This document shows positions 1 to 36,816 of a stretch of 36,816 nucleotides of DNA, piece after piece (within the stretch, counting starts at the first letter, position 1; each line of letters begins with the position of its first letter). The stretch comes from Candidatus Omnitrophota bacterium (GTDB lineage Bacteria; Omnitrophota; Omnitrophia; Omnitrophales; Aquincolibacteriaceae), in NCBI GenBank assembly GCA_023247035.1, contig JAHFHG010000004.1:1-36816 (forward strand). The letters run 5' to 3'. The notes under the pieces were generated by a model that was not told the DNA's origin, made no database searches, and was given only the letters and a program-made list of their open reading frames with translations. Position numbers and translations under genes: made by a program.

Positions 1-786
1 CGGCCGCCGCTGGTGATACGCTCTAATGACCTGAAGATTTCCCGCCGGGAACTTTTAGGCCGCCTTCTCAAGAAAGGATTCCGATGCGGGCCGACCCGGC
101 TAGCCTCCTCCGGCATTCTTTTTCAAGAGCGCGTGAACGTATTCGACACCGAGGAATTCCGCGACGGGCTTTTTGAAATCCAAGATGAAGGAAGCCAGCT
201 CATTTGCGAGGCGGTGTCTCCCGGAGCCGGCGAAGTGGTTTGGGACGCTTGCGCGGGAGGAGGCGGCAAAAGCCTCTGCCTGGCCGCGCTTATGAAAAAC
301 AAGGGCCGCATTATTGCAACAGATCTGCGCGCCCGCAAATTGCTTGACCTCCGCAAGCGGATGAGGCGCGCGGGGGCGAACAATATTTACCCTGCAGATT
401 TGGGGGGGATCGAAAAAGTTCGTGAAATGCGCCGAAGGGCTGATAAAATTCTAATCGACGCCCCCTGTTCGGGCACAGGGACGTTCCGGAGAAACCCGGA
501 CGCAAAATGGAAACTGACGCCGTCCCGGCTTGAAATTTATCAAAAGGACCAGCTCGCGATTCTTGATCAGGTTGCGCCTCACCTCAAACCGGGAGGAAGA
601 TTGTATTATGTCACGTGTTCGCTGGATGCCCTGGAAAACGAGGAAGTCGTGAGGCGTTTTTTAGCAAGGCATTCTGCTTTGCGGCAGGCGCCTTATCCCG
701 ATTCAGCCGATGGTTTTTTGAGGCTGTTTCCTCACAAGGACCGGACCGATGGATTTTTTCTTGCGATCGTCGAAAATAAAGCGTGA
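1..786 (+). CDS. rsmB: RsmB/NOL1-NOP2-Sun family rRNA (cytosine-C5) methyltransferase, 5' end outside window
   Basis: The reading frame is open from base 1 and begins mid-protein (RPPLVIRSNDLKISRREL), so the gene starts before the window; the GTG at 13 is internal. Visible landmarks are a SAM-binding loop (DACAGGGGKS), the motif IV core DAPCSGTG, and the motif VI cysteine in YVTCSLDALENEE. In the family these two cysteines carry out C5 methylation of a cytosine in RNA, usually 16S rRNA C967 for RsmB. The NusB-like N-terminal domain typical of RsmB would lie off the left edge, so I cannot tell RsmB from RsmF or another Sun-family member. The family assignment is firm; the symbol is tentative. 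Confidence 0.85.
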   Translation, partial: RPPLVIRSNDLKISRRELLGRLLKKGFRCGPTRLASSGILFQERVNVFDTEEFRDGLFEIQDEGSQLICEAVSPGAGEVVWDACAGGGGKSLCLAALMKNKGRIIATDLRARKLLDLRKRMRRAGANNIYPADLGGIEKVREMRRRADKILIDAPCSGTGTFRRNPDAKWKLTPSRLEIYQKDQLAILDQVAPHLKPGGRLYYVTCSLDALENEEVVRRFLARHSALRQAPYPDSADGFLRLFPHKDRTDGFFLAIVENKA

Positions 787-804
787 GATCCAATGCAGGA
801 CAAA

Positions 805-846
805 GCCTGTTTTCCCGCCGCGATTCGTGGCGGGGTTGCGGCAGGC
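805..846. repeat. Nested inverted repeat (hairpin) between rsmB-like gene and 860 gene
   Basis: An outer stem GCCTG/CAGGC (805-809 with 842-846) encloses an inner stem CCCGCCGCG/CGTGGCGGG (814-822 with 826-834, one G-T wobble) around ATT. It fills the short spacer after the first stop codon. It could weaken transcription or be a degenerate REP-like element. There is no T-run, so it is not a standard intrinsic terminator. Confidence 0.5.
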
Positions 847-859
847 AGGGAGAAAGAAT

Positions 860-1228
860 ATGTCCAAAAAATTTTGTGGGTTATTTGTTTTAATCTTCCT
901 TTTTGCGTCGGCCGCTTCAGCCTCGGTGGACGGCCGTGTCCCGAACTCCACAGCTCAAGAACGGTTTAAAATCGTATTATTTCGCGGGCTGCTCAATCTA
1001 GCGGGCCTTCCCCTCGAGCTGAAGCGGACCGCGGTCCTTGAAAAAAAAATTTATCCCAAAGCCTGGAGCTTCACGGTGGTGCCAAGAATGCTTACGAATG
1101 TATTTTTCCGCTCCGCCTCGGCCGCGAATGACACCCTTTTCTTCCCCTGGTGCACGCCTTTTACCGACGATCTTTCGCCGTGGACCGAAGCCATGGGTTT
1201 GCCGGAATATCCCTGGGAAAAAGATTAG
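860..1228 (+). CDS. Small secreted protein, exosortase-associated TIGR04073-like
   Basis: The product is 122 residues. The frame is open from 749, but the ATG at 860 gives a classic Sec signal peptide (MSKKFCGLFVLIFLFASAASAS, n-region KK, cleavage near residue 22) with AGGGAGAAAG upstream. The mature part has an RGLLNLAGLPLELKR segment near its start, then a small-residue-rich stretch and an aromatic/proline C-terminus (LPEYPWEKD). This order (RG.xN.xx..E near the start, a Gly/Ala middle, a hydrophobic end) resembles the short TIGR04073 proteins described from exosortase-bearing bacteria and resembles the protein at 4046-4540. Function is unknown; a periplasmic or envelope role is inferred from the signal peptide. 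Confidence 0.6.
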   Translation: MSKKFCGLFVLIFLFASAASASVDGRVPNSTAQERFKIVLFRGLLNLAGLPLELKRTAVLEKKIYPKAWSFTVVPRMLTNVFFRSASAANDTLFFPWCTPFTDDLSPWTEAMGLPEYPWEKD

Positions 1229-1322
1229 CCCGCTTTTTTCGTCGCTCATCTTCGATGTTCGATGAGCGGCACATTGCGGGCTTACCCCGATAGCCTCAAT
1301 CACCGACGATTGAATCTATCGG
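1227..1322. repeat. Cluster of inverted repeats (terminator-like) downstream of 860 gene
   Basis: Two consecutive structured units are visible. In the first, AGCCCGC (1227-1233) pairs with GCGGGCT (1276-1282) and encloses CGCTCATC/GATGAGCG (1243-1250 with 1261-1268); a T6 run lies inside the outer loop. In the second, CCGATAG (1287-1293) pairs with CTATCGG (1316-1322) and encloses CAATC/GATTG. They occupy the gap before the zinc-ribbon gene and could act as a transcription terminator or processing site. Confidence 0.5.
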
Positions 1323-1377
1323 CCCTTCGGCCCCCAAAAATATTCATAGAAACCGAGCCCGGAATTTCGAGGAATCT

Positions 1378-1744
1378 GTGGCCATCCGTTGTCCAAAGTG
1401 CGGGAAGCCGCACGACGTTGTAAGATTTGAAAACGGGGCGACGGTTTTTTGTTCTTGCGGCCCAAAGATCGATCTCTCAATGCTTGAAACCGTCCGAAAA
1501 TTTCCTCCGCTATTTTGAGAGCCGCGAAGAGATCGAGAAGGCTAAAGAAGTCCAACAGGACGCCCAATGGATTTGCCGGATGATTTTAAATCCCGAATGC
1601 CCCGAAGTGGATATCGAGATCGCCAAGGAAACGCTCAGACAAAAAGTGGCCGAGCTTTTTCCCGATAAAATGGAGACCTACCGAATGATCTACGAAGCGC
1701 GGTTTAAGCGTCTTTGGGACCAGCGCCGCTCTTCCGAGCGATGA
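1378..1744 (+). pseudogene. Zinc-ribbon protein gene interrupted by a +1 frameshift
   Basis: A GTG at 1378, preceded by GAGGAA at 1369-1374, opens a frame containing a zinc ribbon (CPKCGKPHDVV, then CSCGPKIDLSMLETVRKF) that stops at TGA 1516-1518 after 46 residues. The next frame continues without a break (FLRYFESREEIEKAKEV and onward) to the TAG-free end at 1744, giving a charged helical C-terminus (KVAELFPDKMETYRMIYEARFKRLWD). Joining the frames near 1500 (TTTCCTCC) gives a smooth protein of about 120 residues. This is therefore either a recent frameshift mutation, an assembly error, or less likely programmed frameshifting. I do not recognise the family. The 3' end overlaps the convergent phosphodiesterase gene by 41 bases. 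Confidence 0.6.
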
Positions 1745-2534
1745 GCTCGGTGAAACGGCCAGGGTCATTGGTGATGATGCCGTCCGCTTTTTTTAAGCAG
1801 AGGGCCTGCATCAGCTCCGGCTCGTTGACGGTCCAGAAAAAAGACGGGATTCGGCGCTCGTGCAGGTAATCGATAAAGGCTTTGTCGTCAAAGCGAATAC
1901 CGCAATTTTGAAAAGGCATTGAGGCGACGGCCGAGGGGTCTTTTTCTAGATTGCGTTTTCCGGTTTTAAAATCAAAATAGGCCCGGATCACTTCTTTCTG
2001 AGAAAGAAATCGCAGCATGGGAGAATAACGAGCGCGCATTTCCCGGGAGATCGTGTCGTGCTTGGAGCCGACAATGCACCGCTCTTGGGCGCGGTATTTT
2101 TGAATCAGCGCTGCGACTTGATGCAAAAGGAAAGGGTGTTTTTCCTTAATCTCCACGGCCAAAAAAAAATCAGGGAAACCGGATAAAACTTCTTCGAAGG
2201 CCGGGATGCAAAGGCCTTTATTTCGGAATGGAAAACGAAAATCGTTTGACGGCGAAAAACAAAAGCCCGCGTCCAATTTCTTGAGCTCGGCGAGGGAATA
2301 ATCCGAAACGTATCCGCGGCCGCCGGTGGTGCGCTCAAGGCGGGCATCGTGGATCACCACGGGAATGCCGTCCTTGGCGCTGTGGATGTCAAACTCGATC
2401 ATATCGGCTTTAAATTTATCAAAGGCCAAAGCGAAAGCCTCGATCGTATTCTCGGGCAGATACGCGGATGCGCCGCGGTGGGCAATGTTCAAAGGCCGCT
2501 CTTTGGCTTTGATAAAGGCCGGAATCTTATCCAT
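1704..2534 (-). CDS. Glycerophosphodiester phosphodiesterase family protein
   Basis: The product is 276 residues, the usual length for bacterial GDPD enzymes, which hydrolyse glycerophosphodiesters to glycerol-3-phosphate and an alcohol. The N-terminal signature IAHRGASAYLPENTIEAF contains the catalytic His and Arg-Gly. EFDIHSAKDGIPVVIHD supplies the metal-binding Glu/Asp and second His, and the TIM-barrel end has WTVNEPELM and DGIITNDPGRF. There is no signal peptide, so it is probably cytosolic (UgpQ-like). It starts at ATG 2534, divergent from the trmJ-like gene across 48 bases that must hold both promoters. Confidence 0.92.
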   Translation of the reverse strand: MDKIPAFIKAKERPLNIAHRGASAYLPENTIEAFALAFDKFKADMIEFDIHSAKDGIPVVIHDARLERTTGGRGYVSDYSLAELKKLDAGFCFSPSNDFRFPFRNKGLCIPAFEEVLSGFPDFFLAVEIKEKHPFLLHQVAALIQKYRAQERCIVGSKHDTISREMRARYSPMLRFLSQKEVIRAYFDFKTGKRNLEKDPSAVASMPFQNCGIRFDDKAFIDYLHERRIPSFFWTVNEPELMQALCLKKADGIITNDPGRFTELIARKSGAGPKDA

Positions 2535-2582
2535 ACTTTTGCAGAAAGTTTAACAAATTTAGATTGCGAGAGCATCTGAAAT

Positions 2583-3410
2583 ATGTCTTCTCACCCTTTT
2601 CTCTCTGGAGTCGCCGTCATTTTAGCGGAGCCGGAAAATCCGGATAATATCGGGGCGGCGGCGCGGGCCATGAAAAATATGGGCTTTGAAGACCTGCGCC
2701 TCGTGCGACCGCCCAAGGCCTGGCGTTCTCCGGCAAAGAAAATGGCGATGTCGGCCTGCGACCTTCTTGAAAAGGCGGCCGTCTTTCAAACCTTTGAGGC
2801 CGCCGTCGCGGACCGGACTTTCGTAGTGGGGACGACACGCCGCCAAGGGCCCAAGAGGGGAGTCTTCCTTCCTTTTTTCGAAATGATCCAACGGATTCAA
2901 AAAATGGATTCGCCGGATCGTCCCGCCGTCGTCTTTGGAAAAGAATCCAAGGGATTGAATAATCAGACCTTAAGGCTGTGCGACTGGGTTACCACGATAC
3001 CCACCCACTGCGTTTATCCTTCACTGAACGTGGCGCAGTCGGTCATGACCGTCCTCTTTTCACTTTTCTCTTTTCAAACCGCGTCTTCTGCGACACAATT
3101 ACTGAAGTTTCGAGAATTAACGGGCGCGCGTTTTTCCTCGGGGAAAGCGTATCCGTTCGATTCCGAAACTTCGGTAACCGGCGCTCCGGCGCTCGTCTAT
3201 CTTTCCAAAGACCAGGTTGAGGACGTGCTGGAAAGATTTAAAGCAGCGTTGAGGGCATTAGGCTATCAAAGCGGCGGGGCGGATAAATTAAATCGAATCA
3301 TTTTCACCCTCCGCGATCTGATTAAAAGGAGCGGGCTGCTGGAAAGAGAAGCGCAAATGCTGCGAGGCCTTTCGCGGCGAATCTTAGAGAAATCGCAGCC
3401 GGGAATTTAA
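2583..3410 (+). CDS. trmJ: TrmJ/SpoU-family RNA 2'-O-methyltransferase with palindromic insert
   Basis: The product is 275 residues. The N-terminal SPOUT domain shows NPDNIGAAARAMKNMGF (motif 1), VVFGKESKGLNNQ (motif 2) and PSLNVAQSVMTVLFSL (motif 3, trefoil-knot SAM site). The C-terminal helical extension (VEDVLERFKAALRALGY...LLEREAQMLRGL) is typical of TrmJ, which methylates position 32 in the tRNA anticodon loop. Between the two, residues about 173-198 are encoded exactly by a 78-bp imperfect palindrome (3099-3176). The linker between the knot and the C-terminal helices is about 39 residues, versus about 17 in the E. coli protein as I recall it, so the palindrome looks like an in-frame insertion that keeps the gene open. 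Family certain; exact tRNA target inferred. Confidence 0.88.
   Translation: MSSHPFLSGVAVILAEPENPDNIGAAARAMKNMGFEDLRLVRPPKAWRSPAKKMAMSACDLLEKAAVFQTFEAAVADRTFVVGTTRRQGPKRGVFLPFFEMIQRIQKMDSPDRPAVVFGKESKGLNNQTLRLCDWVTTIPTHCVYPSLNVAQSVMTVLFSLFSFQTASSATQLLKFRELTGARFSSGKAYPFDSETSVTGAPALVYLSKDQVEDVLERFKAALRALGYQSGGADKLNRIIFTLRDLIKRSGLLEREAQMLRGLSRRILEKSQPGI
3099..3177. repeat. In-frame palindromic element, copy A (inside trmJ)
   Basis: The 79 bases fold almost end to end. TTACTGAAGTTTCG at the left pairs with CGAAACTTCGGTAA at the right (one wobble), then GAAT/GTTC-region pairs, AACGG/CCGTT, CGC/GCG, and TTTTTC/GGGAAA close on a 4-base CTCG loop. The trmJ frame reads through it as LLKFRELTGARFSSGKAYPFDSETSV with no stop codon. 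A second copy lies at 11180-11257 at the same length, with about 15 differences in 78 positions by my hand alignment and no gaps. Confidence 0.8.
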
Positions 3411-3446
3411 GCTCCGGAAATTTCAATTTTAAAAAGGGAGCGCTTT

Positions 3447-3989
3447 ATGGATTTAAAATTAAAGGAAGAGTTGCTTGAGATGATCAAAAAAAAAGCGGTG
3501 ATTCGCGGCGAGCGGACGCTGGCATCCGGAAAGAAATCAAACTTTTATATTGACGGCAAACAAGTCACGCTGGACCCTCACGGCATTTTACTGACAGGAA
3601 AGGTGATCCTTTCCATGTTAACGGGGATGAAGGTCGACGCGATCGGCGGGCCGACTCTGGGGGCCGACCCGATTGCCGTATCGGCCGCCCTTTTAAGCTG
3701 TCATCGGGACCAGGCGTTAAAGGCCTTTATTGTCCGTAAAGAAGCCAAGCAGCACGGGCTTCAGAAAATGATCGAAGGGCCTCCGCTTCAAGAGGGAGAC
3801 AGGGTCGTCATGGTTGAGGACGTGATCACTACGGGCGGATCTGTTTTGAAGGCAGTCCTGGAAGTCGAAAAATTGAAGGCCAAAGTGGTTAAAGTGATCT
3901 GCCTGGTGGATCGTGGGGAAGGAGCCGGGGAAATGCTGGCTTCTTATAATTATTCGCCGATTTTCGATTTAAGAGACTTGGAGCTATAA
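3447..3989 (+). CDS. pyrE: Orotate phosphoribosyltransferase
   Basis: The product is 180 residues. It converts orotate and PRPP to orotidine-5'-monophosphate in pyrimidine synthesis. The PRPP-binding motif is VVMVEDVITTGGSV near residues 126-139. The catalytic flexible loop is represented by RKEAKQHGLQKMIEG, and the orotate-side segments SGKKSNFYIDGKQVTLDP and GGPTLGADPIA are present. The start ATG at 3447 follows AAAGGGAG with good spacing. It lies 36 bases after trmJ on the same strand and is probably co-transcribed, ending in the terminator at 3988-4031. Confidence 0.95.
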   Translation: MDLKLKEELLEMIKKKAVIRGERTLASGKKSNFYIDGKQVTLDPHGILLTGKVILSMLTGMKVDAIGGPTLGADPIAVSAALLSCHRDQALKAFIVRKEAKQHGLQKMIEGPPLQEGDRVVMVEDVITTGGSVLKAVLEVEKLKAKVVKVICLVDRGEGAGEMLASYNYSPIFDLRDLEL

Positions 3990-4031
3990 AAAAGGCGGAA
4001 ATCTTAAAAGAAATTTCCACCTTTTTTATTT
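3988..4031. terminator. Bidirectional intrinsic terminator after pyrE
   Basis: AAAAAAGG-C-GGAAAT (3988-4002) pairs with ATTTCC-A-CCTTTTTT (4012-4027) around a short A-rich loop and runs into TTTTTTATTTT. The A-run on the left makes it work equally on the minus strand, where it sits just below the convergent gene ending at 4046. Confidence 0.85.
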
Positions 4032-4045
4032 TGGATTTGCCGGGG

Positions 4046-4540
4046 TTACTTTTTTACGTAATCCAGAGGATTGTGTTTTCTTTTAGAAGACTGGGGCTCT
4101 GTTACGGGCGCAATCACCGGCGCGGCTGCGGGCGCCGCCATTTCCGGTTCTGAAAAACTTGCGGGCGCTTTTTCCTCTTCCCATTCTAAACAATTGGAAT
4201 ACGACTTTGAAACGGGAATCTCATTAAAACCGGGCACCCAAAATGTGATCACATCCAACGCTCCGGAAGTGACGCGTAATGCCGTACAAGCGATTCCGCT
4301 TCCTAAACCCGTGAGAGTACCTACAAAAGGAGGGCCGTCTTGCGTGCCATTGACAGTCTGAACAATCACGTCCACAAAGCAGGTGGCCACATTGACTAAA
4401 CCGCGCCCTAACATTCCGCCTACTTTTTTGCCGTATTGATCCGAACCCGCCATATCCCAAACGGAATCCTGTTGTGCAAAAACGTTTTGCGCCATAAAAA
4501 GCGCAAAAGCGAACGCAATCAACCCTATACCTTTTTTCAT
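4046..4540 (-). CDS. Secreted exosortase-associated TIGR04073-like protein
   Basis: The product is 164 residues from ATG 4540, preceded on its strand by GGAG seven bases away; a GTG one codon upstream is possible. The signal peptide MKKGIGLIAFAFALFMAQNVFA ends in a perfect A-x-A site. The mature core contains GRGLVNVATCFVDVIVQTVNG, a glycine-rich middle (LTGLGSGIACTALR) and GALDVITFWVPGFNEIPVS. This matches the layout I associate with TIGR04073 proteins (RG.xN, then G...R...G..dv.tF..P). A Pro/Ala-rich tail (AAPAAAPVIAPV) ends in KRKHNPLDYVKK. Its function is unknown. No exosortase gene or PEP-CTERM tail is visible in the window, so the link rests on family resemblance alone. Confidence 0.65.
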   Translation of the reverse strand: MKKGIGLIAFAFALFMAQNVFAQQDSVWDMAGSDQYGKKVGGMLGRGLVNVATCFVDVIVQTVNGTQDGPPFVGTLTGLGSGIACTALRVTSGALDVITFWVPGFNEIPVSKSYSNCLEWEEEKAPASFSEPEMAAPAAAPVIAPVTEPQSSKRKHNPLDYVKK

Positions 4541-4834
4541 CACCCAACTCCTTTTGTTTATTTTTAGAAAAATTTAAAATTCAATGCCAGAATATCGAAA
4601 AGTAAATGCTGAAAACGCCTTAAGAATATTACATTTGCCGGATTGATTCAATATTTTTCTAGAGGGAAAACTAAAGATAGGCGCTTAACTAATTATAGAT
4701 AAAGGGGTTATATGAATATCTAAATATAAAAATTTATATCAATACTTGATTTTTTATAAAAACAAATGTACATTTAAACGTAGAATATAACTAAACAGAT
4801 CAACTCTATAACAAAAACAAACAGGAAAGAAGCT
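4541..4834. promoter_or_regulatory. AT-rich divergent intergenic region heading the glycan locus
   Basis: About 290 bases separate the minus-strand secreted-protein gene and the HTH gene, and they are far richer in A and T than the flanks, especially 4680-4800. Several TATAAT-like hexamers occur (for example TAGAATATA near 4782-4790), but I cannot pick a unique -35/-10 pair. The region must carry the promoter for the HTH-upxY genes, and any operator would be expected here. No ORF of note and no tRNA is visible. Confidence 0.5.
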
Positions 4835-5047
4835 ATGGAACAATATAAATCGGAACAACCTAAGAGGCCGGAACGTACACAAATCATGACGCCTAAGGAA
4901 GCAGCTAAATATTTAGGTTTCCATCTTGTGACGATTTACCGCCTTCTCAAAAAGCAAGAAATTCCGGCTACAAAAATCGGCGGGCAATGGCGGTTTAAGA
5001 AGGATATTCTGGACGCATGGTTGATGGAACGGATGAATAAGAAGTAA
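4835..5047 (+). CDS. Small helix-turn-helix (excisionase/MerR-type, HTH_17) DNA-binding protein
   Basis: The product is 70 residues from ATG 4835, with AGGAAAG upstream. The core LTPKEAA-type motif is visible as MTPKEAAKYLGFHLVTIYRLL, then KKQEIPATKIGGQWRFKKDILDAWL. This is the standard winged-HTH pattern of the helix_turn_helix_17/excisionase-like family, in which the recognition helix is followed by a short wing (GGQWRF). Although such domains are often called excisionases, no integrase or att site is present. The position directly upstream of an antiterminator and a long polysaccharide operon suggests a local transcription regulator, possibly acting on the AT-rich region just upstream. Confidence 0.85.
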   Translation: MEQYKSEQPKRPERTQIMTPKEAAKYLGFHLVTIYRLLKKQEIPATKIGGQWRFKKDILDAWLMERMNKK

Positions 5048-5133
5048 ACGCAAGCAACTTCTTCTCAATGCTGAATCTGCTGGATCCTTGGATCAGAAGA
5101 GGCGGGCACTTTATCTCATGAGAGGAATTGACA

Positions 5134-5694
5134 ATGGTTCAGGCTACCGTGTTAGAAAAACAGATTTCCTCCTTGTCCGTAATCGAGGAACAAAAATTCA
5201 AAACGGCGAAATGGTTTGCGCTTTACACCAAAAGCCGGCATGAAAAAGTTGTCGATCAAGAATTAAGAAAAAAAGGGGTAGAAACCTTCCTGCCCCTGCG
5301 CCGGGTTACTCGCCACTGGTCGGACCGAAAGAAAATCATCGAAGACCCTCTTTTCAAAGGCTACCTTTTTACTCACGTCGCGCTTCGCGACCGGTTGACC
5401 GTTTTAAATACCGCGGGAGTTGTGGGGTTTGTCGGAATCCGGCGCGCCGAGCCTTTTGAGGTCCGGGAGAAAGATATTTGGACGATCCGCCGTTTTCTTC
5501 AGGAAGAAATCCAGATGGATCCTTTTCCGTATTTGCGGGAAGGCCGGCGCGTTTATATCCGTTCCGGGCCCCTTAAGGGCGCGGAGGGTTTTATCATAAG
5601 AAAAGACAAGCATTGCCGGCTGGTGATTTCTCTGGATTTGCTGATGCAGTCCGTTTCGGTGGAAATCGATCAGGCGTGTGTGGAAGGCCTCTAA
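5134..5694 (+). CDS. UpxY/RfaH-like NusG-family transcription antiterminator
   Basis: The product is 186 residues from ATG 5134, seven bases after AGAGGA; a TTG at 5128 would add two residues. An NGN domain (about 20-125) starts with KWFALYTKSRHEKVVDQELRKKG and contains ETFLPLRRVTRHWSDRKK and PLFKGYLFTHV. The KOW domain (about 135-170) has EGRRVYIRSGPLKGAEGFI. NusG paralogues of this kind (UpxY, RfaH, LoaP) bind RNA polymerase and allow it to read through terminators in long surface-polysaccharide operons. Its place as second gene of such an operon fits that role exactly, and its likely target is the roughly 20-kb transcript downstream. The untranslated leader at 5695-5805 is a candidate recruitment region. 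Confidence 0.88.
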   Translation: MVQATVLEKQISSLSVIEEQKFKTAKWFALYTKSRHEKVVDQELRKKGVETFLPLRRVTRHWSDRKKIIEDPLFKGYLFTHVALRDRLTVLNTAGVVGFVGIRRAEPFEVREKDIWTIRRFLQEEIQMDPFPYLREGRRVYIRSGPLKGAEGFIIRKDKHCRLVISLDLLMQSVSVEIDQACVEGL

Positions 5695-5805
5695 AATTTC
5701 AAATTTAACTTGCCTTTGAAGTCGTGAATCCGCCCCAAATTCTGACGGATGGGACTGAAAGGGCGAAGCTGTGGAAAGAGCCGAAATTTTTAAGACCCAT
5801 TTAAA
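5695..5805 (+). other. Intergenic leader between upxY-like gene and ABC permease
   Basis: This 111-base spacer contains possible base pairing (CGCCCC near 5732 with GGGCG near 5761) and a purine-rich stretch (GGACTGAAAGGGCGAAGC). It may hold a structured leader or a recruitment site for the UpxY-like protein. I could not match it to a known riboswitch or to the ops element. Confidence 0.25.
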
Positions 5806-6669
5806 TTGAAATCGCATCCAAAAAAAGAATACGAAATCGTTATTCAGCCCAACAGCAGCTGGCTTTATTTTGACTGGAAGGGGCTGTTGGAGTACCGTGA
5901 TCTTTTGGTTTTGCTGGTCCGGCGCGATTTTTTGGCCCGGTACAAGCAGACCCTTTTAGGGCCGGCCTGGTTCATCTTGCAGCCCCTGCTTACCACGGTG
6001 ATCTTCACCGTTATTTTCGGCAAAGGCGTCAAGATTTCAACCGAAGGCATCCCGCCGTACCTTTTTTATTTTTGCGCCCTTGTCCCGTGGAGTTATTTTT
6101 CCCAGTGCCTGAGCGCCATTTCATTGTCTTTGACAGGAAACGCCAATCTTTTCCGCAAGGTCTATTTCCCGAGATTGATCATCCCTTTATCGATTATTCT
6201 CTCCAATCTCATGGCCTTTCTGCTTCAGCTTTTCACCTTTTTGGGATTTTATTTTTATTTCAAATTTTTTACGCCGCAGGGCGCGCAAATCCATCCGACC
6301 GCGGCCCTGTTTTTTCTGCCGCTTCTTCTTTTACAAACGGCGGCCACAAGTTTGGGAGTCGGCCTTTGGGTTGCAGCGCTCACCGTCAAATATCGTGATT
6401 TTCAGCATCTTGTAACTTTTGCGGTGCAGCTTTGGATGTATCTTACGCCGGTGATTTATCCGGCCTCTGTGATTCCCGAAAGGTGGCGGTTTTTGATCGC
6501 CTTCAATCCCATGGCCGGAGTGGTTGAATGCCACCGCTATGCTTTTTTCGGAACCGGTATGATCGAATCCGCTTACCTTTCGATTTCAGCCTTTACGGCG
6601 CTTTTCTTTCTTTTAACCGGCCTGCTTATTTTTAATAAAGTCCAGCGAACTTTTGTGGACACCCTTTAA
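5806..6669 (+). CDS. wzm: ABC-2 type polysaccharide export permease (Wzm/TagG/KpsM family)
   Basis: The product is 287 residues with about six membrane segments. The cytoplasmic N-terminal gate helix region YRDLLVLLVRRDFLARYKQTLLGPAW is the family hallmark, followed by LQPLLTTVIFTVIFGK. Near the C-terminus are VTFAVQLWMYLTPVIYP and FNPMAGVVECHRYAFFG, also typical. It forms the channel that exports lipid-linked polysaccharide across the inner membrane with the ATPase encoded next. The only available start is TTG at 5806 (no nearby ATG, weak ribosome site). Its TAA overlaps the ATG of the ATPase gene by one base (TAATG), indicating translational coupling. Confidence 0.9.
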   Translation: MKSHPKKEYEIVIQPNSSWLYFDWKGLLEYRDLLVLLVRRDFLARYKQTLLGPAWFILQPLLTTVIFTVIFGKGVKISTEGIPPYLFYFCALVPWSYFSQCLSAISLSLTGNANLFRKVYFPRLIIPLSIILSNLMAFLLQLFTFLGFYFYFKFFTPQGAQIHPTAALFFLPLLLLQTAATSLGVGLWVAALTVKYRDFQHLVTFAVQLWMYLTPVIYPASVIPERWRFLIAFNPMAGVVECHRYAFFGTGMIESAYLSISAFTALFFLLTGLLIFNKVQRTFVDTL

Positions 6670-7487
6670 TGGCAATGCCCGCTATCGAGGTCGAGGGCTT
6701 GTCGAAACTTTACCATTTGGGGACCATCGGCCGGACTTCCATCCTTGACGCCTTTGAAAGGTGGCGCCGCCAAAGGCTCGGCAAAGAAGTCTTGGGGAAA
6801 ATAGGGGCGAAGCAGCCCGGCCTTGCGCCTGATGACCCGCAAGCCGGGCCGGAGCCGGACACCTTTTGGGCCTTGAAAGACATTTCATTTTCAGTCGTTC
6901 AAGGCGAAGTGCTCGGCGTAATCGGCGGGAACGGCGCCGGGAAATCCACTCTTTTTAAAATCCTCTCAAAAATTACGGAACCGACCGCGGGCAGGGCTGT
7001 CTTAAGAGGCCGCGCCGCTTCGCTTCTTGAAGTAGGAACCGGTTTTCATCCGGATTTAACCGGCCGGGAAAATATTTATCTAAACGGAGCAATTCTTGGG
7101 ATGCGCCAGCGCGAGATCGAAGGGAAATTCGAAGAAATTGTGGCCTTTTCAGAAATTAAAAAATTTATCGACACTTCGGTCAAGTATTACTCAAGCGGCA
7201 TGTATTTGAAATTAGCCTTTGCCGTGGCCGCCCATTTGGAGTCGCATATTCTATTGATCGACGAGGTGCTGGCGGTTGGGGATATGGCCTTTCAAAAAAA
7301 ATGCGTTGAAAAGATGAACGATGTGGCATCACAAGGCCGGACTGTTTTGTTCATCAGCCATAATCTGGAAGCCATAGGCTCACTCACCACGCGATCGCTC
7401 GTTTTTGACAAAGGCCGCGTTGTTTTTGATGGCGGTACGTCCATCGCCCTTCAACGTTACCAAAAACTCATGAGCCCAAAGAAATGA
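6669..7487 (+). CDS. wzt: ABC transporter ATPase for polysaccharide export (Wzt/TagH family, no CBM domain)
   Basis: The product is 272 residues. Walker A is GGNGAGKST (86-94), the signature is YSSGM (174-178; non-canonical but usual for this subfamily), Walker B is HILLIDEV (193-200), and the H-loop His is in FISHN. It hydrolyses ATP to drive the Wzm-type permease encoded just upstream. The segment before Walker A carries an insertion (about residues 24-65) common in TagH/Wzt-type proteins. The C-terminal carbohydrate-binding domain found in E. coli O8/O9 Wzt is absent, since the protein ends soon after the D-loop region. Substrate selection therefore probably does not depend on a terminal sugar cap read by this protein. 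Confidence 0.92.
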   Translation: MAMPAIEVEGLSKLYHLGTIGRTSILDAFERWRRQRLGKEVLGKIGAKQPGLAPDDPQAGPEPDTFWALKDISFSVVQGEVLGVIGGNGAGKSTLFKILSKITEPTAGRAVLRGRAASLLEVGTGFHPDLTGRENIYLNGAILGMRQREIEGKFEEIVAFSEIKKFIDTSVKYYSSGMYLKLAFAVAAHLESHILLIDEVLAVGDMAFQKKCVEKMNDVASQGRTVLFISHNLEAIGSLTTRSLVFDKGRVVFDGGTSIALQRYQKLMSPKK

Positions 7488-7554
7488 AGCCAGAATTTTC
7501 ACAAATGCAGTATAGTGATAGGCAAAGAGCGCAGCGCAGAGTTCCGGAGATGGT

Positions 7555-8241
7555 TTGAAAGAGAAATCAATAGTAGCCCTTATCCCAGCACGTGGAGGAT
7601 CCAAAAGACTGCCTCGCAAAAATCTCAAGAATTTCTGCGGACACCCGCTCATTTATTACACGATTGCCCTTGCAAGAAAAATTCCAACTATAAAACGCTG
7701 TATCGTTTCTACTGAAGATCCGGAGATTTCCAAAACCGCTCTTTCCTTCGGCGCCGAAGTGATTCATAGGCCATCCTTTTTAGCGGATGACTGCGCTAAA
7801 ACCGCAGATGTCGCTCACCACGCCCTTCAACATCTCATTCAGACGAATTTTCATCCCGAACTACTCGTTATTTTGCAACCCAATTGTCTCTTGCGGCCTG
7901 TTTCACTTGTGGAAAAGGCTATAGAAGTCTTTATCAAGAAAAGGCCGGATTCTGTGATCTCCGTTACGGAAAGCCGTTACAAGTTGGGCGTGATTCAAAA
8001 TAATCAATTTATTCCGGACTATAGTACGGGTGCTCGTTCTCAGGATTTGAAACCCAAGTATTACGAAAATGGCCTTGTTTATGTTACGCGGGCAGATCTT
8101 GTGTTAGAAAAAAAAGATCTATTCGGAAAGCGAATCCTACCCCTGATTACAGAACCTTTATATGCATTAGGGGATATCGATACGGAGCTGGATTTTAAGA
8201 TTGCGGAATACCTCTTTAAAGAATACCGTTCTCAATTTTAA
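7555..8241 (+). CDS. neuA: CMP-N-acylneuraminate (sialic acid) cytidylyltransferase
   Basis: The product is 228 residues. It activates a nonulosonic acid with CTP to give the CMP-sugar donor. The N-terminal nucleotide-binding signature is LIPARGGSKRLPRKNLK, followed by HPLIYYTI, LQPNCLLRP, and a C-terminal metal-binding DIDTELDFKIAE. It starts at TTG 7555 with GGAG six bases upstream; no better start exists. Base composition drops in G+C from about here to about 11.8 kb, suggesting that this module was acquired separately. The substrate could be Neu5Ac or a related legionaminic-type acid; the sequence alone does not decide. Confidence 0.9.
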   Translation: MKEKSIVALIPARGGSKRLPRKNLKNFCGHPLIYYTIALARKIPTIKRCIVSTEDPEISKTALSFGAEVIHRPSFLADDCAKTADVAHHALQHLIQTNFHPELLVILQPNCLLRPVSLVEKAIEVFIKKRPDSVISVTESRYKLGVIQNNQFIPDYSTGARSQDLKPKYYENGLVYVTRADLVLEKKDLFGKRILPLITEPLYALGDIDTELDFKIAEYLFKEYRSQF

Positions 8242-8255
8242 GCCAAGTGCCGCAA

Positions 8256-9299
8256 ATGAAAAAAGAAAAACCAAAATTTCGAATTGCTGGGCGCCTTATA
8301 GGTCAGAACTACTCTCCTCTGGTCGTGGCAGAAATCGGCATCAACCACAATGGAAATTTTGATAGGGCCATTCAAATGATCGACGATGCCTATGCCGCAG
8401 GATGTGAGTGCGTTAAATTTCAGTCTCACATTATCGAAAATGAAATGATTCCCAACAACGTTATCCCGGGGAATGCCAAAGAAAGCATCTGGAAGATTAT
8501 GAAGCGCTGCGCCTTTTCTGAGAAGCAGGAGTTTGCGCTGAAAAAATATGTGGAATCCCGAGAAATGTTTTATCTGTGCACCCCCTTTTCCCGGGCCGCC
8601 GCCGAAAGATTAGGAAAAATGAAAGTAAAGGCTTATAAAATTGGGTCAGGTGAATGCAACAATTATCCGCTGGTAAAGCACATTGCGTCTTATCAAAAGC
8701 CAGTGATTTTAAGTACGGGAATGAATGATTTGAAATCCATTTATCCGGCTGTAAAAATATTGCGTTTAGCCAGAGTTTCGTTTGCTTTGATGCATTGCAC
8801 CTCGATTTATCCCACGCCTTATAAAAATGTCCGGCTAGGAGCGTTAAAGGAGATGGCGCGCCATTTTCCCGATGCGGTTTTGGGCCTGAGTGACCACTCT
8901 TTGGGTAACTATACATGCTTTGCGGCCGTCGCTTACGGCGCTTCGATCCTTGAAAAACATTTCACCTCGGATAAACATTGGCCCGGACCCGACGTTCCAA
9001 TCTCCATGGATACCTCCGAACTCAAAGATCTGATCCTTGGGACTCGAGCCATCCACGCTGCTTTGGGCGGTTCAAAGAAAATTTTGAAAGAAGAAAGATC
9101 CACCATTCATTTTGCTTATGCCAGCGTTGTTTCTCTAAGAGACATCCGGAAAGGAGAACGCTTAACGAAAGAAAATATATGGGTCAAACGTCCTGGCACC
9201 GGTGAAATCAAAGCAGCCGATTTCGAAAAAGTATTGGATCAAATAGCTATCAAGAATATACGGAGGGATAGCGCGCTAAAATGGGGCGATTTTCAGTAA
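8256..9299 (+). CDS. neuB: N-acetylneuraminate (sialic acid) synthase
   Basis: The product is 347 residues from ATG 8256 (a GTG at 8247 would add three). It condenses phosphoenolpyruvate with an N-acylmannosamine-type sugar to form a nonulosonic acid. The TIM-barrel domain shows VVAEIGINHNG, CVKFQSH, YLCTPFS, YKIGSGECNNYPL, ILSTGM, HCTSIYPTPYKNVRL, GLSDHS and ILEKHFTSD, all expected NeuB landmarks. The C-terminal SAF (antifreeze-like) domain is VSLRDIRKGERLTKENIWVKRPG near residues 285-307. It lies 14 bases after neuA and overlaps the neuC start, so the three are one translational unit. Confidence 0.93.
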   Translation: MKKEKPKFRIAGRLIGQNYSPLVVAEIGINHNGNFDRAIQMIDDAYAAGCECVKFQSHIIENEMIPNNVIPGNAKESIWKIMKRCAFSEKQEFALKKYVESREMFYLCTPFSRAAAERLGKMKVKAYKIGSGECNNYPLVKHIASYQKPVILSTGMNDLKSIYPAVKILRLARVSFALMHCTSIYPTPYKNVRLGALKEMARHFPDAVLGLSDHSLGNYTCFAAVAYGASILEKHFTSDKHWPGPDVPISMDTSELKDLILGTRAIHAALGGSKKILKEERSTIHFAYASVVSLRDIRKGERLTKENIWVKRPGTGEIKAADFEKVLDQIAIKNIRRDSALKWGDFQ

Positions 9300-10432
9300 T
9301 GGGCACGCCGAAAAAAATTCTTTTTATTACAGGCACTCGTGCAGATTTTGGAAAGATCAAGCCTTTAATTCGAGAAACCCAAAAGTCCCAGTTTGAACCT
9401 TATATTTTTGCCACCGGTATGCATTTGCTGTCTCGTTATGGTTATACGGTCCTCGAAATTCAAAAAAGCGGGTTTGAAAATATTTTTACTCACTTTAATC
9501 AGACAGGCTCTAACAACCACGACATGGATTTGGCATTGGCCCATACCATTCAGGGATTAGCGCTCTATGTTCGTGAATTCTTGCCTGATCTTATCGTAGT
9601 CCACGGAGACCGCATCGAAACCTTGGCCGGCGCCGTCGTGGGAGCCCTGAATAATATCCCGGTAGCACATATCGAAGGCGGTGAGCTTTCGGGAACAGTC
9701 GACGAATTGATCCGCCACTCGGTGAGTAAATTATCGCATCTACATTTTGTGGCTCATGAAGAGGCGCGGCGGAGATTAGTCCAAATGGGGGAAAGGGAGG
9801 ATTCTATTTTTGTGATCGGTTCTCCTGATGTGGATATTATGCTTTCAGCGGATCTTCCTAATTTGGTTGAGGTCAAGAAAAAATATGAAATTCCATTTTC
9901 GGAATTCGCCATTTTTATTTATCACCCGGTGACCACAGAGTTGAGCCATCTTAAAGACAATGTCGAATCCGTAGCTCAGGCCTTGCGTGCTTGCGCCCTT
10001 AATTTTGTGGTGATTTATCCCAATAATGACCAAGGGTCGGAGATCATTTTTGAAATGTACAAAAGCTTCACAGATCATCCGCGGTTTCGCATTCTTCCTT
10101 CCATGCGCTTTGAATATTTTTTGACCTTGCTTAAAAATTCCGTGGCCATTGTGGGGAATTCCAGCTGCGGTATCCGCGAGGCGCCTATTTACGGAATTCC
10201 TACGGTGAACATTGGAACACGCCAAAAAAATAGGTTCCATTATCCTTCCATCCTGAATGTTCCTGATAGTACGGAAGAGATCTTAAGCGCCCTCAAGCAT
10301 CTTCCGAAAGGCGTGGCTCCATCTGTTTATTTTGGAAAAGGTGACAGCGCCTGCCGTTTTATCGAGTGCCTTTGCGATCCAGAAATTTGGAATATTCCGA
10401 GACAAAAACAATTCCTGGATTTGAAAAAATAA
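9299..10432 (+). CDS. neuC: UDP-N-acetylglucosamine 2-epimerase, hydrolysing (NeuC type)
   Basis: The product is 377 residues from ATG 9299, which shares one base with the neuB stop (TAATG); an in-frame ATG at 9281 is an alternative. It converts a UDP-HexNAc to a free 2-epimer (ManNAc for UDP-GlcNAc) as the substrate for NeuB. The N-terminus KKILFITGTRADFGKIKPL is characteristic of NeuC. VHGDRIETLAGAV, HIEGGELSGTVDELIRHSVSK and GNSSCGIREAPIYGIPTVNIG carry the active-site His, Glu and UDP-binding residues. Together with neuA and neuB it completes a sialic acid route. The alternative is the UDP-diNAc-bacillosamine hydrolase LegG, which would fit with the bacillosamine-type genes at 22-26 kb. 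Confidence 0.88.
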   Translation: MGTPKKILFITGTRADFGKIKPLIRETQKSQFEPYIFATGMHLLSRYGYTVLEIQKSGFENIFTHFNQTGSNNHDMDLALAHTIQGLALYVREFLPDLIVVHGDRIETLAGAVVGALNNIPVAHIEGGELSGTVDELIRHSVSKLSHLHFVAHEEARRRLVQMGEREDSIFVIGSPDVDIMLSADLPNLVEVKKKYEIPFSEFAIFIYHPVTTELSHLKDNVESVAQALRACALNFVVIYPNNDQGSEIIFEMYKSFTDHPRFRILPSMRFEYFLTLLKNSVAIVGNSSCGIREAPIYGIPTVNIGTRQKNRFHYPSILNVPDSTEEILSALKHLPKGVAPSVYFGKGDSACRFIECLCDPEIWNIPRQKQFLDLKK

Positions 10433-10472
10433 TCGAGCAGCTTTCATTTCAAGAAATAAGAATCTTTTATTG

Positions 10473-11201
10473 ATGTCACTATCTGCATTGGAGAGATTGG
10501 GACTCTCTCGATTACCAAATCTTCGGGAAAAAGCTCGAAGAATTTATAAGTTTTTTTCCAATCGTCCAGGAAGCGAGTACATTGCCAGCGCGTATGCGAT
10601 TCAGGGATTAATGGTCCTGCTAGATCGGTATCGGCCTAAAAGCGTGTTGGAAATTGGAGCTGGGATAGGCACGCTTAGCTTTGCCGCAATGCATATGTTA
10701 GATGAATGCAGAAAGGATACAAAAGGTCCATTTGCCTGGAAGTATTTTGCCGTAGAGAGTGATCGATTCTGTCTAGAAGAATTGAAGAAAAATTTAGAGC
10801 CGTGGGAAAGTCGCTTTACGATTGTTGATCATTTGGAAGAATCGAGTGAGCTTGTAAAAGATTTTGAGTTTATTATCCTTGACGGAGGGAAAAAAGATGG
10901 AAAATTTTTTGAAAAAATTCCGCTTCGCGCTACTCTTTTCATCGAGGGAGACCGCCGGCCACAAAGGGAACTATTGGAATCTGTGAGCCGTGGGCGAGAT
11001 TACGTATGTTTTAATGCTGTTGCTTTTAGATTTTTTAAAAGTGGCGGATATTGGGTTTATAAGTTTGAGCCTATGCTAGACGACCGGTTTTACCTTGGTT
11101 TTAAGTCTTTGTATTATCGGTCTTGGGCCGCCTGCAAATATCGCATTAAGCCAATCATCAAAATCATTACCAGGACTAGTTACCGATGTTTCGGGAATTA
11201 A
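10473..11201 (+). CDS. Class I SAM-dependent methyltransferase-like protein, 3' end within palindromic element
   Basis: The product is 242 residues from ATG 10473; a TTG one codon upstream is also possible. The SAM-binding motif I is SVLEIGAGIGTLSFAAMHML, followed by an acidic motif II (FAVESDRFCLEELKK) and motif IV-like FEFIILDGGKKDGKFFE. The target is unknown; a sugar or lipid-linked glycan is plausible from the neighbours. The final seven codons and the TAA stop (11199-11201) are supplied by the palindromic element copy that begins at 11180. The native C-terminus may therefore have been replaced. It is AT-rich like the neu genes upstream. Confidence 0.7.
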   Translation: MSLSALERLGLSRLPNLREKARRIYKFFSNRPGSEYIASAYAIQGLMVLLDRYRPKSVLEIGAGIGTLSFAAMHMLDECRKDTKGPFAWKYFAVESDRFCLEELKKNLEPWESRFTIVDHLEESSELVKDFEFIILDGGKKDGKFFEKIPLRATLFIEGDRRPQRELLESVSRGRDYVCFNAVAFRFFKSGGYWVYKFEPMLDDRFYLGFKSLYYRSWAACKYRIKPIIKIITRTSYRCFGN

Positions 11202-11257
11202 TGGACACACGTTTTCCCTCTGAGAAAGCGTATCCATTCGGTTCTGAAACTTCAGTA
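11180..11257. repeat. Palindromic element, copy B (3' end of methyltransferase gene)
   Basis: These 78 bases align gap-free with 3099-3176 in trmJ at about 81% identity by hand. The hairpin is preserved with compensatory changes: the C3121-G3155 pair of copy A is T11202-A11236 here, and two G-T wobbles of copy A (3124/3152, 3126/3150) are A-T pairs here. In the trmJ-equivalent frame it still reads openly (MFRELMDTRFPSEKAYPFGS and on), preceded by a stop codon. In the upstream methyltransferase frame it supplies the stop. Confidence 0.8.
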
Positions 11258-11270
11258 GTTCAGAGGCCTT

Positions 11271-11836
11271 GTGAAAAGTAAAAATAGAACAAAATTTTTT
11301 CCGATACGTTACCTGTCGAAATTCTCCACCTTTCCTTCTTGCCTCCATTTGTCCCCGGTTTCTACAACCCTTTGTCGGAGAGAAGATAAAAAAATTAAAG
11401 GGCTTCACCAGATTGTCATAAGTTTTTGGAACGGTGACCGTCGCAAGCTCATTTATCTTTTGGGAATCTTAAAGGAAATAAGGAAACTAAAGCCTAAAAT
11501 TATTGTGGTTTATGATCAGTATAAATTAGGATCTCTTCTCCGCCGCGTGATTGACTGGCCCCATGTCGTCTGATTTTGAGCCAACACGTGCCCTGCGTCG
11601 TCTCGGATCATATGGCTGCCCGCGAGCGCTATTCCGACAGAGAAGCCTTTTTTGTTTCAGACCCTAATATAGAAGATGGGTTTGTCGAACCAATAGTTCT
11701 TTTATTGAAGGATCATTCTCTTCGGAAAAGGATGGGCAATGCCCCAAGAGAGAGGGCGAAAAAATTATATTCTTACGAGGTGATCATGCCTCAAACTCGA
11801 GGAATTTTACAAGAGGCAACTCAGCATGATGAATAA
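11271..11836 (+). pseudogene. Decayed GT4-type glycosyltransferase (internal deletion and frameshift)
   Basis: Two adjacent frames carry pieces of one glycosyltransferase. The first (to TGA 11571-11573) has an N-terminal-like Rossmann segment (LIYLLGILKEIRKLKPKIIVVYDQYK). The second, from about 11576, has the GT4 C-terminal pattern PCVVSDHMAARERYSDREAF, FVSDPNIEDGF and LLKDHSLRKRMGNAPRERAK. The central donor-binding part that should contain the E-x7-E loop is missing, so the product cannot be a full enzyme. The fragment starts a few bases after palindromic element copy B, pointing to rearrangement here. Confidence 0.7.
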
Positions 11837-11842
11837 TTCGCC

Positions 11843-13237
11843 TTGAGTTTCATTTTACTTATCCCCGACGGCGTCGGCGTGAGGAATTTCCTCATCGGAA
11901 ATTTCCCTCGGCAGCTCAGAGATAAAGGCGAAGTTTATATTGCGCATATTATTCCGCCTCATCTGCTGCCCACCTATCGCGCGGGATTTTCTGACGGAAC
12001 GCAGTGGGAGCCGCTTCTTGATTATAAAGAGAGCTTCCTTTCCTTTATCCTGCGTTACGCCTTAAATTATGCCCAGATGTTTTGGGCGGATACGCGGTCG
12101 ATGCGCCGCGGCCGCAACCGGCCGGTTAAGGGATCCTGGAGGACAAAAGCAGCTCATCGTCTGGCGAAGACGATAGGACAAATGGCCGCCTCGCCGCCCG
12201 GCATCCGGGCGCTTGATTTTTTTCACTGTCTCGAAGTCAAACGCCTGCCGGAGGTGAAGCATTATCAGAGACTTTTCAAAAAGATCCGGCCTTCCGTGCT
12301 CTTTTGTTCTCATCAAAGGCCTCCCATCGTTCTTCCCGCCGTGTTAGCGGCAAAGTCCTTGGGAATTCCGACCGCCGTATTTATCTTTAGCTGGGACAAC
12401 CTGACGAGCAAAGGCCGGATTGCAGCGCCTTTCGATCACTATTTGGTGTGGAGCGGTTCTATGCGTCAGGAACTGATCCGTTATTATCCTGACGTTCCCC
12501 AATCTCGTGTCCATATTGTCGGAACGCCTCAGTTTGATTTTTATGCCGATCAAAAACTGCTTTGGACGCGCGAAGAATTTTTCCGCCGTATTCAAGCGGA
12601 TCCTTCAAGACCGCTTATTTGTTACTCAGGCGGGGACACCGGGACCGCTCCTGAAGATCCAGCCCACGCCAGGATTTTGATGGAATTGATCCGTGCCGGA
12701 AAAATTAAAAGCCGGCCGCAAATTTTAGTGCGCCCAGCCCCGGTAGACGAGGGGAATCGATATGACGGCCTGCGCCGTGAATATCCTGAATTAATTTATG
12801 TAAAGCCCCGTTGGGCGCATCCTGAATCCGAGGATTGGTCGCGCGTCATTCCTCTTCCCGAAGACGTTCAGTTTCTGGCCAATTTAACTCAATACGCCGA
12901 TCTCAATATCAATCTCGCTTCCACAATGACCCTGGATTTTGCGATTCATGACAAACCGGTTGTGAATATTGCGTTTGATATTTCAGATCCGCCTCCTTTT
13001 GGCGTTCCGCTTTGGGATTTTTTTTATCAATTTGAACACTATCAGCCCGTGGTAGAGCTCAAGGCCGCTCGTTTTGCCCGTTCTCCGGAAGAATTGGCTC
13101 AGCATATTAATGATTATCTTGAAAATCCGGCTTTGGATCGTGAGAATCGCCGGCGCCTTGTAGAGCTTGAAGTGGACATGCCTCTTGGCCGCTCGGCGGA
13201 GCGAATGCTTGATGTTTTGAACAAAATCAGTCTTTGA
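11843..13237 (+). CDS. GT-B-fold glycosyl/phosphoglycosyl transferase-like protein
   Basis: The product is 464 residues from TTG 11843. I do not recognise a specific family. The N-terminal half ends in a Rossmann-like acceptor-domain segment (FKKIRPSVLFCSHQRPPIVL, then AAKSLGIPTAVFIFSWDNLTSKG). The C-terminal half has HIVGTPQFDFY, PLICYSGGDTGTAPEDP, ILVRPAPVDEG and the loop ADLNINLASTMTLDFAIHDK. This layout resembles CDP-glycerol glycerophosphotransferase and related GT-B proteins in which a Ser/Thr loop grips the donor phosphates. It sits just after the sialic acid genes and no classical sialyltransferase is present nearby, so a CMP-sugar transferase role is worth considering, though unproven. 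Confidence 0.6.
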   Translation: MSFILLIPDGVGVRNFLIGNFPRQLRDKGEVYIAHIIPPHLLPTYRAGFSDGTQWEPLLDYKESFLSFILRYALNYAQMFWADTRSMRRGRNRPVKGSWRTKAAHRLAKTIGQMAASPPGIRALDFFHCLEVKRLPEVKHYQRLFKKIRPSVLFCSHQRPPIVLPAVLAAKSLGIPTAVFIFSWDNLTSKGRIAAPFDHYLVWSGSMRQELIRYYPDVPQSRVHIVGTPQFDFYADQKLLWTREEFFRRIQADPSRPLICYSGGDTGTAPEDPAHARILMELIRAGKIKSRPQILVRPAPVDEGNRYDGLRREYPELIYVKPRWAHPESEDWSRVIPLPEDVQFLANLTQYADLNINLASTMTLDFAIHDKPVVNIAFDISDPPPFGVPLWDFFYQFEHYQPVVELKAARFARSPEELAQHINDYLENPALDRENRRRLVELEVDMPLGRSAERMLDVLNKISL

Positions 13238-14394
13238 AACCGCTCCATATCTGCTTTTTATGCAATGAATATCCTCCGGGGATCCACGGCGGCGTGGGAA
13301 GTTTTACCCAAACGCTTGGGCGCGCGCTGGCCGCTAGAGGGCACAGAATTACAGCCGTGGGGATTTATCCCATAAGGCGTGTTATCGAGGAAAAAGATCA
13401 AGGAGTTCAGGTGATCCGTTTGCCTCACGCTTTCTTGCCCAGGACGGGTTTTTGGATTAACGGCGATCGATTGAGAAAGGCCCTTTCTCAAATTCATCGG
13501 CAGTCGCCAATCGACATTATCGACGGTCCTGAATTAAGCCTGGCGTTTCTGCCCAAAAGATTTCCTGTTTTAAAGATTATCCGTATGAACGGCGGCCACC
13601 ATTTTTTTTCCGTCACACTGGGCAAGAGGCCTGATTTTTGGAAGAGCTGGAAAGAAAAAAGATCATTTCGCCGCGCTGATTTTTTTTGCGCCGTAAGCCG
13701 TTTCATCGCTCAAAAAACGCAATCCTTGCTCCCTTTAGAGCGCCTGCCCGTTGAAATACTTTACAATCCTGTTGACACGCAGTTTTTTTCTCCGCGATCA
13801 AGAGAAAAAGAAGACGACGGGCTTATTCTTTTTGTCGGGACCGTCTGCGAAAAAAAGGGAATCCGGCAGTTAATCCAGGCGATGCCGCAGATTATCAGCA
13901 AAGTTCCCCAGGCAAGGCTCCGTGTGGTCGGAAGGGATTGGAAAGATCCTCGAACAGGAGAATCGTACATCCGATACTTGCAAGGATCGATTCCTGAGAG
14001 TCTGAGAAGTCAAATTTTTTTTGAAGGGCCGATCGAACATTCAATGCTTCCGGATATTATTTCAAAGGCCGCGGTTTGTGTCTATCCTTCCCATATTGAA
14101 GCATTTGGGATTGCGTGCTTAGAAGGCATGGCCGCAGGGAAGGCTGTAGTCACAAGCAACACCGGGCCGGGTCCCGAAGTGCTCCAAGATGAGATATCCG
14201 GTTTGCTTTGCAATCCTTTTGATCCGAGATCCATCGCTGGGAAAGTCATTTCTTTATTAACAGATCCTGGATTAAGGCGGCGGCTGGGAGAGCAAGCGCG
14301 TTTGCGCGCGCTCAATCTCTTTTCGATTGACGCGCTGGCCGAACGTAATGAGATATTTTATCAGCGCTGCCTCGAAGAACACTCTCGTGGCTGA
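13234..14394 (+). CDS. Family 4 glycosyltransferase
   Basis: The product is 386 residues from TTG 13234, which overlaps the previous stop (CTTTGA). The N-terminus HICFLCNEYPPGIHGGVGSFTQTL is the typical GT4 glycine-rich acceptor start. The donor domain shows LFVGTVCEKKGIRQLIQAMP, RVVGRDW, and the E-x7-E region YPSHIEAFGIACLEGMAAGKAVV with NTGPGPEVL. It presumably adds one sugar to the lipid-linked glycan at the cytosolic membrane face. It overlaps the next gene by eight bases. Confidence 0.9.
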   Translation: MKPLHICFLCNEYPPGIHGGVGSFTQTLGRALAARGHRITAVGIYPIRRVIEEKDQGVQVIRLPHAFLPRTGFWINGDRLRKALSQIHRQSPIDIIDGPELSLAFLPKRFPVLKIIRMNGGHHFFSVTLGKRPDFWKSWKEKRSFRRADFFCAVSRFIAQKTQSLLPLERLPVEILYNPVDTQFFSPRSREKEDDGLILFVGTVCEKKGIRQLIQAMPQIISKVPQARLRVVGRDWKDPRTGESYIRYLQGSIPESLRSQIFFEGPIEHSMLPDIISKAAVCVYPSHIEAFGIACLEGMAAGKAVVTSNTGPGPEVLQDEISGLLCNPFDPRSIAGKVISLLTDPGLRRRLGEQARLRALNLFSIDALAERNEIFYQRCLEEHSRG

Positions 14395-16693
14395 TATTGA
14401 AAAACTAGTGATTATTTCAAGCGCCGTTCATTATCGCTTTGAAGGCCGGTTGTTTGCCTATGCCCCGTACGCGCGAGAAATCGATTTGTGGGCGGATCTT
14501 TTTCCAGCCGTTTGGATTGCCGCGCCTTGCCGGGATCATCAGCAGCCTCCCGAGGACTGTGGGGCCTTTGTTAAATCGAATATTTTTATTCATCCCCAGA
14601 AGGGAACCGGCGGATTAAAACTTCGGGATAAAATAAAACAAATTTTTATTTTGCCGCGGCTGATCTTTGATTTAAGCCGGGTCATGCAAAAGGCTGACGC
14701 GATTCAGGTGCGGTGTCCTGGAAATCTCGGCTTGCTGGGAATTTTTTTAGCTCCTTTTTTTTCGCGTTACCGGATTGCCAAATATGCCGGACAGTGGAAC
14801 GGTTATCCTCAAGAGCCCTTTACAGTCCGTCTGCAGCGTTTCCTTCTTCGATCACGGTGGTGGGGGAGCCCGGTTCTGGTTTATGGAAATTGGCCGGGCC
14901 AGCCCGCGCATATTATTCCTTTTTTTACTTCGATGCTCAGCCGGGATCAAATGACGCGCGCTAAAAACAGTTGGGGGAAAAAAATAGGCAATCCCCCGCG
15001 TATTTTATTTGTAGGGCGCCTTTCCGCCGCAAAGAATGCGGACATTCTTCTTACAGCCTTGGCCCATTTAAAAAAAGAGGGGATTCTCCTTCACTGTTCC
15101 ATTGTGGGGGAGGGACATGAAAGAAGAACGCTGGAAAATTTAGCGGCATCTCTGGGTTTGAATGAGACCGTAATCTTTGAGGGAGGAATGTCTTTTGAAA
15201 GGGCGCTTCGCTTTTATGAAAATGCGGACGTGCTGGCGCTTGCTTCAGAGACCGAAGGCTGGCCGAAAGCGGTGGCCGAGGCAATGGCCTTTGGGCTTAT
15301 TTGCATCGGATCGGACCGGGGATTCACAGCTCAGATGCTTGGCGGCGGCCGCGGTCTTCTTGTTGCGCCAAGAGATATCACGGCGCTCGTTAATGCGCTC
15401 CGGCATATTGCAAAAAATCCGGATCCATATGAAACGATGCGCGCGAAGGCGGCCGCCTGGGCCCAGGCCTACACCCTAGAGGATTTCAAAGAAGCGATCG
15501 CAGAATCGTTGAGCCGCTATTGGAAAATTCCGCGGAGTGATTTCAAAAAAAACGAACTTTACCGAGAAGCCGGCGCCGTCATGAAACCGGCCGGGATAAT
15601 GCACCTCATTGATTCCCTTGACGCGGGAGGCGCGGAACGAATGGCGGTGAATGTCGCTAATCATTTGCCGCGGTCGCGTTATCAGGTTCACTTGTGCGCG
15701 ACGCGCAGAGAAGGGCCGCTCAGATCTGAAATATCTCCTGATGTGAAATATCTTTGTTTAAATCGCAAATCCACCTTCGATTTAAGCGCTGTGAAGTGTT
15801 TAGTGAATTATATCCGCGCGCACAATATCGAAATTCTTCACGCGCATTCAACCTCTTTATTTTTGGCTCGATGGGCGGGATTGTTTTCTCCCTCCTCCAA
15901 GATCATTTGGCAGGTCCATTTTGGAAGGCAGGCCATTAAAAGCAGGCCGGCGGGGATTTATCGTTTTCTGACAGGCGGCGTGAGCCGGATTATTGTTGTC
16001 GATCCTTCTCTCCTGGAATGGTGCCGGAATAAACTCGGAATGAAAGGCGGCCGCGCGCGGTTCATCCCCAATTTTGTTTCAAAGCCAAAGGATTTGAAAC
16101 CGGTTTCTAATCTGCCCGGAAAACCAGGCAGCCGGATTGTGTGCCTCGCCAATCTGCGGCCGGAAAAGGATCATAGAAGCCTATTGCAAGCCGCGGCAAA
16201 GGTTGTGCAGCAAATTTCCGGCGTTCATCTGCTTTTGGTGGGAGAGGCCTTCGACCCTTCTTATTTGAATCTCATCAAAAAAGAAATAGATCAGATGGGG
16301 TTATCCGGAGACGTGTCGCTGCTGGGCGAACGCGCGGATATTTGGGGAATCCTCCAGGCCTGTGATATTGGGGTCTTAAGCTCGGCTTCGGAAGCATTTC
16401 CGCTCGCCTTGTTGGAGTACGGCGCCGCGGGTTTGCCGGTGGTCGCAACAAATGTCGGCTCTTGCGCGGAGATTTTGGAGGAGGGCCGGGCCGGAATCCT
16501 CGTCCCGCCACGGGAGCCGGAAAAACTGGCCGCAGCCTTGATTTCTCTGCTTGGCGATCCGGAGCAGCGGCGGATTTTCGGGGACCGATTGCGCAACCGA
16601 GTGAGGGAAAATTATAGTCCTGAGTCAGGGATACAAAAAATCTGCGAGGTTTACGAAGCGGCGCTGGGTCTTTCCGTTTCAGAAAAAAAATGA
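14387..16693 (+). CDS. Tandem fusion of two GT4 glycosyltransferases
   Basis: The product is 768 residues if GTG 14387 is used (frame open from 14327, but that would overlap the previous gene by 68 bases). The first unit (about 1-400) has RILFVGRLSAAKNADILL and ALASETEGWPKAVAEAMAFG. The second begins near ATG 15581 (MKPAGIMHLIDSLDAGGAERM, a complete GT4 N-terminus) and has CLANLRPEKDHRSLLQAA and SSASEAFPLALLEYGAAGLP. Each unit keeps its own donor-binding E-x7-E-type loop, so the protein may add two successive sugars. Internal initiation at 15581 could also yield the second enzyme alone. A short linker (FKKNELYREAGAV) joins them. Confidence 0.88.
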   Translation: MADIEKLVIISSAVHYRFEGRLFAYAPYAREIDLWADLFPAVWIAAPCRDHQQPPEDCGAFVKSNIFIHPQKGTGGLKLRDKIKQIFILPRLIFDLSRVMQKADAIQVRCPGNLGLLGIFLAPFFSRYRIAKYAGQWNGYPQEPFTVRLQRFLLRSRWWGSPVLVYGNWPGQPAHIIPFFTSMLSRDQMTRAKNSWGKKIGNPPRILFVGRLSAAKNADILLTALAHLKKEGILLHCSIVGEGHERRTLENLAASLGLNETVIFEGGMSFERALRFYENADVLALASETEGWPKAVAEAMAFGLICIGSDRGFTAQMLGGGRGLLVAPRDITALVNALRHIAKNPDPYETMRAKAAAWAQAYTLEDFKEAIAESLSRYWKIPRSDFKKNELYREAGAVMKPAGIMHLIDSLDAGGAERMAVNVANHLPRSRYQVHLCATRREGPLRSEISPDVKYLCLNRKSTFDLSAVKCLVNYIRAHNIEILHAHSTSLFLARWAGLFSPSSKIIWQVHFGRQAIKSRPAGIYRFLTGGVSRIIVVDPSLLEWCRNKLGMKGGRARFIPNFVSKPKDLKPVSNLPGKPGSRIVCLANLRPEKDHRSLLQAAAKVVQQISGVHLLLVGEAFDPSYLNLIKKEIDQMGLSGDVSLLGERADIWGILQACDIGVLSSASEAFPLALLEYGAAGLPVVATNVGSCAEILEEGRAGILVPPREPEKLAAALISLLGDPEQRRIFGDRLRNRVRENYSPESGIQKICEVYEAALGLSVSEKK

Positions 16694-18018
16694 TTCGCTA
16701 TTTTTTCTTAGTCGTTTTTCATATTTTGCTCGCACTGGCCATGCACCGGTTTTCTATGGTTTCCACGGTTCATGCGATAGGCGCCGTATTCATTGGCCTT
16801 TTCTGGGCGGGAGGAGGACGCAATATGGAACGTACCGCCTATCTCGGCGCTTACATTGCCGGATCCGAGATCCTTTGGCGTATGACGAAGGCGGATGTTT
16901 TTTGGGAGTATGGAAAATATGCAATGTCTTTGGTTTTTCTATGCAGCCTCTTCAGCCGGGGATTTAAAAGGGTTCCCTTTCCGATTCTCTTTTTTCTTTT
17001 GCTCATTCCTTCATCTTTTTTGGGGGCCAGCGTGAATATCCCTCTGCATATCCTAAGAAAAATTTTAAGTTTTAATCTTTCAGGGCCTTTTGCTTTAATG
17101 GCGGCGGTCTTATTTTTTTCCAGGATCAAGTTCCGGCCGGATCAGCTGCATCATTTATTTTTCGCTTATTTAGCTCCGGCCATCGGGATTGCCGCAATCG
17201 CTTTTTTTGACATCTACACCGCGGAGAAAATCGAATTTACGACAGAATCAAATTTTTTGACAAGCGGCGGATTCGGGCCTAATCAGATTTCAGGGGCATT
17301 AAGCCTCGGCGCCTTGTTTTCGTATTTCCTCCTTCTGGATCCCAACATAAGGAAATTTTCTCGTCTATTTATAACCTTTATCGGGATTTTTCTGCTTATC
17401 CAATGCGTCCTGACCTTTTCCCGGGGCGGGCTCTATTTTGCGGCAGCCGGCGCCTCGGCCGCCTCTTTTTTTCTGATCCAGAATTCACGGATACGCAACA
17501 GGATCATTTCCGTCATGATTCTTATGGCGGCCCTTTCGACCTATATTGTGATTCCTCGCCTTGCCAAGTTCACCGGCGGCGCTCTTCTTGAAAGGTTTGA
17601 ATCGACCGATCTGACCCACCGCCAGGACATTATCCAAAGCGACTTACAGATTTGGAAGGAGCATTTTTATTTCGGCGTAGGGGCGGGACAGGCAAGGTAT
17701 CATCGGAAGAATCTGAGAGGGCGAATCGCTGCTCACACGGAATTTACCCGCCTTTTGGCCGAGCACGGGATGTTCGGCTTGGGCGCCTTACTTTTGTTAA
17801 TTCTCATGGGATTGACGTTTTTTAAACGCGCGAAAACAATAAAAGGCAAGGCCCTCTCCGCTTCCACGTTTGTCTGGAGTTTTATGTATATGGCCGGATA
17901 CGCAATGCGCGTCGCGGCGCCTTCCTTTGTCTTCGGACTCGCGGCGCTTAGTTTACTGCCTGATCGGCCGCGTCCTCAAAAAATGCAAGTTACGAAAGAA
18001 GAGCCGATCAACGAGTAA
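16690..18018 (+). CDS. O-antigen ligase / polymerase family membrane protein (WaaL/Wzy-like)
   Basis: The product is 442 residues with ten or more hydrophobic segments. The family core is visible as LTFSRGGLYFAAAGA and, after a long periplasmic loop, FGVGAGQARYHRKN followed by AAHTEFTRLLAEHGMFGLG, where the His and Arg residues of the Wzy_C domain lie. Such proteins either polymerise repeat units or ligate the finished glycan to an acceptor in the periplasm. With an ABC exporter in the same operon a ligase role is more likely, but the sequence does not decide. ATG 16690 overlaps the previous stop (ATGA). Confidence 0.88.
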   Translation: MIRYFFLVVFHILLALAMHRFSMVSTVHAIGAVFIGLFWAGGGRNMERTAYLGAYIAGSEILWRMTKADVFWEYGKYAMSLVFLCSLFSRGFKRVPFPILFFLLLIPSSFLGASVNIPLHILRKILSFNLSGPFALMAAVLFFSRIKFRPDQLHHLFFAYLAPAIGIAAIAFFDIYTAEKIEFTTESNFLTSGGFGPNQISGALSLGALFSYFLLLDPNIRKFSRLFITFIGIFLLIQCVLTFSRGGLYFAAAGASAASFFLIQNSRIRNRIISVMILMAALSTYIVIPRLAKFTGGALLERFESTDLTHRQDIIQSDLQIWKEHFYFGVGAGQARYHRKNLRGRIAAHTEFTRLLAEHGMFGLGALLLLILMGLTFFKRAKTIKGKALSASTFVWSFMYMAGYAMRVAAPSFVFGLAALSLLPDRPRPQKMQVTKEEPINE

Positions 18019-18022
18019 CCAA

Positions 18023-19057
18023 ATGCGCCGGCTATTTTTAGCTGCAAATTTTCTCTCAGAAGTTTCAGGCTCGAAATCCGTCATGGAAGATTTGGCGGAT
18101 CAATTAAGGGCCCGGGGCTGGAAGTTGGTGTGCGCCTCATCGTTTCGAGCGGGAATCTTTCGCGCCCTTCATATGTTAAGTGCGGCCGTTTGTTTCCGAT
18201 CCTCTTACAACCTGGCAATGGTTGATGTTTTCAGCGGCCGGGCTTTTTTATGGGCCGAAGCGTTATCCTATCTGTTGGTATTGCTCCGGCGCCCTTTTAT
18301 TTTAGCGCTTCACGGCGGGGCGCTTCCGGAATTTGCAAGCCGGCATCCGGCCCGCGTCAAAAATTGCTTAAAAAAGGCGAATACTGCTGTTGTCCCTTCG
18401 GCGTATCTTTTAGATCAAATGAAGCTTTATCGACAGGATTTGTTTTTAATTCCTAATGCGATTGACCTCCCGGCTTATGATTTTAAACTTCGTGAAAATC
18501 CAAAACGGAGTTTAGTCTGGCTCAGGGCCTTTCACGAGATTTATAATCCCTCTCTCGCCGTGGAAGTCTTGGCGCTTCTTTTGAAAGATTTTCCGGATAT
18601 TCATCTTACAATGATCGGCCCTGATAAAGGAGATGGAAGTTTTGAACGTACGCAAAAACTGGCTTGCGAGTTTGGAATCGCGGGCCGCATTCATTTTTCC
18701 GGTCCGGTATCTAAAAAAAATGTGCCGCGCCGGCTTTCCGAAGCGGATATTTTTTTGAATACCGCGAATATTGACAACACTCCGGTAAGCGTCCTGGAGG
18801 CGATGGCCTCAGGGCTTTGCGTTGTCAGCACGAATGTCGGCGGGATTCCCTATCTTTTGGAGCACGAGAAAGATTCTCTCTTAGTTCCCCCCAATCATCC
18901 GGAGGCAATGGCGGCGGCCGTCCGGAAAATTTTAAATGATCCTTCCCTTGCCGCGCGGCTTTCAAGTTCCGCCAGAAAAAAAGCGGAACAGTTCGACTGG
19001 AGCAAGGTCCTTGCGCAGTGGGAAGCCTTGATTATGAAAACTGCAGGCGTTCCATGA
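18023..19057 (+). CDS. Family 4 glycosyltransferase
   Basis: The product is 344 residues from ATG 18023, four bases after the ligase-like gene. The frame extends further upstream, but this would bury the previous gene. The N-terminal half has LALHGGALPEFASRHPARVK and VPSAYLLDQM, and VIPNAIDL-type spacing is seen in FLIPNAIDLPAYDF. The donor domain has LVWLRAFHEIYNPSLAVEVL, TMIGPDKGDGSFE and the E-x7-E loop NTPVSVLEAMASGLCVVSTN. It probably adds a sugar in the same glycan. The stop overlaps the next start (ATGA). Confidence 0.88.
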   Translation: MRRLFLAANFLSEVSGSKSVMEDLADQLRARGWKLVCASSFRAGIFRALHMLSAAVCFRSSYNLAMVDVFSGRAFLWAEALSYLLVLLRRPFILALHGGALPEFASRHPARVKNCLKKANTAVVPSAYLLDQMKLYRQDLFLIPNAIDLPAYDFKLRENPKRSLVWLRAFHEIYNPSLAVEVLALLLKDFPDIHLTMIGPDKGDGSFERTQKLACEFGIAGRIHFSGPVSKKNVPRRLSEADIFLNTANIDNTPVSVLEAMASGLCVVSTNVGGIPYLLEHEKDSLLVPPNHPEAMAAAVRKILNDPSLAARLSSSARKKAEQFDWSKVLAQWEALIMKTAGVP

Positions 19058-20466
19058 ATCCGTTAGAAAAAATATATCCTTACGTTCCGGTATGGGCTCA
19101 GAATATCGGGATATCGTTGTACGGTTTCGCCTATTATGACGAACGTTTCGGCGGAGATTTTGAAAAATATACGGCTGATTTCAAAAAAAGAGATCGCATT
19201 TCCCCGCAAGAAATGGACGCCTATGTTGAAGAGCGATTGCGCGAAGTGACGCTGCAAGCTTTTAGAAATGTCCCTTATTACCGCGAAAGATGGGGAAAAG
19301 CGGGAATATCGTTCAGCGCTTTGACACGGATCACTCCTGGGAAGTTACCGTCATTACCCATCACCCCGAAAAAAGATTTGAGACTCCACCCTAAATTATT
19401 TTTAGCGGAAGATAGATCACGGAAATTTAAATTACATCAATATGATACGAGCGGAAGCACGGGAACTCCGATCGCTTGTTTTTATACTTCGCAGGATCAC
19501 CGCAAGTTTATGGCCGCCCGGCAAGCGCGTTCTTTTGCCTGGGCCGGCACGAGTATCCGCAAACCCCGCTCAATGATCGGCGGCCGCAGCGTTGTTCCTT
19601 CGGCCGCGGCCAAACCGCCTTATTACCGTTACAACTTTATTGAGAAACAAGTGTATTTCTCGGCCTTTCATATTTCTCCGGCAACGGTTTCAGATTATCT
19701 GGAGGGTTTTCATCGTTACCGGCCTCGCGTTTTGACCGGCTACGCCTATTCCCATTATTTGCTCGGCAGAATGATGGCCGAACAGGGCAGGGCTTTAAAT
19801 TATCAGCCGGACGCGGCGATCTTGAGCAGCGAAAAATTATCTCCTGAGATGAAACAGGTGATCCAGGCTTCATTCCGGGCGCGGGCTTATGAAGAATACA
19901 GCGCGGTCGAGAATTGTGCGCTTGCCACCGAATGTGAATATGGGAATTTGCACGTCAGCCCGGATTTCGGCATTGTTGAAATTGTCGATCCCTCGGGACA
20001 GCCCGTTCCTCCCGGCCAAGAAGGAAGAATCCTTTGCACGGGCCTGATCAATCATGCTCAACCGCTGATTCGCTACGAAATCGGGGACCTCGGCGTTTGG
20101 TGGGATAAACAATGTGAGTGCGGCCGTAATCATCTTCCGGTTTTAAAAGAAATCGCAGGGCGAATCGAAGATGTTGTTGTCGGCCCGGGCGGCAGGGAAA
20201 TGGTGCGTTTTCACGGAATATTTATTAATTTGCCGCACGTTTTAGAGGGCCAGGTCATTCAGGAAAAAAGGGACGCCTTTACGGTCAAGGTTGTGGCCTT
20301 GGCCGGATTTGGAGAAGAAGAAGAAAATTTGATCCGGAAGCGGTTTTACGAAAGACTGGGAGAGGTTCACGTCCGAATCGAACGCGTGTCCAGGCTGGAG
20401 CGAACTCAAGGCGGCAAGTTTCAAGCGGTTAAAAGCTACGTGACGTCAGAAGGATCTCATGGCTGA
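19054..20466 (+). CDS. CapK / phenylacetate-CoA ligase-like adenylate-forming enzyme
   Basis: The product is 470 residues from ATG 19054. The P-loop-like adenylation motif is YDTSGSTGTPIACFY. Further motifs are YEEYSAVENCALATECEYG, PLIRYEIGDLG and IAGRIEDVVVGPGGREMV, matching the PaaK/CapK family. A CxC pair (QCECGRNH) is also seen, as in many CapK proteins. CapK-like enzymes are widespread in capsule and O-antigen loci; they are thought to activate a carboxylate for transfer to the glycan, but the substrate is not established. Its location between glycosyltransferases supports a glycan-decorating role. Confidence 0.85.
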   Translation: MNPLEKIYPYVPVWAQNIGISLYGFAYYDERFGGDFEKYTADFKKRDRISPQEMDAYVEERLREVTLQAFRNVPYYRERWGKAGISFSALTRITPGKLPSLPITPKKDLRLHPKLFLAEDRSRKFKLHQYDTSGSTGTPIACFYTSQDHRKFMAARQARSFAWAGTSIRKPRSMIGGRSVVPSAAAKPPYYRYNFIEKQVYFSAFHISPATVSDYLEGFHRYRPRVLTGYAYSHYLLGRMMAEQGRALNYQPDAAILSSEKLSPEMKQVIQASFRARAYEEYSAVENCALATECEYGNLHVSPDFGIVEIVDPSGQPVPPGQEGRILCTGLINHAQPLIRYEIGDLGVWWDKQCECGRNHLPVLKEIAGRIEDVVVGPGGREMVRFHGIFINLPHVLEGQVIQEKRDAFTVKVVALAGFGEEEENLIRKRFYERLGEVHVRIERVSRLERTQGGKFQAVKSYVTSEGSHG

Positions 20467-21175
20467 ATCCGGCGATTTTTTTCAAGAGATCGCTCGCATC
20501 AAAAGCGAATCCCGGCGCCGGAAGCGCGAAATTCCCGAGGACTTTTATTCCCTTGATAAACCCGGAAATCTTTACGTTTATACGCAGCGTCTCCGGGATG
20601 CGGTGAATCTCATGAAGCGGCGGTCTCTTTTCCCTTTGGCGGGAAAGGACATTCTCGAAGTGGGCTGCGGATCGGGAAACTGGCTTTTAGATTTTGAGAG
20701 ATTAGGCGCGCGACGGGAACACTTGCACGGCATCGATTTGGACGAGGAGAGAATACAAAAAGCCAAGGAGCGAATCCCTCAAGCCGATCTTCAGATTGGC
20801 AATGCCGCTGAATTGCCCTGGCCGGATCAAAGCTTCGATATCGTGCTCCAATCCACTTTGTTTACCTCGATTCTTGATCCCCATCTCAAAAAAGCCGCCG
20901 CGGAAGAAATGCGCCGGGTCGTAAAAAGATCAGGAATGATCCTCTGGTATGATTTTTTTTGCGACAATCCCTGGAATCCCAATGTCCGGGGAATTTCAAA
21001 AAGAGAATTGAAAACGCTTTTTCCTGATTTCTTAATCACATTTCAAAGAATTACCCTTGCAGCCCCTCTCGCTCGCCGGCTTGCGCCTAAGTCTTGGCTG
21101 ATTTGCTATCTTCTCGAACAAATGAAACTTTTTAATACGCATTATTTGGGGATTCTAGCCAAGGACTCTTCATAA
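20459..21175 (+). CDS. Class I SAM-dependent methyltransferase (Methyltransf_11 type)
   Basis: The product is 238 residues from ATG 20459, overlapping the CapK-like gene by eight bases. Motif I is DILEVGCGSGNWLLDF, motif II is HGIDLDEERIQKAK, motif III/IV is NAAELPWPDQSFDIVLQST, and motif V is EEMRRVVKRSGMILWYDFF. It has the length and layout of small-molecule/sugar methyltransferases. In this locus it could methylate a sugar hydroxyl or cap the chain; the acceptor is unknown. Confidence 0.88.
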   Translation: MAESGDFFQEIARIKSESRRRKREIPEDFYSLDKPGNLYVYTQRLRDAVNLMKRRSLFPLAGKDILEVGCGSGNWLLDFERLGARREHLHGIDLDEERIQKAKERIPQADLQIGNAAELPWPDQSFDIVLQSTLFTSILDPHLKKAAAEEMRRVVKRSGMILWYDFFCDNPWNPNVRGISKRELKTLFPDFLITFQRITLAAPLARRLAPKSWLICYLLEQMKLFNTHYLGILAKDSS

Positions 21176-22185
21176 TGGAATCGCTGCCTTTTGTTTCCGT
21201 GGTCATGCCCATTCGAAATGAAAAGTCCTTTATCGAAAAAAGTTTAAAATCAGTTCTGGAACAAAATTATCCTGCCCAGCGGATGGAAATCCTGATTGCG
21301 GACGGAATGTCGGAAGACGGGACAAGAGAGATTGTCCGGAAATTTCAAAATCAATACCCGCAAATAAAACTTGTTGATAATCCGAAAAAAATTGTCTCCA
21401 GCGGCCTGAATCTGGCCATTCGCCAAGCTCAAGGGAAAATTATTATTCGTGTCGATGGGCATACGATTATCAATGCTGAGTTCATTTCCGAGTGTGTCAG
21501 TACCTTACAAAATTCGACAGCAGATAATGTTGGGGGGCCGACAAATGCTGTTGGAGTTGATCGGCTCAGCCAGTCGATCGCGCTGGCAACGCTCTCTTTA
21601 TTCGGCGGTATCGGGGGGGTGCGTTTGCGCCATTCAAGCCCTCAGAATGTTGAAACTGTCTTTCTCGGAGCTTGGAAACGCGAGCTCTTCGACCGGATTG
21701 GTTTCTTCGACGAAGAAATGATCCGCAATCAGGACGATGAGTTTAACTATCGGATTCTCGATTCCGGCGGACGGATTCTTTTAACGCCGAAGATCCGGTC
21801 TCAATATTATGTCCGGAGCACTCTCGGCGCCTTGTGGAAGCAGTATTTTCAATACGGCTTCTGGAAAGTCCGCGTGATGCAAAAACATCCAGGGCAAATG
21901 CGATTCAGACAATTCGTCCCTGCCCTTTTCGTGCTTTCGCTTTGCTTATCTTTGCTAGGCGCATCTTTTACTCCAGCAGGAAAGGTTGTTCTCGCAGCTC
22001 TTGGAGGAGCTTATGTATTCTTGGATTTTCTTTTCTCTTTTTGGATTTCCCTCCGAAATGGTTTTAAACATTTTGTCTTTTTATTGATTGTTTATCCCGT
22101 CTTGCACTTTGCTTATGGTTTAGGATTCCTAACGGGGGTTGTTTATTTTTTATTTCTGAAAGACAATAAGCGATGCGCTCTTTAA
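21175..22185 (+). CDS. Membrane-anchored family 2 glycosyltransferase (ExoA-like)
   Basis: The product is 336 residues; the start overlaps the previous stop (TAATG). The GT-A domain begins VSVVMPIRNEKSFIEKSLKS and contains ILIADGMSEDGTREIV, the DxD-type IIIRVDGHTII, and later FDRIGFFDEEMIRNQDDEFN (the ED-like motif). The C-terminal third has three to four hydrophobic segments (FVPALFVLSLCLSLLGASF, VLAALGGAYVFLDFLFSFW, FLLIVYPVLHFAYGLGFLTG). The arrangement resembles succinoglycan glucosyltransferase ExoA. It overlaps the aminotransferase gene by 13 bases. Confidence 0.9.
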   Translation: MESLPFVSVVMPIRNEKSFIEKSLKSVLEQNYPAQRMEILIADGMSEDGTREIVRKFQNQYPQIKLVDNPKKIVSSGLNLAIRQAQGKIIIRVDGHTIINAEFISECVSTLQNSTADNVGGPTNAVGVDRLSQSIALATLSLFGGIGGVRLRHSSPQNVETVFLGAWKRELFDRIGFFDEEMIRNQDDEFNYRILDSGGRILLTPKIRSQYYVRSTLGALWKQYFQYGFWKVRVMQKHPGQMRFRQFVPALFVLSLCLSLLGASFTPAGKVVLAALGGAYVFLDFLFSFWISLRNGFKHFVFLLIVYPVLHFAYGLGFLTGVVYFLFLKDNKRCAL

Positions 22186-23369
22186 ATCCGCAACCCCGAA
22201 AATTTATTCCCTTCGCGCCGCCGTGGATTGGAAAAGAAGAAATCCGCGAGGTCGTGGAGATCCTCCGCTCGGACTGGATCACGACGGGGCCGAAGACGAA
22301 ACGGTTTGAGGAGGATTTTGCGAAGTTTATCGGATCTCCCAAGGCCGCTGCCCTGAATTCCGGAACCTCAGCCCTGCACACGGCCCTTGTGGCGCTGGGC
22401 GTCGGAAAAGGCCACGGCGTTATCACGACCCCGATGACATTTTGTTCCGGCGTGAGCGTCATTGAGTGGGTGGAGGCCGAACCTATTTTGGCCGACATTG
22501 ATCCCCGCACTTTGAATATGGATCCGGAAAAAATCGAAACCATTTTAAAAAAATCAAAACATAACCGCCGCAGGAAAATGAAGGTCATTCTTCCCGTTCA
22601 CTTCGCCGGGCATCCCTGCGAGATGGATTCAATCTCGACGCTGGCCAAGCGGTATCGCTTGCAAATGATTGAAGACGCGGCGCACGCTCTGCCGGCAAAA
22701 TATAAGGGCCGGCTCATCGGCAGCCTTGGGAATCTGACCGCGTTTAGCTTTTATGCCACTAAAAATATGACCACCGGCGAAGGCGGAATGCTCACCGGAA
22801 GTTCCCGGCTGCTTGAGCCCGCGCGAAAGCTCATTTTTCACGGGATCAACCGGGACGCGTGGAAACGTTATTCCAAAGAAGGCTCCTGGTATTACGAGGT
22901 CGTCGCGCCCGGTTTTAAATACAATATGATGGATCTCCAGGCCGCGATCGGGATTCATCAGCTCCGGCGGCTTCCCGGCTTTCATCAAAGGCGCGGGGAA
23001 ATCGCGGCGCGTTACAATGAAGCGTTTTATCAATGCGAAGAACTGGAAATCCCTGCGGCGCTTCCCGAGGTCGAACATGCCTGGCACCTTTATGTCCTGC
23101 GCCTGAATCTCGACCGGATCAAGATTTCACGAAATCAATTCATCGAAGAGCTTAAAGCGCGCAGCATCGGCGCAAGCGTTCATTTTATACCGATCCATAT
23201 TCATCCTTATTACCGCAAAAAATATGGTTATAAGCCGGAGGATTTTCCCGTGGCGTACCGGCAGTACCAGCGCGCGATTTCGCTGCCTTTGTATCCGCGA
23301 ATGACAAATCAAGACGCCGGCCGGGTCATTGAAGCCGTGAAAGATATTCTCAAGAGGTTTAGGAGGTAG
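22173..23369 (+). CDS. DegT/DnrJ/EryC1/StrS-family PLP-dependent sugar aminotransferase
   Basis: The product is 398 residues. Family landmarks are PPWIGKEEIREVVEIL, WITTGPKTKRFEEDFA, ALNSGTSALHTAL and VHFAGHPCEMDSI, plus PLP-anchoring IEDAAHALPAKYKG and FSFYATKNMTTGEGGML, where K197 should form the Schiff base. Such enzymes aminate a nucleotide-linked keto sugar at C4 (PglE-like) or C3. The product of the PglF-like domain encoded next, a UDP-4-keto-6-deoxy sugar, is the natural substrate, so UDP-4-amino-4,6-dideoxy-GlcNAc is the likely product. No acetyltransferase (PglD) is visible. Confidence 0.92.
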   Translation: MRSLNPQPRKFIPFAPPWIGKEEIREVVEILRSDWITTGPKTKRFEEDFAKFIGSPKAAALNSGTSALHTALVALGVGKGHGVITTPMTFCSGVSVIEWVEAEPILADIDPRTLNMDPEKIETILKKSKHNRRRKMKVILPVHFAGHPCEMDSISTLAKRYRLQMIEDAAHALPAKYKGRLIGSLGNLTAFSFYATKNMTTGEGGMLTGSSRLLEPARKLIFHGINRDAWKRYSKEGSWYYEVVAPGFKYNMMDLQAAIGIHQLRRLPGFHQRRGEIAARYNEAFYQCEELEIPAALPEVEHAWHLYVLRLNLDRIKISRNQFIEELKARSIGASVHFIPIHIHPYYRKKYGYKPEDFPVAYRQYQRAISLPLYPRMTNQDAGRVIEAVKDILKRFRR

Positions 23370-23481
23370 TACGGTGTCAATTTTATTTTTGTCATTCCCG
23401 CACGATGTTAAGCGGGAATCCACAAGCTTTGGATTCCCGATGAAACCATTCGGGAATGACAATTTTAAACTTGACAGGGTA
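23370..23481. repeat. MITE-like intergenic repeat, most complete copy
   Basis: About 112 bases with imperfect terminal inverted repeats. The left end (TACGGTGTCAATTTTATTTT then GTCATTCCCG) matches the reverse complement of the right end (CGGGAATGACAATTTTAAAC then TTGACAGGGTA). The inner part carries two smaller hairpins (CCCGC/GCGGG and GGGAATCC/GGATTCCC). Four related copies occur at 29457, 31103, 33343 and 36279. There is no coding capacity. Confidence 0.75.
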
Positions 23482-23494
23482 GTAGTAGTAAATA

Positions 23495-23520
23495 TAAGGG
23501 CGTATTGCAATACGCCCTTA
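23495..23520. repeat. 26-bp perfect palindrome
   Basis: TAAGGGCGTATTG is followed immediately by its exact reverse complement CAATACGCCCTTA. It shares the TAAGGGC...GCCCTTA ends and length class with the palindrome at 25987-26016, so the two flank the PglC-PglF fusion gene. It may be a REP-like element or influence transcription of that last gene. Confidence 0.85.
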
Positions 23521-23544
23521 CGATAGCTGCAGGAATTCATAAAA

Positions 23545-25986
23545 ATGCTCAAACGAACCCTGGATATCCTTCTTGCCCTCTTAGCGATCATTCTCGCGTC
23601 CCCAGCAATGATACTGACTGCGATTTTGGTGCGCATCGATTCGCCGGGCCCCATTATTTTTAGACAGCGGAGAATAGGCAGGAACGGAAAAGAATTCACG
23701 ATTTATAAATTCAGGACAATGGTCGAAGGCGCGGACTCTCTCGGGCCGAGCATTACCGCCCAAAAGGATCCGCGTATTACTCAGATCGGGCAGATCCTGC
23801 GGAATTTGAAAATAGACGAACTCCCGCAGTTTTTTAACGTGTTAAAAGGCGATATGAGTTTTGTGGGGCCGAGGCCTGAAGTGCCGGAGATGGCAGCAAG
23901 GTATTCCCTGGAACAAAAGAAAGCGCTGGCCGTCAGGCCGGGAATTCTCGGCCCCAGCCAAATCAGCCGTCTGGACGAATCCTCCAAGATGCCGGCGTCT
24001 GAAGCGATCGAGCAATTTTACGCGGAAAAAATCCTGCCCGAAAAACTCAAGACCGATTTGGAATATATCGAAGATCCGGACCCGTGGAAGGATTTGAAGA
24101 TTCTCTTCCGGGGCAGCAAGGCTCTGCTTTTCAATTTTATCAAGCTCCGTTATATCCTCGAAAGCCGCCGGCGGTTTTTCTTTCTTCTTTTTGATCTCGG
24201 CATTATCGTCTCTTGTTTTTGGATTGCCTACGGCCTTCGTTTCGAGGGCAAAATTCCTTCGGAAGAAATACCGCTTCTTTTAACCCTGCTCCCGTTTGTG
24301 GTGGTGATCAAGGCCTCCTGTTTTATCTATTTCGGGCTTTATCAATCCCTTTGGCAGTACCTGGGAATCCAGGAACTGATTGCGATTATTAAGGCCGTCA
24401 CGGTCAGCGGGCTTTTGCTTCCCGTCGTGTCCTTTCTGCTCGAGGTTAAATTCCTTCCGCGCTCTATTTTGATTATTGATTGGATGCTTCTCATTACCGC
24501 GCTCGGGGGATCGCGGGTCATCTTCAAGCTTACCGCGGAACGGCTTAGAAAGCCCAGGCTCGGCCAAAGGAAAAACGTTTTGATTGTCGGAGCGGGAGAC
24601 ACCGGGGAGCTTTTAGTCCGGGAATTTATCAAACGCCCCAATCTGGGCTGCCGTCCGGTCGGTTTTCTGGATCGGGATCCGCAAAAACTCGGCCTCCGGA
24701 TCCACGGGATCAAAGTGATGGGAAAAATCGCGCAGCTGCCGCACCTTGTTAAAATCAAAAAAATCGACGAGGTGATTATTGCACTGCCCGAATCGTCCGG
24801 CTCGGAGATCAAAAAAATTATGGGCTTTTGCCGCGTCCTGAATCTGCCTTGCCGGATTGTCCCGCACGCCTCGCCGCTTCTTTCGCCGCACGCGCTTCCG
24901 CTCAAGCTTCGCCCTATCGACGTTTCCGACCTTTTAGGCAGGGAACTCGTGCAGGCCGACCTTGCCGGCATTCAAAGTTTCTTTCGCGAGAAGAGGGTCC
25001 TGATTACCGGCGCCGGGGGTTCGATCGGTTCCGAGCTTGCGAGAATCATTTCTCAAACCCAGCCTAAGGAATTGATCCTCGTCGATTATTCGGAAAATAA
25101 TCTTTACGATATTGAAACCGACCTGAACGGAAAGCCTTCCGGGACGGTGATTCATAGTTATTTGCGGGATATCACCGCCCGCGAAGAAATGGAAAAAATC
25201 TTTGAGAAGCATAAACCGCAGGTCATTTATCATGCCGCCGCTTACAAACACGTGCCTCTTGTCGAGCTGCATTTTGCCAACGGCATTACCAACAACGTGC
25301 TGGGCACGAAGATCCTCGCGGATCTGGCGCAAAGATTTCAGGCCGAGCGCTTTGTGCTCATCTCCACGGACAAGGCCATTCATCCGCAAAGCATTATGGG
25401 CGCTACCAAACGGATCGCGGAACTTTATTTGAAAAGTTTGCAGCGCAGCCGCACCCAATTTCTCGCGGTCCGGTTCGGCAATGTCTTCAACAGCAAGGGG
25501 AGTGTCGTTCCTCTTTTTAAAAAGCAGATTGAGCAGGGCGGGCCGATCACCCTCACTCATCCTGACGTGAGCCGTTACTTCATGGATGTCTCGGAGGCCG
25601 TGTTTCTCATTTTACAGGCCACCATTTTGGGATCGTCGTCTGAAATTTTTCTTCTGGATATGGGGGAGCCCGTGAAGATTGCCGGACTTGCCGAGGATTT
25701 GATCCAGCTTTCGGGTTTATCTAAAGAAGATATCCCGATTCAATACATCGGCCTCAGGCCGGGAGAAAAGCTGACGGAGGAGCTTCGCCTTGACAGTGAA
25801 GAGGCCGTGCCTACGGCGCATAAAAAAATTAAGGTTTGGAAGTCGGCCCACGCGCCTCCGGCCGAGGTGGGCAAAGAAATTGATGAGCTGATGAAGCTGG
25901 TTTCCGGCGGGGCTGCGCGTGGCGCGGTCATTGAAAAGCTGCGGCGTATTGTGCCGGAATACCGGCCGTGGAAAGAACCAAGGTAG
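23545..25986 (+). CDS. Phosphoglycosyl transferase fused to UDP-sugar 4,6-dehydratase (PglC-PglF-like)
   Basis: The product is 813 residues from ATG 23545. Residues 1-190 are a monotopic phosphoglycosyl transferase: a re-entrant hydrophobic N-terminus, DSPGPIIFRQRRIG, YKFRTM, the catalytic Asp-Glu dyad at 91-92 (KIDELPQFFNVLKGDMSFVG) and PRPE. Residues about 201-315 contain four membrane helices. NVLIVGAGDTG (334-344) starts a first nucleotide-binding fold, and VLITGAGGSIGSELARI (475-491) starts the short-chain dehydratase domain with STDK (597-600), M608 in place of Tyr, and K612, as in PglF/FlaA1-type dehydratases. One polypeptide could therefore make the UDP-4-keto sugar and load the aminated product onto undecaprenyl phosphate, starting glycan synthesis. 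Confidence 0.93.
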   Translation: MLKRTLDILLALLAIILASPAMILTAILVRIDSPGPIIFRQRRIGRNGKEFTIYKFRTMVEGADSLGPSITAQKDPRITQIGQILRNLKIDELPQFFNVLKGDMSFVGPRPEVPEMAARYSLEQKKALAVRPGILGPSQISRLDESSKMPASEAIEQFYAEKILPEKLKTDLEYIEDPDPWKDLKILFRGSKALLFNFIKLRYILESRRRFFFLLFDLGIIVSCFWIAYGLRFEGKIPSEEIPLLLTLLPFVVVIKASCFIYFGLYQSLWQYLGIQELIAIIKAVTVSGLLLPVVSFLLEVKFLPRSILIIDWMLLITALGGSRVIFKLTAERLRKPRLGQRKNVLIVGAGDTGELLVREFIKRPNLGCRPVGFLDRDPQKLGLRIHGIKVMGKIAQLPHLVKIKKIDEVIIALPESSGSEIKKIMGFCRVLNLPCRIVPHASPLLSPHALPLKLRPIDVSDLLGRELVQADLAGIQSFFREKRVLITGAGGSIGSELARIISQTQPKELILVDYSENNLYDIETDLNGKPSGTVIHSYLRDITAREEMEKIFEKHKPQVIYHAAAYKHVPLVELHFANGITNNVLGTKILADLAQRFQAERFVLISTDKAIHPQSIMGATKRIAELYLKSLQRSRTQFLAVRFGNVFNSKGSVVPLFKKQIEQGGPITLTHPDVSRYFMDVSEAVFLILQATILGSSSEIFLLDMGEPVKIAGLAEDLIQLSGLSKEDIPIQYIGLRPGEKLTEELRLDSEEAVPTAHKKIKVWKSAHAPPAEVGKEIDELMKLVSGGAARGAVIEKLRRIVPEYRPWKEPR

Positions 25987-26016
25987 TGTAAGGGCACGGC
26001 ATGCCGTGCCCTTACA
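25987..26016. repeat. 30-bp perfect palindrome at a convergent gene junction
   Basis: TGTAAGGGCACGGCA is followed immediately by its exact reverse complement TGCCGTGCCCTTACA. It starts at the base after the fusion gene's stop and overlaps the ygfZ stop codon (26012-26014). It can form a strong hairpin on both transcripts, so it may serve as a bidirectional terminator or mRNA-end stabiliser. Confidence 0.88.
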
Positions 26017-27127
26017 GTACAAAAGGAAGCGCGGCAGTCCTCGCAGAAATTTTCCCCGAAGCAGATTGTATCGTCACTTCCTCTCCTGGATCCGCGAAGC
26101 CCTTCTCAAGATATCCCAGCGCGATTCCTTTTTTCAGCCGGATCGAAAGACAACTTGTGGCGATCCGGCCGATTTCTTTTCCCGTTTCTGAATTCGTTTC
26201 TCCCGCGCAGATTCGATCTCCCGAGGCGGGGAGTTGATCCGTTCGAAATTTCTCCTCATTCAAAATCAAACCCGTTATCTTCCGTTTCAATCCTTTGTAA
26301 GTCCGGATCCGCGCCACGACCTCCTGGCCGGGATAGCAGCCTTTGGTCTCGCTGGCGGTAAGATCTTCCAGCCCCGTCTCCGGCAGCAGAATATCCTCGC
26401 TCATTTCCCAGCCGTAGCGTAATTCTCCGCGCTCAAGGCGCAAAATTTCAGCCGCGTCGCAGCCCGTAAGGCCGGGGCCATTTTTTTCTCCGCCGGCTAA
26501 AATTTTTTCGATGACGTAAACGGCCTTTTCTTTCGGGATCAGGAACTGATATTCCGTTTTTATTGGATCCGTGAGACAAAAAAAGATAAGCGGAATGGAA
26601 TCGAATAAAAGGGAAGCGTTTTGAAATGGGCGGGCCAGGATTTGAGTTTGGAAAAAATTTCTCAACACAGAAGCGGTTTCCGGGCCTTGCAGGGAAAGAT
26701 GAATGCAGGCTCCGCTTTGATCCGAAATCCGGACGTCTTCGGTAATAAGATACCGGTCCAAAAGATCGAGCAGTTTCTTCTGCAGGCCCATTTCCGTATC
26801 GAGAAGAACCGAATCTTCAAAGATATGAACATTCATATCCGCAAGGATTTTCCCGGCCGCGTTGAGCAGCATGGCCCGGCAGCCGCCGCCCGGAGCGAGA
26901 TTTTGAATATCGTGGGTTAAAAGATTGTGCAGGAAAGAGACGCGGTCCTTGCCTCTTAACTCAATTTTCCCGCGGAAAGACAGATCCGAAATCCCGCAGC
27001 GTTCGGCGGCTTTCCGGTAATCGGCTTCGGGGCTTTCAAAAAAAGCGGGAAGCCGCCAGCCTCTTTCTTCTTTGAAAACACAGCCCCGTTTTTTCCAGAA
27101 CGGATTGAGGGGAAGCTCGTTAATCAC
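26012..27127 (-). CDS. ygfZ: YgfZ/GcvT-like folate-binding protein
   Basis: The product is 371 residues from GTG 27127, overlapping the end of mutY by eight bases. The signature KGCYPGQEVVARIRTYKG matches the K-G-C-x-x-G-Q-E motif that defines YgfZ. The GcvT-type fold is supported by RGKIELRGKDRVSFLHNLL, TNDI-like LTHDIQNL and a C-terminal beta domain (GYLEKGFADPGEEVTI). YgfZ uses tetrahydrofolate to help assemble or repair some iron-sulfur clusters. Its partner gene here encodes an iron-sulfur enzyme, MutY. The stop codon lies inside the 30-bp palindrome at 25987-26016. Confidence 0.9.
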   Translation of the reverse strand: MINELPLNPFWKKRGCVFKEERGWRLPAFFESPEADYRKAAERCGISDLSFRGKIELRGKDRVSFLHNLLTHDIQNLAPGGGCRAMLLNAAGKILADMNVHIFEDSVLLDTEMGLQKKLLDLLDRYLITEDVRISDQSGACIHLSLQGPETASVLRNFFQTQILARPFQNASLLFDSIPLIFFCLTDPIKTEYQFLIPKEKAVYVIEKILAGGEKNGPGLTGCDAAEILRLERGELRYGWEMSEDILLPETGLEDLTASETKGCYPGQEVVARIRTYKGLKRKITGLILNEEKFRTDQLPASGDRICAGETNSETGKEIGRIATSCLSIRLKKGIALGYLEKGFADPGEEVTIQSASGKISARTAALPFVL

Positions 27128-28208
27128 GATTCACCAGATCACGGACGATTTTTTGATGCGGGGAAGGGAAGGCCAGCTTTGAGAGCTGGTCCTGCTTGAC
27201 CCATTTTTGTTCCGCGCGCGCAGGTTTTGGAAATAATTTATCCCATGATTTTATCGGATTCCGTCCGGCTCCGGTGGACGGATATTCATAAACGTCGAGC
27301 CGGATGCGATATTTCGTGAATCCGTGGTGAACGGTCATTCGGTGCTGCAGGGGCACGGCCTGCCCTGCCCCTGCCTTTAAATTCCGGATCATCTCGTTGC
27401 GGCTTTGCCAGAAAGGAAACATCCAGAGCCCTCCCCAGCGGCTTTCAAGGGGCTGGCGCTGGAGGAGGACGCTTCCGTTTTTCCGCACAATCAGCGCCGC
27501 GGTGCGCAGTCTTTCGAGGCTTTCTTTTTTTCTTCTGAAAGGATATTTTAAAACAGATCCGTTCCGGTAAGCGGCGCATAAATCGGAAATAGGGCATATT
27601 TTGCAATCCGGATTTTTGGGAAGGCAAATCACGGCGCCCAGTTCCATCATCGCCTGATTGAAATCTCCGGGATTTTTCTCAGGCAGAATGGATTCAGAAA
27701 TACCCCAGAGTTCTTTTATCGTTTTTCCCGACCCGATATCTTCTTTGAATGCCGTAAGCCGCGTAAGGACGCGGATGACATTGCCGTCTAAAATCGGCGT
27801 CTTGCGGTTGAAGGCAATGCTGGCAATCGCTCCGGCCGTGTAGCGTCCGATCCCCGGAATTTTAAGCAGTTCTTCAATCGTCGAGGGGAGATTTCCTTTC
27901 GCGCCGTTTTGACATAAATGCCGCGCGGCTTGGTGAAGCATTCGGACCCGGCGGTAATAGCCCAGGCCGGCCCAATGCTTTAACACATCGGAAAGGGGCG
28001 CTTTCGCGAGGAGCTTGACGGAAGGGAAGCGCTTGATCCATTTCTGATAATAGGGGATCACGGTTTTAACCTGGGTCTGTTGGAGCATAATCTCTGAAAC
28101 CCAGATTTTGTAAGGATCCCGAGTCCTGCGCCAGGGCAGGTCGCGGGCGGTTTTTCGATACCAGTCCAGCAAGCTGCGCCGGAGGCTCGATAGGGCAGAT
28201 TTTTTCAT
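27120..28208 (-). CDS. mutY: A/G-specific adenine DNA glycosylase
   Basis: The product is 362 residues from ATG 28208; a GTG at 28217 would add three. MutY removes adenine mispaired with 8-oxoguanine. The catalytic Glu is in SEIMLQQTQV, the helix-hairpin-helix is LLKIPGIGRYTAGAIA, and the catalytic Asp is in ILDGNVIRV. The [4Fe-4S] cysteines follow C-x6-C-x2-C-x5-C (CLPKNPDCKICPISDLC). The C-terminal NUDIX-like 8-oxoG-recognition domain spans about residues 230-360 (GGLWMFPFW; HHGFTKYRIRLDVYEY). Within it, residues AGAGQAVPLQ are encoded by a 28-bp near-palindrome (27347-27374) related to the intergenic palindromes at 23.5 and 26.0 kb. Confidence 0.93.
   Translation of the reverse strand: MKKSALSSLRRSLLDWYRKTARDLPWRRTRDPYKIWVSEIMLQQTQVKTVIPYYQKWIKRFPSVKLLAKAPLSDVLKHWAGLGYYRRVRMLHQAARHLCQNGAKGNLPSTIEELLKIPGIGRYTAGAIASIAFNRKTPILDGNVIRVLTRLTAFKEDIGSGKTIKELWGISESILPEKNPGDFNQAMMELGAVICLPKNPDCKICPISDLCAAYRNGSVLKYPFRRKKESLERLRTAALIVRKNGSVLLQRQPLESRWGGLWMFPFWQSRNEMIRNLKAGAGQAVPLQHRMTVHHGFTKYRIRLDVYEYPSTGAGRNPIKSWDKLFPKPARAEQKWVKQDQLSKLAFPSPHQKIVRDLVNRD
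27347..27374. repeat. 28-bp near-palindrome inside mutY coding sequence
   Basis: GCAGGGGCACGGCC pairs with TGCCCTGCCCCTGC at 12 of 14 positions. It resembles the 25987-26016 palindrome (shared GGGCACGGC core). It lies in the variable stretch between FPFW and HHGFTKYRI of the C-terminal domain, where an insertion would be tolerated. Confidence 0.65.
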
Positions 28209-28294
28209 CGGAAGCACATCATAAAAACTTCTTGCTCATCCCGCAAGGAAAAGGTTCTTGATTGCATTGAATAATCATTTTTATTCCGCATTCC

Positions 28295-29221
28295 GTGAGT
28301 CATTACGGCATGAACTGGCTTTCCGAGGCGATTCAAATTACCCATCTGACCCAAGAGCTGCAGATGCGGAGTTTGTCTCCCAGCCTTGCCTTAGGAAGAG
28401 ACCGCCAAGTCTACATGGCGTGGTCAGAACAAACGGTGCAGGCTCCCCAGCCGATCCATGTTTATTTCAAGCGTTCGCTGGACAACGGAGCGACATGGCC
28501 GCAGGATGGGGTTCAAATCGACCATGCTCCGTCTCCCGGAGTCCAGAGCGGGGCTTCTCCGTTAATGGCGGCCGATGAGCTCGGAAATGTTTATATGGCT
28601 TGGGAAGTACGCCCGGAATTTCCTCCCGGGAATGCCATATTTTTGAACCGCTCCAGTGATGACGGCGCTACATGGCAGACTGCGGATCAAAGGATTGATG
28701 GTTCTTTCAGAGCCCTTTTATCCTTGTATAACTTTCAGCATCAGCCTGATTTGTTGTCTGCGGATAACCAAGGGCATGTGCACGTAATTTTTTATCAGCC
28801 TTCGGGAACATTTCCGGAATATTTCAAAATCGCTTTCAATTCCTCTGCGGATTTCGGGGCTACTTGGAATCCCCAAGCTAAAGTCGTAATGAATAGACCT
28901 GCCAATTACGTGTATCATAGTCTTGAAATGACAGCCAATCAAAACGGGAAGATTTTCATCCTTACGGGAGGAATAACGAGAGGCGGGACGCGCGAACATG
29001 TTTACCTGAATGCCTCAAGAGATTATGGAAGAAGCTGGACGTGTAAAGGGCGCGGGTGTCAAGTCGAGTCTATTGATCCTGTGCGCGACGGCATAAGAAC
29101 ATACGTCGGCCAAATTAGCTGCAATCAAAATGGCCGCTGCGCAATTATTTGGAGTGATGATAGAACAGATAAAACAATTGCTGAGCGGCATCTCTATTAC
29201 AACACCGCTGATCTTACTTGA
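28295..29221 (+). CDS. BNR/Asp-box beta-propeller protein (sialidase-like fold)
   Basis: The product is 308 residues from GTG 28295 (ATG 28310 is an alternative). Four Asp-boxes (S-x-D-x-G-x-x-W) are visible: SLDNGATW (61-68), SSDDGATW (120-127), SADFGATW (184-191) and SRDYGRSW (241-248). Between them lie propeller blades such as GNVYMAWEV and GHVHVIFYQ. Asp-boxes occur in sialidases and many other propellers. The sialidase FRIP arginine motif is not seen, so enzymatic activity should not be assumed. There is no signal peptide although most relatives are secreted, so the 5' end may have been lost. It is divergent from mutY. Confidence 0.75.
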   Translation: MSHYGMNWLSEAIQITHLTQELQMRSLSPSLALGRDRQVYMAWSEQTVQAPQPIHVYFKRSLDNGATWPQDGVQIDHAPSPGVQSGASPLMAADELGNVYMAWEVRPEFPPGNAIFLNRSSDDGATWQTADQRIDGSFRALLSLYNFQHQPDLLSADNQGHVHVIFYQPSGTFPEYFKIAFNSSADFGATWNPQAKVVMNRPANYVYHSLEMTANQNGKIFILTGGITRGGTREHVYLNASRDYGRSWTCKGRGCQVESIDPVRDGIRTYVGQISCNQNGRCAIIWSDDRTDKTIAERHLYYNTADLT

Positions 29222-29251
29222 TTTTATCGCTAACTAAGCGGGTAAGCGCGT

Positions 29252-29374
29252 TCACAATCCTTTAACCTTGAGACGAGCATCCGTGTCCCAAAAGTTTTCC
29301 TTCGCCTCAGTCCACCATTCTTTTAAGATTTGCCCTTGTCGGAGCAATCTGACGTTATCGAGTGTAGTTTCCAT
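29252..29374 (-). CDS. Hypothetical 40-residue ORF, possible gene remnant
   Basis: ATG 29374 opens a 40-codon frame of protein-like composition (METTLDNVRLLRQGQ, then LKEWWTEAKENFWDTDARLK). After its TGA the neighbouring frame continues with NALTRLVSDKIK to a stop at 29214-29216. A single-base shift would therefore give about 54 residues overlapping the end of the propeller gene. No Shine-Dalgarno sequence is evident and I do not recognise the family. It could be a truncated gene; the rest of the 29222-29520 spacer holds only a half copy of the MITE-like repeat. Confidence 0.35.
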   Translation of the reverse strand: METTLDNVRLLRQGQILKEWWTEAKENFWDTDARLKVKGL

Positions 29375-29456
29375 ATTTATGATACGTCACCAAGTTTTTA
29401 AAAATTCGCATTTAAAAATAAATTGTTTTAGGAACGGAGGCAAAATATTATCCTAT

Positions 29457-29494
29457 TACGGTGTCAATTTTATTTTTGTCATTCCCGCACGATG
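29457..29494. repeat. Half copy of MITE-like repeat
   Basis: These 38 bases are identical to 23370-23407, the left end of the complete element. The right half is absent and replaced by the ribosome-binding region of the SRPBCC gene. The perfect identity suggests recent movement or copying. Confidence 0.8.
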
Positions 29495-29520
29495 AATCTT
29501 AAAAGGAGAGGAAACACGCA

Positions 29521-29964
29521 ATGGGGCAGATTATAAAGCAGTTATTCTTTAAGGCTCCGCTGGAGGCGGTCTGGAGGGTTTGGACGGACGTTGCGAAGAC
29601 TTCCGAGTGGGTTGAGGGGGTCCAGGAAAGCAGGATCACGGGCCCGGTCAAGGAGGGAAAAGGGCTTTCCTGGCAGGAGAAGTGTTTGTTCGGCAAAAAC
29701 GTCATTCAAATGGACCACGAGTTTGTGGAATGGGAACCCGGAAAACGCACCCTGACGCGGACCGGCCTTCCGATGGGCGGTTCAATGGAATGCAGGGCCG
29801 AATTCTGCCGGACCGACCAGGCCACCCAGGTCGATCTCGAATTGGAGTGGGACATGGGAATGGTCGGGGCTTTTATCGGGGAAGAAAAACTTCAGCACAT
29901 GATGGAAAAAACGTTTAACCTTACCGCGGAAAAGTGGAAGGCGAGGGCGGAGAGAGCGAACTAA
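29521..29964 (+). CDS. SRPBCC-fold (START/polyketide cyclase-like) protein
   Basis: The product is 147 residues from ATG 29521, with AGGAGAGG about eleven bases upstream. It starts with FFKAPLEAVWRVWTDVAKTSEWVEGV, the usual SRPBCC opening (beta strand, then Pro-hinged helix with a Trp-x-x-W/D pattern). Alternating strands follow (SRITGPVKEGKGLSWQEKCL, TRTGLPMGGSMECRAEF, VDLELEWDMG) and then a long C-terminal helix (LQHMMEKTFNLTAEKWKARAE). The fold binds hydrophobic ligands in a deep cavity; the ligand is unknown. It stands alone, convergent to the minus-strand genes that follow. Confidence 0.8.
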   Translation: MGQIIKQLFFKAPLEAVWRVWTDVAKTSEWVEGVQESRITGPVKEGKGLSWQEKCLFGKNVIQMDHEFVEWEPGKRTLTRTGLPMGGSMECRAEFCRTDQATQVDLELEWDMGMVGAFIGEEKLQHMMEKTFNLTAEKWKARAERAN

Positions 29965-29986
29965 TTCTTAAGATTCCTATGCCCAA

Positions 29987-30051
29987 CGAACTTGAGTCTG
30001 CGAAAGCTGGAGGCGCCTCTCGTAGAGCGAGGAATCGCCGCGAAAAGTTCG
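29987..30051. repeat. Inverted repeat at convergent junction (possible terminator)
   Basis: CGAACTT (29987-29993) pairs with AAGTTCG (30045-30051) and encloses a second stem with GGCG/CGCC ends and CCTCTCG/GCGAGG. It lies between the SRPBCC gene and the minus-strand small-protein gene. No T-run follows, so intrinsic termination is uncertain. Confidence 0.4.
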
Positions 30052-30075
30052 CAATCCTAATTTCGGCGGGTATCG

Positions 30076-30228
30076 TTACTCCCCAAACCAGTGGATCTGG
30101 TCGGCCAGGTTTTTTTTCGTTTTTTTCTTTTCCGCGGGCCTTTCGTAGGTTTTATCCGAAGGCTTCACGCGGGTTTTGGGATTGATCTTCCAGGATCGTC
30201 TGGGTTTGGGCGCTTTTTTCTTTTCCAT
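30076..30228 (-). CDS. Small basic 50-residue protein coupled to the IMPase-family gene
   Basis: ATG 30228 lies one base beyond the TAA of the IMPase-family gene (30232-30230), and the frame ends at TAA 30078-30076. The protein is rich in Lys/Arg (MEKKKAPKPRRSWKINPKTR, then VKPSDKTYERPAEKKKTKK) and ends NLADQIHWFGE. The central WKINPKTRVKPSDKTYERP has the look of a conserved core with basic, probably disordered flanks, suggesting nucleic-acid or ribosome binding. I do not recognise the family. Close spacing implies translational coupling with the gene before it. Confidence 0.65.
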   Translation of the reverse strand: MEKKKAPKPRRSWKINPKTRVKPSDKTYERPAEKKKTKKNLADQIHWFGE

Positions 30229-30229
30229 T

Positions 30230-31021
30230 TTATTTTCCTACCCGTTGAAAGGGTTTTAAGACCTCGAGCATTTCTTGATGAATTAAAGAATTGGAGGCCG
30301 CGTTTTGAATGTCGTTCAAGGTTAACGGCCTGCCGGAGAAATTGCTTAAAACGCCTCCCGCCTCTTCAATTATCAACATGGCCGCGGCCTTGTCCCACGG
30401 CTGCAGTTTGAGTTCCCAAAATCCGTCGAAGCGCCCGGCCGCAACGTAGCAAAGGTCGAGGGCCGCCGCGCCCGTTCTGCGGATGCCTTGTACTTTCATC
30501 ATAAAGGCCTTGAAGATGGGCAGATATTCGTCCGCCTTTTCGCGCCGGTCGTAGGGAAATCCGGTGCAAAGGAGGGATTCCGATAACGTTCCCGTCTTTG
30601 AAACGCGCAGAGGACGATTGTTCAGAGCCGCGCCTTTGCCGCGGGCCGCGAAAAAGAGTTCATCCCGGAAAGGATCGAACACGCCGCCCATTTCAAGCCG
30701 TCCATTTTCTTCAAATCCAATGGAGACGCAAGCGACCGGGTAAGTGTGCGCAAAATTGGTCGTGCCGTCGAGCGGATCAATAATCCAGCGGCAATGGGAA
30801 TTTCCGAAGGGCGGGGATTCTTCGGTCAAAAGGGAGTGATCAGGAAAGGCTTTTCGTATGATCTTAACGATACAGGCCTCGGCAGCCTTGTCCGCAGCGG
30901 TCACAAGACTTAGCTCGGATTTTTTTTCGATCACGCGGCGTTCCCCGAGCGAGGAACGGAGGATTTTCCCCGCCTTGCGGAGCGCCTCAAAGAGTGTGCT
31001 TTGAATTTTTTTACGGTTCAT
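30230..31021 (-). CDS. Inositol monophosphatase family protein (SuhB/CysQ-like)
   Basis: The product is 263 residues from ATG 31021; a TTG at 31036 is possible. The metal-binding signatures are LLTEESPP, the central WIIDPLDGTTNFAHTYPVA and the C-terminal PWDKAAAMLIIEEAGG, all strong matches for the Mg-dependent, Li-sensitive phosphatase superfamily. Substrates in this family include inositol-1-phosphate, fructose-1,6-bisphosphate and 3'-phosphoadenosine phosphate. The central GTTNF sequence fits the inositol-phosphatase/SuhB branch best. It is followed immediately by the 50-residue basic protein gene. Confidence 0.92.
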   Translation of the reverse strand: MNRKKIQSTLFEALRKAGKILRSSLGERRVIEKKSELSLVTAADKAAEACIVKIIRKAFPDHSLLTEESPPFGNSHCRWIIDPLDGTTNFAHTYPVACVSIGFEENGRLEMGGVFDPFRDELFFAARGKGAALNNRPLRVSKTGTLSESLLCTGFPYDRREKADEYLPIFKAFMMKVQGIRRTGAAALDLCYVAAGRFDGFWELKLQPWDKAAAMLIIEEAGGVLSNFSGRPLTLNDIQNAASNSLIHQEMLEVLKPFQRVGK

Positions 31022-31075
31022 ATAAAATAGGCACAACTATTTATCACAAATAACTCAAAAGTCAAAAGAAAGCGG

Positions 31076-31196
31076 CAAACCACGCACCGCTTAGCGTGGT
31101 TTGTCATCCCCGTCGAATGAATTTAATCGGGGATCCAGGATTGGCAAAAACTGGATTCCTGCTTTTCCGCCGATTATTGGCGGACGCGGGAATGAC
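31076..31196. repeat. Hairpin plus MITE-like repeat upstream of the isocitrate dehydrogenase gene
   Basis: CAAACCACGC (31076-31085) pairs with GCGTGGTTTG (31094-31103) around an 8-base loop. A diverged GTCATCCCC...GGGAATGAC repeat (31103-31196) begins at its last base. The repeat includes an internal TCCGCC/GGCGGA hairpin. It occupies the promoter-side spacer of the TCA gene cluster. Confidence 0.65.
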
Positions 31197-31234
31197 ACCG
31201 GTATTAGGATAACTGAACTAAATAAGGAGCAAGT

Positions 31235-32380
31235 ATGAAATCTTATGCGATAACCCTGATTCCCGGCGACGGCGTCGGGCCGGAGCTGGCGGAAACCGCC
31301 AAGAAATGTATTGAGGCCGCCGGCGTCCCCGTTCAGTGGGACATCCAGAACGCAGGCCTGGACGTCATGGAAAAAGAGGGGACGCCCTTGCCGGAGCGCG
31401 TGCTGGATTCGATCCGCAAAAATAAGGTCGCGATCAAATCTCCGATCACAACGCCGGTGGGCACGGGCTTTCGCTCGGTCAACGTCGCGCTTCGCAAGGA
31501 ATTGGATTTATATGCCTGCCTCCGGCCGTGCAAATCTTACGCCGGCGTCCGGTCGCGTTACCAAAATATTGACCTGGTGATTGTCCGCGAAAACACCGAA
31601 GACCTTTACGCGGGGATTGAATTCCAAAAAGGAACCCCGGAAGTTTCCGAAATCATCCGCCTCATTGAAAAGCTCTCCAAGAAAAAGATCCGCCCGGATT
31701 CCGGCGTCAGCATCAAACCGATTTCAGTAACGGGCACCGAGCGGATTGTCAGATTCGCTTTTGATTACGCCCGCCAATACAAAAGAAAAAAAGTGACGGC
31801 CGTACACAAAGCGAACATTATGAAATTTTCCGACGGACTTTTTCTCGAGGTCGCGCGGGAAGTGGCTAAAAAATATCCCGATATCGAATTCGAAGACCGT
31901 ATCGTCGACAATATGTGTATGCAGCTTGTGCAGGTGCCGGAGCATTACGACGTGCTGGTGCTTCCCAATCTTTACGGGGATATTATCTCGGATCTTTGCG
32001 CGGGCTTGATCGGCGGGCTTGGTGTAGCGCCCGGCGCGAATATCGGCGAGCATTACTCGCTTTTTGAGCCGACGCACGGTTCGGCTCCGAAATATAAGGG
32101 GCTCAATAAGGTGAATCCCACAGCGCTTCTTCTTTCAGGCGTGCTTATGCTGCGCCATTTGGGTGAGCGCCAGGCCGCCGACCGTCTGGAGTGGGCAATC
32201 TCGGAGGTTATCCGGGAAGGCAAAGAAGTCACTTATGATTTAAAAGAAAATCGTGGCGACAAGAGCGCCGTCGGCACGCGCGAAATGGGCGAGGCGATCA
32301 TCCGCAAAATGAAATCCGCCGGCAATCGGACGGATCCGTCCTCCGGCGGAGAAGCGCCTGCCGCCCTCCTCAAGAGATAA
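31235..32380 (+). CDS. icd: Isocitrate dehydrogenase, probably NAD-dependent
   Basis: The product is 381 residues with AAGGAG seven bases upstream of ATG 31235. It oxidatively decarboxylates isocitrate to 2-oxoglutarate. Family motifs are [30 protein letters not shown] (substrate loop), [25 protein letters not shown] (catalytic Lys), [17 protein letters not shown] and the cofactor-side [13 protein letters not shown]. The short form and loop sequences fit NAD-type enzymes rather than the E. coli NADP enzyme. Homoisocitrate or isopropylmalate dehydrogenases are relatives, but the neighbouring TCA genes favour this call. The next gene starts two bases after the stop. Confidence 0.88.
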
Positions 32381-32382
32381 AA

Positions 32383-33315
32383 ATGGGAAAGCCCAAAGTT
32401 ACCGTCGTCGGAGCGGGATTTGTGGGGGCCACCACCGCCCAACGACTTGTCGAAAAAGAAATTGCCGATGTCGTTTTAATGGATATTGTGGAGGGTCTTC
32501 CGCAGGGAAAGGCCCTTGATATGATGGAATCCGCGCCTATTGAAGGATTCCGCACGAAAATCTCCGGCACGAATCATTACGCGGACACCAAAGATTCGGA
32601 TTTGGTGGTTATTACAGCCGGTCTTGCCCGCAAGCCGGGAATGAGCCGGGACGATCTCCTTTTCAAAAACGCCGAAATTATTTCCGGAGTTGTTTTAGAG
32701 TGCGCCAAAGTTTCGCCGAAAGCCATTTTGCTTATGGTCACCAACCCTCTGGACGTCATAACTTATCTGGCCTGGAAAAAATCAGGCTTTGACGCGAAGC
32801 GCGTATTCGGAATGGCCGGGACATTGGACTCTGCGCGCTACGCTTATTTTATTTCCGAGGCCTTGAACTGCGCGCCGTCGGACGTCGACGCTATTGTCCT
32901 GGGCGGGCACGGCGACGAAATGGTGCCCGTGCCGCAGCACACCAAAGTCAAAGGCCGGCCGGTTACGGAACTTTTGGATCCCGCGAAGATTGAGGCGATC
33001 AATCAGAGGACGCGCGACGGAGGAGCGGAGATTGTGAAGTATCTCAAAACAGGAAGCGCCTTCTACGCGCCTTCGTCTTCCGTGGTTCAGATGGTGAAAG
33101 CGATTTTTGAAAATTCCGGGAAGATGCTTCCTTGCTGCGTTTACCTTACCGGCCAGTACGGCATTCGCGACGTTTACTGCGGCGTGCCCGCGCGCCTTGG
33201 TCCTGGCGGCGTCCAAGAAGTCGTGGAAATTGCGCTGACGCCGGAACAAAAAGCGGCGCTAAGGACCTCCGCGGAGCACGTCCGCGAGAATTGTGGCAAA
33301 TTGAGTTTGAGTTAG
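32383..33315 (+). CDS. mdh: Malate dehydrogenase (LDH-like type)
   Basis: The product is 310 residues. It oxidises malate to oxaloacetate with NAD. The Rossmann motif is VTVVGAGFVGATTAQRL with the NAD-selecting acid in VVLMDIVEG. The substrate loop ITAGLARKPGMSRDDLL carries the arginine that distinguishes malate from lactate dehydrogenases. The proton-relay Asp is in VTNPLDVITYL region segments and the catalytic His is in LGGHGDEMVPV. It is translationally coupled to the isocitrate dehydrogenase gene and followed by a repeat-containing spacer before aconitase. Confidence 0.95.
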   Translation: MGKPKVTVVGAGFVGATTAQRLVEKEIADVVLMDIVEGLPQGKALDMMESAPIEGFRTKISGTNHYADTKDSDLVVITAGLARKPGMSRDDLLFKNAEIISGVVLECAKVSPKAILLMVTNPLDVITYLAWKKSGFDAKRVFGMAGTLDSARYAYFISEALNCAPSDVDAIVLGGHGDEMVPVPQHTKVKGRPVTELLDPAKIEAINQRTRDGGAEIVKYLKTGSAFYAPSSSVVQMVKAIFENSGKMLPCCVYLTGQYGIRDVYCGVPARLGPGGVQEVVEIALTPEQKAALRTSAEHVRENCGKLSLS

Positions 33316-33342
33316 GTGTGCGTGTCGAATTAGCAAGGGTAA

Positions 33343-33447
33343 ATATACCCTGTCAAATTTAAAATTGTCATTCCCGCACGATGTTAAGCGGGAATCCATG
33401 ATCTGGATTCCTGCTTTCGCAGGAATGACAACCAGGGCAGGAATGAC
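33343..33447. repeat. MITE-like repeat between mdh and acnA
   Basis: TACCCTGTCAAATTTAAAAT, then GTCATTCCCGCACGATGTTA, is the same terminus seen inverted at 23450-23481 joined to the left interior of that element. The end GCAGGAATGACA occurs twice in tandem (to 33430 and 33448). It fills most of the 174-base spacer. Confidence 0.75.
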
Positions 33448-33489
33448 AAAAACTTCAACGAAGATTTTGAATAAAGGCATTAAATCATT

Positions 33490-36276
<2,787 letters not shown>

Positions 36277-36278
36277 AT

Positions 36279-36366
36279 TTTATTTATGTCATTCCGGACG
36301 GCCGAAGGCCGAGCCGGAATCCATAAACAAATCAATGGATTCCCGCTAAAATCATGCGGGAATGAC
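36279..36366. repeat. MITE-like repeat between acnA and sdhC
   Basis: ATTTTATTTATGTCATTCCG begins a diverged copy of the GTCATTCC...GGAATGAC family, with a GGCCGAAGGCC hairpin inside, ending TGCGGGAATGACA at 36354-36366. It occupies nearly the whole spacer. Confidence 0.7.
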
Positions 36367-36381
36367 AAGAGAAAGAATTAA

Positions 36382-36816
36382 ATGTCCGATTCGAAAACTC
36401 CCGAGATTAAAATTTCCGCACACTTCTGGCTGCGGCGGCTGCATTCTTTGACCGGCATCTTTCCGATCGGCGCGTTTCTCCTCGAACACATGTTTTCCAA
36501 CTCCTTTATTCTCCGCGGCCCCGAGGCTTATAACGGGCAAATCAAATTCCTAAGCGGGCTTCCGTACGTTCTCTGGCTGGAGGTCTTCTTTATTTATCTG
36601 CCGATTCTGTATCACGCCTTTTACGGTTTTTATGTGATGTTTACCGGTAAAAACAATCTGGCCTGGTACCCTTATCCGGCCAATTTTCTTTATTCGCTCC
36701 AGCGGTGGACCGGGATCATTTCCTTCGCCTACATTCTTTATCACGTTTACCACACGCGGATCGTCAATCTTCTCTACGGAACGGAAGTCAGCTACGAACG
36801 GATGGCGGCATTGATG
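36382..36816 (+). CDS. sdhC: Succinate dehydrogenase cytochrome b subunit (b558 type), 3' end outside window
   Basis: ATG 36382 opens a frame of 145 codons that reaches the right edge without a stop. It starts MSDSKTPEIKISAHFWLRRL, then HSLTGIFPIGAFLLEHMFSN, a membrane helix with histidines suited to heme binding. Two more hydrophobic helices follow (LWLEVFFIYLPILYHAFYG and GIISFAYILYHVYHTRIV), again with His residues. This matches the single-subunit SdhC (b558) of type B succinate:quinone oxidoreductases. The flavoprotein and iron-sulfur subunits would be expected next. It extends the icd-mdh-acnA cluster. Confidence 0.88.
   Translation, partial: MSDSKTPEIKISAHFWLRRLHSLTGIFPIGAFLLEHMFSNSFILRGPEAYNGQIKFLSGLPYVLWLEVFFIYLPILYHAFYGFYVMFTGKNNLAWYPYPANFLYSLQRWTGIISFAYILYHVYHTRIVNLLYGTEVSYERMAALM

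Follow-up and report, generated by a model that had tools for sequence, protein, structure and literature searches.

A probable MITE-like palindromic element inserted in frame in the trmJ linker of an Omnitrophota bacterium

The literature presents protein-coding palindromes as peculiar to Rickettsia, though some parallels are known elsewhere in the Proteobacteria. For the Rickettsia palindromic elements (RPEs), whose length is given as 105–146 bp (PMC2229807), an unusually high frequency of in-frame fusion is noted (work of Ogata et al. 2000, 2002, as reviewed in PMC10969869 and PMC2229807). In-frame fusions are reported for other MITEs too (PMC10969869, PMC2229807, PMC5896051), and the protein-coding palindromic repeats of Wolbachia are known as WPE (cited in PMC3733652).

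The trmJ gene of Candidatus Omnitrophota bacterium carries a hairpin of this kind in the window, the whole stretch of 36,816 nucleotides analysed here. A first-pass annotation of the window knew of no such element in this lineage, and a search of open-licence papers found no report of one for Omnitrophota and none with this terminal sequence. Like RPE and WPE, it is a dispersed short imperfect palindrome that lies in frame within conserved genes and encodes a similar peptide in unrelated proteins, with no mobiliser found. It also shares with RPEs a palindrome covering the whole element, occurrence at several unrelated loci of one genome (ten copies here), and in-frame positions in unrelated conserved genes that have insert-free homologues. 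In contrast to RPEs, it is 79 bp rather than about 105–150 bp long, has about ten copies, two of them firm in-gene cases and most intergenic or at gene ends, and other copies of it were found only in its own phylum; the likeness drawn here is one of kind. The parallel with RPEs drawn at first pass is therefore kept as an analogy, by which the element may work as an RPE does, and does not extend to where most copies sit.

Other small repeats resemble it in part. The Correia/NEMIS, RUP and ERIC elements (PMC2229807) are likewise small, strongly paired and mostly intergenic, with TA-ended terminal inverted repeats; the present element differs in its long, near end-to-end palindrome and in that no parent insertion sequence was found here. 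The MITEs QMITE1 and QMITE2 of Coxiella burnetii (PMC5896051) likewise run across gene ends and in some cases lengthen ORFs or sit in frame within them, but they are 150–400 bp long with direct repeats that vary in sequence (7–11 nt in QMITE2), and QMITE2 carries a GTAG REP. The GTAG/CGTC REP families (PMC3733652) are palindromic, and some copies here end in GTAG; those REPs, however, are 20–40 bp long, often dimers, and have the tag at one end, whereas the copies here are single 79-bp units with symmetric TA ends.

The hairpin in trmJ and its host gene

Apart from the insert, trmJ is, judging by its predicted product, a normal SPOUT methyltransferase gene. The protein matches the Pfam family SpoU_methylase (7e-26), with the match ending at residue 158, and TIGR00050 (TrmJ/YjtD; 1e-45) over residues 9–269, with 156.5 bits slightly under the curated cut-off of 167. 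Since the SPOUT match ends there and similarity to homologues restarts near residues 201–207, the element lies at the linker between the SPOUT and C-terminal parts, where the first-pass annotation had placed it (Table 1).

The imperfect palindrome of 79 bp is nearly end-to-end and occupies exactly the position claimed for it earlier. When the stretch 3085–3190 is folded, it forms a single hairpin of −47.2 kcal/mol, compared with a mean of −29.9 for dinucleotide shuffles (z −4.9), and none of 200 shuffles was equally stable. The element begins exactly at a codon boundary, and its predicted translation, LLKFRELTGARFSSGKAYPFDSETSV, contains no stop; AYPFDSETSVTGAPALVYLSK is a predicted tryptic peptide across the right junction. 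The open frame proposed at first pass is thus retained, while the gain of about 26 residues is better put at 25 codons (75 bp), because four of the 79 bp would be the TA duplication plus the flanking Y and R.

Table 1. Features of the trmJ locus and of the second element copy in the window
Feature	Position	Strand	Remarks
trmJ, 275-aa ORF	2583..3410	+	SPOUT domain (residues 10–158), element-bearing linker, C-terminal domain
Palindromic element, copy 1, canonical orientation	3099..3177	+	TrmJ residues 173–198 and one base of codon 199; in frame
Left terminal repeat TTACTGAAGTTTC	3099..3111	+	matches pattern TTACTGANGTTTC within one mismatch
Right terminal repeat, TTACCGAAGTTTC on the minus strand	3165..3177	-	TTACTGANGTTTC with one mismatch
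Left-end TA, proposed target duplication	3100..3101	+	suggested by the Y-TA / TA-R ends of copies
Right-end TA, proposed target duplication	3175..3176	+	suggested by the Y-TA / TA-R ends of copies
Unassigned 243-aa ORF	10470..11201	+	last codons and stop (...SYRCFGN, stop) within the second copy; without Pfam match
Second copy of the element in the window	11180..11258	+	model R1 100 bits, E 3e-26, this copy being among the R1 sources; BLAST E 2.8e-16

None of 28 TrmJ homologues, taken from 28 genomes within the family and order, has the insert; this is the alignment that the first-pass annotation had proposed for finding an empty site, and the empty sites were compared at the protein level, at about 30–56% identity. 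The linker has 48 residues here versus 17–35 in these insert-free homologues. Such variable linker length is what would favour an old, ordinary TrmJ linker with a hairpin arisen by chance, yet the same element is found at seven other genomic loci and in no TrmJ homologue, and we consider that origin extremely improbable. In the AlphaFold model of TrmJ (mean pLDDT 87.6), residues 185–200 are below 50, and the start of the insert is modelled with moderate confidence as a helix end.

The repeat family in the genome and the phylum

A BLAST search of the 79 bp against the genome itself found seven further copies (77–85% identity, E 1.5e-19 to 1.4e-10). Oriented alike, the eight copies align over their full length and nowhere beyond, and their flanks are unrelated. 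The covariance model R1, built from these eight copies of 79–83 bp, recovers all its sources with 78–104 bits and adds a pair of 109 bp on contigs C8 and C57, which brings the total to ten copies in the 1.85-Mb genome. The members of the 109-bp pair are identical to each other and have the termini of the 79-bp form with a different core; their flanks differ, with similarity ending at the right end of the element. The copies on contigs C10 and C40, whose sites are unrelated, do not differ at any of their 79 bp. Dispersal is, on these alignments, by copying, and the copying is probably recent, since this 79-bp pair and the 109-bp pair are each 100% identical. The terminal pattern TTACTGANGTTTC, with at most one mismatch, is present at both ends of most copies genome-wide, plus one stray match.

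Two copies lie in frame inside conserved genes (trmJ and a ceramidase-AAT gene on contig C20), two supply a stop codon (to truA and to the window ORF in Table 1), and the others are located shortly after the stop codons of glnB and nuoI or between genes. Coding sequence makes up roughly nine tenths of the window (estimated from the ORF table), so the family mostly stays outside genes, like most MITEs. A 109-bp copy on contig C8 is read through by a 143-aa ORF (L068:2076-2507) in a frame different from that of the trmJ copy. This is a possible further in-frame case; the ORF is without Pfam match, and a search of 57 other genomes found no homologue of it.

The C20 gene (L066:2075-4618) encodes a neutral ceramidase domain fused to an acyl-CoA:6-APA acyltransferase (AAT) domain; in genomes G013, G038 and G055 the halves of this fusion match separate adjoining open frames. 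The peptide LLKFRGLTDTHFSSGKAYPFDSQTSV stands between the two domains, where the element shares its strand and reading frame with the TrmJ copy. None of ten homologues checked has the insert, and the linker comprises 53 residues versus 28 in four of them, a difference of exactly 25, or a net 75 bp in the gene. For TrmJ and the fusion alike, a chimeric assembly join is disfavoured, because a single homologue covers the protein halves to both sides of the repeat. In the AlphaFold model of the fusion, residues 434–457 are below 50, so that both inserts, in TrmJ and here, appear as low-confidence coil between confidently predicted domains. Together with the extra copies at unrelated sites, for which the first-pass annotation had suggested a search and which both BLAST and the covariance model found, and with the insert-free homologues, this second in-frame case supports its reading of the trmJ hairpin as a mobile insertion rather than an old linker.

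The placement of copies right behind the glnB and nuoI stops, overlapping the truA stop and between domains in two proteins could also be expected of a functional RNA element (a translational pause, mRNA stabiliser or terminator) recruited to gene ends and domain borders, with mobility secondary. Its positions are scattered, though, Rfam gave no credible match over the window stretch, and homologues of TrmJ and of the ceramidase-AAT protein have no copy at the same site, as for a selfish repeat; a primary RNA role is quite unlikely. Very improbable, too, is that the ribosome skips the transcribed element, or that the element is removed, a behaviour reported for palindromes in yeast mitochondria (mentioned in PMC6649704). 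A large hairpin within coding sequence might suggest it, but bypass is not needed, because both genes keep an open frame and the added length is divisible by three.

Beyond this genome, 20 relatives within the family and order yielded no copy. Among 384 genomes sampled from the phylum, one clear relative appeared, in G072. A broader model, R2, which includes the G072 copy and was run on 384 genomes of its class, found plausible diverged relatives also in G404, G282, G431 and G089. These four and the G072 copy are 76, 76, 36, 42 and 80 bp long, respectively; the shortest, in G431, rests on its termini. The diverged relatives have Y-TA-YTGA ends and, in most, an AATGGA core. Thus the search of the phylum proposed at first pass did yield relatives (36–80 bp), in five genomes, and since all five belong to other families of the phylum, the repeat family appears to be older than this genome but patchy.

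The 76-bp relative in G404 is read through by a 199-aa ORF (L157:234-830, minus strand) with a likely N-terminal membrane segment. Neither a Pfam match nor a plasmid homologue was found for this ORF, which may be a third in-gene case. Two matches in G102 were set aside, since their GGGACGTTTC ends suggest a different repeat. Hairpin repeats with GGGGACAGTTCTCC or AAAGGGGACACCCTTTTT cores, seen in G102 (L156, L161) and G174 (L134), are probably separate REP-like families of the phylum.

An exact scan for the terminal repeat in genome_contigs (84,980 species) gave three matches, in Prevotella, Parabacteroides and a Bathymodiolus symbiont, with about one expected by chance (an estimate). No Rickettsia record matched in this exact-pattern scan, which does not cover diverged copies. 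The symbiont, a methanotroph of Bathymodiolus japonicus (G060), has about 100 matches to TACTGANGTTTC (L105–L132), many of which bound elements of 205–210 bp and longer with apparent 5–7-bp target duplications, as judged by eye. Its mobilome is heavily expanded, with 127 matches to the DDE_3 transposase. The symbiont elements were considered as a parent family and rejected, being about 205–210 bp and longer and in many cases flanked by 5–7-bp target duplications, unlike the trmJ element.

Target site and possible mode of movement

Every copy starts with Y-TA (with TG as one exception) and ends with TA-R, and inspection of the flanks revealed no direct repeat longer than TA outside the copies. 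If TA is counted as duplicated target, the 79-bp form adds a net 75 bp and the 109-bp form a net 105 bp, each divisible by three; the copies that differ in length from these (80, 81 and 83 bp, and 36 and 42 bp in relatives) are intergenic or at gene ends. The TA duplication is inseparable from the terminal repeat, because TTA and TAA are also its ends. Four of the six frames of the element consensus contain no stop, whereas shuffles average 1.2–1.3 open frames (p about 0.01–0.03).

A MITE-like palindromic element was very probably inserted in the trmJ linker, likely at a TA. We propose that a short non-autonomous element, RPE-like in its action, entered the inter-domain linker at a TA dinucleotide, which would convert Y-TA-R to Y-TA-(73 bp)-TA-R and lengthen the gene by a net 75 bp (25 codons). 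Insertion in a flexible linker would be tolerable, because four of the six frames are stop-free and the number of added bases is divisible by three. The trmJ gene would then have been retained with an extra disordered loop, presumably neutral for the enzyme.

We infer movement in trans by an unseen TA-specific transposase; among DDE_3 and Y1 transposases of the genome, no parent was found. A parent insertion sequence with the same ends was not found in the genome, whose assembly is incomplete and in which these ends occur only in the ten short elements and the stray match; a search of the genome for DDE_3 (IS630-type) transposases gave a weak fragment and no full gene. The sole Y1 transposase gene of the genome (L155:411-842 with its flanks, contig C35) is of IS200 type and has CCCCGCGCATGCGCGGGG-type hairpins on both sides. 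Its 143-aa protein was rejected as the mobiliser, its flanking hairpins being unrelated to the element.

A REP-type element moved as single-stranded DNA by a RAYT/Y1 transposase would explain the strong hairpin and why no target duplication beyond TA is seen; GTAG stands at the end of four 79-bp copies, and the genome does have one Y1 transposase. However, that protein is the IS200-type one with its own hairpins, no RAYT gene flanked by the repeat was found in the genome, the element exceeds the 20–40 bp of REPs, and some copies lack GTAG at the foot. A RAYT-like route is unlikely, and a weaker rival to the TA-specific transposase.

The trmJ and ceramidase-AAT copies differ at 12 positions, and seven of these differences are synonymous in the shared frame, with about three expected (p 0.015). 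Selection on the peptide is only suggested by this excess, because fifteen pairs were compared in three frames and a copy pair outside genes has a similar value (four of five differences synonymous). We speculate, tentatively and from sequence comparison, that the relatives form a phylum-wide palindromic family of 36 to 109 bp built for survival in genes, frame-safe and landing in inter-domain linkers, whose peptide may then be held by selection. Since this separate family belongs to another lineage and offers two clear pairs of interrupted and uninterrupted proteins, it can serve to test whether palindromes of this kind are generally a source of new linker peptides and whether the frame-safe design is selected in the element itself.
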